From Castellaniella sp. MT123 (GTDB lineage Bacteria; Pseudomonadota; Gammaproteobacteria; Burkholderiales; Burkholderiaceae_B), in the NCBI RefSeq assembly GCF_039614765.1, contig NZ_CP154879.1, positions 1,984,001 to 2,048,000 of the forward strand: a stretch of DNA of 64,000 nt, written 5' to 3'. Made by a program: the position numbers and the translations under genes. Shown here in pieces: positions 1 through 64,000 of the stretch. Below the pieces are notes generated by a model. The model did no database searches. It saw nothing but the letters and a program-made list of their open reading frames with translations, and was not told where the DNA came from. Within the stretch, counting starts at the first letter, position 1, and each line of letters opens with the position of its first letter.

Positions 1-1
1 A

Positions 2-649
2 TTGATCCGTTTTCCGCATGGCACGCTGATCGTCCATCTGGGCATGTCGGGGTCGTTGCGCCGAGTGCCGCTGGATGCCCCCTTGCGCAAGCACGATCAC
101 GTGGAATGGGTGTTCGACGACGCCCGTTTTCTGCTGCATGACCCGCGCCGCTTTGGCGCGGTGCTGTGGCACCCGGCCGAAGCCGGCCCGATCGGCGATC
201 ATCCGCTGCTCGCCTCGCTGGGCGTGGAGCCCTTCGATCCAGCCTTCACGCCGGCCTTGCTGCATGCCGGCCTGCAGGCGCACCGCCAAGCGGTCAAGCA
301 GCTGCTGCTGGGCGGGCGCATCGTCGTGGGGGTGGGCAACATCTACGCATCCGAATCGCTGTATCTGGCGGAAATCGACCCGCGCACACCGGGCAGCCGG
401 CTGTCACGCCCGCGCAGCATCCGCCTGCACGCCGCCATCCTGCAAACCCTGAACCAGGCCCTGGAATCGGGCGGCAGCACGCTGCGCGATTACGTCAATG
501 CGCAGGGCGCGCCCGGCGCCTATTTCACGCTGCACGCGGCGGTGTACGAGCGGGACGGGCAGCCCTGCCCGCGCTGCGGCACACCGATCCGGCGCATCGT
601 GCAGGGTCAGCGCGCCACCTATTTCTGCCCGCAGTGCCAGAAACGCTGA
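2..649 (+). CDS. mutM: Formamidopyrimidine-DNA glycosylase (Fpg/MutM), 5'-truncated by window edge
   Basis: This is the C-terminal part of a DNA glycosylase/AP lyase that removes 8-oxoguanine and other oxidised purines. The reading frame is open to the window start, so the catalytic N-terminal proline region is outside. What remains shows the end of the N-terminal beta-sandwich ([10 protein letters not shown]), the helix-two-turn-helix DNA-binding segment ([12 protein letters not shown]) and the C-terminal zinc finger (CPRCG, then CPQC just before the stop). The family is about 270 residues; 215 are visible. The stop codon directly abuts the stop of the convergent RidA-like gene, with no bases between. 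The family assignment is secure. Coordinates are partial at the 5' side. Confidence 0.95.
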
Positions 650-994
650 TCAGTCCAGCGCGGCGACGATGATGACTTCGAATTTCAGGTCGGGGCCGGC
701 CAGACGGGCTTCGCCGGTGGCGCGGGTGGGCGGATTGGCCGGATCGATCCAGGCTTCCCAGACGGGGTTCATGGCGGCGAAGTCGGCCATGTCGCGCAGC
801 CAGATCGTGGCCTGCAGGATCTTGGACTTGTGGCTGCCGACCTTGGCCAGCAGTTCGTCGACCTTGGCCAGGGCCGAACGGGCCTGGGCCTGGACGTCGT
901 CACCGCTGCCGGTCTGGCCAGCCAGGTAGACCGTGTTGCCGTGGACGACGGCGGCGCTCATGCGCGCGCCGGGTTCGATACGTTGAATGGTCAT
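650..994 (-). CDS. RidA/YjgF/YER057c/UK114-family protein
   Basis: A 114-residue protein of the RidA superfamily. Canonical members hydrolyse reactive enamine/imine intermediates released by PLP enzymes. The start is the ATG encoding MTIQRIEPGARMSAAV; a longer upstream frame is only read-through. Visible family features are the YLAGQTG strand, the ILQATIWLRDM segment and the C-terminal PTRATGEARLAGPDLKFEV region, which carries the conserved arginine. It resembles the RidA-like subfamilies annotated as enamine/imine deaminase or RutC-like rather than archetypal RidA, so the natural substrate is not predicted. It is convergent with mutM, and the following gene on the same strand starts more than 100 bases upstream. 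Confidence 0.85.
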   Translation of the reverse strand: MTIQRIEPGARMSAAVVHGNTVYLAGQTGSGDDVQAQARSALAKVDELLAKVGSHKSKILQATIWLRDMADFAAMNPVWEAWIDPANPPTRATGEARLAGPDLKFEVIIVAALD

Positions 995-1107
995 TTCAGG
1001 ACACTCCGAAGGGGTTGGAAACGGCGCCATGATACCCCGGGAAGAGGGCCCCGCTGCCCGACCGGCGTGCCGCCCATGCGGCAGCGCGCCAGCGACGGCC
1101 CATCCCG

Positions 1108-2520
1108 TCAGGCCAGGACTTTGCCCGGGTTCATGATGCCCTGCGGATCCAGCGCCGCCTTGATGCGGTGCATCAGCGCCATCTCCACCGGGTCTTTGTA
1201 GAGCGGCAGGGCGTCGCGCTTGAGCTGCCCCACCCCGTGTTCCGCACTGATCGATCCACCCACGGCATGCACCCGTTCGTGCACCAGCGCGTACACGTCT
1301 TCCTGACGCGCCAGCAGCGCGCCCTCGGCCCAGTCCACCCCGCGCGCCACGTTGTAGTGCAGGTTGCCGTCGCCCAGGTGCCCGAAGATCACATGGCGGA
1401 TGCCGGGAAACGCCGCCTGCAGCGCCGCGTTCGTCCCCTGCACGAATTCCGCCATGCGCGACACCGGGATCGACACGTCGTGCTTGATGCTCTTGCCGGA
1501 TTCCTTTTCGGCCAGGGGAATGCTTTCGCGCAGGTGCCACAGGGCGTGGCTCTGTGCCATGGATTCGGCGATCACCGCGTCGAGCACAACACCGGCCTCG
1601 ATGGCCTCGCCCACCACCACCTCGAAGCGCTCGCGGGCGTGCGTCTCGGATTCGCTGTCGGACAATTCCAGCAGCGCGTACCAGGGCAGCGCGGCCGAGG
1701 CCCCCTCGAAGGGGAGACGCTGCTGCGGAAAGCAGCGCACCACGTCCTGCAGGCAGTTGCCCGCCATCAGTTCGAAGCCCGTGAGCGAAGCCCCCAGCCC
1801 CGCCCGTGCCCGCCCCAGCATGTCAATGGCGGATTCGATCGAGTCGAGCGCCAGCAACGCCGTGCAGCGCGCCACCGGCAGCGGATGCAGTTTGAGCGTC
1901 GCCGCCGTGATGACCCCCAGCGTGCCTTCGCTGCCGATGTACAGGTCGCGCAGATCGTAGCCCGTGTTGTCCTTGCGCAGCCCGCGCAGCCCATGCCAGA
2001 TCTCGCCCTGGACGGTGACGACCTCCAGCCCCAGGGTGAGTTCGCGCATGTTGCCGTAGCGCAGCACCTGCGTGCCGCCCGCATTGGTCGCCAGGTTGCC
2101 GCCGATCGTGCAGCTGCCTTCGGCCGCCAGACTGAGCGGAAACAGCCGACCCGCCTCGCGCGCGGCCTGCTGCACCGACTGCAGGATGCAGCCGGACTCC
2201 ACGTCCATGGTGTCGTTGTCGGTATCGATGCCGCGCACCCGGTTCAGCCGCTGCAGCGAGAGGATCACCGCGCGCCCCGAGTCGTCTGGCGTGGCGCCAC
2301 CGCACAGGCCCGTGTTGCCCCCCTGCGGAATCACCGGGATGCCGGCCTGCGCGCAAATCCGCATGACCGCGGCGACTTCCGCCGTGGAGCCGGGCCGCAC
2401 CACCGCCAGTGCGCGCCCCCGGTAGCGCTCGCGCCAGTCGACCTCGTAGGATTGCGCATCCGCACCGGTCAGTACCTGCGACACGCCCACCGCCGCCCGC
2501 AATGCTTCCAGATGATCCAT
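1108..2520 (-). CDS. FAD-linked 2-hydroxyacid dehydrogenase (GlcD / D-2-hydroxyglutarate dehydrogenase-like)
   Basis: A 470-residue flavoprotein of the FAD_binding_4 plus FAD-oxidase C-terminal family (D-lactate dehydrogenase, GlcD, D-2-hydroxyglutarate dehydrogenase). The N-terminal half has the PP-loop FAD site (IPQGGNTGLCGG) and GGNLATNAGGTQVLRYGN. The C-terminal half has the metal/substrate-site signatures HLGDGNLHYN and EHGVGQLKRD. It oxidises a D-2-hydroxyacid and passes electrons on, probably to a quinone or electron-transfer flavoprotein. The chosen ATG (MDHLEALRAAV) starts at the usual family position; an in-frame ATG 13 codons upstream is possible, and neither has a strong ribosome binding site. 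It is divergent from the phosphomannomutase gene. The exact substrate cannot be read from sequence. Confidence 0.88.
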   Translation of the reverse strand: MDHLEALRAAVGVSQVLTGADAQSYEVDWRERYRGRALAVVRPGSTAEVAAVMRICAQAGIPVIPQGGNTGLCGGATPDDSGRAVILSLQRLNRVRGIDTDNDTMDVESGCILQSVQQAAREAGRLFPLSLAAEGSCTIGGNLATNAGGTQVLRYGNMRELTLGLEVVTVQGEIWHGLRGLRKDNTGYDLRDLYIGSEGTLGVITAATLKLHPLPVARCTALLALDSIESAIDMLGRARAGLGASLTGFELMAGNCLQDVVRCFPQQRLPFEGASAALPWYALLELSDSESETHARERFEVVVGEAIEAGVVLDAVIAESMAQSHALWHLRESIPLAEKESGKSIKHDVSIPVSRMAEFVQGTNAALQAAFPGIRHVIFGHLGDGNLHYNVARGVDWAEGALLARQEDVYALVHERVHAVGGSISAEHGVGQLKRDALPLYKDPVEMALMHRIKAALDPQGIMNPGKVLA

Positions 2521-2654
2521 GACGAGAGAACCCCGTATCCTGTCCGAAGAGGGATTCATTGTAATCGGCGATAATGACAGGCATCCCGGGCCGACGTGGC
2601 GCGCTTGCGTCGCGGCCCCGCCGGACATTTTCCAATCACCACCCGAGATCGACC

Positions 2655-4034
2655 GTGTCCCTGCCCGCCGCTGTCTTCAAAGCCTATGACATCCGGGGCA
2701 CCGTCCCCGACCAATTGAATGAATCATTCGCGCACCGGCTGGGCCTGGCCCTGGCGGACATGGCACGGCGCGAAGGCGTGCGCAGCCTGGCCGTTGGGTA
2801 CGACGGCCGCCTGAGCAGCCCAGGGCTGGCCCAGGCGCTGCAGGCCGGCCTGCACGCCGGCGGTATCGACACCGTCAGTCTGGGCCTGGTGCATACACCG
2901 CTGGTGTATTTCGCCGCCCATCTGGACGGCAGCGGTTCCGGGGTGGCGATCACGGGCAGCCACAACCCGCCCGACTACAACGGCTTCAAGATGATGATGG
3001 GGGGCCGTACCCTGCATGGTCAGGATATCCAGACCCTGCGCGTCTCGATGGCGAATATCCAGGCGCCCGCCGGCATCTCGCCGGGGCACGCCGAATCGCG
3101 CGACCTGATCGACACCTACGTGCGCCGGATCACGGACCACGTGAAGCTCGCGCGCCCCATGCACATCGCCATCGACTGCGGCAATGGCGTGGGCGCGGTG
3201 GTGGCCGGCCAGCTCTTCCGCGCCCTGGGCTGCACGGTCGATGAACTCTACTGCACGGTGGACGGCCGCTTTCCGAACCACCATCCGGACCCCGCCGAAC
3301 CGAAGAACCTGCAAGACCTGATCGCGCACCTGCAACGCACGGACTGCGAAATCGGCCTGGCCTTCGATGGCGATGCCGACCGTCTGGGCGTGGTCACCCG
3401 ATCGGGCCAGATCATCTGGCCCGATCGCCAGATGATCCTGTTCGCCCGCGACGTGCTGAGCCGAATGCCGGGCGCCCCCGTCATCTACGACGTGAAGTGC
3501 AGCCGCCACCTGGGCCAGGCAATCCGGGACGCGGGCGGAGTCCCCGACATGTCGCAGACCGGGCACTCGCTGATCAAGGCCCGCCTGGCCGAGACCGGCG
3601 CGCCGCTGGCGGGCGAGATGAGCGGCCATATCTTCTTCAAGGAACGCTGGTATGGCTTCGATGACGGGCTCTATGCGGGCGCCCGCCTGCTGGAGATCCT
3701 GTCGCGCAGCGCCAACCCCAGCCAGGTGCTGGAAGCCCTGCCGCAGGGCACTTCCACTCCCGAACTGAAACTTCCCATGGCCGAAGGCGAACCGCATGCC
3801 TTCATCGAACGCCTGCAGGCCGAAGGAAAATTTCCGACTGCCCAGGACCGCGTCACCATCGACGGGGTGCGCGCCGAATACGCCGATGGTTTTGGTCTGG
3901 CACGGGCGTCGAACACGACGCCCGTCATCGTCCTGCGCTTCGAGGGCGATTCCCCGGAAGCCCTGGCGCGGATCCAGGGGGAATTCCGCGACGCGATCCA
4001 TGCGCTGCTGCCGGGCCGGGAACTGCCGTTCTAG
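2655..4034 (+). CDS. manB: Phosphomannomutase/phosphoglucomutase
   Basis: A 459-residue alpha-D-phosphohexomutase that interconverts the 1- and 6-phosphates of mannose or glucose, supplying nucleotide-sugar precursors. The start is GTG (VSLPAAVFKAYDIRGTVPD), placing the family KAYDIRG motif near residue 10. The phosphoserine loop TGSHNPPDYNG has its serine at residue 102. The magnesium loop DGDADRLG has aspartates at 238, 240 and 242. The sugar-binding loop GEMSGHIFF and a C-terminal domain follow. Length matches the AlgC/PMM-PGM family. It may feed LPS or the glycan locus 10 kb downstream, but it is not linked to it. An ATG lies 27 codons upstream, but the added residues are arginine-rich and unlike the family. 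Confidence 0.93.
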   Translation: MSLPAAVFKAYDIRGTVPDQLNESFAHRLGLALADMARREGVRSLAVGYDGRLSSPGLAQALQAGLHAGGIDTVSLGLVHTPLVYFAAHLDGSGSGVAITGSHNPPDYNGFKMMMGGRTLHGQDIQTLRVSMANIQAPAGISPGHAESRDLIDTYVRRITDHVKLARPMHIAIDCGNGVGAVVAGQLFRALGCTVDELYCTVDGRFPNHHPDPAEPKNLQDLIAHLQRTDCEIGLAFDGDADRLGVVTRSGQIIWPDRQMILFARDVLSRMPGAPVIYDVKCSRHLGQAIRDAGGVPDMSQTGHSLIKARLAETGAPLAGEMSGHIFFKERWYGFDDGLYAGARLLEILSRSANPSQVLEALPQGTSTPELKLPMAEGEPHAFIERLQAEGKFPTAQDRVTIDGVRAEYADGFGLARASNTTPVIVLRFEGDSPEALARIQGEFRDAIHALLPGRELPF

Positions 4035-4080
4035 CGAACCGCGATCCCGCAGCTGGCCGGGCCGAACCTGACGACCCTGA

Positions 4081-4881
4081 TCAATAGCCCGATCCGACCG
4101 CCCGGTCCGCGCCTTCGCGAAAAGCCTTGACCAGGCCCTCGGCGGCCTGGCGCAGCAGCAGCGTATCGGTGCCCACCGCCACGAAATGCGCCCCCGCCTG
4201 CGCAAAGGCGCTCGCGGCATCCAGCCGGGTGGCGAAGACGCCGGCTGCCTTGCCGCTGCGGGCAATGCGCCGAATCGCATCCAGCACCGCCGTCTGGACG
4301 TCAGGGTGATTCGGCTGCCCCAGATGCCCCATGGACGCCGCCAGATCCGACGGCCCGATGAAAACCGCGTCGATGCCATCGACCGCCAGAATCTCGTCCA
4401 GGGCGGCCAGGCCTTCGCACGATTCGGCCTGAACGATCAGGCAGATTTCATCGTTGGCCTGCCGCAGATAATCCGGCACACCGTTCCAGCGGGCCGCCCG
4501 GGCCAGCGCCGTGCCGACCCCGCGGATGCCTTCGGGCGGATAGCGGGTGGCGCGCACCAGCGCGCGCGCCTGTTCTGCGGAGTCCACCATGGGCACCAAC
4601 AGGGTCTGTACGCCGATGTCCAGCAATTGCTTGATGCGTGCCGGATCGTGATCGACCATGCGCACGAGGGTGTCTGGCCCGCGCCCCTGCAGCGCCTGCA
4701 GCTGGGCCAGCACGGTGCGCATGTCGTTGGGCCCGTGTTCGGCGTCGATCAGCAGCCAGTCGAAGCCCGTTCCGGCCAGCAGCTCGGCGCTGTAGGGGTC
4801 GCACAGCCCCAGGAACAGGCCGATGCGGGGGATCACGCTGTCGCGCAGCGCGGCCTTGAAGCGATTGCGAATGTCGGACAT
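4081..4881 (-). CDS. hpaI: 4-hydroxy-2-oxoheptanedioate aldolase (HpaI)
   Basis: A class II pyruvate aldolase of the HpcH/HpaI family, 266 residues, and the last step of homoprotocatechuate meta-cleavage. It splits 4-hydroxy-2-oxoheptane-1,7-dioate into pyruvate and succinic semialdehyde. Visible motifs are GLCDPYSAELLAGTGFDW, the metal-site strand LLIDAEHGPND, and VQAESCEGLAALDEI with the metal-binding glutamate, followed by AVFIGPSDLAASMG. It is the last gene of the operon, 17 bases after hpaH. Its product succinic semialdehyde is the substrate expected for the GabD-like enzyme at 23.3 kb. Confidence 0.95.
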   Translation of the reverse strand: MSDIRNRFKAALRDSVIPRIGLFLGLCDPYSAELLAGTGFDWLLIDAEHGPNDMRTVLAQLQALQGRGPDTLVRMVDHDPARIKQLLDIGVQTLLVPMVDSAEQARALVRATRYPPEGIRGVGTALARAARWNGVPDYLRQANDEICLIVQAESCEGLAALDEILAVDGIDAVFIGPSDLAASMGHLGQPNHPDVQTAVLDAIRRIARSGKAAGVFATRLDAASAFAQAGAHFVAVGTDTLLLRQAAEGLVKAFREGADRAVGSGY

Positions 4882-4898
4882 GGCGGGCTCCGGAGGGG

Positions 4899-5765
4899 TC
4901 AGGCGAAACGACAGGACAGGCTGCCCAGCGTCCCGTAGTCCACATGAAAAGTATCGCCCTGACGGACCGCCACCGGCCGGGTGAAGGATCCCGCCAGGAT
5001 CAGCTGGCCGGCTTCCAGGGCAACCCCATGAGGCGCCAGTTTCCGGGCCAGCCAGACGATGCCGTTGGCCGGATGGTTCAGGACCCCGGCCGCCACCCCG
5101 GTTTCCTCGATCACTTCGTTGCGGCTCAGGAGCGCCGACACCCAGCGCAGATCCAGATCCTGAGGCCGGGTGACACGCCCCCCCACCACCATGCCGGCGC
5201 TGGCGGCATTGTCGGAAATGGTGTCCATCACCAGGCGCGGACGCGCCGTTTCCGGATCGACCCGGTGGCAGCGTGCATCGATGATCTCAATGGCGGGCAT
5301 CACATAATCGGTGGCTTCGAGCACATCGAACAGCGACACATCGGGACCGGCCAGGTCGCGCACCAGATGAAACACCAGCTCGACCTCGACCATGGGCTGG
5401 ATGAAGCGGTCAAAGGGGATCTCGCTACCGGTGTCGAAGAGCATGTCGTCCAGCAGCACCCCATAGTCGGGTTCATCGATCTGCGAGGATCGCTGCATGG
5501 CCCGGGAGGTCAGCCCGATCTTGCGGCCCACGATGCGCCTGCCTTCCTGCTGCTTGAGCCGGATCCCCGCGCTCTGGATGGCGTAGGCATCCTCGACCGT
5601 GATCCCAGGATGACTCAGCGAGGGGGCGCGAGTCTGGACGCGCGATCGTTCGGCCTGATGCAGCGCCAGCGCGACCTGGGTGATGGCATCGGGCGAAAGG
5701 CGCGGCGCCACGACATCGACCGCGCGGTCGGACACGAGAAGTTCAGGATTTTGCATAGCGCGCAT
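4899..5765 (-). CDS. hpaH: 2-oxo-hept-4-ene-1,7-dioate hydratase (HpaH)
   Basis: A hydratase of the fumarylacetoacetate-hydrolase fold family that adds water to the 2-oxohept-ene-dioate intermediate to give the substrate of HpaI. Recognisable segments are [32 protein letters not shown] (metal-binding glutamates), [14 protein letters not shown] and [13 protein letters not shown]. These match the HpaH/MhpD group closely. It is 288 residues, about 20 longer at the N-terminus than the enteric enzyme. An in-frame ATG three codons downstream is equally possible, and neither start has a clear Shine-Dalgarno. The start lies inside the end of hpaF (23-base overlap), suggesting translational coupling. 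Confidence 0.94.
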
Positions 5766-6132
5766 GAATGTTGTTGTGCTTGAGGGTACCGGCCTCGGAA
5801 AACTCGTTCAATTCCAAAGACAGGGCGAGCGTGCGGCGTTCGAACAGGGGCTGAAAATGCGTCTTCATCATGTCGAAGAGCGCAGCTGCCGTCCGCTGGA
5901 CGACCTGTGGATCGCGGCCGGCGCCGATCTTGACCGTGGCATGCACGAAGGCATCGTCATGGTCGCCTTCGGCCACGCAGTAATCCTGCAGCGGGATCGC
6001 CCGCGAGCGGATCCCGCCCGGCGGGAACACCTTCATGTCGAGCATGACGCGATTGGCCTTGCGCAGCAGCGCGGGAATGTCCGCGCCTTCGCGGGCAAGA
6101 TTGTCGGTATATTCAAAAATCAGGTGTGCCAT
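5743..6132 (-). CDS. hpaF: 5-carboxymethyl-2-hydroxymuconate delta-isomerase (HpaF)
   Basis: A small cytosolic isomerase, 129 residues, of the CHMI branch of the tautomerase superfamily. The N-terminal methionine is followed by alanine instead of the catalytic proline of mature 4-oxalocrotonate tautomerases, although the alignment [12 protein letters not shown] fits HpaF well. Further matches are [18 protein letters not shown] and the C-terminal [10 protein letters not shown]. It isomerises 5-carboxymethyl-2-hydroxymuconate between the dehydrogenase (HpaE) and decarboxylase (HpaG) steps. It sits between hpaD and hpaH in the operon, and a GGATCC-type ribosome binding site lies upstream. The replacement of the usual Pro at position 2 by Ala should be confirmed, because Pro is catalytic in the family. 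Confidence 0.9.
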
Positions 6133-6159
6133 CTACGGATCCTTGGAAGTGGTCCCGCC

Positions 6160-7008
6160 TCAGACGGGGAAAACCGCGTTGATCTGCCCCGTGCCAGAAC
6201 TGCCGAAATACGGGGTGATGACCTCGGCGCGGCCCTGGTACCGATCCCAGCCCAGCGCCCCCAGCAACATGGCGGTGTCGTGCATGTTGCCTTCGCCGTG
6301 GCATTTCTCGGCGTACTCGGGCAGCATGGCGCAGAACGTCGCCCAGTCGCCCCTTTCCCACATCTCGATCACGGCCCGGTCCATGGTTTCCAGGAAGGGG
6401 CTCCAGAGCTTGAACAGATAGTCTTCCGCCACGCCGTTCTGGGCGAAGCGGTGCGACAGCGACCCGCTGGCCAGGAAGGCGACCGTGCCGTCGTAAGATT
6501 CCTCCACCGCGCGGCGCATCGAGGCACCCAGCTTTGCCGAATCCTGCAGGCTGTGCACCGTGCACAGCGCGGCGACCGACACCACTTTGAAGTGCTTGTC
6601 CTCGTTCATGTAGCGCATGGGAACCAGGGTGCCGTATTCGAGCTCGAGGCTGGTATTGTCGTGCGAACGCACCCGCACGCCATCGGCCGTGCAGGCATCG
6701 GCCAGCACCTTGCCCAGTTCCGGGTTGCCCGAATACGCATAGGGCATGTTCTTGATGAAATGCGGCAGTTCGTTACTGGTGTAGACACCCTCGAAGTGCG
6801 GGGCGGAATTGATGTGATAGCCCGAATTGACCAGCCAGTGGGTGTCGAACACCACCAATGTGTCGACGCCCTGTTCGCGGCAGCGGCGGCCGATCTCGGC
6901 GTGGCCGTCGATGGCGGCCTTGCGGCAGCCCTTGTGCGGACCCTCCTGCTCGGAGATGTACATCGACGGAACGTGTGTGATTTTTGCTGCCAGAGCGACC
7001 TTACCCAT
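6160..7008 (-). CDS. hpaD: Homoprotocatechuate (3,4-dihydroxyphenylacetate) 2,3-dioxygenase (HpaD)
   Basis: A 282-residue class III (LigB-type) extradiol ring-cleavage dioxygenase that opens 3,4-dihydroxyphenylacetate to 5-carboxymethyl-2-hydroxymuconate semialdehyde using Fe(II) and O2. Visible family features are KITHVPSMYISEQEGPHKG (N-terminal metal-ligand histidine region), LVVFDTHWLVNSGYHINS (second histidine region) and the acidic/histidine-rich middle SHDNTSLELEYGTLVP. A good ribosome binding site (GGAGG) precedes the ATG. It lies between hpaE and hpaF. Sequence order and length match enteric HpaD/HpcB, making this the key assignment for the operon. Confidence 0.95.
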   Translation of the reverse strand: MGKVALAAKITHVPSMYISEQEGPHKGCRKAAIDGHAEIGRRCREQGVDTLVVFDTHWLVNSGYHINSAPHFEGVYTSNELPHFIKNMPYAYSGNPELGKVLADACTADGVRVRSHDNTSLELEYGTLVPMRYMNEDKHFKVVSVAALCTVHSLQDSAKLGASMRRAVEESYDGTVAFLASGSLSHRFAQNGVAEDYLFKLWSPFLETMDRAVIEMWERGDWATFCAMLPEYAEKCHGEGNMHDTAMLLGALGWDRYQGRAEVITPYFGSSGTGQINAVFPV

Positions 7009-7065
7009 TTTGCTCCTCCGCGTAGTGGATGATGTTGGTCGGATGTTGCTGCAACGGCGCCAGGG

Positions 7066-8535
7066 TCAGAGACCCCAGCGCGGAATCGGGTGATCTCCGT
7101 AAGAGATGCAGATGTTCTTGGCCTCGCAGAACACCTCGTAGCTGTAATGCCCGCCCTCGCGCCCCGTACCGGAAGCCTTCACGCCGCCGAAAGGCTGGCG
7201 CAGGTCACGCACGTTCTGGCTGTTGACGAACACCATGCCGGCTTCCACGGCGCGGCCCATGCGCAGGGCGCGCCCGGTGCTTTCGGTCCAGACGTAGGAC
7301 GACAAGCCGTAGGGTGTGTCGTTGGCGATCGCCACAGCCTGGGCTTCGTCCGTGAAGGGAATCAGGCAGGGCACCGGTCCGAAGATCTCGTCCTGGGCGA
7401 TGCTCATGCGGTTGTCGACGTCGGCAAAGACGGTGGGCTGGACCCAGTTTCCGCCCTTCAGCGCCGCAGGCACGTCGGGCGTGCCGCCCCCGCATACCAA
7501 GCGCGCGCCTTCGCGCTGGCCGGCCTCGATGTAGCTGGTGACCTTGCGCAGGTGGCCGGCGGAGATCATGGGGCCGATGATGGTCTTCGGATCCAGCGGA
7601 TCCCCCACCGTCAGACGCCGCGCCCGGTCGGTGAAGTCGGACACGAAACGATCGTAGATCCCCTTCTGCACCAGAATGCGGCTGCCAGCCGTGCAACGTT
7701 CGCCGTTGTTGGAAAAGATCATGAACAGCGCCGCATCCAGCGCCCGCTCGTAATCCGCGTCATCGAAGACAATGAAGGGCGATTTGCCCCCCAGTTCCAT
7801 GGAGAACTTCTTCAGGCCCGCGGCGCGCACGATGCGCTGGCCCGTCAGGGTGGAACCCGTGAAGGAAATGGCCCGCACGTCCGGGTGCGATACCAGGGCT
7901 TCGCCCGCGGTGTGGCCATAGCCATGCACGATGTTGAAGACCCCCGGCGGCACGCCGGCTTCCAGGGCCAGCCGCCCCAGACGATCTGCCGTCAGCGGTG
8001 ACAGTTCGCTCATCTTCATGACTGCCGTGTTGCCGAACGCCAGACAGGGGGCCAGCTTCCAGGTGGCCGTCATGAACGGCACGTTCCAGGGAGAGATCAG
8101 CGCGCAGACCCCGACCGGCTGCCACATGGTCACATTCAGGTGGCCGGTGTCCGAGGGGTAGCTTTCGCCATTCAAACGCAGGACCTGTTCGGCGAAGAAG
8201 TGAAAATTATGCGCGGCGCGAGGCACCAGGGCCTTGCCGGTCTGACCGATGACCTGGCCGGTATCCTGAGTTTCCAGGCGCGCCAGTTCGGGCACGTCGC
8301 GGGTGATCAGATCGCCCAGCCGATGCAGGATGGCGGCCCGCTCGGTGGCCGACGTCGCGGCCCAGCCAGGCGCCGCGTCGTGGGCAGCCCGCACGGCCTG
8401 TTCGACCTCGGCCGCGCCGCCGCTGGCGACTTCCGCCAACACGTCGCCCGTCGCAGGGTTCAGGGTCTGCAGGACCTCGGCGCTGTCGACCTCGCGCCCG
8501 TTGATCAGATGTTTGATCATGCCGATATCATCCAT
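7066..8535 (-). CDS. hpaE: 5-carboxymethyl-2-hydroxymuconate semialdehyde dehydrogenase (HpaE)
   Basis: An NAD-dependent aldehyde dehydrogenase, 489 residues, oxidising the ring-cleavage semialdehyde to 5-carboxymethyl-2-hydroxymuconate. Motifs in order: substrate/NAD entry ISPWNVPFMTATWKLAP, nucleotide-binding FTGSTLTGQRIV, general-base ELGGKSPFIVF, and the catalytic cysteine in SNNGERCTAGSRI. The C-terminal MVFVNSQNVRDLRQPFGGVK is typical of HpaE/HpcC. The start overlaps the end of hpaG2 by 8 bases. A second in-frame ATG five codons downstream (MIKHLINGREV) has a slightly better ribosome-binding context and matches where many homologues begin. The assignment relies on both sequence and operon context. 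Confidence 0.94.
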   Translation of the reverse strand: MDDIGMIKHLINGREVDSAEVLQTLNPATGDVLAEVASGGAAEVEQAVRAAHDAAPGWAATSATERAAILHRLGDLITRDVPELARLETQDTGQVIGQTGKALVPRAAHNFHFFAEQVLRLNGESYPSDTGHLNVTMWQPVGVCALISPWNVPFMTATWKLAPCLAFGNTAVMKMSELSPLTADRLGRLALEAGVPPGVFNIVHGYGHTAGEALVSHPDVRAISFTGSTLTGQRIVRAAGLKKFSMELGGKSPFIVFDDADYERALDAALFMIFSNNGERCTAGSRILVQKGIYDRFVSDFTDRARRLTVGDPLDPKTIIGPMISAGHLRKVTSYIEAGQREGARLVCGGGTPDVPAALKGGNWVQPTVFADVDNRMSIAQDEIFGPVPCLIPFTDEAQAVAIANDTPYGLSSYVWTESTGRALRMGRAVEAGMVFVNSQNVRDLRQPFGGVKASGTGREGGHYSYEVFCEAKNICISYGDHPIPRWGL

Positions 8536-9304
8536 TGTGCGGTTGTTGCGAAAAATGAGCCTCGTCTCCCACGATGGTGTTGACCAGGCAGCCCACCGAA
8601 TCGATTTCGGTTTCGACGACGTCGCCGGGCATGACCTCGGCCAGCCCCTGCGGGGTGCCGGTCAGGATCACGTCGCCGGGCGACAGCGTCATGAAGGAAG
8701 ACAGATATTCGATCAGGGCGGGAATGTCGAAGATCATGTCGGCCGTCGTGCCTTGCTGCACGATGCGGCCATTGATGCGTGTGCGCAGGCCCAGGGCCAT
8801 GGGGTCGGGTACGTCGTCGCGATCCACCATCCAGGGGCCGATGGGCGTGCAGCCATCGCGGTTTTTGACGCGCAGGTTCGGGCGATACCAGTTTTCCAGG
8901 TAGTCGCGGATCGCGTAATCGTTGGCCACGGTATACCCGGCGACATGGTCATAGGCGTCCTCGCGCCGGATGTCGGCGCCTTCGCGCCCGATCACCACAG
9001 CCAGTTCGCATTCATAATGCATGCTGCGCACCCCGGCGGGGCGCCAGGTGCGGGCCTGATGACCGATGAAGGTATTGGGCCCCTTCAGGAAGGCCAGGGG
9101 CGTTTCGGGTGCTTTGAAGGCCAGTTCCGCCGCATGATCGGCGTAGTTCAGCCCCAGCGCAAAGGCCGTGCCGATCTCCACCGGCGGCAGCCAGATCGCC
9201 TCGGCGGCATCCGCCGTCCGGCCATCAGCCAGGCGCAATGTGCCCGCGCCCTCGACCACCACCCGGTGAATGCCGCCTTGCCAGGCAATGCGTGCGTGCT
9301 TCAT
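8528..9304 (-). CDS. hpaG2: HpaG2: C-terminal half of 4-HPA degradation isomerase/decarboxylase
   Basis: A fumarylacetoacetate-hydrolase-fold protein of 258 residues, equivalent to the C-terminal half of enteric HpaG. HpaG decarboxylates 5-oxopent-3-ene-1,2,5-tricarboxylate and isomerises the product. Motifs: FALGLNYADHAAE, the metal site MHYECELAVVIG (E-x-E), VANDYAIRDYLENWYRPN and LSPGDVILTGTPQGLAEV. The start ATG overlaps the stop of hpaG1 (ATGA), indicating coupled translation. A longer upstream frame in the same phase is just read-through into hpaG1. Separate G1 and G2 subunits probably assemble to do what the fused enteric enzyme does; this is inferred from family knowledge. Confidence 0.93.
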   Translation of the reverse strand: MKHARIAWQGGIHRVVVEGAGTLRLADGRTADAAEAIWLPPVEIGTAFALGLNYADHAAELAFKAPETPLAFLKGPNTFIGHQARTWRPAGVRSMHYECELAVVIGREGADIRREDAYDHVAGYTVANDYAIRDYLENWYRPNLRVKNRDGCTPIGPWMVDRDDVPDPMALGLRTRINGRIVQQGTTADMIFDIPALIEYLSSFMTLSPGDVILTGTPQGLAEVMPGDVVETEIDSVGCLVNTIVGDEAHFSQQPHNG

Positions 9305-9990
9305 GCCGATGTCTCCTTCGCGGCCACGGTGAATGCCAGCTGCGCCAGGCCGGGGACCTCGACCCGTACCCGGGACCCGGCCGAAGCGACCGGCGACTGA
9401 TAGACCACGCCCAACAGCAGCACGTCGCCCTGGCGCAAGGTCATGAACTCGCTGACGTCGGCCAGCAGCTGCGCGGGACCACGGATCAGATCGTCCAGGG
9501 AACGCTCGGCGACCGGCTGATCGTCGAGCCACGTGCGCAGGATGAGCGTGGATACGTCGCCCGGTGCCACCCCTGCCAGCAGCGCCAAGGGGAGCGACCC
9601 ATCAAAGCTTTTTTCCCGGATGGCGGGACGGTAGTAGTTCGCATGCGGCAGGCTGAGGTCGGCCGCGAGCAGACAGGCATCCACCGCATCCAGCGCCGCA
9701 TCCGGATGCAACCGCGCGGCGTCGCGCCCCATGCGCAAGCCCACCACGGCGCCGATCTCGGCCCGATCGGCACCCTGCGGCAACACGATCCTGTCCGCCG
9801 CCCGCATCCAGGTGTTGCGCGGCTTCACATACAACACTGGGGCCTGCGGCAAGGCCTTGTAGGGCGGCTGCGCCGCCGCCACGGCCAGGCGGTCCAGGCT
9901 GGCGCGGTCATTCATGATGACGCCGTAGACGGCGGCATCCGGCGACAGGAGATTTCGGTCAGTCATGGAGGCTTCTGTTGTCGTGTTCAT
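9301..9990 (-). CDS. hpaG1: HpaG1: N-terminal half of 4-HPA degradation isomerase/decarboxylase
   Basis: A 229-residue protein of the fumarylacetoacetate-hydrolase fold, equivalent to the N-terminal half of enteric HpaG. Segments supporting this are VYGVIMNDRASLDRLA, KALPQAPVLYVKPRNTW, an IGAVVGLRMGRDA strand at the metal site, and the C-terminal LRQGDVLLLGVVYQSPVASAG. The chosen start (MNTTTEASMTDRN) has AAGGA about 10 bases upstream and lies 13 bases after the dctM stop; another ATG eight codons downstream (MTDRNLL) is possible. It is the first catabolic gene after the TRAP transporter genes and overlaps hpaG2 by 4 bases. Confidence 0.9.
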   Translation of the reverse strand: MNTTTEASMTDRNLLSPDAAVYGVIMNDRASLDRLAVAAAQPPYKALPQAPVLYVKPRNTWMRAADRIVLPQGADRAEIGAVVGLRMGRDAARLHPDAALDAVDACLLAADLSLPHANYYRPAIREKSFDGSLPLALLAGVAPGDVSTLILRTWLDDQPVAERSLDDLIRGPAQLLADVSEFMTLRQGDVLLLGVVYQSPVASAGSRVRVEVPGLAQLAFTVAAKETSA

Positions 9991-10003
9991 GGTCCGCCGG
10001 TCC

Positions 10004-11329
10004 TTAGCCCAGCACATGGATCAGCCACAGCGTGATGCCGGGGAACAGCGCCAGCACGATGATCCGGGTGAAGTCCGACGCCAGGAAGGGCATGACCCCC
10101 AGGGCAGTTTCCTTCATGGGCACCCCTTTGGCCAGCTTGTTGATGATGTACAGGTTCATGCCGACTGGCGGATGCACCAGGCCGATCTCCACCACCATCA
10201 GCGTCATGATGCCGAACCAGATCGATTTGTCCCCGGCCGACATGCCGAAGAAATCCAGGCTCATGATCATCGGGTGGAAAATGGGGATCGTCAGCAGGAT
10301 CATGGCCAGCGAATCCATGACGCATCCCAGCAAAATATAGATCGCCAGGATGGCGAACAGCACCATCAACGGCGGCAAGCCGCTGCCGACCACCCAATTG
10401 GCCAGTTCGGTCGGCATCTGCGACAGGGCCAGGGACGAATTCAGCAAGTCGGCACCGATCAGCACCATGAAGATCATGCCGGTGATCCGGGCCGTGCCCA
10501 GCAGGCTTTCGCGCACACCGCCCCAGCCCATGCCCCCGGCCAGTGCGATCAAGCCGCAGGCGCCCGCGCCAACCGACCCCGCCTCGGTGGGGTTCGCCCA
10601 ACCGCCGTAGATACCCACCACGACCACCAGGAACACCCCGAGGATGGGCAGCACCTTGACCAGGGCCAGCATGGCCTGGTCCCAGGTGGCCTTGGCAGCC
10701 GTCGGCCCGGATTCCGGATTGCGCGTCACCAGGATGCGGATGACCAGCAGATAGCCCATCGCGGCGATGATGCCCGGGATGACGGCCGCCATGAAAAGTT
10801 TGCCGATGGAATCCTGCGTCAGCACCGCGTAGATGATAAGCGGCACCGACGGCGGGATCAGGATACCCAGCGTCCCGGCGGCTGCCAGCGTGCCGGTGGC
10901 CAGCCGCCCGGAATAGCCGTTGGCCTTCAGTTCCGGCAGCGCGACCTGGCCCATGGTAGCCGCCGTGGCCAGGGAAGAGCCGCAGATAGCGCCGAACGAG
11001 GCGCAGGCCGCCACGGACGCCATGGCCAGACCGCCGCGCCAATGCCCGATCAGTTTGCCCGCCGCCTGAAACAGGGCGCGCGACAGGCCACCGTGGGTGG
11101 CGAATTGCCCCATCAGGATGAACAACGGGACCACGGCCAGGTCATAGTTCGACAATCGGGCATACACCAGGCCGTTCAGGGTGTAGAGCAGGCCGTCGAA
11201 CAGCCCGCCGTTGGCGGCCAGATAGATCGCCGCCCCCGCCAGCAGCATGGCCACCGCGATGTGAACGCGCAACAGCAACATGAGCAGCAGGCCCGCAAAG
11301 CCGCTCAATCCGATCAGAGTGCCACTCAT
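10004..11329 (-). CDS. dctM: TRAP transporter large permease (DctM)
   Basis: A 441-residue integral membrane protein with roughly 12 hydrophobic segments, the transport subunit of a TRAP (tripartite ATP-independent periplasmic) importer. Family signatures include VVPLFILMGQFATHGG, the CASFGAICGSSLATAATMG region and ILIPPSVPLIIYAVLTQDS. The C-terminal part has TIPIFHPMIMSLDFFG and GLVHPPVGMNLYIIN. It uses the sodium or proton gradient to take up an organic acid. It overlaps dctQ by 4 bases (ATGA) and precedes hpaG1 by 13 bases in the same direction, so the substrate is probably an aromatic acid of this pathway (inference from context). Confidence 0.95.
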   Translation of the reverse strand: MSGTLIGLSGFAGLLLMLLLRVHIAVAMLLAGAAIYLAANGGLFDGLLYTLNGLVYARLSNYDLAVVPLFILMGQFATHGGLSRALFQAAGKLIGHWRGGLAMASVAACASFGAICGSSLATAATMGQVALPELKANGYSGRLATGTLAAAGTLGILIPPSVPLIIYAVLTQDSIGKLFMAAVIPGIIAAMGYLLVIRILVTRNPESGPTAAKATWDQAMLALVKVLPILGVFLVVVVGIYGGWANPTEAGSVGAGACGLIALAGGMGWGGVRESLLGTARITGMIFMVLIGADLLNSSLALSQMPTELANWVVGSGLPPLMVLFAILAIYILLGCVMDSLAMILLTIPIFHPMIMSLDFFGMSAGDKSIWFGIMTLMVVEIGLVHPPVGMNLYIINKLAKGVPMKETALGVMPFLASDFTRIIVLALFPGITLWLIHVLG

Positions 11330-11886
11330 GCCGAGACTCCTTGATCCACCGCCATCTGTTCCTGGCGGCTTCGATATTGCGCCCACCCCAGGGCGGCTTG
11401 CACCCGCCAGGCCGTGCTCAACACGGTGAGCAGCAAGCAGGGCACCATGATGGCGACCGGGATCCAGATCGGCCAGCCCAGCAGGGTCGTAGTATCCCCG
11501 GCGTCCCGCAGATGCAGCGCGGACAGCCCCGTGCGCCAAGCCAGCAGCAGGATCACGGCCCCCAGGATCAGCTCGCAGATCCCGTCCATGACCTGCCGCA
11601 CCCTCGCCGGCAGCCATTCGGTGAAGATGTCCACCCGCAGGTGGTCGCCGACCAGCGTGCAGTACGGCAGGAAGGCCGCCGCCGCCACGGCTGTCCCGGT
11701 CTGCATGATTTCCACATCGCCCGTGATGGAGCCGAACCCGAGCTTGCGCCCGATGATGGAAACCAGGGATATGACGATCAGGGCCACGAACACCAGCCCG
11801 CCGCCCATCGCCAGGGCCTTGGTGGCCCGATTCAGGAGGGCCCATCCTCGTCCGGCATGCGCCGGATCCCGATCTGAAGTCTGCAT
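11326..11886 (-). CDS. dctQ: TRAP transporter small permease (DctQ)
   Basis: A 186-residue membrane protein with four predicted transmembrane segments (about residues 25-50, 65-85, 100-125 and 140-165), the small membrane subunit of the TRAP importer. The DctQ family signature region is visible around VISLVSIIGRKLGFG and YCTLVGDHLRVDIFTEWLP. It begins 14 bases after dctP and overlaps dctM by 4 bases, the usual P-Q-M arrangement. DctQ proteins pair with DctM to couple the periplasmic receptor to ion-driven transport. Confidence 0.93.
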   Translation of the reverse strand: MQTSDRDPAHAGRGWALLNRATKALAMGGGLVFVALIVISLVSIIGRKLGFGSITGDVEIMQTGTAVAAAAFLPYCTLVGDHLRVDIFTEWLPARVRQVMDGICELILGAVILLLAWRTGLSALHLRDAGDTTTLLGWPIWIPVAIMVPCLLLTVLSTAWRVQAALGWAQYRSRQEQMAVDQGVSA

Positions 11887-11900
11887 GGCGTCACCCGCGA

Positions 11901-12914
11901 TCAGTCACGTGCCAGGGCATGGGCGGCTTCGGAGAGCTTGCGCCCATCCTGCCCCTTCTTGTCCATGTCCTCGCGCCAGGCCTGCTCCACCGGGCGGGCG
12001 GCATTCTTCATGGCGCTCAGGTCGGCGGACGTCAGATCGACGACCTGGCCGCCCGCCGCCAGCACCTTGGCGCGCGTCTCGGCCGCGACGTCGTCCCAGA
12101 CCTGGCCGAATTTCTCGACCAGCGGCAGACCGCTGTGCGCATCGATCACTGTCTTCAGGTCAGCGGGCAGGCTGTCGTACTTCTGCTTGTTCATGAGCAG
12201 CGTCAGGACGGTCGTGGACGGATAGGTTTCACCGGCCGCGGGCTGGATATGGTATTTCGTGACCTCGTCCAGCTTGGTCGGCAACACGACTTCCCAGGCC
12301 CCCATGGCGCCATCGACCACCCCCTTGGAGATCGCCTCGGTGACCTGCGCCGGCGGCATGGAAACTGGCTCGCCACCCAACGCCGCCAGCGTCTTGGAAG
12401 CCAGGCGGGTCGGGGTGCGCAGCTTCAGGCCCTTGATGTCGCCCAGCGCCTTGATCGGCCGGTTGGCGGTATGCAGGGCCACCCCGCCATCCACGTGCAC
12501 GGCCAGCACCTTGTATTTGGAGAATTCCGGTTGCGCGTACTGCTGATAGAACTTCCAGGCGGCGCGGCTGCCGGACCTCGCGTCCTTGACCACGAAGGGC
12601 AATTCCATGGCTTCGATCACCGGGAATCGCCCCGCTGAATAGCCCGGCGCGGTCCAGACGACGTCCGCCACGCCATGCAGCGCATGGTCGGCCAGTTGCC
12701 CCGGCGTCCCGCCCAGCTGCATCGCAGGATAGAATTGGCAGGCGATCCGGCCGTTGGATGCCTGGCCCAGTTCCTTGCACCAGGGTTCCAGCACCCGTTG
12801 CTGCGCGGCGGCGCTGGCGGGCAGAAAGTGTGCGATTTTCAGGGTGACGTCCGCAGCCAGGGCAGGCGCCGAACATGACGCCGTCAGCGTCAGGGTCCAG
12901 ATCAGTTTTTTCAT
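11901..12914 (-). CDS. dctP: TRAP transporter periplasmic solute-binding protein (DctP)
   Basis: A 337-residue periplasmic receptor of the DctP family. The start ATG has a GGAG ribosome binding site 8 bases upstream; the first 21 residues (MKKLIWTLTLTASCSAPALA) form a signal peptide with AxA cleavage. Mature motifs include VTLKIAHFLPASAAAQQ, VVWTAPGYSAGRFPVIEAM and LKGLKLRTPTRLASK-type strands with the conserved arginine that binds a carboxylate. The C-terminal helices are typical of the family. It is the first gene of the operon and faces hpaR across a promoter region with HpaR-like operators, so uptake of 4-hydroxyphenylacetate or homoprotocatechuate is the most economical prediction. Related DctP proteins bind varied aromatic or aliphatic acids. 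Confidence 0.93.
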   Translation of the reverse strand: MKKLIWTLTLTASCSAPALAADVTLKIAHFLPASAAAQQRVLEPWCKELGQASNGRIACQFYPAMQLGGTPGQLADHALHGVADVVWTAPGYSAGRFPVIEAMELPFVVKDARSGSRAAWKFYQQYAQPEFSKYKVLAVHVDGGVALHTANRPIKALGDIKGLKLRTPTRLASKTLAALGGEPVSMPPAQVTEAISKGVVDGAMGAWEVVLPTKLDEVTKYHIQPAAGETYPSTTVLTLLMNKQKYDSLPADLKTVIDAHSGLPLVEKFGQVWDDVAAETRAKVLAAGGQVVDLTSADLSAMKNAARPVEQAWREDMDKKGQDGRKLSEAAHALARD

Positions 12915-12970
12915 GTGTCGTCTCCAGGGATTGACCCGCTCGATGGATGCCGCCCGGTAAATCAGGCGGA

Positions 12971-13030
12971 AATTCACTAATATGTTATCTTTTGAGGTAT
13001 CGTATATCTAACATATTAGATAGTCAAGCG
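12971..13030. promoter_or_regulatory. Divergent dctP-hpa / hpaR promoters with two HpaR-type operators
   Basis: The spacer between dctP and hpaR is strikingly AT-rich. It contains the perfect 11-base inverted repeat CTAATATGTTA (12977-12987) and TAACATATTAG (13009-13019). Each arm is part of a local palindrome; the right one is ATCTAACATATTAGAT (13006-13021). On the minus strand TTGACT (13022-13027) and TACGAT (12999-13004) are spaced by 17 bases, and that spacer is almost exactly the right operator. The left operator falls just downstream of the expected start point. On the plus strand TTGAGG (12992-12997) and TATTAG (13014-13019) can serve hpaR. This is the geometry expected for MarR-type repression with autoregulation. 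The protein-DNA link is inferred. Confidence 0.7.
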
Positions 13031-13049
13031 ATTGAGAATTAGGAAACCT

Positions 13050-13529
13050 ATGGCCCCCAGCATCACCCACCGTAATCTGCCCCAGCTGCTGCTGAAGGCG
13101 CGCGAAGCGTTACTGAGCCACTTTCGCGGCATCCTGACCCATTTCGGCCTGACCGAGCAGCAATGGCGGGTTCTGCGCAGCCTGAACGAACATGGCGAGA
13201 TGGAGCCGAACCAGTTGTGTCAGTCCTGCCAGATCCTGAGCCCCAGCATGGCGGGCGTGCTGGCCCGCATGCAAAGCCTGGGGCTGATCACCCGCGAACG
13301 GGCGGCACATGATCACCGGCGCATCATCATCGGCCTGACGCCGTACAGCCGGTCTCTGTGCGACCAGATCGCGCCGTTGATCGAGGCACAATATCAACGG
13401 ATCGAGGACACCATCGGGCGCCCGCTGATCGACGAGACTTACCGTCAGATCGACCGGCTGCTGAGCGCCCCGCTGGATCAGGTGCCCGGTGTGGCACTGC
13501 CCCCGTTGAAGGACGTCAATCCGGCATAA
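13050..13529 (+). CDS. hpaR: Homoprotocatechuate degradation operon regulator, MarR family (HpaR)
   Basis: A 159-residue MarR-family winged-helix repressor. It matches the HpaR subgroup: HRNLPQLLLKAREALLSHF, then the HTH region FGLTEQQWRVLRSL to SPSMAGVLARM and the wing ERAAHDHRRIIIGLT. HpaR represses the meta-cleavage operon in enteric bacteria and is relieved by 4-hydroxyphenylacetate or homoprotocatechuate. The ATG is preceded by AGGA six bases upstream; an upstream TTG in the same frame is less likely. It is divergent from dctP-hpa. Its last 52 bases overlap the 3' end of the convergent glycosyltransferase gene. Confidence 0.92.
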   Translation: MAPSITHRNLPQLLLKAREALLSHFRGILTHFGLTEQQWRVLRSLNEHGEMEPNQLCQSCQILSPSMAGVLARMQSLGLITRERAAHDHRRIIIGLTPYSRSLCDQIAPLIEAQYQRIEDTIGRPLIDETYRQIDRLLSAPLDQVPGVALPPLKDVNPA

Positions 13530-15892
13530 AGCGCCAGGTGCGTGCGCACGACGCCCGGCAGGCCGAAATCCCGCTCGGCCAGGGCGCGACCGGCCGCGCC
13601 CATGCGCACCCGCAGGCCTTCGTCGGCCGCCAGGCGGCCCACCGCATCGGCCAAGGCCCGCGCGTCGCGCGCCGGCACCAGCAGGCCGCTGACATCCGGC
13701 TCGATGACGTCACGGCAGCCCGGCACGTCCGTGGTGACCACGGGCCGGCCGCAGGCGGCCGCTTCAATCAGCGACTTGGGCAGGCCCTCGCGATACGACG
13801 GCAGCGTCACAATGTGAGACTGGGCATAGAACCCGGCGACGTCCTCACATTCGCCCACGTAATCGATCACGCCGGACTCCTGCCAGGCGCGCAGCTGATC
13901 GGGTCGCACGGATGCGGGGTTCTCCGGATCCAGGCTGCCCGCCAGACGCCAGCACAGCCCCTCGCCCCGGGCTGCCGACAGACGCGCCGCCTCGACGAAT
14001 TCCTCGACCCCCTTGTCGCGTAGCAGGCGCGAGGCCATCGCGACCGTGACCGGCCCCTCGGGCCAGGGCGTCGGCGTGAAGCGGTCCAGATCCACGCCGG
14101 ATCCACGCACCATCACAACCTGGTCCGCCCGAACCGCCCCGGCCTCCATCAGCACGTCGCGGTCCGCCGTGTTCTGGAAGATGACGCGACTGTGCGGGTG
14201 CCCCAGGGCCAGTCGATACAGGATCAGCGCCAGACGCCGCAACAGGCCGCGTAGACCAGTCCCGCGGATGAAGACATAGCCCAGGCCGGAAATCGCCGCC
14301 ACGTAAGCGGGCACACGCGCCAGACGGCTGGCAATGCCGCCATACAGGACGGACTTCAGGGTCACGGCATGCACCACGTCCGGACGCACCCGACGGAACA
14401 GCCGCCAGATCGCCCACAGGCTGCGAGCCTCGGTCCAGGGCCGCATGCTGGTGCGCGACAGCGGCAGCGTGTGATGAATCAGGCCCAGCGATTCCAGCTG
14501 CGCCACGGCCGGCCCGCCCATGGATGCCACGTGCACCTCGTAGCCGGCGTCGCGCGCGGCCAGGGCGATCGGCAGGCGATGCGAGACCAGGAAGGCCGGG
14601 TTGGTGATGAAGAAAAGCAGCCGAGGTGCCGGTCGTGCGCCTGCGAATGCGGCACCATGCGGGCCCGCATCAGCCGCAGCGGCCATCGTTTCAGCCGGAC
14701 GCCAGCCTGCCTGGAAAGTGGGATAGTCGATCGCCAACCGGCGCCAGACCGTTTCGTAGCGCTGCACCATGGTCCGCAGGCTGTAGCGCCGCGCCACGGA
14801 TTCACGTGCCGCCTCGCGGCGTTCGGGCCATCGAGGATCACGGACCGCCGCGATGGCCTGAACGATGGCCCGGCCCAGCGCGGCCGCGTCCTGCGGCGGG
14901 GCCACCCAGCCATGGTCCGCCACGATGTCGGCGGCGTCCCCGACGTCTGTCACCACGCAAGCCACACCCGAGGCCATGGCTTCGGAAACGACATTGGGAA
15001 ATCCTTCAGCTTTGCTCGACAGGACGTGCACGTCCAGCGCCCGCATCAGCCGCGGAACGTCGTCGCGCCGCCCCAGGAAGATCAGATGGTCCAGCAGACC
15101 GTAGTGACGGGCCAGCGCAATCAGCTCCGCGTTGTCGCAGGACATGCCCAGACCGATCAAGGCGCAGCGCAATTGCGGGCACTCACGCACAGCCAGTGCC
15201 AACGCGGCCAGCAGGTTGCCGTGATCTTTCAGGGGGTTCCAACGCGCCACACAGCCCAGCAGCACGGCATCGTCCGGTACACCCCACTCGGCCCGCAGGG
15301 CCGCGCGATCACCCGCATCCGGATGCCAGACAGACAGGTCATAGCCATTGGGCACCACCAGGACGCGGTCGGCGCGATAACCCCACCCCCGGTGAACCTC
15401 GGCCGCGCGGCGTGCGCAGGCCACGATCACCCCCGGCACAAAGCTCGACACCCGGGCGCAGACCCAGGCCGTCAGGCGCGAGGACCGGCTGCTTTCGCCC
15501 AGGCTGACCCCGGAATTGCGCACGCCCCAGGCCACCGCGCGGATGCCGGCCAAACGCGCCACCAGGCCACCGATCAAGTCGGCGTGATACATCCAGGTCT
15601 GAACGACGTCCGGACGGCGGCTGCGCAGCAGCCGGAACAGCCGCCACAGGCCGCGCACGGACCCGGCCACCCCCTGCATGTCCAGCGTGATGACTTCCAC
15701 TCCCGCATCGCGCAGCAGTCCACCCATCACGCCTTCGGTCGTCATGGACACCACGGTGTGGCGCACCGTGGTGTCCGGTGCCGTCGCCAGGCGCTGCAGG
15801 ACGGTTTCCGCCCCGCCATGCAGCAGCCCTGAGATGATGTGCATGACCCGCAGGGGCGTGCCCTGTTCTGTCTTCATGTCGATGTTCCCCAT
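13478..15892 (-). CDS. Fused tandem GT4 glycosyltransferase (two catalytic domains)
   Basis: An unusually long 804-residue glycosyltransferase with two complete GT-B/GT4 units in one frame. The first (about residues 14-385) starts LRVMHIISGLLHGGAETVL and contains the donor-site motif EGFPNVVSEAMASG. The second (about residues 417-795) starts RLLFFITNPAFLVSHRLPI, has ISGLGYVFIRGTG like PglA/WbpT-type enzymes, and ends with EGLPKSLIEAAACG. A roughly 30-residue Ala/Pro-rich linker joins them. Each family member is normally about 380 residues, so this is a natural fusion likely adding two successive sugars at the cytoplasmic membrane face. Two starts (15892 and 15877) are both plausible. It is the last gene of the glycan locus. 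Specificities are unknown. Confidence 0.88.
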   Translation of the reverse strand: MGNIDMKTEQGTPLRVMHIISGLLHGGAETVLQRLATAPDTTVRHTVVSMTTEGVMGGLLRDAGVEVITLDMQGVAGSVRGLWRLFRLLRSRRPDVVQTWMYHADLIGGLVARLAGIRAVAWGVRNSGVSLGESSRSSRLTAWVCARVSSFVPGVIVACARRAAEVHRGWGYRADRVLVVPNGYDLSVWHPDAGDRAALRAEWGVPDDAVLLGCVARWNPLKDHGNLLAALALAVRECPQLRCALIGLGMSCDNAELIALARHYGLLDHLIFLGRRDDVPRLMRALDVHVLSSKAEGFPNVVSEAMASGVACVVTDVGDAADIVADHGWVAPPQDAAALGRAIVQAIAAVRDPRWPERREAARESVARRYSLRTMVQRYETVWRRLAIDYPTFQAGWRPAETMAAAADAGPHGAAFAGARPAPRLLFFITNPAFLVSHRLPIALAARDAGYEVHVASMGGPAVAQLESLGLIHHTLPLSRTSMRPWTEARSLWAIWRLFRRVRPDVVHAVTLKSVLYGGIASRLARVPAYVAAISGLGYVFIRGTGLRGLLRRLALILYRLALGHPHSRVIFQNTADRDVLMEAGAVRADQVVMVRGSGVDLDRFTPTPWPEGPVTVAMASRLLRDKGVEEFVEAARLSAARGEGLCWRLAGSLDPENPASVRPDQLRAWQESGVIDYVGECEDVAGFYAQSHIVTLPSYREGLPKSLIEAAACGRPVVTTDVPGCRDVIEPDVSGLLVPARDARALADAVGRLAADEGLRVRMGAAGRALAERDFGLPGVVRTHLALYAGLTSFNGGSATPGT

Positions 15893-15925
15893 GTTCTTTC
15901 CCGACGGGATCGTGGCCTGTTCACA

Positions 15926-17056
15926 CTAGTGCCCCGCCCCCCCCGCGGGACCGGCCCGGTTGTCGCCATTGTCCCAGGCTGCGTCCCAGGCCTGCAGAAT
16001 CGCATCCAGGCCATAGCGGGCCCGCACAGAGGCGGCCGCATCGCGCCCGATGGATTCGCGCGTTTCGGGCGACGCCTGCATGACCTGCAGCAAGGCCCGC
16101 GTCAGCGCCGCCTCGTCCCCGAGAGGAACCAGTGTCGCATATCGGCCACCTTGCGCGAGTTCCGCCGGCCCCGACGGACAGTCGGTTGCCACGCATGGCA
16201 GGCCCAGCGCCATCGCTTCCAGCAGGGCATTGGGAAAACCTTCGACCCGCGAATTCAGGACGAAAGCATGGGCCGATCCCAGATCGATCCATGGCGTGTT
16301 GCTGAACCCCGGCAACCGGATGCGATCGGCCAGACCCAGTTCCTCGATCCGCCGCTGGCAGGCCGGGCGCTGCTCGCCGTCTCCCCAGATCGTCAGGTCC
16401 CAGTCCGGACACTGCGCCGCGACAGAGGCGAACACCTCGATCAGGCGATCGAACTGCTTGACCGGATTGAAGCGGCCCAGCGCCGCCAGACGAAGCCGGT
16501 CCGTTGCCGGTTCGCCTTCACGCACACCCGGCAGGCCGTCCGGCAAGGGATTGGGAATCGCAACGATGCGTCGCACGGACGGCGCGACCTGCCGCAGATG
16601 CGGGATGCTCCGGTCTGTCTGCACCACCACTCGATGCGCCCAGGGATAGAGCAGACGCCGCGCCAGGCGCAGGACGGGTTCCAGATTGACGCTGTGAGCC
16701 GGATCGGTGCGTTCGCTGACCACCACCGGCAGTCCCAGACCGCGCGTCGCCAGCAGCGCAGTGACGTTGACGTTGGTCAGAAAGGACAGAACGCGGTCGG
16801 GCCGCAGTTCGCGGGCCAGCCGCCGCAAGGCGAGGATCTTGCCGACTGGCCGCATCCAGGCGGGGCCCCGCAGATGGTCGGCCAGCCAGAGCAGCCGCAC
16901 TCCCGGGTCCAATGTCTGCAGGCACTGCCCGCGCCCGGAATAGCAACACACCAGCGTGACCTCGTCGCCACGCCGCGCCCAGGCGTTGGCCAGGGTGGCC
17001 GCCACCCGCTCGGCGCCGCCGCCATGCATGGAGCTGACCAGAAACAGAATGCGCAT
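15926..17056 (-). CDS. GT4-family glycosyltransferase
   Basis: A 376-residue retaining glycosyltransferase with GT-B fold. The N-terminal domain begins MRILFLVSSMHGGGAERVA, the acceptor-side glycine-rich loop typical of GT4. The C-terminal domain has LRLAALGRFNPVKQFDRLI (nucleotide-phosphate binding region) and the E-x7-E type motif EGFPNALLEAMALGLPCV. No signal peptide or transmembrane helix is visible, so it acts at the cytoplasmic membrane surface. It abuts the next glycosyltransferase gene (stop of one directly after the start of the other) in the minus-strand locus with wbpO, wbpP and the flippase. The sugar it transfers cannot be read from sequence. Confidence 0.9.
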   Translation of the reverse strand: MRILFLVSSMHGGGAERVAATLANAWARRGDEVTLVCCYSGRGQCLQTLDPGVRLLWLADHLRGPAWMRPVGKILALRRLARELRPDRVLSFLTNVNVTALLATRGLGLPVVVSERTDPAHSVNLEPVLRLARRLLYPWAHRVVVQTDRSIPHLRQVAPSVRRIVAIPNPLPDGLPGVREGEPATDRLRLAALGRFNPVKQFDRLIEVFASVAAQCPDWDLTIWGDGEQRPACQRRIEELGLADRIRLPGFSNTPWIDLGSAHAFVLNSRVEGFPNALLEAMALGLPCVATDCPSGPAELAQGGRYATLVPLGDEAALTRALLQVMQASPETRESIGRDAAASVRARYGLDAILQAWDAAWDNGDNRAGPAGGAGH

Positions 17057-18184
17057 TCAGATGACCCGTTGCCCTTGGAAGACACGTTCCCACAAGGCCA
17101 TGACGCGCGCCACGCCGAAGCGGTCGCGCACATCGATGGCACGGGCAGCATAGCGCGCCCGCAGGTCCGGCTGGGACATCAGCACGGAAAGCTGTTGCGC
17201 GAGCGCATCGGGATCCTGCACCTGACGCACGAGGATGCCATCGATGCCGTCGCGGATGATCTCGCGCGGCCCGGTGTCGCAATCGAACGCGACGCAGGGC
17301 AGGCCGCTGGCCATGGCCTCGAGCAAGGTGTTGGACAGCCCTTCGGCCTGGGAACTGAGCACGTACAGGTCCGAGGCGCCATACCAGGCCGCCATATTGC
17401 CGACCCGGCCTGGCAGGCTGACGCGATCCCCCAGGCCCAGTTCATCCCGCAGGGATTCCAGGTTCCGGCGCTCGGTGCCCTCGCCCAGGATCGTCAGATC
17501 CCAATCCGGGAAAGGACCAGCCAGCTGGGAAAAGGCCTGCAACAGACAATCGAAGCCCTTGACCGGGTGCAGGCGCCCCACCGCCAGCAGACGACGGCGT
17601 CCCGGCACGCGCGGCGGCTCCAGCCGGGGCTCTTCGTCGGCCAGCGGCCAGTGCACGGCATTGGGGATGACCTGGGCGCGGACGCCTGGCACATGCTCGT
17701 CCAGCCATCGTGCCGTATCGCGCGTCAGGGCGATCACGGCATCGGCGCGCGGATAGGTCCGGCGGCGCAAGCGATCCCAGAGGGCGGGCAGCGGCAGCGA
17801 CGGCGGATGCGCATGCTCGGTCGCAATCACACGGCAACCCCTGCCGCGCGCCGTCAGCACCGCCAGCACGGAACCCCGCGTCATCATGCCCAGCACCACC
17901 GCCGGCCGCTGCCGCCGCACGAGACGGCGCAGCGCCAGGAAACGGCGCAGATTCCCCCAGACGGCGCCCAACGGCCCCCCACTATCGGAGGCCAGGCCCA
18001 GGGCGTGACGCTGCACGCCTTCGGCCAGGGCATACGCATCGTGTTCCAATCCGGTCTGGGTCACCACCGACACCCGGTAGCCGCGCGACAGCCAGTAGGC
18101 CGCCATGTCCACCGCCACCCGCTCGGCCCCGCCACCCCGCAGGGAATGAATCACGATCATCAGATCGGTGCGCGGTCCGCTCAT
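17057..18184 (-). CDS. GT4-family glycosyltransferase
   Basis: A 375-residue GT-B glycosyltransferase. It begins MSGPRTDLMIVIHSLRGGG with the N-terminal glycine-rich loop. The C-terminal half carries RRLLAVGRLHPVKGFDCLL, NAVHWPL after the hinge, and the donor-site motif EGLSNTLLEAMASGLPCV. It resembles GT4 enzymes such as PglH/PglJ and Bordetella or Burkholderia O-antigen transferases, but the donor is not determined. The start ATG overlaps the stop of the flippase gene (ATGA) and the stop abuts the next glycosyltransferase, so the locus is one tightly packed operon. A long upstream frame extending into the flippase gene is read-through. Confidence 0.9.
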   Translation of the reverse strand: MSGPRTDLMIVIHSLRGGGAERVAVDMAAYWLSRGYRVSVVTQTGLEHDAYALAEGVQRHALGLASDSGGPLGAVWGNLRRFLALRRLVRRQRPAVVLGMMTRGSVLAVLTARGRGCRVIATEHAHPPSLPLPALWDRLRRRTYPRADAVIALTRDTARWLDEHVPGVRAQVIPNAVHWPLADEEPRLEPPRVPGRRRLLAVGRLHPVKGFDCLLQAFSQLAGPFPDWDLTILGEGTERRNLESLRDELGLGDRVSLPGRVGNMAAWYGASDLYVLSSQAEGLSNTLLEAMASGLPCVAFDCDTGPREIIRDGIDGILVRQVQDPDALAQQLSVLMSQPDLRARYAARAIDVRDRFGVARVMALWERVFQGQRVI

Positions 18185-19548
18185 GGGTCCTGCCTTTTCT
18201 TCGCGGTTGCCCGGCTGGGGCGCACCCGCAGCGCCAGCACCAGATAGCCGGCATAGGACATGGCATACATGAGACTGGTCGCCAACATAATGCCAGCCAC
18301 CCCCATACGCGGCGCAAGCACGGCGTTCATCACGGCCTTCACTCCGAAATTCAGAACGGCGATCGTCGCCATCCAACCATAGCGGTTCTGACTGGCGAGC
18401 AATTGCACCAGGATCAGCACCCCGAAAAAAAACGGCAGCTGCAAGAGCCCCCAGCGCAAGGCATGCGCCACGACCACCGTATTCTGTGCGGTGAAGGCAC
18501 CGCGCTCGAAGAGCAGCGACACGATCCAGGGGGCCAGCCACCAGCCGACCAGGACCGCCACGGCGCCTATCACCAGCATGGCGACGGACCACTTCAGCGC
18601 CATGGCGCGCGCATGGGCGGCGTCGCCCCTGCCCTGGATGTCCGCCAGCACCGGCAGCGCGGCCCGCCCGACGGAAGCGGCACCCAGACCGATCATCAGG
18701 GACAGCAGCCGCGCGGCATAGCCGAGCGTCGCATTGGCATTCTGGCCCAGCTGCGCGGCGGTGTACTGATCGATCGGCCCGACGAAGCTCATGGCGAGCT
18801 GACCCACCAGCATGATGCCGGCCGCCGCTGCGAGGCTGGACCACTGCGGGGCCTGGCGGCTCAGGCGCGGCCAGGCCGGCACACCGTCGGCGCGTCGCGC
18901 CAGCCGCGCCTGTAGGAACGACTGCAGGGCATACCCGAGCAGCGTCCCCCACAGCAGCGGCATCACACCGGCCCCAGCAGGCGCCGCGAGCACCCAGACC
19001 AGGATCATCAGCGCCGGGACGCTGTCGAGCAGCGTATTGATGTGGCGCTCGTGGGCGCGCAGCCGGGCGGCGCTCAGGCCGGTCCAGACCGTGAAGAGCG
19101 CCGCCGGGGCGAAACCCAGGATGAGCAGGCTGCTCATGTCCCGCACGGCGGGCGTCAGCCCCTGTCCGGCGACATCCAGCACCAGCGGCCAGGCCAGCAC
19201 CAGCGCCAGGGCGATGACAGCACCCAGCCCCAGGGTCCAGGCCTGCAGTTCACTCAGAAAGCGGCCATGCCGGGCGGATTCGCCCTGGCGGCTGCGCACC
19301 AGAGCGGGAATGAGCACCACGGAGCAGGCGCCCACCAGCGTGACGGGCAGCCAGTTCGCCAGGGTCAGCGTGAACTGGTAGGCATCCACCACCTCGCTGA
19401 TCCCGTAGCGGTAGGCCACCGCCATTTCCTTGAACGCGCCCACGGCCTTGCCCATCAACAGGAAGAAGGCGACGCGCGCCGCCCCCAAGGCAATGCGCCG
19501 GTGATCGGCGTGCAGGTTCGTCAGCCGATGTCTCAGGGAACGCATCAC
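18181..19548 (-). CDS. MurJ/MviN-type lipid-linked oligosaccharide flippase
   Basis: A 455-residue polytopic membrane protein with about 12 hydrophobic helices in the MOP exporter superfamily, closer to MurJ/MviN than to typical Wzx. Indicators are the N-terminal GKAVGAFKEMAVAYRYG, NWLPVTLVGACSVVLIPAL and LLFERGAFTAQNT, a segment common in MurJ. It is shorter than housekeeping MurJ (about 510 residues), consistent with a locus-specific paralogue. In this context it should flip an undecaprenyl-diphosphate-linked oligosaccharide made by the neighbouring transferases. It is overlapped at its end by the next glycosyltransferase gene. MurJ-like flippases encoded in polysaccharide loci are known; the substrate here is inferred. 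Confidence 0.85.
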   Translation of the reverse strand: MMRSLRHRLTNLHADHRRIALGAARVAFFLLMGKAVGAFKEMAVAYRYGISEVVDAYQFTLTLANWLPVTLVGACSVVLIPALVRSRQGESARHGRFLSELQAWTLGLGAVIALALVLAWPLVLDVAGQGLTPAVRDMSSLLILGFAPAALFTVWTGLSAARLRAHERHINTLLDSVPALMILVWVLAAPAGAGVMPLLWGTLLGYALQSFLQARLARRADGVPAWPRLSRQAPQWSSLAAAAGIMLVGQLAMSFVGPIDQYTAAQLGQNANATLGYAARLLSLMIGLGAASVGRAALPVLADIQGRGDAAHARAMALKWSVAMLVIGAVAVLVGWWLAPWIVSLLFERGAFTAQNTVVVAHALRWGLLQLPFFFGVLILVQLLASQNRYGWMATIAVLNFGVKAVMNAVLAPRMGVAGIMLATSLMYAMSYAGYLVLALRVRPSRATAKKRQDP

Positions 19549-19628
19549 GTCGGCTCAGGCGGGAAATCGGCCCGCCGCGGCGGGCCCCCGCCCTGATGAG
19601 TCGCCGCATCGGGCACGCCGCCGCATGA

Positions 19629-20654
19629 TCATCGCAGGAACTGGATGTACCAGGGCATGGCCCGTTCCAGACCGCCGAGGATGTCGAAGCGCGGCTCGTA
19701 GCCCAGCAGGTCACGGGCCTTGGAGATGTCGGCCTGCGAATGGCGCACGTCGCCCGCGCGGAAATCGCCATGGCGCGGCTCGCGCCCGTAGGCCACCCCA
19801 TTGCGCCCCAGGATGTCGCGCAGGTAGGTGAAGAGTTCGTTCAGGCTGGTACGCGCATTGAACGCCACGTTGTAGACCTGATTGACGCCCCCCGGCCCGG
19901 CCAGCGAGGCCAGCAGATTGGCCTGCACGACGTTGTCGATGTAGCAGAAGTCGCGGCTGGTCTCGCCGTCGCCGTTGATGATGACCTCCTGGTCACGGAT
20001 CATGGAGGAGACCCACTTCGGGATCACGGCGGCATAGGCGCCGTCCGGATCCTGGCGCTTGCCGAAAACATTGAAGTAGCGCAGGCCAACCGTCTGGAAG
20101 CCGTAGGCGCGGGCAAAGACGTCCGCGTACAGTTCGTTGACAAGTTTGGTCACGGCATAGGGCGACAGCGGCTTGCCGATGCGGTCCTCGACCTTGGGCA
20201 GACCGGGGTGGTCGCCGTAGGTCGAACTGGATGCCGCGTACACGAAGGATTGCACCTGGGCGTCCCGTGCCGCCACCAGCATGTTGAGCTGGCCACCGAC
20301 GTTGACGGCATTGCTGGTGATCGGATCCTTCAGGGAACGCGGCACCGAGCCCAGCGCGGCCTGATGCAGCACGTGCCGGACGCCTTCGACCGCACCCCCG
20401 CAAGTGTCCGGATCGCGGATATCGCCTTCGATGAAGCGAAAGCGCGACCACTGCGCCGGCGTGACCTGCGCACGCACCTCATCCAGATTGTGCTGGTAGC
20501 CGGTGGCAAAATTGTCCAGGCCCACGACGACCTGGTCCAGGCCGAGCAGGGTTTCCAGCAGGTTAGACCCGATGAATCCGGCGCAACCGGTGACCAGCCA
20601 GGTGCGGGGGCTGGCCTGCAATTCCGCGCGAGCGGCATCATAACGTGTACTCAT
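19629..20654 (-). CDS. wbpP: UDP-N-acetylglucosamine 4-epimerase (WbpP/TviC-like)
   Basis: A 341-residue short-chain-dehydrogenase-type nucleotide-sugar epimerase. The NAD-binding motif is [14 protein letters not shown]. The catalytic serine/threonine is in [15 protein letters not shown] and the Tyr-x3-Lys pair in [35 protein letters not shown] and [17 protein letters not shown] are typical of the WbpP/TviC group, which prefers N-acetylated UDP-sugars. Together with WbpO it gives UDP-N-acetylgalactosaminuronic acid, the precursor found in Pseudomonas O6 antigen and Vi antigen. It follows wbpO by 9 bases on the same strand. Confidence 0.92.
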
Positions 20655-20663
20655 GGCCAGGCC

Positions 20664-21938
<1,275 letters not shown>

Positions 21939-21980
21939 TAAATTCTCCCCGGCATCGTTGCCGTATTGATCGAAGGAACT

Positions 21981-23222
21981 TTAATCATGCCGGCTGCGCC
22001 GTCCCAGGGAAGGCAGCAACAGCCAGCGGGGGCGTCGCCAGGTGACCAGGCGGATGTAGAGCCAGATGTAGACCCCGGCAAAAACACCCATGCTCAGGCA
22101 CAGGATCCAGGCGTTGTCCCACCAGAGGGTGGCCGGCACCAACCCGATCAGGGCCAGCACCCACAGATAAGGTGAAGTCATGGCGTTGCACAGGGCGGGC
22201 ACCGCATGGCGGCGATCGCGGCTGAACGTGACCCGCACCAGGCGGCGAAACACCAGTTGATGCAGGTGCAAGGCGTCGGGCTGATCGACCGGCACCCCGC
22301 GCTTGAATTTGCGTCGCCAGATGGAAAACAGGGTTTCGAACACCGGATAGAACAGTACGGCCAACGCATAGAAGGGCGAGACGCCCGGGTTACGCACGAC
22401 CAGTTGCACCGCCAGTTCGGCCAGCATGAATCCCAGGAAATACGCGCCGCCGTCGCCCAGGAACACCCGGCCGAACGGAAAGTTCCAGACCAGGAAGCCC
22501 AGCGTCGCCGCCGCCAGCGCCGTGGAGATGAGAAAGATCGGTACATCCTGGACCTGCAGCGCGACCAGCGCCAGGGACACCGCCATCAGGGTGGCGATCA
22601 TCCCGGCCAGGCCGTTCATGCCGTCGACAATGTTCAGCGCATGCGTGCAGCCCCCGACCGCCACCATCGTGAAGATCAGCGAAATGATCGGCCAGCTGGA
22701 CAACAGCGCATCCGCCCAGGACAAGCCGACCCGCGAGACGCCGCCCAGCACCCACCAGGCGATTCCGGCCGACACGAAAGCAGCCAGCAGACGTTTGCCG
22801 GAACCGATTTCCTTGGTGATGTCTTCCAGCAGCCCGGCGACGAACACCGGCAATGCGGCCACGAACAGCGCGGGCCACAACCAGGTCAGCGTCATGTTGC
22901 GCGGCCCCAGCACCAGCAGGCCGGCCAGACTGCCCGCCACGACCGCAAGCCCGCCCACGCGCGGTGCGGCCCGTGTGTGCATGGCCTGAGGCTTGTGCAG
23001 ATCGGTGTCGCCGGTGAAGCGGCCGTGCCAGCGTTCGGAAACGACGATCAGGCCTCCCACCACGAAGGCCACAATCCCGATGATTGGCCAGCTCAGTGAA
23101 GCGGACAGACTGGAGGCGTTCAAAGCGGCCCCGGAAAGACAAAACGAGATTATCGGCCAATTTTGTAACTTATGCTGCGACACCGGGGATACAGATGCAA
23201 CAAAAGCGACGCCGATATCCAC
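21981..23222 (-). CDS. WecA/MraY-family undecaprenyl-phosphate HexNAc-1-phosphate transferase
   Basis: A polytopic membrane enzyme of the glycosyltransferase 4 (PNPT) superfamily that starts lipid-linked glycan synthesis by moving a HexNAc-1-phosphate from UDP to undecaprenyl phosphate. About 11 hydrophobic helices are visible. Family motifs are HTRAAPRVGGLAV, VAGLLEDITKEIGSGKRL (the DDxxxx region, here with ED), LNIVDGMNGLAGM and RVFLGDGGAYFLGFM. A histidine-rich cytoplasmic loop ends LHLHQLVFRR. The start is uncertain: the frame opens at a GTG (23222), but homology suggests the protein really begins near LNASSLSASLSWPIIG. It is the first gene of the glycan locus in the direction of transcription. 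Confidence 0.88.
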   Translation of the reverse strand: MDIGVAFVASVSPVSQHKLQNWPIISFCLSGAALNASSLSASLSWPIIGIVAFVVGGLIVVSERWHGRFTGDTDLHKPQAMHTRAAPRVGGLAVVAGSLAGLLVLGPRNMTLTWLWPALFVAALPVFVAGLLEDITKEIGSGKRLLAAFVSAGIAWWVLGGVSRVGLSWADALLSSWPIISLIFTMVAVGGCTHALNIVDGMNGLAGMIATLMAVSLALVALQVQDVPIFLISTALAAATLGFLVWNFPFGRVFLGDGGAYFLGFMLAELAVQLVVRNPGVSPFYALAVLFYPVFETLFSIWRRKFKRGVPVDQPDALHLHQLVFRRLVRVTFSRDRRHAVPALCNAMTSPYLWVLALIGLVPATLWWDNAWILCLSMGVFAGVYIWLYIRLVTWRRPRWLLLPSLGRRSRHD

Positions 23223-23295
23223 GCCATGGCGACAGCCGATCAGACGCTCGCGGACGGTCCCGGGAAGGGCCCATCCGCGGCGTCGCGCGCGACGG

Positions 23296-24753
23296 TCAGC
23301 CGATCGCCATGCACAGATACTTCACGACCAGATAGTCGTCCAGCCCGTAATGCGAGCCCTCGCGGCCCAGGCCCGATTGCTTGACCCCGCCGAATGGCAC
23401 CGCCTCGTTGGAGATCAATCCGGTGTTGATGCCCACCATGCCGTATTCCAGCGCCTCGGCGACCCGCCAGACCCGGCTGATGTCGCGGCTGTAGAAATAG
23501 GCGGCCAACCCGTATTCCGTGGCGTTCGCCATCGAGACGACCTCGTCGTCCGTGCGGAAGCGGAACAGGGGCGCCAGAGGGCCGAAGGTTTCCTCGCGGG
23601 CGATTTTCATGTCCGACGTCGCATCGGCCAGTACGGTGGGCTCGAAGAAGGTGTGGCCCAGCGCATGGGGCCGCCCACCGGTCAGGAGCCGTCCGCCCTT
23701 GGCCACGGCATCGGCAATGTGATCCTGGACCTTGTCGACCGCCGCGGCGTCGATCAGGGGCCCCTGTGTGACGCCGTCTTCCAGGCCGTTGCCCACACGC
23801 AGTTTCCCGACCGCATCGACCAGTTTCCGGCTGAAGGCGTCGTAGACCGAATCTTGCACGTAGAACCGGTTCGTGCAGACGCAAGTCTGCCCGGCATTGC
23901 GGTACTTGCTGGCGATGGCGCCGTCGACCGCGGCATCCAGGTCGGCGTCCTCGAACACGATAAAGGGCGCGTTGCCCCCCAGTTCCAGCGAGAGCTTTTT
24001 GATCGACGGGGCGCACTGGCGCATCAGCAGCCGCCCGACTTCGGTCGAGCCGGTGAACGATACCTTGCGCACGAGATCATTTCCCGTCATCTCGCCGCCG
24101 ATCGCCGGCGCGTCGCCCGTCAGCACGGAAAACACCCCGGCAGGCACGCCCGCTTCCTCGGCCAGAACGGCCAGCGCCAGGGCCGAGAACGGCGTCTGCT
24201 CGGCCGGCTTGACGACCAGGGGGCAGCCCGCGGCCAGTGCGGCGCCCGCCTTGCGGGTGATCATGGACGAAGGAAAATTCCAGGGCGTGATCGCCGCGCA
24301 GACGCCGATCGGTTCCTTCGTCACCACGATGCGCCTATCCGCCGCGAAGGTGGGGATCACGTCGCCATACGCCCGTTTTCCTTCTTCGGCGAACCATTCC
24401 AGGAAGGCGGCGCCATAGGCGATCTCGCCCCGGGATTCCGCCAGGGGCTTGCCCTGTTCGGCGGTCATGATGACCGCCAGATCCTGCGCATGGGCCGTCA
24501 TCAGGTCGAACCAGCGCCGCAGGATGACGGCACGCTGCTTGGCCGTCATGGCGCGCCACGCCCCCCAGGCCGCCTGGGCGCCTTCGATCGCGCGGCGGGT
24601 CTCGGCCGCCCCCATGCAGGGAACGCTGCCGATGATTTCGCCCGTGGCGGGGTTGCCGACCTGGATGACCTCGCCCGAGTCCGCGGCGCACCACTGGCCG
24701 TTGACGTAGGCCTGCTGCCGCAGCAGATCCGGTTTCTTCAATGCCAACATCAT
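23296..24753 (-). CDS. gabD: Succinate-semialdehyde dehydrogenase-type aldehyde dehydrogenase (GabD)
   Basis: A 485-residue aldehyde dehydrogenase close to GabD, which oxidises succinic (or glutaric) semialdehyde with NAD(P)+. Motifs: ITPWNFPSSMITRKAG, FTGSTEVGRLLM, the general base in LELGGNAPFIVFEDADLD, and the catalytic cysteine in NAGQTCVCTNRFY, which has the neighbouring second cysteine typical of GabD. The C-terminus has EAVPFGGVKQSGLGREGSHYG. Two adjacent ATGs occur; the second (24750) has GGAG at better spacing. It is divergent from an IclR-family gene, and a 22-base palindrome sits 14 bases upstream of the first ATG. It could consume the succinic semialdehyde made by HpaI. Confidence 0.92.
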   Translation of the reverse strand: MMLALKKPDLLRQQAYVNGQWCAADSGEVIQVGNPATGEIIGSVPCMGAAETRRAIEGAQAAWGAWRAMTAKQRAVILRRWFDLMTAHAQDLAVIMTAEQGKPLAESRGEIAYGAAFLEWFAEEGKRAYGDVIPTFAADRRIVVTKEPIGVCAAITPWNFPSSMITRKAGAALAAGCPLVVKPAEQTPFSALALAVLAEEAGVPAGVFSVLTGDAPAIGGEMTGNDLVRKVSFTGSTEVGRLLMRQCAPSIKKLSLELGGNAPFIVFEDADLDAAVDGAIASKYRNAGQTCVCTNRFYVQDSVYDAFSRKLVDAVGKLRVGNGLEDGVTQGPLIDAAAVDKVQDHIADAVAKGGRLLTGGRPHALGHTFFEPTVLADATSDMKIAREETFGPLAPLFRFRTDDEVVSMANATEYGLAAYFYSRDISRVWRVAEALEYGMVGINTGLISNEAVPFGGVKQSGLGREGSHYGLDDYLVVKYLCMAIG

Positions 24754-24766
24754 GTCACTCCGGTTG

Positions 24767-24806
24767 ATCGTTCAATATATTGAACGATATATGATATACT
24801 GAACGA
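24767..24806. promoter_or_regulatory. Perfect 22-bp palindrome plus second half-site, probable IclR-type operator
   Basis: Between gabD and the divergent IclR-family gene lies a perfect 22-base palindrome at 24767-24788 with half-site ATCGTTCAATA. A second, degenerate copy of the right half (ATACTGAACGA) is at 24796-24806. The spacing puts the palindrome in the gabD leader and the second half-site where the minus-strand promoter should be. IclR-family regulators commonly bind TTCA-centre-TGAA palindromes, so this is the best candidate operator for the neighbouring regulator controlling gabD and itself. No strong consensus -35/-10 pair was assigned. Confidence 0.7.
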
Positions 24807-24919
24807 AGTGATCATAGCGGGATGCCGTGGCAGCGTCAATGCATCGGCGCCGCCCCCGCCGGCGTCCCGTCATTGTCAGATCGACCCCACCACCTATCGC
24901 CCTCAGCCGTTTCACCGCC

Positions 24920-25705
24920 ATGACTCTGGAAAAACCGACCGCGCCGGCCGTCGCGCGGGCCACCGCCATCCTGGACCTGATGGCACGTTCAGGCAGCCCC
25001 CTGTCCCTGGCGGAACTGGCCAAAACCCTGCGCTTGCCCAAAAGCAGCCTGCACGGCTTGTGCGCCACGCTGGAACAGCAGAACCTGATCACACGCCTGG
25101 AAGGCGGACAGATGACGCTCGGCCCCCACGTGATGATGTGGGCGAACGCGTTTCTGTCCCGGCTGGACATCACACAGGAATTTTTTGCGTCCTGGGACGA
25201 CATGCGCGTGCTTCCGGAAGAAACCATCACGCTGTCGGTCCGAGACGGACCCGAGGTGGTCTACATCGCCTGCCGCAACGGCAAACACCCCCTGGGGCTG
25301 ACCTTTCATGCCGGCATGCGGCTGCCGGCGGTCTATACCGCCACCGGGCTGGCCATCCTCAGCACCCTGCCCGACTCGGCCGTGCGCAAGCTGCACAACA
25401 CCAATGGCGCCGGCTGGCCGCCCCCCCTGACCGACCAGGGGCTGCGCGACACCGATGCTCTGATTGCCGAACTGCAGCGCGTGCGCCAGCGCGGCTATTC
25501 GACCGATTGCGAGGCGGTGCGCGACGGCATGTATTGCTATGGAGCGCCTGTCTTCGATTCCCGCCACCCCGAGGCGGTGGCGGGCGTGGCGGTCAGCATC
25601 CGCTCACTCGAAATCAATCCGGCCCGGGAAGCACAGGCCGGACAAGCCATTCGTCAACTGGCCGATCGCCTGTCCGAGCGCCTGGGCGCCTGGAAAAACA
25701 GATAA
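24920..25705 (+). CDS. IclR-family transcriptional regulator
   Basis: A 261-residue regulator with an N-terminal winged helix-turn-helix (VARATAILDLMARSGSPLSL, then LPKSSLHGLCATLEQQN) and a C-terminal IclR effector domain. The latter is recognisable by RLPAVYTATGLAILSTLPD, RQRGYSTDCEAVRDGMYC and PEAVAGVAVSIRS. The start is the ATG encoding MTLEKPTAPAVARATA; upstream codons in the same frame are arginine-rich and outside the family pattern. It is divergent from gabD with a palindromic candidate operator between them, so it probably controls gabD. Its effector is unknown; IclR proteins often bind small carboxylic or aromatic acids. Its stop overlaps the A-tract of the minus-strand terminator of the downstream small RNA. 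Confidence 0.9.
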   Translation: MTLEKPTAPAVARATAILDLMARSGSPLSLAELAKTLRLPKSSLHGLCATLEQQNLITRLEGGQMTLGPHVMMWANAFLSRLDITQEFFASWDDMRVLPEETITLSVRDGPEVVYIACRNGKHPLGLTFHAGMRLPAVYTATGLAILSTLPDSAVRKLHNTNGAGWPPPLTDQGLRDTDALIAELQRVRQRGYSTDCEAVRDGMYCYGAPVFDSRHPEAVAGVAVSIRSLEINPAREAQAGQAIRQLADRLSERLGAWKNR

Positions 25706-25736
25706 AAAAAAGCCCAAGATCCGAAGATCCTGGGCT
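25704..25736 (-). terminator. Intrinsic terminator with UUCG tetraloop
   Basis: On the minus strand an 11-base stem (arms 25726-25736 and 25711-25721, one mismatch) is capped by a C(UUCG)G tetraloop and followed by a run of eight T residues ending at 25704. This is a textbook rho-independent terminator for leftward transcription. On the plus strand there is no T-tract after the hairpin, so it is not a good terminator for the IclR gene. Confidence 0.88.
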
Positions 25737-25856
25737 AAATCCACCAAAGGAGGAGGGTGGAGGAGACAACCTGGGCATGTCTGGCTACCAGGGCCTTTGG
25801 CCCGAGCCATCGGTGATTACGGGTTTTCCCTCTGCAATCACGTCTCGACATCCGAT
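25704..25856 (-). ncRNA. Candidate trans-acting small RNA with anti-Shine-Dalgarno loop
   Basis: This roughly 150-base minus-strand transcript is predicted from three signals. A sigma70-type promoter lies upstream (-35 TTGCAC, -10 TATAAT, 18-base spacing). Two local hairpins follow: GTGATT/AATCAC enclosing GGG-AAAA-CCC at 25813-25841, and GGCT/AGCC enclosing GGGCC-AAA-GGCCC at 25783-25808. Then a CU-rich unpaired stretch (25746-25766) reads TCTCCTCC followed by ACCCTCCTCC on the transcript, complementary to Shine-Dalgarno sequences. It ends in a strong intrinsic terminator. The interval encodes no convincing protein. The architecture is that of a trans-acting sRNA regulating translation starts. 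I cannot name a known family. The start point is approximate. Confidence 0.72.
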
Positions 25857-25862
25857 AAGCAA

Positions 25863-25892
25863 ATTATATAGGAATTTTTTGTTGCGGTGCAA
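25863..25892 (-). promoter_or_regulatory. Sigma70-type promoter of the candidate small RNA
   Basis: Read on the minus strand, TTGCAC (25887-25892) and a perfect TATAAT (25863-25868) are separated by 18 bases of A-rich sequence. This is the cleanest vegetative promoter in the window. It drives leftward transcription toward the terminator at 25704-25736, with no protein-coding start in between. A TTGACA further upstream (25904-25909) is too far from the -10 to be its partner. Confidence 0.72.
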
Positions 25893-25964
25893 GATCTATT
25901 TGATGTCAATAGACAACGGCCATAGGTTTGTTGTGTTTTGCACACAAACAAGGGTAATCCCGAT

Positions 25965-26630
25965 TCAAATCCGGTAGGCCGTGGTCGTCATGACCCGCGA
26001 CATCAGGCGCATGGCGCCCCGGGCCAGGGCGGGCAGCGGCACCGCGCCGTGGTCTTCAGCGGTCGTCCGGTGACCGATCTCATCGTCGCGCATCTGCGTC
26101 ACCACCTGGCGGGAACGCCGGTCCTGCCCGGGCAGCGCCGCCAGATGGCCATCGAGATGTTCCTCGACCTGGCGTTCGGTTTCTGCCATGAATCCCAGGT
26201 TATAGGGAATCCCGGCACGGCTGGCCACCACTCCCAGGCCGAAAGACCCCAGATACCACACCGGGTTCAGCAGGCTGGGCCGGCTGTGCAGTTCGTCCAG
26301 ACGCTGGCGGCACCAGGCCAGATGATCGACCTCTTCGGCCGCCGCCCGCAACAGCACGCCACGGATACGGTCATCACGGCACGACAGAGCCTGGCCCCGG
26401 TACAGGGCCTGGGCGCAGATCTCGCCGACGTGATTGACGCGCATCAGACCGGCGGCATGCCGGGCCTCGCGAGGCGACAGGACCGGATCATCGGCCGCAA
26501 CCGGCCCTGCGGGATTGGCGCGTTCATGAGACACAGTGCCATCGAGCACCTGCAGCGCGCGCCCGGCTTCCGCCAGCAGGCGATCCAGCCATCCCGACCG
26601 GCGCCGCCACGGTGTGTTCGTCTGATCCAT
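25965..26630 (-). CDS. coq7: 2-polyprenyl-3-methyl-6-methoxy-1,4-benzoquinol hydroxylase (Coq7)
   Basis: A 221-residue membrane-associated di-iron hydroxylase for the last ring hydroxylation of ubiquinone synthesis. It shows the two repeated metal-binding units of the Coq7/CLK-1 family: [19 protein letters not shown] and [19 protein letters not shown] in the first half, and [14 protein letters not shown] and [16 protein letters not shown] in the second, giving the E...ExxH iron ligands twice. Length and order match beta-proteobacterial Coq7. It follows the oxidase-associated membrane protein gene by 10 bases, so it may be co-transcribed with the respiratory operon. That is functionally sensible for quinone supply. 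Confidence 0.94.
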
Positions 26631-26640
26631 GATGCACCTC

Positions 26641-27330
26641 TTATCGATTCAGAAACCGCCAGATCGGCTTGAGCTCGGCCAGCAACCAGCACGAGGGCAG
26701 CACGATCGCCAGGGCAATCAGGCCGCGCCCCGCCCAGTCCTGATCGTCTTGCAGATAAGCATTACACAACCGGATCGGCTGATCCAGATAGACCATGCCG
26801 ACAATGGCGCTCATCCAGCAGAAATTGCCCAGAAAAAACAGCTTGATGACGACGTTGGCCTGACGCAGCGACGCACGCAGCAGCCAGCCGCAGACCGGCA
26901 GACCCAGATATTTGAAGGCCGCAATGCGCCAATCGACCAGCGCATCATCCAGGGCCTTGGGAATCATCCAGCCCGCGCCGATCAAGCTGACCAACAGCAG
27001 ACCTGGGATTCCGTAGGCGTTATACGACCATCGAATCCGCTCTCCGGACGTGGACTTCCACCACAGCCTCTTGCGCGTGGAACCGGATTCGGCGACCGCG
27101 GTCTGCTGCGCTTCCGACGCCGGGGCCGACGCCATGGATGGCGCGCGAGGCTGCCGCCCCGCGTGCCACGCCTGCTCTAGAAAGACGCCACCGAGCACCA
27201 GCAGGGGAATCTGCACCACCATATGCAGGCTCATGAGTCCGGTCAACGTGTCATGCAGGCCCAGGGCGAGCGCCAGGCAGACAACGGCCAGCCCCAGCGA
27301 GACAGGCCCGACCATCCTGGAACGATTCAT
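26641..27330 (-). CDS. Conserved membrane protein of the cbb3-like oxidase operon, function unknown
   Basis: A 229-residue integral membrane protein I cannot assign to a named family. Hydrophobic segments lie at about residues 8-25, 32-52, 108-128, 140-155, 160-182 and 200-220. A charged, Ala/Ser-rich soluble loop is at 58-100 ([20 protein letters not shown]). The last part has a tryptophan/proline-rich pair near [18 protein letters not shown]. The start overlaps the stop of the SCO gene by 4 bases (ATGA), so it is translationally coupled to the copper chaperone and oxidase genes. A role in oxidase assembly or membrane anchoring, analogous to CtaG-like assembly factors, is possible but not shown by any motif. 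Confidence 0.75.
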
Positions 27331-28073
27331 GGCTGTCTCCCGGTCGGGGCTGGCTGCGTGCCTGCGGATCGTGTGTCGGCAGCGGCAGGCGCAGGCCGCG
27401 AACCGTCAGGCTCCACGGACCCGCCGCGCACAGCCGCTTTGGGTTCGACGGTTCCCGACGCGGAAGTCATGAAGGACTTGGCGGCGTTCAGGGCCCAGCC
27501 CGGATCATCCAGATCCACGATGCGGGCCAGACGCCCATCCGGCGTCACGATGTGAAACGCGGCGTTGTGCTCGAATTCGCCCAGCGGCGCGGGCACAACC
27601 ATGATCCCGAACAGGTCCAGCACCGCATCGCGCTGAGCGGGCTGGGTAAAGGACAGGAACTGCCAGACAGTGGTATCGGCCCCCATCCGGACCGCATACC
27701 GGGCCAGGTCCCGGGCCTGGTCACGCGGATCGAAACTGATGCTGATGAGCCGGATCCGGTGCTGCAGCCCCTCGGCCTCGATCGCCTGCTGCAGGCGCTC
27801 GGTCAGGGATCCCTGTGCCAGACACAAGGCGACACAGCGCGTATAGAAGAAGTTGACGATCGCCACGCGGCCGTCGTCCCGCAGATTACGGGTGAGCAAA
27901 TCGACCCCACCGGCGGAGTCCAGCACATGCGCCGCCGGCACGGGCTGGGGCTGCGCGGCCACCGCCTGGCGCCGGGCGGCCTCGGCCGTCAGGACGGTGA
28001 AGCCATCCGTCAGGCCGTACAGCGTCCCGATGCCCGCCACCAGGGCCAGCACCAGTGACAAAATCCACCGCAT
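27327..28073 (-). CDS. SCO1/SenC/PrrC-family copper chaperone
   Basis: A 248-residue thioredoxin-fold protein of the SCO family, anchored by an N-terminal helix (residues 1-22) with the domain in the periplasm. The copper-binding CxxxC motif is at C80/C84 (NFFYTRCVALCLAQGS), and the third ligand histidine is H169 in GEFEHNAAFHIVTPDGR. SCO proteins deliver copper to oxidase subunits; in cbb3 enzymes some act on CuB assembly. The C-terminal 45 residues are a Pro/Ala-rich tail. It lies 15 bases after the monoheme cytochrome gene and overlaps the next gene by 4 bases, placing it in the oxidase operon. Confidence 0.9.
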   Translation of the reverse strand: MRWILSLVLALVAGIGTLYGLTDGFTVLTAEAARRQAVAAQPQPVPAAHVLDSAGGVDLLTRNLRDDGRVAIVNFFYTRCVALCLAQGSLTERLQQAIEAEGLQHRIRLISISFDPRDQARDLARYAVRMGADTTVWQFLSFTQPAQRDAVLDLFGIMVVPAPLGEFEHNAAFHIVTPDGRLARIVDLDDPGWALNAAKSFMTSASGTVEPKAAVRGGSVEPDGSRPAPAAADTRSAGTQPAPTGRQP

Positions 28074-28088
28074 GACGTGTCCCGGGTC

Positions 28089-28670
28089 TTATTTGCCCAG
28101 CAGCGGACGCAGATCTTCGTCGCCCTTCCAGGGGATGGTCTGCCCCTTGGTTTCCTCGCGGACCTTGGCCACGAACGCGGCATCGATCTTGGAGGCGGAG
28201 TTGCCAAAGCTGGTACGCACATGGCTGATGATCGCGGCCAGTTCCTCGTTCGAGAACTTATCCTGGAAATGCGGCATCTCGCCGTTGTATTTTGCGCCTT
28301 CGACGGTCAGCGGACCATGGATGCCGTGCAACACGATGCGCACCATGATGCTGGCATCGGCCGCATCGACCCATTCGGACTTGGCCAGCGGCGGGAACAC
28401 CCCCGGGACACCGGCCCCGCTGGCCTGGTGACAGGCCACGCAGTTGGCGGTGTACAGCTGACCGCCGTCGGCCGTCACGGGCACGGCAAAGTCGGCTGCC
28501 ACCCGATCGTCTCCGACTGAGGGCGGCATCGGGGTATAGCTGACCGCCAGGTGATACACCGCCCAGATGAACAGGAGGGCGATGACCGTCAGTACGATCT
28601 TGGGAACTGGCCGGCTGCCTTCGTGAGGTTCCGGCTGTTCACGACGCTGCTGAGTGAACTTGTTGCTCAT
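28089..28670 (-). CDS. Membrane-anchored monoheme c-type cytochrome (CcoP-position)
   Basis: A 193-residue cytochrome c with one N-terminal transmembrane helix (about residues 24-43) and a single heme-binding motif, C77-x2-C80-H81 (NCVACHQASGAGVPG). The probable distal methionine is in YNGEMPHFQDKFSNEE. It occupies the operon place where diheme ccoP normally lies but has only one CxxCH. It probably passes electrons to CcoO/CcoN. The start overlaps the ccoO stop by 4 bases (ATGA). No CcoQ-like gene is present next to it. It could instead be an independent electron donor; the coupling to ccoO favours a subunit role. Confidence 0.88.
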   Translation of the reverse strand: MSNKFTQQRREQPEPHEGSRPVPKIVLTVIALLFIWAVYHLAVSYTPMPPSVGDDRVAADFAVPVTADGGQLYTANCVACHQASGAGVPGVFPPLAKSEWVDAADASIMVRIVLHGIHGPLTVEGAKYNGEMPHFQDKFSNEELAAIISHVRTSFGNSASKIDAAFVAKVREETKGQTIPWKGDEDLRPLLGK

Positions 28671-29323
28671 TTCTTCGCTCCATCCTCAGCCGCTGTCGCC
28701 TTGATTCGGGCGGCGGACTCGTCCTTGACGACCTGGGGCAAGGTCGCATCCGGATTAACTGGGTACGTATGATCCAGGCCAATCAGGTAAGCCACCAGAT
28801 CGAGAGCCTGAGGCGACGCGACCACGACCTTGCCCGCAGGCGCGAAGCTGGGCGGCAGGTTGACGACCTTGTCGCCGGCATCGGCCTTGTCCTTGAGTTT
28901 GAACATGAACGGGAAGGACGGCATGGTGCTGCCCGGCGTGTAGGCACGCGGTTCGTACAGGTGTCCCAGGTTCCAGTCCACGCTGGGCTGGCGCGCCCCG
29001 ACATTGAACAGATCGGGCCCGGTCCGCATGGTGCCCATCAAGTGGGGGTTGTCGTAGTAATAATCGCCCGCCACCGGCGCACGCCCCCAGCCGCGCTGGA
29101 AGTCGGGCGCCATGGACTGGCTGCGCGGCTGCTGCGAATGGCAATAGACGCAACCCATCGAGATGTAGACTTCGCGGCCACGCAGCTGCTGTTCCGTATA
29201 GGGCTTCAGGCCCGGCGAAGGCTGCACGTTGTCCAACTGCAGGTAGGGCACGACGACCAGGGTCGCTGTGGCCAGGGCGAGGGTCACCATCGCCCCACTA
29301 AGGAGTTTGTATTCGCTTTCCAT
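28667..29323 (-). CDS. ccoO: cbb3-type cytochrome c oxidase subunit II (CcoO)
   Basis: A 218-residue monoheme membrane cytochrome. It has an N-terminal anchor helix (about residues 8-28) and the heme c motif C58-x2-C61-H62 in SMGCVYCHSQQPRSQ. RGWGRAPVAGDYYYDNPHLMGTMRTGPDLFNVG is the CcoO signature region (positions about 78-110), and STMPSFPFMF supplies the methionine ligand. It transfers electrons from a soluble or membrane cytochrome to the CcoN hemes. It begins two bases after the ccoN stop and overlaps the following cytochrome gene by 4 bases. Sequence and synteny support CcoO clearly. Confidence 0.94.
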   Translation of the reverse strand: MESEYKLLSGAMVTLALATATLVVVPYLQLDNVQPSPGLKPYTEQQLRGREVYISMGCVYCHSQQPRSQSMAPDFQRGWGRAPVAGDYYYDNPHLMGTMRTGPDLFNVGARQPSVDWNLGHLYEPRAYTPGSTMPSFPFMFKLKDKADAGDKVVNLPPSFAPAGKVVVASPQALDLVAYLIGLDHTYPVNPDATLPQVVKDESAARIKATAAEDGAKK

Positions 29324-29325
29324 GA

Positions 29326-30999
29326 TCAGGCACCTGCAATCGCCTGACTTTCAGGCTGAAACTTACGGTTGTGCAACAGGGCGGGGCCCACGCGGCTCGT
29401 GCCATAACGCAGAGCCATCAGCACGAAGTGCACGGCAAACACCAGGTGACCCAGGGTCATCAGAGAACCACCCAGCGTGCGGCCTTCGAGGTACGGAATC
29501 GTGACCCGCACCGAATCCATGAAGGGCTTGGAGGCATCCAGCATGTCCAGACCCTGCAGCCAGCCGCCCGTGGACAGGCTGACGAAATAAATGCCGATGC
29601 CGATCGTCACCAGCCAGAAATGCAGGCTGATGAGCTTGGGATGCGGCCATTCCCAGGACATGACGCGCGGCATCACAAAATAGATGGCGCCGAACATGAC
29701 GATCGAGAAGAACGCGTACAGGCCCAGGTGAGCATGCGCCACGGTGAAGTGCGTGAAGTGCGCGACCGTGCTGACACTGCGCAGAGCTTCGAAGGATCCT
29801 TCGAAGGAGCTGAGCGTATACATCATCGCGCCGACCACGATGAAGCGCAGCGTGGGCGAATAATACATGGTCTTGAACTGGCCACGCATCGTCAGGTGCT
29901 GGTTCACCGAGAACGCCAGCACGGGGATGATCATCATCATGGACTGCACGATGGACAGCGAGATCAGCCAGTGCGGCACAGGACCGCCGACCAGGTGGTG
30001 ACCGCCAACCTGCCCGTAGAAGAAGGCCAGCGCCCAAAAACCGATCAGCGACAGGTTGTAGGACTGGATCGGACGGCCGACGATTTTCGGCAGGAAGTAA
30101 TACACGGAGGCCAGGGCGATCGGCGTGTAGTACAGCCCCAGCACATTGTGGCCGAACCACCAGTTCATGGTCGCCTGCTCGACGCCGAAGTGCACGCCCG
30201 GAACCTTGCCGATGAAATACAGGATGGGAAACCAGAACAGCGCCGCGCCCATGTACCAGATCGACACGTACAGGTGATCGACCTTGCGGTTACGCAGCGT
30301 GAAGACCAGCGGCAGCGCGATCAGCGCACCGCCGATGACCAGCAGGATGCTGACCTGCCAGGGAATTTCCAGCCATTCCAGGCCGTCATTGATGCCCACG
30401 GCGATGCTGCCCAGGCCGGCGATCAGGCCGGCGTTCCACAGCATGCAGCCCAGCAGCGCGAAACGGCCGCCGTACAAGCGCGTCTTCAGCAGGCGCGGCA
30501 GTACCCAGGTAGCGATGCCGAAGGCCGCCATCGGACACCAACCATACGCCACCATGTTCAGGTGCAGCGTGCGGGTGCGCCCGAAGGTCAGCCAGGCATA
30601 CTGGGTCAGGAATTCGGGGTTATGCAGCTTGATGGAGCTGATCAGGCCGAAGGTGGACGCCACCACCAGCCACACGATGGCACAGGACAGGAAGACAAAT
30701 GTGACGTACGCCGTGGATTGGTCCGCTTCCATCCGGTCGGCCAGTTCGCGCTTGAGCTGGTCGGCCAGCGACGGATCGATGACGGCCTTGCCGCCTTCGG
30801 TCACGGTCTTTTGCAGGCCGGCCCGCTGCTCGGGCGTGGCGGAAGGGTCTTCGACGTGGCCGATTTCGCCCGTCGAAAAAATGACCCCGGCTGCGGCAGG
30901 GTTGTCGTCGAACATGTTCCGCCGCAACGACCAGATAAAAATACCCAGCCCCGTGACGGACATGATGAAGGTCAGGAGTAATACGGTGACGGTATCCAC
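29326..30999 (-). CDS. ccoN: cbb3-type oxidase catalytic subunit CcoN with N-terminal CcoS-like segment
   Basis: A 557-residue heme-copper oxidase subunit I. From about residue 92 it matches CcoN: heme b and CuB histidines in RTLHLNMVAYGW, WWFGHNVLGLYY, VGGHHLVGGPVPHW and THFTVAHAHLGLYA, the SYNLSLIGFWAL segment that holds the cross-linked tyrosine region, and LSSFEGSFEAL. The first roughly 52 residues form a separate single-helix unit. It reads FIMSVTGLGIFIWSLRRN and then MFDDNP with an acidic VEDP tail. This resembles the assembly protein CcoS, followed by a charged linker. The start chosen is a GTG (30999) with GGAAG upstream; another ATG at MSVTGLG is possible. It heads the oxidase operon and reduces O2 to water. 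Confidence 0.9.
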   Translation of the reverse strand: MDTVTVLLLTFIMSVTGLGIFIWSLRRNMFDDNPAAAGVIFSTGEIGHVEDPSATPEQRAGLQKTVTEGGKAVIDPSLADQLKRELADRMEADQSTAYVTFVFLSCAIVWLVVASTFGLISSIKLHNPEFLTQYAWLTFGRTRTLHLNMVAYGWCPMAAFGIATWVLPRLLKTRLYGGRFALLGCMLWNAGLIAGLGSIAVGINDGLEWLEIPWQVSILLVIGGALIALPLVFTLRNRKVDHLYVSIWYMGAALFWFPILYFIGKVPGVHFGVEQATMNWWFGHNVLGLYYTPIALASVYYFLPKIVGRPIQSYNLSLIGFWALAFFYGQVGGHHLVGGPVPHWLISLSIVQSMMMIIPVLAFSVNQHLTMRGQFKTMYYSPTLRFIVVGAMMYTLSSFEGSFEALRSVSTVAHFTHFTVAHAHLGLYAFFSIVMFGAIYFVMPRVMSWEWPHPKLISLHFWLVTIGIGIYFVSLSTGGWLQGLDMLDASKPFMDSVRVTIPYLEGRTLGGSLMTLGHLVFAVHFVLMALRYGTSRVGPALLHNRKFQPESQAIAGA

Positions 31000-31097
31000 A
31001 GTGCTTCCAGTGAAGGACAAATGAAGCCCGGACCCAGATAAAATCAAGCCCGGCGACCCGGAATTGTAGCGCCAGTTTTGATCTATGATAAATCCGC

Positions 31098-31116
31098 ACA
31101 TCTTTTACAGAGATGT
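31098..31116. promoter_or_regulatory. Inverted repeat in the ccoN/osmC-like divergent spacer
   Basis: The 264-base spacer between the divergent ccoN and OsmC-like genes contains ACATCT (31098-31103) and AGATGT (31111-31116), a perfect 6-base inverted repeat separated by 7 bases. It is near a TTGAT-containing AT-rich patch at 31078-31091. It could be a regulator site, but no consensus for a known factor is met. The rest of the spacer shows no gene. Confidence 0.3.
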
Positions 31117-31263
31117 AAATCCCCATGCAAGCTGGGGGCTTCGCGAACCATCAAGACCATCAGACACCCGATTTCCCCGGGCGTCACTCAGGGCATTCAC
31201 CGAGTTGCCGGCACCCGACACCTGGGCATCGCCCAGACTTCTTCCGCTGAAAGGATACACATC

Positions 31264-31713
31264 ATGGAATGCACCCTCGACTGGCAAGGCCCCGACGGCA
31301 TGCTGTTCGTTTCACGCACCGGCAGTGGCCACGTCCTGGCAATGGACGGTGCCCCCGAGGGCGGCGGCCAGAATCTGGCCCCCCGCCCCATGGAAACAGT
31401 GCTGACCGGCGCAGGTGGCTGCGCGGCCTACGATGTGGTGCTGATCCTGAAGCGCGGCCGCCACGCGATCACCGGCTGCCGGGTGAAGCTGACGGCGGAG
31501 CGCGCCGACACGGAACCGAAAGTCTTCACTCATATCCACTTCGAGTTCCAGGTGACCGGGCGGGATCTGCCGCAAGCGACCGTGGAACGGGCGGTGGAAC
31601 TGTCGCATACGAAATATTGTTCGGCGATCGCAATGCTGGAAAAGACGGCGAAGATCACGCATTCGGTGGAGATCATCGCCGCAGTCCCGGATGCTGGGGC
31701 GTTGTCCAAATAA
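31264..31713 (+). CDS. OsmC/YhfA-family protein
   Basis: A 149-residue OsmC-fold protein of the YhfA-like branch. The start ATG (MECTLDWQGPDGM) has AAAGGA 9 bases upstream. The two family cysteines are present: C53 in TGAGGCAAYDVVLIL and C119 in ELSHTKYCSAIAMLE. PMETVLTGAGG is the usual helix start. OsmC/Ohr proteins reduce organic peroxides through these cysteines; YhfA-type members are less well defined, so I do not assign a specific substrate. It is divergent from the oxidase operon and 12 bases upstream of thyA on the same strand. Its base composition matches the host DNA, whereas thyA onward does not. Confidence 0.9.
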   Translation: MECTLDWQGPDGMLFVSRTGSGHVLAMDGAPEGGGQNLAPRPMETVLTGAGGCAAYDVVLILKRGRHAITGCRVKLTAERADTEPKVFTHIHFEFQVTGRDLPQATVERAVELSHTKYCSAIAMLEKTAKITHSVEIIAAVPDAGALSK

Positions 31714-31725
31714 CTGGATGCATAC

Positions 31726-32559
31726 ATGAAGCAATACCTTGCACTTCTTCAAGACATTTTGGAAAACGGCCTGGTGAAGGGCGACCGTACGGGGACCGGC
31801 ACAACGTCAGTGTTTGGCCGCCAGCTACGGCACGACCTATCAAAAGGCTTTCCGCTACTGACCACAAAGAAGCTGCATTTCAAGAGCGTCGCCAACGAAC
31901 TCATCTGGTTCCTCAGCGGCAACACCAATGTCACTTGGCTGCAGGAGCACGGGGTCAGCATCTGGAACGAATGGGCCACCGAAGATAATGAGCTTGGCCC
32001 CGTATACGGCAAACAGTGGACGGCATGGCCAACCAAGGACGGCGGCACCATCAACCAGATTGACTACGTGGTCGAAACGCTGAAGAAGAATCCAAACAGC
32101 CGCCGCATTCTCTTCCACGGCTGGAACCCGGAATATTTGCCTGACGAGAAGATCAGCCCCCAGGAAAATGCCAAACGGGGCCGTATGGCACTACCACCAT
32201 GCCACCTGCTCTACCAATTCTATGTAGCAGAAGGCAAACTATCCTCGCTGCTATACATCAGAAGCTCGGACAGCTTCCTCGGGCTTCCGTACAACATCGC
32301 CTCACTGGCTTTGTTGACGCACATGCTTGCTCAACAGTGTGACCTGGAGCCACATGAGATCATAGTGAGTCTCGGCGATCTGCACGCTTACTCCAATCAC
32401 ATGACACAGATTCACACACAACTACAACGCAACGCTCGTGAGTTGCCGCAGCTAGTGATCAAGCGTAAGCCGGGCTCGATTTACGACTACAGCTTTGAAG
32501 ACTTCGAAATCGTGGGCTATGACCCGTATCCCAGCATCCCTGCCCCCATCGCTGTCTGA
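31726..32559 (+). CDS. thyA: Thymidylate synthase
   Basis: A 277-residue ThyA that methylates dUMP to dTMP with methylene-tetrahydrofolate. Matches: [20 protein letters not shown] (phosphate-binding arginine), [33 protein letters not shown], and the catalytic cysteine C159 in [15 protein letters not shown]. These are followed by [26 protein letters not shown] and the C-terminal [18 protein letters not shown]. Length is near the family norm of 264-285. Codon use is unlike the neighbours on the left (more CTA, TTG, ATA, AA-rich third positions) and visibly lower in GC, suggesting transfer together with the ars genes. The usual downstream folA is absent. Confidence 0.95.
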
Positions 32560-32578
32560 GGATGCGGTGTAATTGGCC

Positions 32579-32597
32579 CGAGGAGCAGTGCTCCTCG
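32579..32597. repeat. Perfect 8-bp stem hairpin downstream of thyA
   Basis: CGAGGAGC (32579-32586) and GCTCCTCG (32590-32597) form a perfect 8-base stem with a 3-base loop 19 bases after the thyA stop. There is no T-tract, so it is not a classical rho-independent terminator. It may help end the thyA transcript. The remaining 130 bases up to arsR hold only an AT-rich probable promoter patch (about 32700-32730), which would serve arsR. Confidence 0.45.
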
Positions 32598-32732
32598 CGA
32601 TACCCCTGGCCAAGGCATTCAGTCGTGACTGTGTCCGGTTTTTCAGGGGGCTAGTCCATTGCCATAGTCGGCATTTGAGCGAGTTTGGCCTTTCAGTCCC
32701 TTTTAATTCAATATTTGTTGTATTATGGATCT

Positions 32733-33056
32733 ATGAACGAAGCTCAAACTGTCTCTGCGCTTAGCGCACTCGCCCACACTCAACGTCTGCGAGTGTTTCG
32801 TGCCTTGGTTATCGCCGGCCTGGAAGGGCAGACACCCAGCGTCCTGGCCGAGCAGCTTGAGGTGGCACGCAACACGCTATCGTTCCACCTAAAAGAATTA
32901 GCCCATGCCGGTCTGGTCACGATCGAGCAGCAAGGCCGCAACCACATCTACCGCGCCGACTTCTCCCAGATGAATGGGCTGCTTGGCTATCTGACCGAGC
33001 ATTGCTGCCAGGACGGCGTATGCGAAGTATCCCAGTCCTCCCACTGCAACTGCTAA
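32733..33056 (+). CDS. arsR: ArsR/SmtB-family arsenic-responsive repressor
   Basis: A 107-residue winged-helix ArsR-family repressor. The HTH is LAEQLEVARNTLSFHLKELA, followed by wing VTIEQQGRNHIYRADF. It lacks the ELCVCDL arsenite site of plasmid R773 ArsR in the helix before the HTH. Instead it has a C-terminal cysteine cluster, C91, C92, C97, C105 and C107 (EHCCQDGVCEVSQSSHCNC), resembling the C-terminal type of site described for Acidithiobacillus ferrooxidans ArsR. It should repress the downstream arsDA genes until arsenite binds. The ATG choice gives the family start; an upstream in-frame extension is AT-rich noncoding DNA. Confidence 0.92.
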   Translation: MNEAQTVSALSALAHTQRLRVFRALVIAGLEGQTPSVLAEQLEVARNTLSFHLKELAHAGLVTIEQQGRNHIYRADFSQMNGLLGYLTEHCCQDGVCEVSQSSHCNC

Positions 33057-33152
33057 TGCCATGACCTCCAGCACCATCCACAACCGCACTCTTCATCTGT
33101 ACGGGCAATTCCGCACGCTCCATTCTCACTGAAAGATTCGAAAGGACACCCT

Positions 33153-33512
33153 ATGCCAAACATCCAGATTTTTGACCCGGCACTGTGTTGCAGCACAGGC
33201 GTCTGTGGCATTGAAGTCGATGAGAACTTGGTGAAATTCGCCGCCGACGTAGACTGGGCTACGCAAAGCGGAGCCCAAGTCGAACGCTTCAACCTGGCAC
33301 AGCAGCCCTTGGCTTTCGCAGAGAACCCAACCGTCAAGGGCTTCCTGGAACGCTCGGGACAAGAAGCGCTTCCTCTGGTGCTCGTCAATGGCGAAGTGGC
33401 CTTGGCTGGCCGCTATCCCAACCGTAGCGAACTGGCCCGCTGGGCTGGCCTTCAGGTGTCTGAAGCGCCTTCCACGCAAGGCGCTTGCTGCTCTGGTGGC
33501 CGCTGCTGCTGA
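33153..33512 (+). CDS. arsD: Arsenite metallochaperone ArsD
   Basis: A 119-residue ArsD, which binds arsenite or antimonite and hands it to the ArsA ATPase; it can also act as a weak repressor. The three chaperone cysteines are exactly placed: C12, C13 and C18 in FDPALCCSTGVCGIEVDE. VERFNLAQQPLAF, GRYPNRSELARWAGL and the C-terminal vicinal pairs in ACCSGGRCC match the R773 protein. A purine-rich site (GAAAGGA) lies upstream of the ATG. It is between arsR and arsA, with 13 bases to arsA. The 96 bases between arsR and arsD contain no convincing gene. Confidence 0.95.
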   Translation: MPNIQIFDPALCCSTGVCGIEVDENLVKFAADVDWATQSGAQVERFNLAQQPLAFAENPTVKGFLERSGQEALPLVLVNGEVALAGRYPNRSELARWAGLQVSEAPSTQGACCSGGRCC

Positions 33513-33525
33513 ATCAGGAGGGACC

Positions 33526-35292
33526 ATGCATTTTTTGACTCAACCACCCCGTTTTCTTTTTTTCACCGGCAAGGGGGGCGTCGGCAAGACTTCCATCGCC
33601 TGCGCAACGGCGGTACAACTGGCCGCGCAGGGTCAGCGCGTGCTGCTAGTCAGCACCGACCCTGCTTCCAACGTGGGGCAGGTTTTCGGTGAGCACATTG
33701 GCAACCGCATCACGGCAATTACCACAGTACCGAACCTGTGGGCGCTGGAAATCGATCCGCAGGCGGCGGCACAAGCCTACCGCGACCGCATTGCGGGGCC
33801 TGTGCGGGGCGTCCTGCCGGACGATGTGGTCAGAGGCATCGAAGAATCCCTGTCAGGCGCGTGCACGACGGAAATCGCTGCCTTCGATGAGTTCACAGCC
33901 TTGCTGACTGACGCTGCGTTGGTGCAAAACTATGAGCATGTCATTTTCGATACGGCGCCTACCGGACACACCATCCGTCTGCTGCAACTGCCTGGCGCAT
34001 GGAGCGGCTTTCTGGAAGCGGGCAAAGGCGATGCGTCATGTCTTGGCCCTTTGGCGGGGCTGGAAAAGCAGCGCAGCCAATACAAGGCTGCCGTGAAAGC
34101 ATTAGCTGATCCCCTGCGAACCCGCCTGGTGCTGGTGGCCCGCGCACAGCGCACTGCGCTGCGCGAGGCTGCACGCACCCACGAAGAACTGGCCGCCATC
34201 GGCCTGTCGCAGCAGTACTTGGTCATCAATGGCGTCTTCCCCGCTGGCGAGACCGAAAACGATGCCCTGGCCACCGCTATCTACAACAGAGAACAGGCCA
34301 CGTTGGCCGCCATCCCGCAGGGGCTCCAGGCGCTACCTCAAGATCAGATCGCACTCAAACCATTCAATCTCGTGGGCCTCGAGGCCTTGCACCAACTGCT
34401 GGTCAATACCGACGCCACACCGGACACCAATGCCGCTGAACTGCCGGCCCGGCTGGATGCGCCAGACTTGTCCTCCCTGGTCGATGAGATTGCCGCCGAT
34501 GGGCACGGGCTGGTCATGGTGATGGGCAAGGGTGGCGTAGGCAAGACCACGCTGGCCGCGGCCATTGCCGTGGAACTCGCCAGCCGAGGGCTGCCTGTCC
34601 ATCTGACCACCTCGGATCCGGCTGCGCATCTGGCCGATACGCTGGAAGGTTCGTTGCCTGACTTGACGCTCAGCCGCATCGACCCGGAGGAAGCGACGGC
34701 ACGCTATCGCCAGCACGTCATGAACACCAAGGGCGCTCAGCTCGATGCCGAAGGCCGCGCGCTGCTGGAAGAAGACCTGCGTTCGCCTTGTACCGAGGAA
34801 ATTGCGGTATTCCAGGCGTTCTCTCGTGCCATCCGCGAAGGGGGAAGGAAGTTCGTGGTGATGGATACTGCGCCCACCGGTCACACCTTGCTGCTGCTCG
34901 ACGCCACCGGCGCGTACCACCGTGACATCGCCCGGCAAATGGGCGAGACGGGCGTTCACTTCACCACGCCGATGATGCAGTTGCAAGATCCCAAGCAGAC
35001 CAAGGTGCTCATCGTTACCTTGGCCGAAACCACACCCGTACTGGAAGCGGCCAACCTACAAGACGATCTGCGCCGCGCAGGCATCGAGCCGTGGGCCTGG
35101 GTCGTCAATAACAGCGTGGCGGCCGCACATCCGCATTCCTCGCTGCTGCGCCAGCGCGCGCGCAACGAATTGCGGGAAATCGAGGCTGTGGCCACGCGAC
35201 ATGCCCGACGCCATGCTGTCGTTCCCCTGTTGACCGAGGAACCGGTGGGGGTGGAGCGTCTGCGGGCCTTGGTGAACTTGAAAGTTTCATGA
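33526..35292 (+). CDS. arsA: Arsenite/antimonite-stimulated ATPase ArsA
   Basis: A 588-residue ArsA with two homologous ATPase halves. P-loops GKGGVGKT are at residues 15-22 and 334-341, and the signal-transduction DTAPTGHT motifs start at D142 and D447. The three arsenite-binding cysteines occupy the same numbers as in the R773 enzyme: C113, C172 and C422. The ATG (MHFLTQPPRFLFF) has a CAGGAGG ribosome binding site. ArsA normally energises the membrane pump ArsB, which is not present downstream; the operon ends shortly after this gene. All catalytic and metal residues look intact, so the ATPase is probably functional. Its membrane partner must be elsewhere, or the system is crippled. Confidence 0.95.
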   Translation: MHFLTQPPRFLFFTGKGGVGKTSIACATAVQLAAQGQRVLLVSTDPASNVGQVFGEHIGNRITAITTVPNLWALEIDPQAAAQAYRDRIAGPVRGVLPDDVVRGIEESLSGACTTEIAAFDEFTALLTDAALVQNYEHVIFDTAPTGHTIRLLQLPGAWSGFLEAGKGDASCLGPLAGLEKQRSQYKAAVKALADPLRTRLVLVARAQRTALREAARTHEELAAIGLSQQYLVINGVFPAGETENDALATAIYNREQATLAAIPQGLQALPQDQIALKPFNLVGLEALHQLLVNTDATPDTNAAELPARLDAPDLSSLVDEIAADGHGLVMVMGKGGVGKTTLAAAIAVELASRGLPVHLTTSDPAAHLADTLEGSLPDLTLSRIDPEEATARYRQHVMNTKGAQLDAEGRALLEEDLRSPCTEEIAVFQAFSRAIREGGRKFVVMDTAPTGHTLLLLDATGAYHRDIARQMGETGVHFTTPMMQLQDPKQTKVLIVTLAETTPVLEAANLQDDLRRAGIEPWAWVVNNSVAAAHPHSSLLRQRARNELREIEAVATRHARRHAVVPLLTEEPVGVERLRALVNLKVS

Positions 35293-35339
35293 AATTTGTT
35301 TTCCGCCACCCCCACAAACCCCTGAACCGAGGTCATGGC

Positions 35340-35408
35340 ATGAGCCAAATCACCATCGTGGTCACGCCGCTGGGCACGCGCCTGTGCCGTCCTTCGGAAA
35401 CCGTATAG
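35340..35408 (+). pseudogene. Short truncated frame after arsA, possible arsC start remnant
   Basis: After the arsA stop, an ATG opens a frame of only 22 codons reading MSQITIVVTPLGTRLCRPSE before an early stop. The first six residues and the spaced P-x-G-T resemble the start of glutaredoxin-type ArsC (MSNITI, then P-x-C-G-T-S), which often follows in ars operons. It then diverges at once. This may be the cut end of an ars gene at the right boundary of an acquired segment, or a chance frame. The stop lies 33 bases before the end of the convergent CitE-like gene. Confidence 0.35.
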
Positions 35409-35441
35409 GTTTTCATACCGACGGATCCTTGTCTTGCGGGT

Positions 35442-36260
35442 TCATGCGGCGTGTTCCAGGACGCGGCGGGCGCGTTCGATCAGCGGCAGGTCAATCATGC
35501 GGCCATCCAGGCGGAAGATGTAGTCGCCTGTGCTGTCGGCATGGTCCACCACGCGTCGCGCCCAGTCGACTTCGTCGGGCTGGGGCCGGTAGGCCTGATG
35601 CGCCACCGACACCTGCGCCGGGTGGATGCACAGCATGCCGCCAAAGCCCATATCGCTGGCCAGGGTGGCCGTCCGCAGCAACCCGTCCGGATCGGAAAAA
35701 TCCATATAGACCGTGTCCAGGGGGTCGGCCAGGCCATGCATGCGACTGGCCTGCAGGATCTGGAAGCGCACCTGATCCAGGATCCGCTGCGCGCCTTCGG
35801 TTTGCGGCCGGGTGCCGAATTCGACCATCAGATCCAGGATCCCGAAAGACAGGCGCACGACGCCGTTGGCCTCGGCGATGCGATCCAGGACCCGCAATCC
35901 GGACGCCGATTCGATCACCGGCATCAACGGCTTGCCGGCGCCCGACACGATATAGACGTGTTCGGCCGCCTGGGCCTTGGGCAGGACGATACCGGCGATG
36001 GCCGGCGAAGACCGGCACACGGCCAGATCGTCGTCGAACCAGGGGGTGGTCCCGTCATTGATGCGCACCCACAGGCGTTCCCGGGGGTGATCCGCCGTGT
36101 AACGGACCAGCGCGTCGCGCGCCTCGGCCTTGGCTTCCGGCGCCACCGAGTCTTCCAGATCGATGATGACGGCATCCGCCCCGCTGGCGATGGCCTTCGG
36201 GAAACGGTCCGGCCGGCTGGCGGGAACGAACAGCGCCGTGCGCATCAAGGTGTCGTGCAT
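35442..36260 (-). CDS. CitE-like HpcH/HpaI-family CoA-ester lyase
   Basis: A 272-residue protein of the citrate lyase beta-subunit-like family (CitE/Mcl1/Ccl), which cleave acyl-CoA esters such as malyl- or citramalyl-CoA using Mg2+. Motifs: LFVPASRPDRFPKAIASGAD, VIIDLEDSVAPEAKAEARD (metal-site acidic residues), WVRINDGTTPW, VIESASGLRVLDRI (metal-binding glutamate) and FGGMLCIHPAQVSVAHQAY. I start it at the ATG preceded by GGGGGAT. It is the last gene of a three-gene operon after a class I fumarase and an enoyl-CoA hydratase-like gene. Its substrate is not fixed; a citramalyl-CoA or malyl-CoA lyase role would fit the neighbours. Confidence 0.85.
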   Translation of the reverse strand: MHDTLMRTALFVPASRPDRFPKAIASGADAVIIDLEDSVAPEAKAEARDALVRYTADHPRERLWVRINDGTTPWFDDDLAVCRSSPAIAGIVLPKAQAAEHVYIVSGAGKPLMPVIESASGLRVLDRIAEANGVVRLSFGILDLMVEFGTRPQTEGAQRILDQVRFQILQASRMHGLADPLDTVYMDFSDPDGLLRTATLASDMGFGGMLCIHPAQVSVAHQAYRPQPDEVDWARRVVDHADSTGDYIFRLDGRMIDLPLIERARRVLEHAA

Positions 36261-36290
36261 GGTATCCCCCATATGCAATCAAAGACGTCT

Positions 36291-37814
36291 TCAGGCCCCG
36301 GCGGGAACCTGCCGCGCCGCGATCCGCTTCCGCCATTCCTGGGGACCGGTCTTGTGCACCGAAACCCCCTGGGCATCGACCGCCACCGTGACCGGCATGT
36401 CCTGGACCTGGAACTCGTAGATGGCTTCCATGCCGAGGTCTTCGAAGCCGACCACCCGGGCGGCGCGAATGGCCTTGGACACCAGGTAGGCCGAACCGCC
36501 CACGGCCATCAAATAGGCCGAGCCATGGCGGCGAATCGATTCGATGGCATCGGGGCCGCGCTCGGCCTTGCCGATCATGGCCAGCAGGCCGGTCTGCCCA
36601 AGCATCATATCGGTAAACGCATCCATGCGCGTGGACGTGGTGGGGCCCGCTGGGCCAACGACCTCGTCACGCACCGGATCGACCGGGCCCACGTAGTAGA
36701 TGACCCTGCCGGCGAAATCCACCGGCAGGGACTCGCCGCGCGCCAGCATGTCCTGGATGCGCTTGTGGGCCGCGTCACGCCCGGTCAGGATATTGCCCGA
36801 CAGCAGCAGGCGCTCGCCGGGCTTCCAGGAGGCGACCTCTTCCCGCGTGAGCGTGTCCAGGTTGACCTGGCGCGACGCTTTGTAGTCGGGCTTCCAGTGA
36901 ACTTCCGGCCATTCGGACAGGGAGGGCGGCGTCAGGGCGGCCGGGCCGCTGCCATCCAGCGCGAAATGCACGTGGCGCGTGGCGGCGCAGTTGGGGATCA
37001 TGGCGACGGGCTTGGACGCCGCGTGCGTCGGACAGGTCATGATTTTCACGTCCAGCACCGTGGTCAGGCCGCCCAGGCCCTGGGCGCCGATCCCCAGCGC
37101 ATTGACCTTCTGGTAGAGTTCGATGCGCAGTTCTTCGAGCTTGCTTTGCGGGCCGCGTTGCAGCAGCTCGTACATGTCGATGTCCTGCATCAGGGATTGC
37201 TTGGCCATGAGCATCGCCTTTTCCGCCGTGCCGCCCACGCCGATCCCCAGCATGCCGGGCGGGCACCAGCCGGCGCCCATGTGCGGCACGGTCTGCAGCA
37301 CCCAATCCACCAGCGAATCGCTGGGGTTGAGCATGGCGAATTTGGTCTTGTTTTCCGAGCCGCCGCCCTTGGCCGCCACCTGCACGTCCACGGTATCGCC
37401 CGGAACCAATTCGACCTGCAGCACGCAGGGGGTGTTGTCGCGGGTGTTGCGGCGCGTGAACAGAGGGTCGTCCAGCACCGAGGCGCGCAGCGGATTGTCC
37501 GGATTGGTGTAGCCCCGGCGTACGCCCTCGTCGCAGAGTTCCTGCAGGCTGCGGCGCGTGTCGAAGCGCACGTCCATGCCGATCTTCATGAAGACATTGA
37601 CGATGCCGGTGTCCTGGCAGATCGGCCGATGACCCTCGGCGCACATGCGCGAGTTGGTCAGGATCTGCGCGATCGCATCGCGCGCGGCCGGGCTTTCCTC
37701 GACCTCGTAGGCGCGCGCCAGATGCCGAATGTAATCCAGCGGGTGATAGATGCTGATGAACTGGACGGCGTCCTCGATCGACTGGATCAGGTCGCGTTCG
37801 GTGATGGTGGTCAT
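36291..37814 (-). CDS. fumA: Class I (iron-sulfur) fumarate hydratase
   Basis: A 507-residue class I fumarase, an oxygen-sensitive [4Fe-4S] hydratase interconverting fumarate and malate; some homologues also hydrate mesaconate. Visible motifs: [15 protein letters not shown] (cluster cysteine C66), [46 protein letters not shown] and [16 protein letters not shown]. The C-terminal domain has [16 protein letters not shown] and [17 protein letters not shown]. The ATG ([15 protein letters not shown]) overlaps the stop of the upstream hydratase gene by one base (TAATG). A longer frame into that gene is read-through. Gene symbol by family only; the neighbouring CitE-like lyase leaves open a mesaconase role. 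Confidence 0.93.
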
Positions 37815-38581
37815 TATTTTCCTTTCCAGACCGGTTGTCGTTTCTCGGCGAACGCGGTGGCGCCTTCGCGCGCGTCCTCCGAGGTGAAGATATGGGCGAT
37901 ACGCGGGCGCTGCAGATCGAACATGTCGTCCGGACGCCAGTTGCGCGACTGCGCGATGATGGATTTGGCCGTGCGCACCGCCAGCGGACCATTGGCGGCG
38001 ATGGTCCGCGCCAATCCCAGGGCCGCATCCAGCGCACCGCCCGGATCGGCCAGGCGATTGACCAGCCCCAGCTGATGCAGGCGTTCGGCCGTCAGGAAGT
38101 CGCCCGTCAGGACAGCCTCCATGGCAACGTGATAGGGAATGCGCGCAGGCAGCCGCAACATACCGCCGGAGCCCGGCACCAGCCCGCGCTTGACCTCTGG
38201 CAGGCCGAAATTCGCATCCCGGGCCGCGACGATCAGATCGCAGGCGAGTGCGATCTCGCAGCCGCCGGCCAGCGCGTAGCCCTCGACGGCGGCGATCAGC
38301 GGTTTTTGCGGGGGACGTTCGCACAGCCCGCCGAACCCCCGGTCACCGACATACGGTCGCTGGCCGGTGGCGGCGAAAGCCTTCAGATCCATGCCGGAAC
38401 AGAAGTTCCCGCCCGCCCCGGTCAGCACGCCCAGCCGCAGCGCGGGGTCGGCGTCCAGGGTATCCAGTGCGGCGGCCAGCGCCTGCGCGGTTTCCAGATT
38501 CACGGCGTTGCGCGCCTGCGGCCGGTTCAGACGCAGGACCAGAATCCCGTCCTGCCGCTGGACTTCGAGGCAATCGCTCAT
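37814..38581 (-). CDS. Enoyl-CoA hydratase/isomerase (crotonase) family protein
   Basis: A 255-residue crotonase-fold protein. Oxyanion-hole segments are [19 protein letters not shown] and [19 protein letters not shown]; the catalytic region has [21 protein letters not shown], with a glutamate at the usual general-base place and glycines where the second glutamate can lie. The C-terminal [14 protein letters not shown] and [12 protein letters not shown] are typical. The ATG has GGAG six bases upstream; a longer frame is read-through. It is the first gene of the operon with class I fumarase and CitE-like lyase, divergent from glyQ. The substrate may be a branched or unsaturated C4-C5 acyl-CoA, but this is not determined. 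Confidence 0.88.
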
Positions 38582-38677
38582 GTGTTCTCCGACAAAGTGG
38601 ATAAAATGGCCGTTTCGGGTGCAGCCCGCACTGTACCCGAGTTTCAGATACGAACCTCGCGGATTGTCCGCCACGTC

Positions 38678-39574
38678 ATGCTCACATTCCAACAACTGAT
38701 TTTATCGCTCCAGCAATACTGGGACAGGCAGGGATGCACCCTGCTGCAGCCCTACGACATGGAAGTCGGGGCCGGCACCTCGCACACAGCCACGTTCCTG
38801 CGCGCCATCGGCCCGGAACCCTGGCGGGCCGCCTACGTCCAGCCGTCGCGCCGCCCGAAGGACGGGCGCTACGGCGACAACCCGAACCGGCTGCAACACT
38901 ATTATCAGTTTCAGGTGGTCCTGAAACCGGCCCCGACCAATATCCTGGACCTGTACATCGGGTCGCTGCAGGTGCTGGGGATCGATCCGCAACAGCACGA
39001 CATCCGCTTCGTCGAGGATGACTGGGAAAACCCCACACTGGGCGCCTGGGGCCTGGGCTGGGAGGTCTGGCTCAACGGCATGGAAGTCACCCAGTTCACC
39101 TACTTCCAGCAGGTCGGCGGCCTGGACTGCAATCCGACCACCGGCGAGATCACCTACGGCCTGGAACGCCTGGCCATGTACCTGCAGGGCGTGGAATCGG
39201 TCTATGACCTGGTCTGGACCGAAACTCCCGACGGCCATCGCGTCTTCTACCGGGACGTGTTCCACCAGAACGAGGTGGAACAGTCGACCTACAACTTCGA
39301 ATACGCCTCCACATCCATGCTGTTTTCCCATTTCAACGACTACGAGGCCGAGGCCACGCGCCTGATTCAGGTCCCGCTGGCCCTGCCGGCCTACGAGGCC
39401 ACCCTGAAGGCCGCGCACACGTTCAACCTGCTGGACGCCCGGGGCGCCATCAGCGTCACCGAACGCGCCACGTACATCGGCCGCATCCGCAATCTGTCGC
39501 GCGCCGTGGCCCAGGCCTATCTCGACTCGCGCGAACGGCTGGGCTTTCCGATGCTGCGGGAGGTGCAGGCATGA
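38678..39574 (+). CDS. glyQ: Glycine--tRNA ligase alpha subunit
   Basis: A 298-residue catalytic alpha subunit of the heterotetrameric bacterial glycyl-tRNA synthetase. It begins [20 protein letters not shown], the universal family start, and continues with [36 protein letters not shown] and the C-terminal [20 protein letters not shown]. Its stop overlaps the glyS start by 4 bases (ATGA). The long frame reaching upstream is an antisense read-through over the crotonase gene. It is the first gene of a conserved glyQ-glyS-gmhB-plsC-ygjP run. Confidence 0.97.
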
Positions 39575-41703
39575 GCACCCGCCCCCTGATCGTCGAACTG
39601 GTCACCGAGGAACTCCCCCCGAAGGTTCTGAACGCGCTGGGCGAGGCCTTTGCCACCGGTATCCGCGCCATCCTCCAGGGCCAGCACCTGCTGGCCGACG
39701 GCTGCGACTGCACGGCGTTTGCCAGCCCACGCCGGCTGGCCGTGCGCCTGAGCGCTGTCCTGGACCAGGCACCGGACCAGTCCTTTGCCGAAAAACTGAT
39801 GCCCGCGACCATCGGCCTGGATGCCCAGGGCGCGGCCACCCCCGCCCTGCTGAAGAAGCTCCAGGCCAAAGGCCTAGCGCACCTGACGCCGTCCGATCTG
39901 ACGCGCCACCACGATGGCAAGCAGGACGTCCTGTTCGCCGAAGGCACTGCGGCTGGCGCACGGCTGGCCGATGGCCTGCAGCAGGCCCTGGAACATGCGG
40001 TCACCCATCTGCCGATCCCCAAGGTCATGCAGTATCAACTGGCCGACGGGCATACCAGCGTCAAATTCGTGCGCCCGGCGCATCAGCTGCTGGCCCTGTG
40101 GGGCGATGCTATCGTCCCAGTCCGGATCCTGGGCCTGCAGGCTGACCGCGTCACGCGCGGCCATCGTTTCCTGTGCCAGGAACCGATCACGATCGCCTCA
40201 GCGGACGACTGGGCCGGCCAGCTGTCCAGCCTGGGTCATGTGATCCCCGGCTTTGCCGAACGACGCACCCGGATCGCCGGCCAATTGGCCGAATCATCGG
40301 CTGCGCTGGGGGCGACCATCGGGGTATCCCCAGAGGCCGACGCCCTGCTCGACGAAGTCACGGCCCTGGTCGAATGGCCCACGGTCTACGTCGGCGCCTT
40401 CGAGGAAGCCTTCCTGGCCGTGCCGCCGGAATGCCTCATCCTGACGATGCGGTTGAACCAGAAATATTTCCCGCTGTTCGATCCGGCGACCGGAGCCCTG
40501 ACCCACCGGTTCCTGATCGTCAGCAACATGTGCCCACAGGATCCGTCCTTCATCATTCAGGGCAACCAGCGCGTGGTGCGCCCGCGTCTGGCCGATGCCC
40601 AGTTCTTCTACCAGACCGACCTGAAGACCCCGCTGGCCAACCGGGTGGCCGATCTGGGGCACAGCGTCTATCACCACAAACTGGGCAGCCAGCTGCAACG
40701 CACCGAACGCGTCCAGGCCCTGGCGCGATGGCTGGCGCCGCTGCTGGGCGGCTCCACGGAATCCGCCGGGCGCGCCGCCTGGCTGGCGCATGCCGATCTG
40801 GGCACCCAGATGGTGGGCGAATTCCCGGAACTCCAGGGCATCATGGGCGCCTATTACGCCAGACACGACGGCGAAGCCGCCGATGTGGTGCGCGCCCTGC
40901 GCGACCAGTACCGCATCCGCCTGGACGACGCCGTCACGGCCGACACGCTCACGGCGGCCGTCCTGTTCATGGCCGAACGCGCCGAAACCCTGGTCGGGAT
41001 CTGGGGCATCGGTCTGGCCCCCACCGGCGAGCGCGATCCCTATGGCTTGCGCCGCGCCGCCCTGGGCTTGATCAGCGCCTACGAACAACTGACGGCCGGC
41101 GGCTGGCTGCAGGCCAGCCAGGATTCTCCGGCACGTCTGGGCGCCCTGCTGGCTCAGGCGGCGGCAGGTTTCGCCCCAGGCACCCTGGCCGACGGCACGG
41201 TCGATGCCGTGCTGGACTTCGTCTACGAACGCTATCGCAATCAGCTGACCGCCGCCTGCGACCGCACCGCCGTCGACGCCGTTCTGGCCCTGCGCCCGCC
41301 TCTGCATCAGGTCGCTGCGCGCGTCGCGGCCTGCATGGAATTCGCCGCCCTGCCCGAGGCCGAATCCCTGGCCGCCGCCAACAAGCGCGTCAGCAACCTG
41401 CTGAAGAAGGCGGACGACACCCTGCCCGCCTTCGATGCCAGCCTGCTGGCCGAAGCCGCCGAGCGGCAGCTGGCGGACACCATTGCCCGCCTGGAACCCC
41501 AGGCCACCGCCGAACTGCAAGCCGGCAACTTCACGGCCAGTCTGGCCGTGCTGGCACAGGCTCGCGCCGCAGTGGACCAGTTCTTCACCGACGTCATGGT
41601 GATGGCCGACGATGCAAAGGTTCGCGCCAACCGGCTGGCCCTGCTGCAATCGCTGCATCGCCTGATGAATCAGGTCGCCGACCTCTCGAGGCTCGCGCAG
41701 TGA
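39571..41703 (+). CDS. glyS: Glycine--tRNA ligase beta subunit
   Basis: A 710-residue beta subunit of glycyl-tRNA synthetase, needed for tRNA binding and activity with GlyQ. Family landmarks: [20 protein letters not shown] at the start, [38 protein letters not shown]-type dimer region [20 protein letters not shown], and [13 protein letters not shown] in the HD-like domain. The C-terminal part ends [20 protein letters not shown], the anticodon-binding region. It overlaps glyQ by 4 bases and gmhB by 4 bases. Frame is intact. Confidence 0.96.
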
Positions 41704-42254
41704 AGCTCATCATCCTGGATCGGGACGGCGTCATCAATCAGGACAGCGACGCCTTCGTCAAATCACCGGACGAGTGGATCCCCATTCCCGGCAGCCTGGA
41801 AGCGATCGGCCGCCTGAGCCACGCCGGCTGGCGCGTGGTGGTCGCCAGCAATCAGTCCGGCATTGCCCGCGGCCTGTTTTCCATGGAAACGCTGGGGGCC
41901 ATCCACACCCGTATGCGCCAGGCGGTGGCCGAGGCCGGCGGGCGCATCGATGCGATCTTTTTCTGCCCGCATGGTCCGGACGAGGCCTGCACCTGCCGCA
42001 AGCCCCTGCCCGGGATGCTCTACGACATCGCGCACCGGATGGACGTGCATCTGGACGGCGTACCCCTCGTGGGCGACAGCCTGCGGGATCTGCAGGCCGC
42101 CGCCGCGGCCGGCTGCACGCCGTGGCTGGTCCTGACCGGCAAGGGCAACAAGACCTGGGAGACTTCCGGCACCAGCGGGGAACTGCCCGCCGGCACGGAA
42201 GTGCGCAACGATCTGGCCGCTGTGGCCGATGCCCTGCTCAAGGCCAATTCATGA
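41700..42254 (+). CDS. gmhB: D-glycero-beta-D-manno-heptose-1,7-bisphosphate 7-phosphatase
   Basis: A 184-residue HAD-superfamily phosphatase that makes heptose-1-phosphate for the LPS inner core. It starts with GTG overlapping the glyS stop (GTGA). HAD motifs are LILDRDGVINQDSDAFV, the SNQSGIARG loop and VPLVGDSLRDLQAAAAAG. The zinc-binding motif CPHGPDEACTCRKPLPGM is diagnostic of GmhB. It overlaps plsC by 4 bases. In the family the enzyme acts in the cytoplasm on the ADP-heptose pathway. Assignment is firm. Confidence 0.94.
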   Translation: MKLIILDRDGVINQDSDAFVKSPDEWIPIPGSLEAIGRLSHAGWRVVVASNQSGIARGLFSMETLGAIHTRMRQAVAEAGGRIDAIFFCPHGPDEACTCRKPLPGMLYDIAHRMDVHLDGVPLVGDSLRDLQAAAAAGCTPWLVLTGKGNKTWETSGTSGELPAGTEVRNDLAAVADALLKANS

Positions 42255-42979
42255 CCTTTCTGCGTTCCGCCCTGTACATGGTCTTCCTGGTCGTGACGGT
42301 GATCCCCTATGCCCTGTGCTGCGTCCTGTGGGCGCCGCTGCCGCTCGTCTGGCGCTACCGCCTTACCTTGGGCTGGCCTCGTCTGGCTCTGTGGGGCGCG
42401 CGCTGGATCCTCGGCATCCGCTACCAGGCGCGCGGCATGGAGCATCTGCCCGATGGGCCCGCCATCATCCTGTCCAAGCATCAATCGGCCTGGGAAACGC
42501 TGTACTTCGCCGTCAAGCTGCCCCGCCACGTGGTCTTCGTCTATAAAAAGGAACTGCACTACGTTCCTTTTTTCGGCTGGAGCCTGGCCCTGCTGAGCAT
42601 GATCCCTATCGACCGGACAAAAGGCCGCGAGGCCTTCGATCAGGTGGTGAGCATTGGCGGCCAGCGTCTGCGCGAGGGACGCTGGCCCGTGTTGTTTCCC
42701 GAAGGCACCCGGGTCGCGCCCGGGGAAACCGGCCGCTACAAACAGGGCGGCACCATGCTGGCCTGCAAGACCGGAACCCCGGTCATCCCGGTGGCCCACA
42801 ATGCGGGGGAACGCTGGCCGCGCAACGCCTTCCTGAAGACCCCGGGGCTAGTGACCGTCTCGTTCGGCCCCGCGCTGGATCCGGCCGGATACACGTCGGC
42901 CACCCTGAACCACGCCGTACGCGACTGGATCGAGGCCGAGATGCGACGCCTGAACCCCGAACGCTATGCCGACCGGTGA
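42251..42979 (+). CDS. plsC: 1-acyl-sn-glycerol-3-phosphate acyltransferase (PlsC-like)
   Basis: A 242-residue membrane acyltransferase that converts lysophosphatidic acid to phosphatidic acid in phospholipid synthesis. An N-terminal hydrophobic segment (residues 4-32) anchors it. The catalytic HX4E box is SKHQSAWETLYF, followed by acceptor motif VLFPEGTRVAPGE and a third block PVIPVAHNAGERWPR. It follows gmhB with a 4-base overlap and overlaps the next gene by 14 bases. Related LPS or phospholipid acyltransferases have the same motifs, so acyl-acceptor specificity is assigned by family similarity. Confidence 0.9.
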   Translation: MTFLRSALYMVFLVVTVIPYALCCVLWAPLPLVWRYRLTLGWPRLALWGARWILGIRYQARGMEHLPDGPAIILSKHQSAWETLYFAVKLPRHVVFVYKKELHYVPFFGWSLALLSMIPIDRTKGREAFDQVVSIGGQRLREGRWPVLFPEGTRVAPGETGRYKQGGTMLACKTGTPVIPVAHNAGERWPRNAFLKTPGLVTVSFGPALDPAGYTSATLNHAVRDWIEAEMRRLNPERYADR

Positions 42980-43775
42980 CGCAAGGCAGCTCAACCTGTT
43001 CGCCCCGGATCCGTCCTCCAGGATCGATCCGCCCGGCTACGCGCGCCACGACATCCAGCTGAACGGAGAACCCCTGGACTATGCCTTGCGGCGTTCCCGC
43101 CGCAAGACCATCGGCCTGACCATCCGCGAGACCCGCCTGCTGATCCAGGCGCCTACCTGGGCGAGCCGTCGCCAGATCGAGGACGTCATCCGGGAAAAAT
43201 CCACCTGGATCCGGGAAAAGCTGAAGATCAGCCGTGAACGGCTGGAGATCCTGGCACTGCGGGACACCCAGTGGCGTGCCGGCGGCCGGATTCCCTACCT
43301 GGGGGTGATGATCGAATTACAGCTGGATGGCACCCGCGACGCGGACTTCAACGGCGACGCGGACCATCCCGTCGCCGGCAACCGGCTCAGCCTGCCGCTG
43401 CCCGGCACCGCCGATGGCACGCGCATTCAGGAACGAGCCCAGGTCTGGTTGCAGGCCCAGGCGCTGCGCGATTTCGAGCCGCGCCTGCGACACTATCTGG
43501 ACCACGCAGGGCAATGGATCCGGGGCTGGGGCCTGTCGGCCGCCCAGGGCCGCTGGGGATCGTGCAGCGGCCAGCGCCGCATCCGCCTGAACTGGCGTCT
43601 GATTCATCTGCCACCATCGCTGATCGACTACGTGGTGGCGCATGAAGTGGCGCACCTGACGGAAATGAATCACAGCCCGGCCTTCTGGCGCGAGGTGGAC
43701 CGACTGTATCCGGACTTCAAACAGGCCCGAGATGCGCTGGCCCGGCATCACCCGGCGACTCTGCCGCTGTTCTGA
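42966..43775 (+). CDS. YgjP/SprT-like zinc metallopeptidase-family protein (DUF45)
   Basis: A 269-residue protein of the YgjP-like metallopeptidase family. The zinc-binding HExxH motif is [19 protein letters not shown], with a histidine downstream as third ligand. The family's [19 protein letters not shown] and [19 protein letters not shown] (preceding the active site) are clear. Function in vivo is poorly defined; homologues are annotated as predicted metal-dependent hydrolases. It overlaps the end of plsC by 14 bases. The N-terminal 20 residues are variable, and the chosen start is the first ATG in frame. Confidence 0.88.
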
Positions 43776-43854
43776 CGCCCGTCCGGGGGCCGGACAAGAC
43801 GATCGCAGCCGTATTTGCGTATCATGGATGGATAACCCACCCAAGGATCCCACC

Positions 43855-44250
43855 ATGCGATTACTTCACACCATGCTGCGCATCGGCAACCTGGACCGTT
43901 CCCTGATGTTCTACACGGACGTCCTGGGCATGAAGCTGTTGCGTCGCAAGGACTATCCCGAAGGGCGCTTCACGCTGGCCTTCGTCGGCTACCAGGACGA
44001 GGCCGAGGGCGCGGTCATCGAACTGACCCATAACTGGGACACGGAAAAATACGATATCGGGGACGGCTATGGTCACATTGCCATCGAGGTCGAGGACGCC
44101 TACGACACCTGCGCCACCATCAAGACACGGGGCGGGCTGGTCGTGCGCGAGGCAGGCCCGATGAAACACGGCACCACGGTCATCGCCTTTGTGCAGGACC
44201 CCGACGGCTACAAGATCGAACTCATTCAGCACGGTGGACGCCAGGATTGA
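43855..44250 (+). CDS. gloA: Lactoylglutathione lyase (glyoxalase I)
   Basis: A 131-residue glyoxalase I that detoxifies methylglyoxal as its glutathione hemithioacetal. The ATG ([20 protein letters not shown]) has AAGGAT upstream. Nickel ligands of the E. coli-type enzyme are visible: H5, the glutamate in [10 protein letters not shown], the histidine in [11 protein letters not shown] and the last glutamate in [10 protein letters not shown]. Between this gene and rsmA lies a GCCGTCAC inverted repeat. Transcription is convergent with rsmA. The frame upstream of the ATG is not part of the gene. Confidence 0.95.
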
Positions 44251-44264
44251 TCGGCCGTCCGGAC

Positions 44265-44303
44265 GCCGTCACCACGGGCACCCGCCTCCAGCACAGTGAC
44301 GGC
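44265..44303. repeat. GCCGTCAC inverted repeat between convergent gloA and rsmA
   Basis: GCCGTCAC (44265-44272) and GTGACGGC (44296-44303) form an 8-base perfect stem with a 23-base loop. A direct third copy of the GCCGTCAC unit follows inside the rsmA end at 44310. It lies exactly between two convergent stops and may act as a weak bidirectional transcription stop. There is no T-tract. Confidence 0.35.
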
Positions 44304-45106
44304 TAGCGCGCCGTCACCCCGGACGCCACCAGCGCATCGGCAAGATCCATGAACTGCCCGACCGACAGTTCCTGCGGACGCGCCGTGGGTGCGATGCCCA
44401 GGGCGTCCCAATCCAGACGATCGGTCCAGGCACCCAGGCTGCCGCGTATCATCTTGCGGCGATGCTCGAACACCCGCGACACCAGTTGATCGAACACCGC
44501 CGGGTCGCGGGGCTGACGAAACGACCCCGCTGCCAGCGGACGCATGCGCACGATAGCCGACATGACCTTGGGCGGCGGGTCGAAAGCGGCGGGCGGCACG
44601 TCGAACAGATGCGTCATGCGATAGCGCGCCTGCAGCGTGACGGACAGACGGCCATACTGGCTGTCGCCCGGCCGCGCCACCATACGATCGATGACTTCAC
44701 GCTGCAGCATGAAATGCTGATCCCGGACCTGATCGGCCCAGCGCATCAAATGAAACAGCAGCGGGGTGGAAATGTTGTAGGGCAGATTGCCGACGATGCG
44801 CAGACGCGTTTCGGCGGGATCCGGCAGGATCGCCGCAAAATCCACCGTCAACGCGTCGGCCTCGACCACCCGCAGACGATCCTCGGTCCAGGTGGCGCGC
44901 AGACGCCGCGCCAGATCCCGGTCCAGTTCTACCGCCGTCAGCTGCTTCAGATGGTGCAGCAGTGGTGCTGTCAGGGCCGACAGGCCCGGGCCGATCTCGA
45001 TCATCAGATCGTCGGCCTGGGGATCGATGGCACGCACAATGGCATCCACGACCGATTCGTCGTGAAGAAAATGCTGCCCGAAGCGTTTGCGTGCCTGGTG
45101 AGCCAT
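44303..45106 (-). CDS. rsmA: 16S rRNA dimethyladenosine transferase (RsmA/KsgA)
   Basis: A 267-residue SAM-dependent methyltransferase that dimethylates A1518 and A1519 of 16S rRNA. Motifs: [20 protein letters not shown] at the start, [15 protein letters not shown] (SAM site), [16 protein letters not shown] (catalytic NLPY), and [13 protein letters not shown] in the C-terminal domain. It begins 5 bases after the surA stop on the same strand. In many proteobacteria pdxA sits between surA and rsmA; here it is missing. Sequence assignment is certain. Confidence 0.96.
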
Positions 45107-45111
45107 CGTGC

Positions 45112-46626
45112 TTATTGCGTGCCCGAGCGGGTGTGTTCCAGCCGGTTGTCGATATAGGCTTGGCTGCGCAGTTGATCCAGCCAGTCCTCGTAGGCAGGGC
45201 CGATCCGGCGCTCCATCAGTTCGCGGCGCGCCTGCATGCGGCGGAATTCCTGCTCCATGTTTTTCGTGCGGCGGCCTTCGACCTGGATCAGATGCCAGCC
45301 AAAAGGCGATTTGACGGGTTCGCTGACCTGGTCGGGCTGCAGCGCGTTCATGGCCTGCTCGAAGGCCGGCACGGTATCCCCGGGATTTACCCAGCCCAGG
45401 TCGCCACCCTGCGGGGCGGATGCATCCTGGGAATAGCGCTTGGCGAGTTCCGCAAAGGATTCGCCGTGCTCGATGCGGGTGCGCAGGCCGCTGAGAATAC
45501 CGCGCGCCTTGTCGTCACTCATGACCTTGGAGGTCTTGATCAGGATGTGGCGGGCGTGCGTCTGCGTGACCATCATGGGGCCGGAAGCGGCCGCCGGCTG
45601 TCTGGCCGGCGTGGGTGTCGGCGCCGGTTGGGGTGCGGATGCCTTTTTCGGGGCGGGCCGCTGCGCGTATCCGCGCCGCACCACCTTCAGGATGTGGAAA
45701 CCCCGACCACTCTGGATGATGCCGCTGATCCCGCCCGCCGGCACATCGGCAATCGCGCGCACGAACAGATCCGGCCAGTCCTTCAGCGGCCGGATCCCCA
45801 TGTCGCCGCCCTGCAGGGCCTGGGGGCCGTTCGACGACGCCGCCGCCAGCCCGGCGAAATTCCCGCCGGATTTCAGCTTGCGCAGGATCGTCTCGGCCTG
45901 CTTGCGCTTTTCCGCCACGACGGAGCTGGCCGCGTAGTCGGGGACTTCAACCAGGATCTGGGCCAGCTCGACCAGCTCGGGTCCCGTCGGCACGGGGGCG
46001 GGTTCGGGCGCGGCCTCGGGCTGCGTCGGCGCGCCGGCAGCCGGCCCTACCGGCATGTCCGCATGGGACTGAAGGAACGCGTCCACGTCGCTGTCGCTGA
46101 TCGTGATGCGATCCTCGACGAAGCGCCGGCGCAGGGCATCGTCCTGGACCTGGGAACGCAGTTCCGACCGGTACTGATCCCAGCTCAGGCCGCTGGCCAG
46201 GACTTCCCGCTTGAGCTGATCGACGCCGATCCGGTTACGCTGGGCCACCGACCCGATGGCCTGATCCAGCTGGGCATCGGATATCTTGATGCCGACCTTC
46301 TGGGCTTCCTGGTCCTGCAAGGCCGAGTTGATCATCTGCTGCAGCACCTGACGCCGCAACACGGCATCCTCGGGCACCGGGATGCGCTGCTGCTGCATCT
46401 GACCGCGGACCTGGGCGGTCTTTTCAGACAGCTGCCCCAGAGTGATGACCTGCTTGTTGACGATGGCGGCGATCCCGTCCACGAACTGTTCCGTGGGCGC
46501 CGCCTGCGAGGCGGGCGCCACATGGCGGGGGGACGTCTTGGCCGCATGAGCGGGTACCAACGCGCTGCCGCCCAGCGCCACGGCCAGGGAAAGCACATAG
46601 GCGGGATGACGCAAGCCGGACATCAT
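45112..46626 (-). CDS. surA: Periplasmic chaperone/peptidyl-prolyl isomerase SurA
   Basis: A 504-residue SurA, the periplasmic chaperone for outer-membrane proteins. It has a signal peptide ([20 protein letters not shown], with AHA cleavage), an N-terminal SurA chaperone domain ([20 protein letters not shown], then [17 protein letters not shown]) and two parvulin PpiC domains. The first includes [13 protein letters not shown] and [11 protein letters not shown]; the second includes [15 protein letters not shown] and [19 protein letters not shown] Pro/Ala-rich linker separates them. Longer than E. coli SurA (428) because of inserted Pro/Ala segments. It overlaps the lptD stop by 4 bases, the conserved lptD-surA coupling. 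Confidence 0.94.
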
Positions 46627-48992
46627 TCGTACCTCTCGAAATTGGTTTTTTCAGGCGTGGGAGGAGTCACGGATTGATAACCCGTGATCCGATCAGACAG
46701 CAGTGACATGGGGTCGGTACCCAGCGATCCCAGGCCGGTGAGTTCCAGTTGCAGGAACAGCGCCGTATTGGTTACCTGCGCCGATACCGCATAGCGCTGC
46801 AGCACGGCCCGGGCAGCCCAGCCGCCATCACCACGATACTCGACCCCCACGATGGACTGGGTACTGCGCTTTTCGGTCAGGGAGTAATCATAACGGCCTA
46901 CGCCGAACCAACGCTGCGTCAGTGGCCACTGGCTGGTCACGCTGATTTGCTCGCGCGACTGCAGCGTCGTGCCCGGCGGCAGCGTCTGATAGGGGTCGGT
47001 ATACAGATTGGGATCGCGCTCGTAGCGATAGGACAGCGACATGGTGGCCAGCCGTTTGGGGCTCCACCGCACCCCGGAACTGAGCCGGCTGCGCTTGATG
47101 GTGTCATGATCGAACTGGCCGTCGAAATACACCGAGAACCGGTCGGTCAGCGCGGCATTCGCCCCCATCAGATAATCCGATTCCGTGGCCTTGCGCGGGG
47201 TCTGGCTGGGCAGCGTGACCTGTTGGTCGGTGAAATAGAAACGCTGCGCCGCCGACAGCGACAGCCGCTCGAAGCCCGTGTCCGCATCCAGCCAGCGGGT
47301 CGTCAGCCCGGTGGTCAGCTGATTGGCATTGGCGATCCGGTCCCAGCCGCCGCTGAAGATGTTCTCGTCGAAGGCCTGCTGATAGCTGAAAGTGGCCATC
47401 CCGGTATCGAAGACCGGCAGACCGGACTGATCGCGGTAAGGGACGTACAGATAATACAGGCGAGGCTCCAGCGTCTGGATCGCCGCGTTGCCGAACAGCG
47501 AAGCATCGCGTTCCAGTGTCAGGCCGGTATCCACCGAGGCAATCGGCAGCACGCGTGACTGCACGCGCGGACGCCCCTGCAATTCGGGTGGCAGGCCCTG
47601 GATTTCGCCATAGAACCAGTCTGTCTGGTACTGGCTCATGTGCAGGCCGATCTTCGGTGTCAGGTAGGCGCCTGGGGTCACGAAGGGGCGCGAGATCGAG
47701 GTATAGGACGTCAGGCGGGTGCCATTGGGCATCAGACGCTTGCCGGACAGAGTCGGGAAGGCATCCCCCTGATAGATCGGCGCCATGAAACGCGTCGCGT
47801 AATTGTCCGACACCACGTCGAACCCGTTCCAGCCATAATGCTGGGCCCGGAAATACAGTTCCGGCAATTTGTCGTAGGGCGGCGCCAGGAACGACCCCGT
47901 GCTGTCCTGCAAAGTCTGGTATTTATAGAACTGCAGCGATCCGCTGAAATGACTGCCATTGCTCCAGGAGAGCAGCGCCTGACTGGGCATGTAGGTGATC
48001 GCCGCGTCGGTCAGCCCGAACGACGAAAAATCGCGGAAATAATTGTCGTCCGAAACCCGGCGCGCATCGAGATAGAGCTGCACGCCATGGCCCAGATCTT
48101 CGGTGTGCTGCGTCGAGTACAGCCAGCGCGCGTCCCCGGTTTGACGGTCGTGCATGATGTAGGTGCCGAACAACTCGGAATGCGACGATTCCCCCAGGTG
48201 CCGGAATTCGGTTCCCATCAGCAGGCCGCGCTTGCCGAGAAAGCGCGGATAGAGCGTGGCATCGTAGTTCGGGGCCAGATTCAGATAATACGGCGTGGTG
48301 ATTTCCAGGCCGCTGTTGCTGGACGTGCCGTATGTCGGTATCAGGAAGCCGCTCTTGCGTTCCCGGCCCAACGGAAACGTCAGGTACGGCGAATACAGGA
48401 TGGGAACGCCCTTGAAGCGCAGGACCCCGTTGCGGGCCGCGCCTTCGTGCTCATCAAAATACAGATCCACCCGGCTGGCATCGATGTACCAGGCCGGATC
48501 CGGCCCGTTCCAGCCCGTGTAATGCACGTCCTTCAGACGCACGTGCTGCCGGCTGAGGATGTCGGCGTGCACGGCCTCGCCCTGGCCGCCCGTGGCGCCC
48601 AGCCAGAATCGCGGCGCCTCGACCACGCCCTGGCTGGTGTGGACGTTAAAGCGCAGGCGAGGGCCTTCGACGATATTGCCATCGCGCATCAACAGCCCGT
48701 TGCCGCGAACGTCGGTCTCGCCGGTCGCCTGGTCGTAATCGATGCGGTCGCCCTTCACCACGCCATCGAGCCTGCGCACCTGAGCGTTGCCCCGCAGGAT
48801 CACGCGCCCCCCCGTCTCGCGGGTCATGTCATCGCCGATCAGAAACGACGGCAGGGCGTCGTCCTTCAGGCGCGGATGCAGACGCAGACCGTCGACCATG
48901 CGCAACCCCTCGGCCTTGGCCGGGGGTTCGACAGCCAGCGCCGGCGCGGACAAGGCGGCGCTCAGGAGGAGGATGCGGCTGATCCAATGCAC
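46623..48992 (-). CDS. lptD: LPS-assembly outer membrane protein LptD
   Basis: A 789-residue outer-membrane beta-barrel that inserts LPS into the outer leaflet with LptE. The start is GTG (VHWISRILLLSAALSAPALA), giving a signal peptide; an ATG far upstream would add a non-signal extension. The N-terminal OstA/LptA-like domain (RETGGRVILRGNAQVRRLDG, then DRIDYDQATGETDVRGNG) is followed by a long barrel with GRERKSGFLIPTYGTSSNSG and LGLE-type aromatic strands. No obvious cysteine pairs typical of E. coli LptD are seen, as in other beta-proteobacteria. It is divergent from amgK and coupled to surA. Assignment is firm. Confidence 0.95.
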   Translation of the reverse strand: MHWISRILLLSAALSAPALAVEPPAKAEGLRMVDGLRLHPRLKDDALPSFLIGDDMTRETGGRVILRGNAQVRRLDGVVKGDRIDYDQATGETDVRGNGLLMRDGNIVEGPRLRFNVHTSQGVVEAPRFWLGATGGQGEAVHADILSRQHVRLKDVHYTGWNGPDPAWYIDASRVDLYFDEHEGAARNGVLRFKGVPILYSPYLTFPLGRERKSGFLIPTYGTSSNSGLEITTPYYLNLAPNYDATLYPRFLGKRGLLMGTEFRHLGESSHSELFGTYIMHDRQTGDARWLYSTQHTEDLGHGVQLYLDARRVSDDNYFRDFSSFGLTDAAITYMPSQALLSWSNGSHFSGSLQFYKYQTLQDSTGSFLAPPYDKLPELYFRAQHYGWNGFDVVSDNYATRFMAPIYQGDAFPTLSGKRLMPNGTRLTSYTSISRPFVTPGAYLTPKIGLHMSQYQTDWFYGEIQGLPPELQGRPRVQSRVLPIASVDTGLTLERDASLFGNAAIQTLEPRLYYLYVPYRDQSGLPVFDTGMATFSYQQAFDENIFSGGWDRIANANQLTTGLTTRWLDADTGFERLSLSAAQRFYFTDQQVTLPSQTPRKATESDYLMGANAALTDRFSVYFDGQFDHDTIKRSRLSSGVRWSPKRLATMSLSYRYERDPNLYTDPYQTLPPGTTLQSREQISVTSQWPLTQRWFGVGRYDYSLTEKRSTQSIVGVEYRGDGGWAARAVLQRYAVSAQVTNTALFLQLELTGLGSLGTDPMSLLSDRITGYQSVTPPTPEKTNFERYE

Positions 48993-49132
48993 GAAGACGG
49001 GGTCCCCTAAAACAGGATGGTGACAGAAAGCCGCCGATCCGCGCACCACACCGACCAGCGACCCAGTATTATAGAGAAGCCGCGCCCCCTGCGTACGCGA
49101 CCAGCCATTTGTCATTTCCCCCGATCACCCTC

Positions 49133-50182
49133 ATGACCGTCACTGAACTTCCGGATTCGCGCCTGGAGGCGCTGCATCACTGGCTGCGCCAGCAGCCCGC
49201 CACGCGGGGCCTGGACCCCGCCTCGCTGACCCCCGTGTCGGGCGACGCCAGCTTCCGCCGCTACTTCCGCATCCAGACCGCGGATGGCCCCCTGATCGTG
49301 ATGGACGCTCCACCGCCGCACGAGGACTGCGGGCCGTTCGTCCGGATCGCCCAGCGGCTGTCCGACGGCGGCCTGCGCGTGCCGGTCGTCCACGCGCAGG
49401 ATCTGTCCCAAGGCTTCCTGCTGCTCAGCGACCTGGGCAACCAGACGTTCTACGAGGCCATCCGGGACGGCCTGGGCCAGGACGAAACAGCCCTGCAGCA
49501 CCACATGCGCGGCGCATTGCGGGCCCTGGTCGCGCTGCAGCAATGCCCCGCCGACGGGCTGCCGGTCTACGACGAGGCCCGGCTACTGCAGGAACTGGAT
49601 CTGTTCCCGCAGTGGTATCTGCAGGTCCACCACAAACACACGCCGGATGCCGACACGCAAACCAGGCTGACGCGGATCTTCGCCCTGCTGGCCCGGCAAG
49701 CGTGCGCCCAGCCACAGGTCTTCGTCCACCGCGATTTCCATTCGCCGAACCTCATGATCGGCACGGGCGCGCCCGACTTCATCCCCGGCGTGATCGATTT
49801 TCAGGATGCGTTGCAGGGGCCGCTCAGCTACGACATCGCATCCCTGGTGATGGACGCCCGCACCACCTGGGACGAACCGCAGCAGCTGGACTGGGCCATC
49901 CGCTACTGGGAATATGCCCGCGCCGCGGGCCTGCCCGTCCCGGCGGATTTCGCGCAATTCCATCTGGAATACGAATGGATGGGCCTGCAGCGCAACCTGC
50001 GGATCCTGGGCGTCTTCGCCCGCCTGTCGCATCGCGACGGCAAGCATCACTATCTGGACCATATGCCCCGGGTACTGACCTACGTGCGCCAGGTCGCGGG
50101 GCGCTATACCGTGTTTCATCCGCTGCTGCGTCTGCTGGACCAGGTCGAGCAAGTCCCCGCCCGTCAGGGGTATTCCTTCTGA
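49133..50182 (+). CDS. amgK: N-acetylmuramate/N-acetylglucosamine kinase (AmgK)
   Basis: A 349-residue aminoglycoside-phosphotransferase-fold kinase that phosphorylates MurNAc at C1 in the anabolic peptidoglycan recycling route. Kinase motifs: SGDASFRRYFRI (nucleotide loop), the Brenner motif VFVHRDFHSPNLMIG and GVIDFQDALQGPLSYD with the metal aspartate. The AmgK group also has ILGVFARLSHRDGK and YLDHMPRV. The ATG at 49133 is preferred over an in-frame TTG upstream. Its stop overlaps murU by one base (TGATG), and the pair is divergent from lptD, an arrangement known in Pseudomonas and other proteobacteria. Confidence 0.93.
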   Translation: MTVTELPDSRLEALHHWLRQQPATRGLDPASLTPVSGDASFRRYFRIQTADGPLIVMDAPPPHEDCGPFVRIAQRLSDGGLRVPVVHAQDLSQGFLLLSDLGNQTFYEAIRDGLGQDETALQHHMRGALRALVALQQCPADGLPVYDEARLLQELDLFPQWYLQVHHKHTPDADTQTRLTRIFALLARQACAQPQVFVHRDFHSPNLMIGTGAPDFIPGVIDFQDALQGPLSYDIASLVMDARTTWDEPQQLDWAIRYWEYARAAGLPVPADFAQFHLEYEWMGLQRNLRILGVFARLSHRDGKHHYLDHMPRVLTYVRQVAGRYTVFHPLLRLLDQVEQVPARQGYSF

Positions 50183-50895
50183 TGCGGGCCATGATCCTGG
50201 CTGCGGGGCGCGGCGAACGGATGCGCCCGCTGACCGACACCTGCCCCAAACCCCTGTTGCCGGTGGGCGGACAGCCGCTCATCGTCTGGCATCTGCGGCG
50301 GCTGGCCCATGCCGGCATCACCGACATCCTGATCAATCATGCCTGGCTGGGCGATCGGATCGAGGCGGCGCTGGGCGACGGCGGTGCCTGGGGCGTGCGC
50401 CTGCGCTATTCGGCCGAATCGCCCGCCCTGGAGACAGCCGGCGGGATCGCCCACGCGCTGCCCTTCTTTCAGGAACAGCCGTTTCTGGTCGTCAACGGGG
50501 ATATCTGGTGCGACTGGGATCCGGCCCGGGCACATAGCTGGGCAGCGGATCTGGCCGATACGACGCAGGCCCACCTGCTGCTGGTGGACAACCCCACCCA
50601 CCACCCCGAGGGTGATTTCACACGGCAGGCGGACGGCACCGTGACGCCACCGCCACCGGGCGCCACCACCCTGACCTTTGCGGGAATCGGCCTGTACCGC
50701 CCGTCGCTGTTCACCGGGACGGATCCAGATCGCGCCGCCCCGCTGGCGCCGCTGCTGCGCCGGGCCATGACCCACCAGGCCGTGACCGGTGAGCGCCACC
50801 CGGGCTGCTGGGTGGATGTCGGCACGCCCGAGCGCCTGGACCGGCTGGACCAGTTGCTGCGCCACCCGCACGGCGCACACCCAGCCCTGCGATAA
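50182..50895 (+). CDS. murU: N-acetylmuramate alpha-1-phosphate uridylyltransferase (MurU)
   Basis: A 237-residue nucleotidyltransferase that makes UDP-MurNAc from MurNAc-1-phosphate, bypassing MurA and thus fosfomycin-sensitive synthesis in organisms with this route. Motifs: MILAAGRGERMRPLTDTCPK (G-x-G-x-R-x-P-K nucleotide site), NHAWLGDRIEAALG, ETAGGIAHALPFF, LVVNGDIWCDWD and the C-terminal WVDVGTPERLDRL. It is coupled to amgK. Length matches MurU rather than longer GlmU/RmlA enzymes. Confidence 0.93.
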   Translation: MRAMILAAGRGERMRPLTDTCPKPLLPVGGQPLIVWHLRRLAHAGITDILINHAWLGDRIEAALGDGGAWGVRLRYSAESPALETAGGIAHALPFFQEQPFLVVNGDIWCDWDPARAHSWAADLADTTQAHLLLVDNPTHHPEGDFTRQADGTVTPPPPGATTLTFAGIGLYRPSLFTGTDPDRAAPLAPLLRRAMTHQAVTGERHPGCWVDVGTPERLDRLDQLLRHPHGAHPALR

Positions 50896-51048
50896 GCGGG
50901 CTGCTACACTCGACCACGGACACGGATCCCGACCTGTCCAGTTCTGGCAATTCGCAACCGTCTGTAGACCATCCGGCGACAGCAGCGGCAAACCGTTTAT
51001 GCTTATGGGTTTCGGTACCATGCTCCTAGCCGCTTCAGGAATTCCGTC

Positions 51049-51768
51049 ATGTCTTTTGGCCCTAACCGCCCAACCTTCAAACCCACCCCGTATGGCTATA
51101 CCCGGCGCAGCCGCGGCATCCCGCGCTGGCTGCTGCTGCTGATCACCGGCATCGTGCTGGGTGCCGGTGGTGTGCTGTTCCTGCAGCGCAGCTACGGCCC
51201 GCAGCGCCTGACCGTCGAGCAGTCCGAGCAGCTGCGCATGGACCTGAACACCGCCAGCCTGGAAAACCAGCGTCTGTCCAATGAATCCAAGACGCTGCAC
51301 CAGGATCTGAAACAGGCCCAGGAAACGCAAAAGGATGAAAGCACCCGCGTCGAGCAGTTGCGCAAACACGCCACCGACATGGAATCAGGCGTCGCCAGCC
51401 TGCTCGCCGCCATCCCGCCGGATCCGCGCGGCACCTCGCCCGGCATCCGCTACACCGACATGAGCGTGCATCCCGACGGCCTGCATTATCAGGTGCTGCT
51501 GATCCAGGAACCCGCCAAGGGCCAGACCGATATCGCCAACCTGAAGGGCAACGTCAAGCTGATCGGCATCGGCAGCTACCCCAACGGCAACACGGCCTAT
51601 GTCGACCTGGGCACCCAAAGCCTGGACATGGGGCGCTATATCGTCATCCAGGGTCAGGCGGAACTGCCAAAGGCCTATCGCCTGCGTCAGGTGACCGTCC
51701 AGGTCCTGGCGGACGGATCCGACAAGATCATTGCCACGCGCACCGTCCGGGCCACCGTCGCGCGCTGA
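51049..51768 (+). CDS. Conserved single-pass membrane protein, function unknown
   Basis: A 239-residue protein I cannot assign to a function; it resembles uncharacterised beta-proteobacterial proteins of the DUF6776 type. A basic N-terminus (TRRSRGIPR) precedes one transmembrane helix (about residues 27-46, WLLLLITGIVLGAGGVLFLQ). Next is a polar coiled-coil-like stretch of about 50 residues (roughly 55-105, rich in E, Q and K), then a beta-rich C-terminal domain beginning near SPGIRYTDMSVHPDGLHYQ. The topology suggests an inner-membrane anchor with a periplasmic domain. It is convergent with the glnQ-like gene, 7 bases apart, and no partner gene is coupled to it. Confidence 0.75.
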   Translation: MSFGPNRPTFKPTPYGYTRRSRGIPRWLLLLITGIVLGAGGVLFLQRSYGPQRLTVEQSEQLRMDLNTASLENQRLSNESKTLHQDLKQAQETQKDESTRVEQLRKHATDMESGVASLLAAIPPDPRGTSPGIRYTDMSVHPDGLHYQVLLIQEPAKGQTDIANLKGNVKLIGIGSYPNGNTAYVDLGTQSLDMGRYIVIQGQAELPKAYRLRQVTVQVLADGSDKIIATRTVRATVAR

Positions 51769-51775
51769 CACCCGA

Positions 51776-52504
51776 TCAAGACACGTGCTGAAGGAAATCC
51801 CGCAGCCGCTGGCTGGGCGGGTGGCTGAGCAGGGTTTCGGGGACGCCGTCCTCGGCGATCTTGCCCTGATCCATAAAGATCAGCCGGCTGCCGACCTTGC
51901 GGGCAAATTCCATTTCATGCGTGACCACGATCATGGTCATGCCTTCCTCGGCCACATCCTGCATCACTCTCAGGACCTCGTGGCGCAATTCGGGATCCAG
52001 TGCCGAGGTGGGCTCGTCGAACAGCATCAGCATAGGCTTGATGGCCAGCGCCCGGGCAATGGCAACCCGCTGCTGCTGCCCGCCCGAGAGCTGTCCGGGA
52101 TAATGGCCGGCACGTTCGGCCAAGCCGACCTTGCGCAGCAGTTCCTGCGCCTGCTCTCGTGCCTGGGCCTTGGACGTCCCCCGGGTATGGAGCGGGCCAA
52201 ACATGACGTTTTCCAGCGCGGTCAGCTGCGGAAACAAATTGAACTGCTGAAATACCATGCCGGCCTCGCGGCGCAATTCGCGAACCTGCGAGGCCTTGCC
52301 GTGAACGCTGTGTCCGTTGACGACGATGTCACCGCCCTGGATCGTTTCCAGGACGTTGATGCAACGCAGGAAGGTCGATTTGCCCGACCCGGAAGGACCG
52401 ACGACAACCACGACCTCGCCGGGATCGATGGATAGACTGATCCCATCGAGCACGACGTTCTCGCCAAAACATTTGGTGACGTTCTTGAACTCGACGATGC
52501 TCAT
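51776..52504 (-). CDS. glnQ: Polar amino acid ABC transporter ATP-binding protein (GlnQ-like)
   Basis: A 242-residue ABC ATPase energising amino-acid uptake. Walker A is [20 protein letters not shown], the Q-loop [19 protein letters not shown], the signature [20 protein letters not shown], Walker [21 protein letters not shown], and the switch histidine [12 protein letters not shown]. These match the GlnQ/HisP/ArtP group. Its start overlaps the permease stop by 4 bases. The substrate is unspecified by the ATPase; the binding protein suggests a polar amino acid such as glutamine. Confidence 0.93.
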
Positions 52505-53340
52505 ACGATGCGCGTCCTGTGTTCAATGAATTTGAGCGCCAGCGCGATGAAGCCAGTCATGATCAGGTAGATTACCGCGACCGCCGCCCAGATCTCGACG
52601 GCACGGAAATTGCCGGCGATGATTTCCTGGCCCTGGCGGGTCAGCTCGGCCACACCGATGACAATGAACAGCGAGGAATCCTTCAGGCTGATGATGCACT
52701 GATTGCCCATCGTGGGAATCATGCGCCGCAGCGCCACCGGGCCGATGATATGCGCCAGGATCTTGTAGAACGGCAACCCCATGGCCTGACCGGCTTCCTG
52801 GAGGCCCTTGGGGACCGACAGCAGGCCGCCGCGCACGATCTCGGCGATATAGGCGCCAGAATTGATCATCAGCGTGAAGACGGCCGCCGTGAAGCCGTCG
52901 ATGCGCAGATTGACGAGCAGCGGCAGGGCGAAGTAGATGAACATCACCTGCACGACAATCGGCGTGCCGCGCATCAGCAGGATGTAAATCTGGGCGATGA
53001 TCGACAGCACGACCGGAATCCAGGCCAGACAACGCCACAGGACGACCGCCAGCACCGCCAGCCGCACTGCCCAGGAAATTTCCGGCGCCACACCGGCCAG
53101 CGGACCGCTGCTAAGCCAGGACGACAGCCGCAGCAGCGCATAGACGACGACCAGCGCCAGGACGGTCCAGGCCAGGTTGCGGCGCGTGACCGGAATGGGC
53201 ACATAGGTGACCACCACGCCGGCCAGCCCGCCGATGATCGTGCCACCCACCAGACCCAGGACCGTGATCTGGATCGTCATCCAGGCACCGGCCATGAGGT
53301 CCGGCCAAGCTGCCCAGATAGCGGACCATTCGAAAGTCAC
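52501..53340 (-). CDS. glnP: Polar amino acid ABC transporter permease (GlnP/HisM-type) with inserted segment
   Basis: A 279-residue inner-membrane permease, GTG start ([19 protein letters not shown]). It matches the HisM/GlnP family: [20 protein letters not shown], the ABC-permease EAA loop [27 protein letters not shown] and the C-terminal [21 protein letters not shown]. It is about 55-60 residues longer than typical (about 220), because an inserted stretch at roughly residues 50-115 adds two hydrophobic segments ([20 protein letters not shown] and [20 protein letters not shown]). The gene overlaps glnQ by 4 bases and starts 27 bases after glnH. Substrate by association with GlnH-type receptor. 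Confidence 0.9.
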
Positions 53341-53367
53341 AGAATCACCCTATCGGCGACGGAAGCG

Positions 53368-54117
53368 TCAATCCGGCTTCTTGCCGAACCAGGTTTCGTA
53401 GAGTGTGTCGTAGGTGCCGTTGGCCTTCAAGTCGGCCAGCGCCTTGTTGACGACCGGGACCAGCTTGCTGTCCTTCGGGAAGGCGATGCCATAGAAGTCG
53501 CCGCTCTTCAGGGATCCGACGACCTTGACCTTGCCCTGGCCGGCGGTCTTGGCGTAGTACTGGACGTTGGGCGTATCGTGCACCACGGCATCGACCCGGC
53601 CGGTCGCCAGTTCCAGGAACGCGTTGTCGATGTTGGGGAAGAGCTTGAGTTTGGCCGAAGGCACGTTGGCCTTCATGTAGTCCACGGTGGCGGTGCCGAT
53701 CTTGACGGCGACTGTCTTGTTTTCCAGGTCTTTGGCGGTCTTGATCGAGCTGTCCTTGTTGACCAGGATCGCCAGGCCGGATTCATAGTAAGGATCGGAA
53801 AAATCGATGACCTTCGCGCGATCCGGGCGGATGGTGATCCCCGCCAGCGCCACGTCGATGTTGTGCGTCTGCAGGCCCGGGATGATGCCGTTGAAATCCA
53901 TGGGCTGCAGGCGATATTTCAGGCCTGCCTGCTTTGCGATGGCCTGCCACAGCTGGATATCGAACCCGGTGTACTTGCCGTCCTGCTTGAACTCGAAGGG
54001 CACGAAGGCCGTGTCGGTGGCGACCACCAGGTCCTTGTCCGCCGCATGAGCGACCGGCAGCGCCAATGAAAAGGCCAGCCCCAGCAGGGCGGCTTTCAGG
54101 GATTTGGGCAACATCAT
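53368..54117 (-). CDS. glnH: Polar amino acid ABC transporter substrate-binding protein (GlnH-like)
   Basis: A 249-residue periplasmic binding protein of solute-binding family 3. A signal peptide of 25 residues ([20 protein letters not shown]) precedes [20 protein letters not shown]. Family signatures are [41 protein letters not shown] (amino-acid binding) and the C-terminal [20 protein letters not shown]. The D-A-G/T pattern matches GlnH-type glutamine receptors best; aspartate/glutamate or arginine binding is not excluded. The ATG has an AAGGAG ribosome binding site 7 bases upstream; a nearby in-frame ATG just after it is also possible. First gene of glnH-glnP-glnQ. Confidence 0.9.
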
Positions 54118-54182
54118 CTGGGACTCCTTGTGGGATGATTCAGAGGCGGCCTTCTCGCCGCGCCAAGCGTCCATCTTAACTG

Positions 54183-54230
54183 AAAGACCCGGAATCTCTG
54201 TCGCTGCGGCGACAGGAAATCCGGGTCTTT
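54183..54230 (-). terminator. Strong stem-loop downstream of metQ and upstream of glnH
   Basis: An 11-base perfect outer stem, AAAGACCCGGA (54183-54193) with TCCGGGTCTTT (54220-54230), encloses an inner 7-base stem CTGTCGC/GCGACAG (54198-54204, 54209-54215) with a 4-base loop. It is nested like a terminator, with short T-runs on both sides (TTTT on the plus side, TTTC on the minus side). On the minus strand it lies 60-107 bases after metQ and 66 bases before glnH, so it should insulate the two ABC operons. It could also be a processed mRNA element. Confidence 0.6.
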
Positions 54231-54242
54231 TGCCAGATTTTG

Positions 54243-54274
54243 GGGAAATCCCCTAGAGTTCCAAGGGGATTCCC
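54243..54274 (-). repeat. Second hairpin after metQ
   Basis: GGGAAATCCCCT (54243-54254) and AGGGGATTCCC (54264-54274) pair with one bulged base, forming a roughly 11-base stem 16 bases after the metQ stop. It sits just before the terminator-like stem-loop at 54183-54230. Together the two could protect or end the metNIQ transcript. It has no T-tract of its own. Confidence 0.45.
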
Positions 54275-54290
54275 AAAGCGGCCAGGCGCC

Positions 54291-55076
54291 TCAGAATGCG
54301 GGCACGATGGCACCCTTGTAGTGGGTCAGGATGTAGTCGCGAACCTTGGCGGTGTGCAGGGCATCGACCAGCTTGCGGATGGCCGGGTCATCCTTGCGGT
54401 CGGCACGGGTCACCACGATATTGGCATAGGGCGAGTCCTTGTCCTCGATGAACAAGGCGTCCTTGATCGGGTTCAGGCCCGCTTCCAGCGCATAGTTCGT
54501 GTTGATCAGGGCCAGATCCACGTCCGGCAGCACGCGCGGCAGCGTGGCGGCTTCCAGTTCGCGGAACTTCAGGTGCTTCGGGTTCTCAGCCACGTCGCGG
54601 GCCGTCGCCAGGATATTGCTGGGATCCTTCAGCTTGATCAGGCCTTGCTTCTGCAGCAGCAGCAACGCGCGCGCGCCATTGGATGGATCGTTCGGGATGG
54701 CGACCAGGGCGCCGTCCTTCAGGTCCTTGATGTTCTTGATTTTCTTGGAATACGCACCGAACGGCTCGACGTGGACCAGGCCGACCGACACGAGATGCGT
54801 GTCGTGTTCCTTGTTGAAGGAATCCAGATACGGCTGGTGCTGGAAGAAGTTGACGTCGATCTGCTTGTCGGCGACCTGGAGATTGGGCTGGACGTAGTCG
54901 GTGAAGACCTTAATGTCCAGATCCACGCCTTCCTTGGCCAGATCCGGCTTGACGAATTCCAGCAGTTCGGCGTGGGGGACGGGCGTCGCCGCCACGGTCA
55001 GTTTGACGGCATGAGCGGGCGCCGCAAAAACCAGCGGCAGGGCCAGCGCCAAGGCCGGCACGAATTTCTTGAACAT
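54291..55076 (-). CDS. metQ: D-methionine-binding protein MetQ/NlpA-type
   Basis: A 261-residue substrate-binding protein of the NlpA/MetQ family for methionine uptake. The ATG (MFKKFVPALALALPLVFAA) has AAGGAG 8 bases upstream. The signal peptide ends PAHA-VKL with no lipobox cysteine, unlike E. coli MetQ, so it is probably periplasmic rather than a lipoprotein. Family segments: VDLDIKVFTDYVQPNLQVA, DVNFFQHQPYLDSFN, AIPNDPSNGARALLLLQ and the asparagine in ALINTNYALEAGLNP. Last gene of metN-metI-metQ; metI ends 58 bases upstream. A short in-frame extension (MSLSRRSF) at 55100 is possible but lacks a better ribosome binding site. Confidence 0.93.
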   Translation of the reverse strand: MFKKFVPALALALPLVFAAPAHAVKLTVAATPVPHAELLEFVKPDLAKEGVDLDIKVFTDYVQPNLQVADKQIDVNFFQHQPYLDSFNKEHDTHLVSVGLVHVEPFGAYSKKIKNIKDLKDGALVAIPNDPSNGARALLLLQKQGLIKLKDPSNILATARDVAENPKHLKFRELEAATLPRVLPDVDLALINTNYALEAGLNPIKDALFIEDKDSPYANIVVTRADRKDDPAIRKLVDALHTAKVRDYILTHYKGAIVPAF

Positions 55077-55134
55077 GAACGATCTCCTTGAAAGACTCAC
55101 GGATGGGCGGCACCTCGGCGCCGCCCACGAAAAA

Positions 55135-55791
55135 CTACCGTCGATTGAGCCGGGCCACCCAGCGATCGCCCAGCACCTGAAACACCTGCACCATGATCAC
55201 CAGGACCACGACCGTCACCGCCATCACATCACCCTGATAGCGCTGATACCCGTAGCGGACCGCCAGATCCCCCAGACCGCCGCCGCCGATCACGCCCGAC
55301 ATGGCGGAATAGCCCACGAGGGTGATGGCGGTGACAACGACCGCGGCCAGGATGCCGGTGGTGGCCTCGGGCAGCAGCGCCCACAGCACGGTCTGGCGCG
55401 AAGTCGCCCCCATCGAGCGGCAGGCTTCGCTGACGCCGGGATCGAGTTCACGCAACACGTTTTCCACCAGCCGGGCAAAGAATGGCGCCGCACTGGCGAC
55501 CAGCGGCGGGATCGACCCCTGCACGCCCAGCGCCGTCCCGACCAGCAGGCGGGACATGGGGATCATCACGATCAGCAGGATCAGGAACGGCACCGAGCGC
55601 AGAACGTTCACGATGAAGGCCACGCCCTGATAAACCCCCCGGTTGCTCATCATCTGGCCCGGGCTGGTCAGAAACAGCAGCACGCCGACCGGCAGGCCGA
55701 TCAGGATCGTGAACAGCAGGGAAAAGCCTGTCATCAGCAGGGTGTCGATCGTCGCTTCGCCGATCATCCACCAATCCACATTGGCCATCAT
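55135..55791 (-). CDS. metI: Methionine ABC transporter permease MetI
   Basis: A 218-residue inner-membrane permease with five or six hydrophobic segments. The ABC-permease EAA loop is CRSMGATSRQTVLWALLPEA, and FIVNVLRSVPFLILLIVMIP and GYSAMSGVIGGGGLGDLAVR are MetI signatures. It starts at the ATG overlapping the metN stop (ATGATG: ATGA), so two in-frame methionines are possible (55791 and 55788). A longer frame extending into metN is read-through. It works with MetN and MetQ to import L- or D-methionine. Confidence 0.93.
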   Translation of the reverse strand: MMANVDWWMIGEATIDTLLMTGFSLLFTILIGLPVGVLLFLTSPGQMMSNRGVYQGVAFIVNVLRSVPFLILLIVMIPMSRLLVGTALGVQGSIPPLVASAAPFFARLVENVLRELDPGVSEACRSMGATSRQTVLWALLPEATTGILAAVVVTAITLVGYSAMSGVIGGGGLGDLAVRYGYQRYQGDVMAVTVVVLVIMVQVFQVLGDRWVARLNRR

Positions 55792-56801
55792 GTCCGCAGC
55801 ACCTCGTAGTGCACTCCAGCCTCGTCCAGCGTACCCGGCAGCGCATCGAGATCGGCGCTGGCCCCATCGGCCGCGACGATCAACTGACCGTAGGGGGTGT
55901 CCTTGATCCGCCCGACGGACCCCTGCAGGATGCTGAGATCCAGATTCAAATCCCGACTGAGACGGCTGAGCAGGGGCCGGGATGTGTCTTCCCCGCGAAA
56001 ACTGAGCCGCAGCAACCGGCCGGGCAGGCCGTCGGCCATCGCGCGCCAGCCTTCGCCTCCATCCAGCCCGCTTTCCGACAGAAGCGCGCGGGTCGCAGCG
56101 TGCTGCGGATGCAGGAAGACTTCCAGCACCTGGCCGACCTCGACAATACGCCCGGATTCGATCACGGCCACCCGATCGCAGACGGCGCGGATCACATCCA
56201 TGCTGTGGGTGATCAGCACAATGGTCAACCCCAGACGCTGATTGATGTCGCCCAACAGTCGCAGGATGGATTGCGTGGTTTCCGGATCCAGGGCGGACGT
56301 GGCCTCGTCGCACAGCAACAGGCGCGGCCTGCTGGCCAGCGCCCGCGCGATACCCACCCGCTGCTGCTGGCCGCCCGACAGCTGCCCAGGATATTTGTGC
56401 GCGTGATCGGACAGGCCGACCAGATTCAGGACCTCGCGGGCACGCGCCTCGCGGTCGGCCCTTGGCATGCCCGACAGACGCAGCGGAAAGCAGACGTTAT
56501 CCATGACCGTGCGCGCGCGCAACAGGTTGAAGTGCTGGAAGATCATGCCCACCGTGCGCCGGTATTCACGCAGCTGCGCATCCGGATAGGCGGTGATGTC
56601 ACGCCCATCCACCCGCACGCTGCCCTCGGTGGGGCGCTCCAGCAGATTGAGCATCCGGATGAGCGTGCTTTTGCCGGCACCGGAGCGGCCGATGATGCCG
56701 AAGACCTCGCCTTCGCGGATGTTCAGATTGACATCGGCCAGCGCGTGAACGGTGCGGCCGGCCGATTCATAGGTTTTACGGATGTTCTCGAGATCGATCA
56801 A
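55788..56801 (-). CDS. metN: Methionine ABC transporter ATP-binding protein MetN
   Basis: A 337-residue ABC ATPase with a C-terminal NIL domain (about residues 265-337) that binds methionine for transinhibition. Walker A VFGIIGRSGAGKSTLIRMLN, Q-loop GMIFQHFNLLRARTVMDNV, signature [20 protein letters not shown], Walker B LLLCDEATSALDPETTQ and H-loop LITHSMDVIRAV are intact. The start is a TTG (56801), since an in-frame stop lies a few codons upstream and no ATG follows at the family position; its ribosome binding site is poor. First gene of the metNIQ operon. A perfect-ended inverted repeat lies 86-114 bases upstream. Confidence 0.92.
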   Translation of the reverse strand: MIDLENIRKTYESAGRTVHALADVNLNIREGEVFGIIGRSGAGKSTLIRMLNLLERPTEGSVRVDGRDITAYPDAQLREYRRTVGMIFQHFNLLRARTVMDNVCFPLRLSGMPRADREARAREVLNLVGLSDHAHKYPGQLSGGQQQRVGIARALASRPRLLLCDEATSALDPETTQSILRLLGDINQRLGLTIVLITHSMDVIRAVCDRVAVIESGRIVEVGQVLEVFLHPQHAATRALLSESGLDGGEGWRAMADGLPGRLLRLSFRGEDTSRPLLSRLSRDLNLDLSILQGSVGRIKDTPYGQLIVAADGASADLDALPGTLDEAGVHYEVLRT

Positions 56802-56886
56802 GATACAGGGTCACTCAAATGGCAAGATCCCGGATCAGCAGGATGCAAGACGTGAATTTACCATGCCCACTTCCCCGGTTAACCTC

Positions 56887-56915
56887 GTAGCATATAACGT
56901 AAATTTATAAGCTAC
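56887..56915. promoter_or_regulatory. Inverted repeat upstream of metNIQ, candidate operator
   Basis: GTAGCATATAA (56887-56897) and TTATAAGCTAC (56905-56915) are 11-base arms with one mismatch, separated by 7 bases. It lies in the 183-base spacer between the tcuB end and the metN TTG, inside an AT-rich patch that is the only good promoter environment here. It may be an operator controlling metNIQ, overlapping its promoter. No methionine riboswitch (SAM-type) was recognised. The regulator is unknown. Confidence 0.45.
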
Positions 56916-56984
56916 CAGTGCGCTGGGAGAAAGATAGCCAGCGGACCCAGAAGGATCCGCCGGCCGATTCAGCGCGGGCCTGCG

Positions 56985-58151
56985 TCAGGCGTTGCGCGCG
57001 ACGGTCAGGCCATCCATCCGGCGATCCAAGGCGCTCTTCAGCAGCGCTGCCGATCGGAACACGCCATGCGCAAACTTGCCATAGGGCATCGTCAGGAAGA
57101 ACCCCATGACGGCCCCCAGATGGATGGCCAGCAGCAGCCCCATGACACCCGTATCACGACAGGCCAGCAGGACAAGCCCTGTCGCGCTGACGAGGATCAG
57201 CAAGGCAATGAAACCTCGATCCATCGGCTGTTGTCCGACGACGGCGTGGTCGGGGTGTCGCACCAGATTCAGCCACAGCAGGCCAGCGGGGCCGATCAGT
57301 AGGCCGATCCCGCCGACGGTGCCGAACAGCACCGGCAGGCTGAAGAATGGATAAGGCGCAGGATCGTTCAAAAAATAGTGATAGATGGTCCCGAGCGACG
57401 TCGCGATGAAACAGCACACGAACCCGTAGAACGTGAAATGGTGAAACACGCGCCGCCGCTGGGTGAAACGGTCGTCATCGTCATTGCACCCCTTGCCATG
57501 GCCACCGTCCAGATACTTCAACGTCAGGACATTGCCCGTGGCATCCAGGCTGGCGGCACCCATGACAACATGGGAGACGGCGGGCGGCGACAGCATCCGC
57601 CAAAATGAACGGACGCCGATGCCCAGCGCCACGATCACATACAGAAAGACCAGGCCGAACATCGCCGCCAACAGGTTATGAGGAAAAATGGCGTAGAAAT
57701 TCCCTGCCAGGGGGGCATGCAGCCATGACCCCTGATTGACGATCAGGACCAGCACCAGAAACATAGCCAGCCCGCCTGCTGTTGCCAGCGCCATCGTCAA
57801 GCCAGCCCGCTGGTACAGCTGGCCCAATGCCTTGGGCCAGGCAAACTCGCCGTATGTCTGAGGCCTGACCGCAGCCATCGCCTGCGGCACGTTCACGGCG
57901 AATTCGTGCGGGGCCGCATACTGGCAGGAATGCAGACAGGCACCGCAGTTGTGGCACACATTGGCCAGATAGTGGATGTCGGCCTTGTTGAATTCCAGTA
58001 GCCTGGCCATGGCCGGAAAGACTGCGCAAAACCCCTCGCAGTAGCGACAGGCATTACAGATCGTCATGACTCGATCGACCTCTTGCTCCCCGGGGGACAG
58101 CAGCAATGTCGATACGGCGTCCCGCGTCAGGTCTTGCAAGGTTTGCATCAC
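56985..58151 (-). CDS. tcuB: TcuB-like electron-transfer protein of tricarballylate/citrate utilisation
   Basis: A 388-residue membrane protein with an N-terminal iron-sulfur domain and a C-terminal cytochrome-b-like membrane domain, matching TcuB/CitB. Two [4Fe-4S]-type cysteine sets are visible: [15 protein letters not shown] and [16 protein letters not shown]. They are followed by about six hydrophobic segments with conserved histidines ([38 protein letters not shown]). In Salmonella TcuB reoxidises the FADH2 of TcuA and sends electrons to quinone. It follows tcuA by 12 bases. A tcuC transporter gene is not adjacent. Confidence 0.9.
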
Positions 58152-58163
58152 TCTTCCTTCAGA

Positions 58164-59570
58164 TTAGACAGCCGGCGCCACAGCGAGCTGCTTCAGGGCG
58201 GTGGCGGCCGCCTGGGAACCGGCGATTCGCCCAAATGCCGTGCCAATACTCATGCCTACTCCGGCGGTGTATCCCTGGCCGAGGACATTGCCCGCCATGA
58301 CCTCGCCCGCCGCATACAGGTTTTCACTGGCCCGACCACCAAAATGGACGCTAGCCCGCTCGTCCACCTGAACGCCCAGGTAGGTGAACGTGATCCCGGG
58401 ACGAAGCGCATAGGCATAGAACGGAGGCGTATCCAGCAGTCGCGCCCAATGCGTCTTTGGCGGAACAATGCCTTCGGTATGACAATCGTCCAGCACTTCA
58501 TGATTGAAGGTCCCGGCCACGCACGCGGCGTTATAGTCATTCACAGTGCGCATGAACACATCCACATCAAGTCCCACACGCCGTGCGAGTTCCTCGAGCG
58601 TGTCGGCACGCTCGCCCTTGAAGACAGGCGGCATGAAATGGCCCACTGCCTTGGAGTCGATGACCGAATAGCCGATCTGCCCGGGCTGCTGGGCCACCAG
58701 GCGTCCCCAGATCGCATAGCGTTTGGGCCAGAAATCCTCGCCCTCGTCATAGAACCGCCTGGCCTCGCGGTTGACCATGATCCCCAGGGAAACACAATCG
58801 ATACGGGTGCAAATCCCGCCGTCATACAGAGGGGCGCGCGCGTCGATGGCCACTGAATGAAATTGGGTCGGGTCGCCTATCCTGTCGGCGCCTTGATCCA
58901 GCAAGTCACGCAACAGAACGCCCCGATTGAACCGGGTACCACGAATCAGAAAGTTGTCCGCCGGCCACTCGCCCGCTTCGTTCTGACCCCATGCCTCACG
59001 CAGCCACTCGCGGTTCGATTCGAACCCGCCGGAGGCGACCACACAGGCGCGCGCCTCGATTCGTTCCTGGCCCACCCAGGCTGCCAGGAACCGCCCGTTT
59101 TCCAGTTCCAGCCGGTCGACCATGGCGTCGTACCGGATCTGGACGCCCAACGATTCCGCGCTGCGGTAATAGGCATTCACCAGGGCCTTGCCGCCGCCCA
59201 GAAAGAACGCATTGGTCCGGGCTACGTGCAGGGCACCGGAAAGCGGCGGCTGGAAATTCACGCCGTGCTTGCGCATCCAGGGACGGCAGGTCGCCGATGC
59301 CCGAATCGCAATTCGCGCCAGGGCCTCGTTGGTACGGCCGCCCGTCACTTTGAACAGGTCCTGCCAAAACTCCTCTTCGGGGTAGGCATCCACCAGCACA
59401 TCCTGCGGCGCATCGTGCATGCAGCGCAGATTGCGTGTGTGGGAAGAATTGCCGCCCCGCCATTCCCGGGGAGAACCTTCCAGCATCAGTACGCTGGCAC
59501 CCGCCTCGCGGGCCATCAAGGCGGCGCACAATGCGGCATTACCGCCACCGATCACCAAAACGTCGAGCAT
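58164..59570 (-). CDS. tcuA: FAD-dependent tricarballylate dehydrogenase (TcuA-like)
   Basis: A 468-residue FAD flavoprotein of the fumarate-reductase/succinate-dehydrogenase flavoprotein superfamily. The Rossmann FAD site is DVLVIGGGNAALCAALMARE, with GGNSSHTRNLRC and ACVVASGGFESNREWL downstream. The C-terminus has LRPGITFTYLGVQVDERA, NLYAAGEVMAGNVLGQG and YTAGVGMSIGTAFGRIAG. This is the TcuA pattern; TcuA oxidises tricarballylate to cis-aconitate. It is upstream of tcuB and downstream of a LysR-type gene on the same strand, as in the Salmonella tcuRABC arrangement. Related flavoproteins oxidise other polycarboxylates, so the substrate is by family. Confidence 0.9.
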   Translation of the reverse strand: MLDVLVIGGGNAALCAALMAREAGASVLMLEGSPREWRGGNSSHTRNLRCMHDAPQDVLVDAYPEEEFWQDLFKVTGGRTNEALARIAIRASATCRPWMRKHGVNFQPPLSGALHVARTNAFFLGGGKALVNAYYRSAESLGVQIRYDAMVDRLELENGRFLAAWVGQERIEARACVVASGGFESNREWLREAWGQNEAGEWPADNFLIRGTRFNRGVLLRDLLDQGADRIGDPTQFHSVAIDARAPLYDGGICTRIDCVSLGIMVNREARRFYDEGEDFWPKRYAIWGRLVAQQPGQIGYSVIDSKAVGHFMPPVFKGERADTLEELARRVGLDVDVFMRTVNDYNAACVAGTFNHEVLDDCHTEGIVPPKTHWARLLDTPPFYAYALRPGITFTYLGVQVDERASVHFGGRASENLYAAGEVMAGNVLGQGYTAGVGMSIGTAFGRIAGSQAAATALKQLAVAPAV

Positions 59571-59652
59571 GGTTTGCCCTTCAAGGATTGTCTACCCCGA
59601 AAGACTAAGCAAGTTCGTCCCTGCTCGCTAGACCGGTGTGGATCAAGCCCCC

Positions 59653-59667
59653 TTCACGATTCGTGAA
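59653..59667. promoter_or_regulatory. TTCACG-N3-CGTGAA inverted repeat upstream of tcuA
   Basis: TTCACG (59653-59658) and CGTGAA (59662-59667) form a perfect inverted repeat with a 3-base spacer, spanning the stop of the LysR-type gene and lying about 83 bases upstream of tcuA. This is a plausible operator position for the tcuAB promoter. It partly overlaps coding sequence and could be chance. Confidence 0.35.
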
Positions 59668-60637
59668 TGGCGACGCCGGAATCATGCAGCTGACCGGGAG
59701 GCCCCGGATCATCCGGGCGGGAGGCCACGGCCCCCAGCCACTTTCCCGCCTCCAGGAGATCACGTGCAACATCACGCACGACGACCCGGGCCGCCAGGGC
59801 GGCGGGAGACAGCTCATTTTCGGGCAGGCTAACCAGAAAATTGCGACGGACCAGCCAGGTATCGGTCACTCGCGCCATACGCAGGGGAGACCGGCCCAGT
59901 CGATGGACGGCAGCCCCGGGCTGAATCGTCGCCACCAAGCCAGCTCTCACCGCATCCATGAGCACCGCCAGCGAGTCGATTTCCATCGTCACGTTCAGTC
60001 CCAGGGACTGTTGATGCGCAGCCGAAGCCAGCACACCGCGCAAGCCATGCAGATGCGTCGGCATGGCCAGCGGCAGCCCGGCCAGTTCAGCCAGCGCAAT
60101 GTTACGCCGCGCCGGGAAACCGCAAAACCCGCGAGCCGCCATCAGATACAGGGATTCCTCCAGCAACGGCGAGATCGTCCAATGGCGGCCTGATTTTCCG
60201 CTGAACAGAATGGCTAGATCCAACTGGCGCGCGTTCAGCATGGCGGACAGGTGGCCCGACAAGGACTCCACCAGATGCAGCCGGATATCCGGATATCGTT
60301 CCCGCATCGCCATGATCAAGGGCAATGCCATCACCGATGCGGTCGTTGGCGCCAGCCCGATACTGACATAGCCAGACAGACGCGCCTGCTGCGCCGCGCG
60401 CACTGCCTCGTCGAAATGACGCAAGGCGAGCTGCGCCTGCCGAAAGAAGGCAATCCCCGCATCCGTGGCGATCACTCCGGTGTGCGTCCGCTGCAACAGC
60501 CGGGTCGACAATTCGGATTCGAGACGGCTGATCTGCTGGCTCAGGGCGGATGTCACCAGGCCCAGCTCACGAGCCGCCTTGCCCAGGCTGCCCTGCTCGA
60601 TGACGCTGACAAAATAACGCAGTTGTCGGATTTCCAT
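59654..60637 (-). CDS. LysR-type transcriptional regulator (TcuR-like by position)
   Basis: A 327-residue LysR-family regulator. The N-terminal HTH is RQLRYFVSVIEQGSLGKAAR, continuing ELGLVTSALSQQISRLESEL, and the C-terminal effector domain has SGYVSIGLAPTTASVMALPL and QLDLAILFSGKSGRHW. Residues VTMEIDSLAVLMDAVRAG complete the binding cleft region. It lies directly upstream of tcuA on the same strand, the position of tcuR in Salmonella, so it probably activates tcuAB in response to a tricarboxylate. That functional link is contextual. A close NAC/Cbl-like relation also fits the domain. Confidence 0.9.
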   Translation of the reverse strand: MEIRQLRYFVSVIEQGSLGKAARELGLVTSALSQQISRLESELSTRLLQRTHTGVIATDAGIAFFRQAQLALRHFDEAVRAAQQARLSGYVSIGLAPTTASVMALPLIMAMRERYPDIRLHLVESLSGHLSAMLNARQLDLAILFSGKSGRHWTISPLLEESLYLMAARGFCGFPARRNIALAELAGLPLAMPTHLHGLRGVLASAAHQQSLGLNVTMEIDSLAVLMDAVRAGLVATIQPGAAVHRLGRSPLRMARVTDTWLVRRNFLVSLPENELSPAALAARVVVRDVARDLLEAGKWLGAVASRPDDPGPPGQLHDSGVAIHES

Positions 60638-61088
60638 GCGCCGATATTAGCGGAAGATCCCGGGCACAGGGACCCTCCGGATGGCTCCGCTCCCGATGAT
60701 TTTCACCGGAAGCCCGGGCCGATATCACTCAGCCAGATCTGCGCAGTCAGAAGGCAAGGCGCGATTTGTCGATCCCGACTAAGGCCAGATAACCATTGAT
60801 CTTCGCCAACGCATCCCGCCAGAGCTTGTCATCCGCCCGGACGACAGAAGCAATTGTTTCAAATGAGAACAAGAATGCGCACAAACACGGATTCACACCC
60901 GCCCGATCGGGGCGGCAGAATATCAAGCAGATGTGTGTTGCCCAGACGTTTGGCATCTTCGAGCAACCTGGGCGGTGGCCGCAGGTCGGGTCCGGAGACA
61001 GGCCGTGCAGCGGACCGATTGTCTGGCACGACAGACAAGGAAGATTTTTTGACAGTGCCTGGGCCAATGCCAGACACCTGGGAAAATG
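60638..61088. other. 451-base gene-poor interval between LysR gene and tRNA-Lys
   Basis: No convincing intact gene lies here. On the minus strand a short coding-like tail ends at about 60747 (SVVRADDKLWRDALAKINGY, then a stop), with codon use like a real gene. It has no start or body I can recognise and may be a gene remnant. A 7-base perfect hairpin (TTGTCTG/CAGACAA, 61019-61038) is followed after six bases by six T residues on the plus strand (61045-61050). It is an atypical terminator-like structure with no upstream plus-strand gene. Part of the interval (about 60845-60900) is relatively AT-rich. Frames crossing the tRNA gene are artefacts. Confidence 0.4.
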
Positions 61089-61164
61089 TGGTGGGTCGTG
61101 CGCGGCTCGAACGCGCGACCAACGGATTAAAAGTCCGGTGCTCTACCGACTGAGCTAACGACCC
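61089..61164 (-). tRNA. tRNA-Lys (anticodon UUU)
   Basis: A complete 76-base tRNA on the minus strand with encoded 3' CCA. The acceptor stem GGGTCGT pairs with ACGACCC. The D-arm is GCTCAGTCGGTAGAGC, the anticodon loop CTTTTAA with anticodon TTT at 61129-61131, and the T-arm GCGCG-TTCGAGC-CGCGC. It decodes AAA and AAG. It lies between a gene-poor interval and a metallophosphoesterase gene and is not beside any integrase. Confidence 0.96.
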
Positions 61165-61237
61165 AACATAAGCCTTAAATTTTGGCACTTTATAAGAATA
61201 TCGTCAAGCGTTACTGAACTCCGGAGACCCCATCGTC

Positions 61238-62035
61238 ATGTCCGACTTTCACGACCACACCACCTTGCGGCTGCGAATCCTGTCCGACCTGCACCTGAGC
61301 ATGCAGGGGCTGGCACTGCCCGACACCCCAGCCGACGTCACCATCCTGGCGGGCGACATCGCCCGCCCTCAGGCGGCCATGCAATGGGCGGCCAGAATCC
61401 GAGGGCCGGTGATCTATGTGCCGGGCAACCACGAATTCTACGGGGGCGATGTTCCCGGGGTCAGGGCCGATTTGGCACGCGCCGCCGCCGAACACGGCAT
61501 CCAGTTGCTGGATCAGCGGGCGACCGTGATCAACGGCGTGCGCTTCCTGGGCACGACGCTATGGACCGATTTCGAGCTGTTCGGCACCGAACTGCGTGAG
61601 CAGGCCATGGAACAGACCGGCCAGTTCATGCGGGATTTCCAGGTGATCCGCAACGGCGACGGCTCTCGTTTCACGCCGAAAGACGCAGTCGCGCTGTTCC
61701 GGGAACAATATGACTGGCTGGACCGTACGCTGGACGAGCCGTCCGACGGGCCGACCGTGGTCATCACCCACCACGCCCCCAGCCTGCGCAGCGTGCACCC
61801 GCGCTTCGAGGATTCCCTGGTCAGCGCGGGTTTCGTGTCGGACTGCACCGGCCTGATGGGGCGCGCATGCCTGTGGATCCACGGCCACACTCATGACAGT
61901 TTCGACTACACCGTGCGCGGTACCCGGGTCCTGTGCAATCCCCGGGGCTATTGCCGCGACGGCGTCAACGAAAACCCGGTCTTCGACCCCGGGTTCTGCG
62001 TCGACGTGCCGGTCACGGAATCATCGAGCCCGTGA
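61238..62035 (+). CDS. Calcineurin-like metallophosphoesterase
   Basis: A 265-residue metallophosphoesterase. The dimetal motifs are in canonical order: LRILSDLHLSMQG (D-x-H), TILAGDIARPQ (GD), VPGNHEFYGG (GNHE), VVITHHAPSLRSVHP and CLWIHGHTHDSFDYTVRG (GHxH). The C-terminus ends in a strand-rich segment, CNPRGYCRDGVNENPVFDPG. The chemical substrate (nucleotide, phosphodiester or phosphoprotein) is not indicated. It overlaps the 3' end of the convergent GH31 gene by 15 bases. The ATG (MSDFHDHTTLRLRI) has a weak ribosome binding site. Confidence 0.9.
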   Translation: MSDFHDHTTLRLRILSDLHLSMQGLALPDTPADVTILAGDIARPQAAMQWAARIRGPVIYVPGNHEFYGGDVPGVRADLARAAAEHGIQLLDQRATVINGVRFLGTTLWTDFELFGTELREQAMEQTGQFMRDFQVIRNGDGSRFTPKDAVALFREQYDWLDRTLDEPSDGPTVVITHHAPSLRSVHPRFEDSLVSAGFVSDCTGLMGRACLWIHGHTHDSFDYTVRGTRVLCNPRGYCRDGVNENPVFDPGFCVDVPVTESSSP

Positions 62036-64000
62036 AATGCGGACTTCGGCGCCGCGGCGTTTGACCTCAAGCCCTTCGGACGGCAGGATACGCAGGCCTT
62101 CCAGGCCTTTTATGTAGCTGGAACCCTGCATCTGCATGACGCGGATCTTGTTGCGCATCACGACGGGATTGTGCTCGGGCATGCCGAACATCCAGACCTC
62201 TTCCAGGATACGGGCGGAATTGATTTCCCCCGTATGCTGGGCGACAGGCCCCAGGCACAGCATATGGCCCTCGCGGCCGAATACCGGCAGAGTATCCAGC
62301 CCCGGTCGCAGCGTCCAGCGCGTGCCGCCCTCGTAGCGCCAGCCGGTATTCAGATCCCACCAGGCGTCACCCTGGGGCAGATAGACTTCGGTTTCGCCCC
62401 CCGGCTGCATGACGGGCGCCACCAGCAGGGCCGGCCCCAGCAGGTACTGGGTGTCCCAGACATGGGCGTCCGGATCGGCCGGATACGCCTGCGCCATGGA
62501 CCGCTGAACCGGCAGGCCGGTGCGCACGGCATCGTCGATGATGCCCGCCACATAAGGCAATAGACGGTAGCGCCACTGCAACCAGTGCTTGATCTTTGCG
62601 CGGGTGTCGGCATCGAAGGCATCCGGCATCAGATCGGGATGGCCCTGGAGGCTGAAATTGGCGGAGAACACGCTCATGGCCAGCCAGCGCAGATACAGTT
62701 CGGCCGTCATGGATTGGGGGGTGCGTTCGGCGCTGCCCAGGCGATGCGTCTGTACCGCCACCCCGCTATTGCCCACCGACAGGGCAGCGCGCAGGGTTTC
62801 GGCGTAACCGGCCCAGCTGTTGTCGACATCGGGCCCCTGCTGCCAGGCGAAACGCTGCACGCCCGGGAACAGGTCACGGCTGAGCATCACGCCTTCCTGG
62901 GGTGTGCGTGGCGCTGCGACGGCATCGAACAGGGCGCGGCGCGCCAGGTGCGGATAACTGGTCCGCAGGACGGCATCGGCCTCGCCGCCGCGTGCCTCGA
63001 TGTTCGCCGGGAAATCGAACTGTGCCTGACAGACCGGCGCATCCAGGCCGTCTTCCAGTGCCTGCTGATGGCGTTCGGTCCAGAGGCGGCCGGCGTCCTT
63101 GTGCGTCAGGTCCAGCAGGCCGAAAGGCTGCCCGCCCGACGCGGGCGTCCCGGGACATACCCAGGCCGACCCGTCAGCATCGCACAACAGCCAGCCGCGG
63201 TCTTCCCATTCGTCGAACAGCGGCGTGCCCTGCAGCACCCCTGGAATGCAACTGCCCGCCAGATGCACGTCCAGCGCCTCGGCGCCGGTGACCAACGCCC
63301 GCCAGTTCGGTTCGCGATCCGACCATTCGAATACGGGCTTATCCGTCTGGAAACCGACGATGGCCGGGTCAGCCAGCCTCAGGACATCCAGCGCCATCCC
63401 CTGCGCACGCAAGCTGCGGATCTGCTGCAGGCTCTGTTCCGCCGTCTGACCCTGGGCCTGGTCAAGCCACACCCCCATGGGCCAGAGATTGGGCTGGCCG
63501 GCGCGCCCCGTCAACGCGGTGTATTGATTGAGGATCTCGCCGGGTTCGCCGACGAACAGGAACAGATCCAGGCCCGCCCCCCGGGCGCGGATCGTATAGG
63601 AGGCCTGCTCGGTCAGGTCATGCTCGACCCGGTCCAGCGTGTTGACATACACCCCCCAGCCGCGCGGGCTCCAGGCCAACGGCAGGCAGCGGTCCGCAGG
63701 CGCGTCGGACACCAGAAGCGAGGCCCGCCGGTCCAGATCGCCCAGGGTCTCGCCCAGGCCGAAGAGCCCTTCGTCCTCGTCCAGGGACCATTCGATCCGC
63801 CAGCGGGATTCCCCATCGGCATCCGCCACCGGTCGCGCCGACAGTCGGGCCTGTGCCACCCCGAGGTCGCGACACGACAGGCTCAGGACGGGATCGGCCC
63901 CGCCGATCGCCAGACAGGCTTCCCCGTGGCTCAGCCGCCAGTGCCCCGGCTCGGGCGACTGGCAGTCGAACTCGCCGACGGCTTCCTGGCGTGCCAACAG
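62021..64000 (-). CDS. Glycoside hydrolase family 31 protein, N-terminus outside window
   Basis: At least 659 residues of a GH31 alpha-glucosidase/alpha-xylosidase-like protein; the frame is open at the window end, so its N-terminus is missing. The visible part has the GH31 N-domain (MGVWLDQAQGQT region) and barrel. The probable nucleophile aspartate is in AQFDFPANIE and the acid/base aspartate in QQGPDVDNSWAGYAETL. C-terminal beta domains have VWDTQYLLGPALLVAPVMQP and WWDLNTGWRYEGG. The usual HDIGGF substrate-binding motif is replaced by HRLGSA (about 62729-62746), so the -1 subsite is altered. Closest type is the YicI/XylS branch. It is convergent with the metallophosphoesterase gene. Confidence 0.85.
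   Translation of the reverse strand: MLARQEAVGEFDCQSPEPGHWRLSHGEACLAIGGADPVLSLSCRDLGVAQARLSARPVADADGESRWRIEWSLDEDEGLFGLGETLGDLDRRASLLVSDAPADRCLPLAWSPRGWGVYVNTLDRVEHDLTEQASYTIRARGAGLDLFLFVGEPGEILNQYTALTGRAGQPNLWPMGVWLDQAQGQTAEQSLQQIRSLRAQGMALDVLRLADPAIVGFQTDKPVFEWSDREPNWRALVTGAEALDVHLAGSCIPGVLQGTPLFDEWEDRGWLLCDADGSAWVCPGTPASGGQPFGLLDLTHKDAGRLWTERHQQALEDGLDAPVCQAQFDFPANIEARGGEADAVLRTSYPHLARRALFDAVAAPRTPQEGVMLSRDLFPGVQRFAWQQGPDVDNSWAGYAETLRAALSVGNSGVAVQTHRLGSAERTPQSMTAELYLRWLAMSVFSANFSLQGHPDLMPDAFDADTRAKIKHWLQWRYRLLPYVAGIIDDAVRTGLPVQRSMAQAYPADPDAHVWDTQYLLGPALLVAPVMQPGGETEVYLPQGDAWWDLNTGWRYEGGTRWTLRPGLDTLPVFGREGHMLCLGPVAQHTGEINSARILEEVWMFGMPEHNPVVMRNKIRVMQMQGSSYIKGLEGLRILPSEGLEVKRRGAEVRISRAR

Follow-up and report, generated by a model that had tools for sequence, protein, structure and literature searches.

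The locus described here represents one branch of the bacterial oxidases that reduce oxygen, in which CcoS, a small membrane assembly protein that cbb3 oxidases require for activity and that is separate in other bacteria, has very probably been built into the front of the catalytic subunit CcoN. The gene lies in the window, a 64,000-nucleotide stretch of the Castellaniella sp. MT123 genome. Such a natural fusion offers a handle on the little-understood CcoS, because it fixes the partner (CcoN), the 1:1 stoichiometry and the side of the tail, and because it permits clean domain-deletion tests.

Start codon, architecture and operon

The open frame on the minus strand runs from an ATG at 31101 to the stop at 29326. 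The initial annotation had nevertheless placed the start at GTG 30999, and this position was borne out: in an alignment of about 95 fused homologs, taken from genome contigs and whole genomes, every row has an ATG, GTG or TTG in the corresponding position, which lies 22 residues ahead of the conserved Trp of FIWSLR, and the frame upstream of it shows no conservation among these homologs. The conserved start position, the GGAAG motif and the location of the sole promoter-like site preceding the gene, which lies downstream of ATG 31101, together indicate that GTG 30999 is the right start (Table 1). No FNR-type box was found near this promoter-like site at one mismatch.

Table 1. Features of the fused gene and its operon (positions in the window)
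Feature	Positions	Strand	Description and basis
Fused ccoS-ccoN gene	29326..30999	minus	557 aa, GTG start at 30999; ORF list, alignments
CcoS-like segment, residues 1-52	30844..30999	minus	Helix 3-26, then WSLRRNMFDDNPAAAGVIFSTGEIGHVEDP; FixS/TIGR00847 matches, hhalign, low dN/dS
Variable charged linker, residues 53-94	30718..30843	minus	Alignment, dN/dS, structure models
CcoN core (C-family haem-copper oxidase subunit I), residues 95-557	29326..30717	minus	PF00115, E 2.6e-78
Candidate ribosome-binding site GGAAG	31004..31008	minus	4 bases before GTG 30999
Promoter-like TTATCA-17-TACAAT (-35/-10)	31063..31091	minus	Consensus match only
ccoO/FixO, mono-haem (CVYCH)	28667..29323	minus	218 aa; family match; order kept in fused loci
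Membrane-anchored mono-haem cytochrome c (CVACH), replacing di-haem CcoP	28089..28670	minus	Family match; fused loci
SCO/SenC-type copper chaperone (CxxxC)	27327..28073	minus	PF02630, E 3.5e-9; fused loci
Multi-helix membrane protein, fifth operon gene	26641..27330	minus	229 aa, no Pfam family; locus comparison

The extra front end of CcoN, first put at roughly 90 residues, comprises about 94, of which 52 are conserved and 42 variable. After its helix the conserved part follows the pattern FIWSLR..FDD..AA.VIF..GE.G..EDP. Measured against near relatives, dN/dS was about 0.06-0.23 for residues 1-52, about 0.05-0.30 for the CcoN core and 0.19-1.0 for the linker, where selection is relaxed. The CcoS-like segment is thus under purifying selection, and the charged linker that had been proposed to join it to CcoN is a variable stretch. 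This linker is not disordered in the structure models, which predict helices at residues 56-68 and from 76 on. The same models, made on a set without two plasmid rows, predicted the single helix of the front end at low confidence (pLDDT 56-69), residues 41-70 being better defined (pLDDT 83-89); since pLDDT is a local measure, they do not position the front helix against the core.

The host of the segment had been called CcoN, which stands insofar as the core is a C-family subunit I with all ligands. H146, H422, H424, H284, H334, H335 and Y328, that is, the haem and CuB His ligands and the helix-VII Tyr by which C-family (cbb3-type) subunits are told, are present in the alignment to 3mk7 and invariant in 87 sequences; 3mk7 was also the best Foldseek match of the core. 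The cross-link Tyr and CuB ligands rule out a nitric-oxide reductase. However, the core is not canonical CcoN and belongs to a divergent C-family clade: it scored 260 bits against TIGR00780, the canonical CcoN equivalog, far under the 583-bit cut-off. With canonical CcoN (TIGR00780; 3mk7, 8smr, 6xkw) it shares the whole fold, the haem b/b3/CuB ligands and the cross-link Tyr, but it is only about 30% identical, bears the extra front end, and is partnered by CcoO, a mono-haem cytochrome and SCO, with neither CcoQ nor a di-haem CcoP. Of 85 loci, 74 had the operon order N-O-mono-haem cytochrome c-SCO-membrane protein; in some members on plasmids or from alphaproteobacteria, the downstream gene is instead a copper-type P-ATPase.

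Kinship of the front segment to CcoS

The first 50 residues had been described as CcoS-like, to be checked by a profile search. Residues 1-59 matched FixS (PF03597) at E 1.1e-4 and 22.3 bits, just under the Pfam gathering cut-off of 23.1 bits, and TIGR00847 at E 6.6e-5 and 22.5 bits (cut-off 28.35); the whole protein reached 16.6 bits against FixS. More than 30 fused relatives passed the FixS cut-off in a genome scan (best 27.5 bits), and when members were scanned singly FixS matched in 18 of 32 and FixQ in none. In profile-profile comparison (hhalign) the segment matched a profile of 42 CcoS sequences at 95.1% (score 40). A chance likeness of any helix is ruled out by a control in which no 62-column window of the CcoN core (42 in all) exceeded a profile probability of 2.7% against CcoS. 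The match to the CcoQ profile was 63% (score 26), and CcoQ/FixQ (PF05545) identity is ruled out by this difference together with the FixQ scan. Profile similarity alone is not exclusive, because the profiles made for CcoS and for CcoQ from genome loci match each other at 94.7%. This mutual likeness hints at a shared origin of the two small proteins.

The finer features of the segment are partly those of CcoS/FixS (PF03597, TIGR00847) and partly its own. The two have in common one N-terminal helix with a polar, acidic tail behind it (here FDD...GE.G..EDP), an equal Met-to-Trp length, conserved W, F-D, A and I-[LF] at matching spacing, and a coding position directly in front of ccoN. Unlike CcoS, the segment is not free-standing but fused in frame to CcoN. 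The CcoS signature GQ[FY][DE]D after the helix is replaced by NMFDD, in which FDD is kept, though more distant fused members have lost it too; the Gln that is invariant in all aligned CcoS has become Met or Leu, and Pro9 and most of the acidic DDD tail are gone. New invariants have appeared in turn (I40, F41, E45 and P52), and the segment goes on with a newly conserved GE.G..E[DE]P. All together, these results make it very probable that the front segment is homologous to CcoS.

Two other accounts of the segment were weighed. It might be just an additional N-terminal helix of a generic kind, or be related to CcoQ, its likeness to CcoS being due to chance. Extra helices on CcoN are known: Rhodobacter capsulatus CcoN carries one, TMH0, before its core as the present protein does (PMC7876108), although that species has a separate ccoS; the resemblance between the CcoS and CcoQ profiles also speaks for this account. 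However, alphaproteobacterial CcoN extensions matched neither CcoS (3.8%) nor the fused segment (4.8%) and show no kinship to either, which rules out identity with the alphaproteobacterial TMH0; CcoS outscored CcoQ as given above; and unfused relatives have a separate CcoS-family gene at exactly this place (see below). We therefore consider this account improbable. Even less credit is due to the idea that translation starts after the CcoS-like segment, or that the frame merely extends upstream by chance. The open frame does reach further, to ATG 31101, but a single start position is kept among the homologs while the part upstream is not, and purifying selection acts within residues 1-52; conserved start codon and selection together rule out a later start.

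Unfused relatives and distribution of the fusion

In the same taxonomic order, five genomes, all from family f25 (G025, G072, G694, G709 and G715), encode the same oxidase clade as two genes. Their core is 42-46% identical to the fused core in those aligned, and the order N-O-c is shared (seen in G025 and G072). Directly before ccoN stands a separate CcoS-family protein of 82-95 aa, whose gene, in those checked, ends in CTATGA, the ATG being the start of ccoN (ATGA overlap). Against FixS this protein scored as high as 33.2 bits (E 4e-8), over the cut-off, and its profile matches CcoS at 97.3% and the fused segment at 96.6% without gaps. Unlike the fused segment, it has kept the GQ[FL]D of CcoS.

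In a maximum-likelihood tree, fused and unfused proteins formed one clade (99/95), within which the fused ones made up one group adjoining the unfused (89/92; 88% of bootstrap trees), a moderate support to be read with the long outgroup branches in mind. The rows L111-L117 and L120 of this tree are a separate CcoN-like clade rather than canonical CcoN, which leaves the fused/unfused grouping unaffected. A further CcoN-like clade (L110 and L156), about 38% identical, is without the front segment; it has a longer CcoO gene, possibly fused to a cytochrome.

The gene is a real CcoS-CcoN fusion, clade-wide and with a surviving unfused stage: the segment is translated as part of CcoN, as had been assumed, since it is in frame with a conserved start, and the unfused state exists naturally. 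In canonical operons too, ccoS lies directly before ccoN (L001, L118), in agreement with the orders ccoSNOQP (PMC2907700) and ccoSNOQPGH (PMC10653808) reported for Betaproteobacteria. A search of open-access papers found no description of a CcoS/CcoN or FixS/FixN fusion, only the gene order ccoSNOQP. Given this adjacency and the unfused stage, a single joining of the two adjacent genes is the simplest history; both its occurrence and its direction are inferred from the tree and from the relatives with separate genes. The ancestor of the divergent clade would have had ccoS directly before ccoN, overlapping its start codon, and a small frame change would have joined them once.

The clade was found in 64 of 250 genomes of the window's own family, and the fused form is scattered across the order (15 of 300 genomes). 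Members occur on plasmids or second replicons in Cupriavidus, Azoarcus, Paraburkholderia, Paracoccus and Indioceanicola. The genome of the window also has a canonical ccoS-ccoN elsewhere; the initial annotation had asked whether a separate ccoS exists, and one does, but it goes with the canonical operon. Immediately ahead of canonical ccoS in this genome (L009, reverse strand) is a gene for a 314-aa P-type-ATPase-like membrane protein, which seems short for CcoI.

We compared 79 genomes with a fused or unfused oxidase of this clade. A strong stand-alone FixS match was present in 67 of the 68 with a canonical CcoN (interrupted in two of them) and in none of the 11 without (p 1e-12, uncorrected for kinship). 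These 11 genomes span 9 genera and 4 families, and one of the assemblies is 89% complete. Stand-alone ccoS thus tracks canonical CcoN and serves the canonical oxidase, and the fused oxidase persists without it. Such persistence would be expected of an oxidase with a built-in CcoS, but also of one that can do without CcoS. CcoG was absent from all 11 genomes. CcoH gave one marginal match among them, a result that says little because CcoH also went undetected in genomes with a canonical oxidase. The two genomes with an interrupted canonical ccoN (G814 and G901) have the fused oxidase, intact in G814 and as one intact and one partial copy in G901.

Proposed role of the built-in segment

Loss of CcoS leaves an assembled but inactive oxidase without haem b, b3 and CuB, which copper partly restores (PMC8267372). 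In the fused protein, the charges predict a CcoS part of one helix with its N-terminus out, the tail and linker being cytoplasmic; as CcoN's own N-terminus would lie on the same side, the fusion would keep the topology of both partners. The segment most likely acts as a 1:1 maturation helper that stays beside its own CcoN and, with the operon's SCO protein as its partner, supports copper and haem loading of the haem b3-CuB site. With the helper built in, the oxidase would need neither a separate CcoS nor CcoG. Reading the sequence evidence in this way, we put the probability of a built-in 1:1 CcoS for copper/haem loading at roughly 0.6.

The main rival is that the CcoS-derived segment now has a purely structural part, as a transmembrane subunit that stabilizes the complex in the manner of CcoQ, CcoM or CcoH; its assembly role would have been lost, or be performed by SCO and the product of the fifth gene. 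That the invariant Gln, Pro9 and most of the acidic tail are gone counts against full retention of CcoS function, yet I40, F41, E45 and P52 are strongly conserved in their stead, which would suit a changed role; the operon lacks CcoQ, and SCO and the 229-aa membrane protein are its constant neighbours. Against this, GQ[FL]D is kept at the unfused stage, and the linker is variable, as expected of a tethered module. A purely structural segment is the less likely of the two, and we favour the built-in assembly helper.

More tentatively, the fusion may define an oxidase subtype in which an assembly factor has become a permanent part of the catalytic subunit; such a subtype would thereby be independent of the usual CcoG, CcoH and CcoS helpers and work with SCO and the new membrane protein of the same operon. 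As it persists without CcoG and stand-alone CcoS, this oxidase would mark a second pathway of C-family oxidase maturation.

Some further observations concern the locus and its surroundings. The 229-aa product of the fifth gene has conserved HM, WMiPkaLD, FFlGNF.wM and RLCN.YL..DQ motifs and is a candidate new copper/oxidase assembly protein. In the core, E400 (SSFEG in the Castellaniella protein) aligns with the Glu that canonical CcoN conserves in STFEG, a position at which Gln is found in most of the fused clade. On the plus strand, at 32730-35292 of the window, lie arsenic genes encoding an ArsR-like regulator, ArsD (E 5e-48) and a two-domain ArsA-like ATPase.
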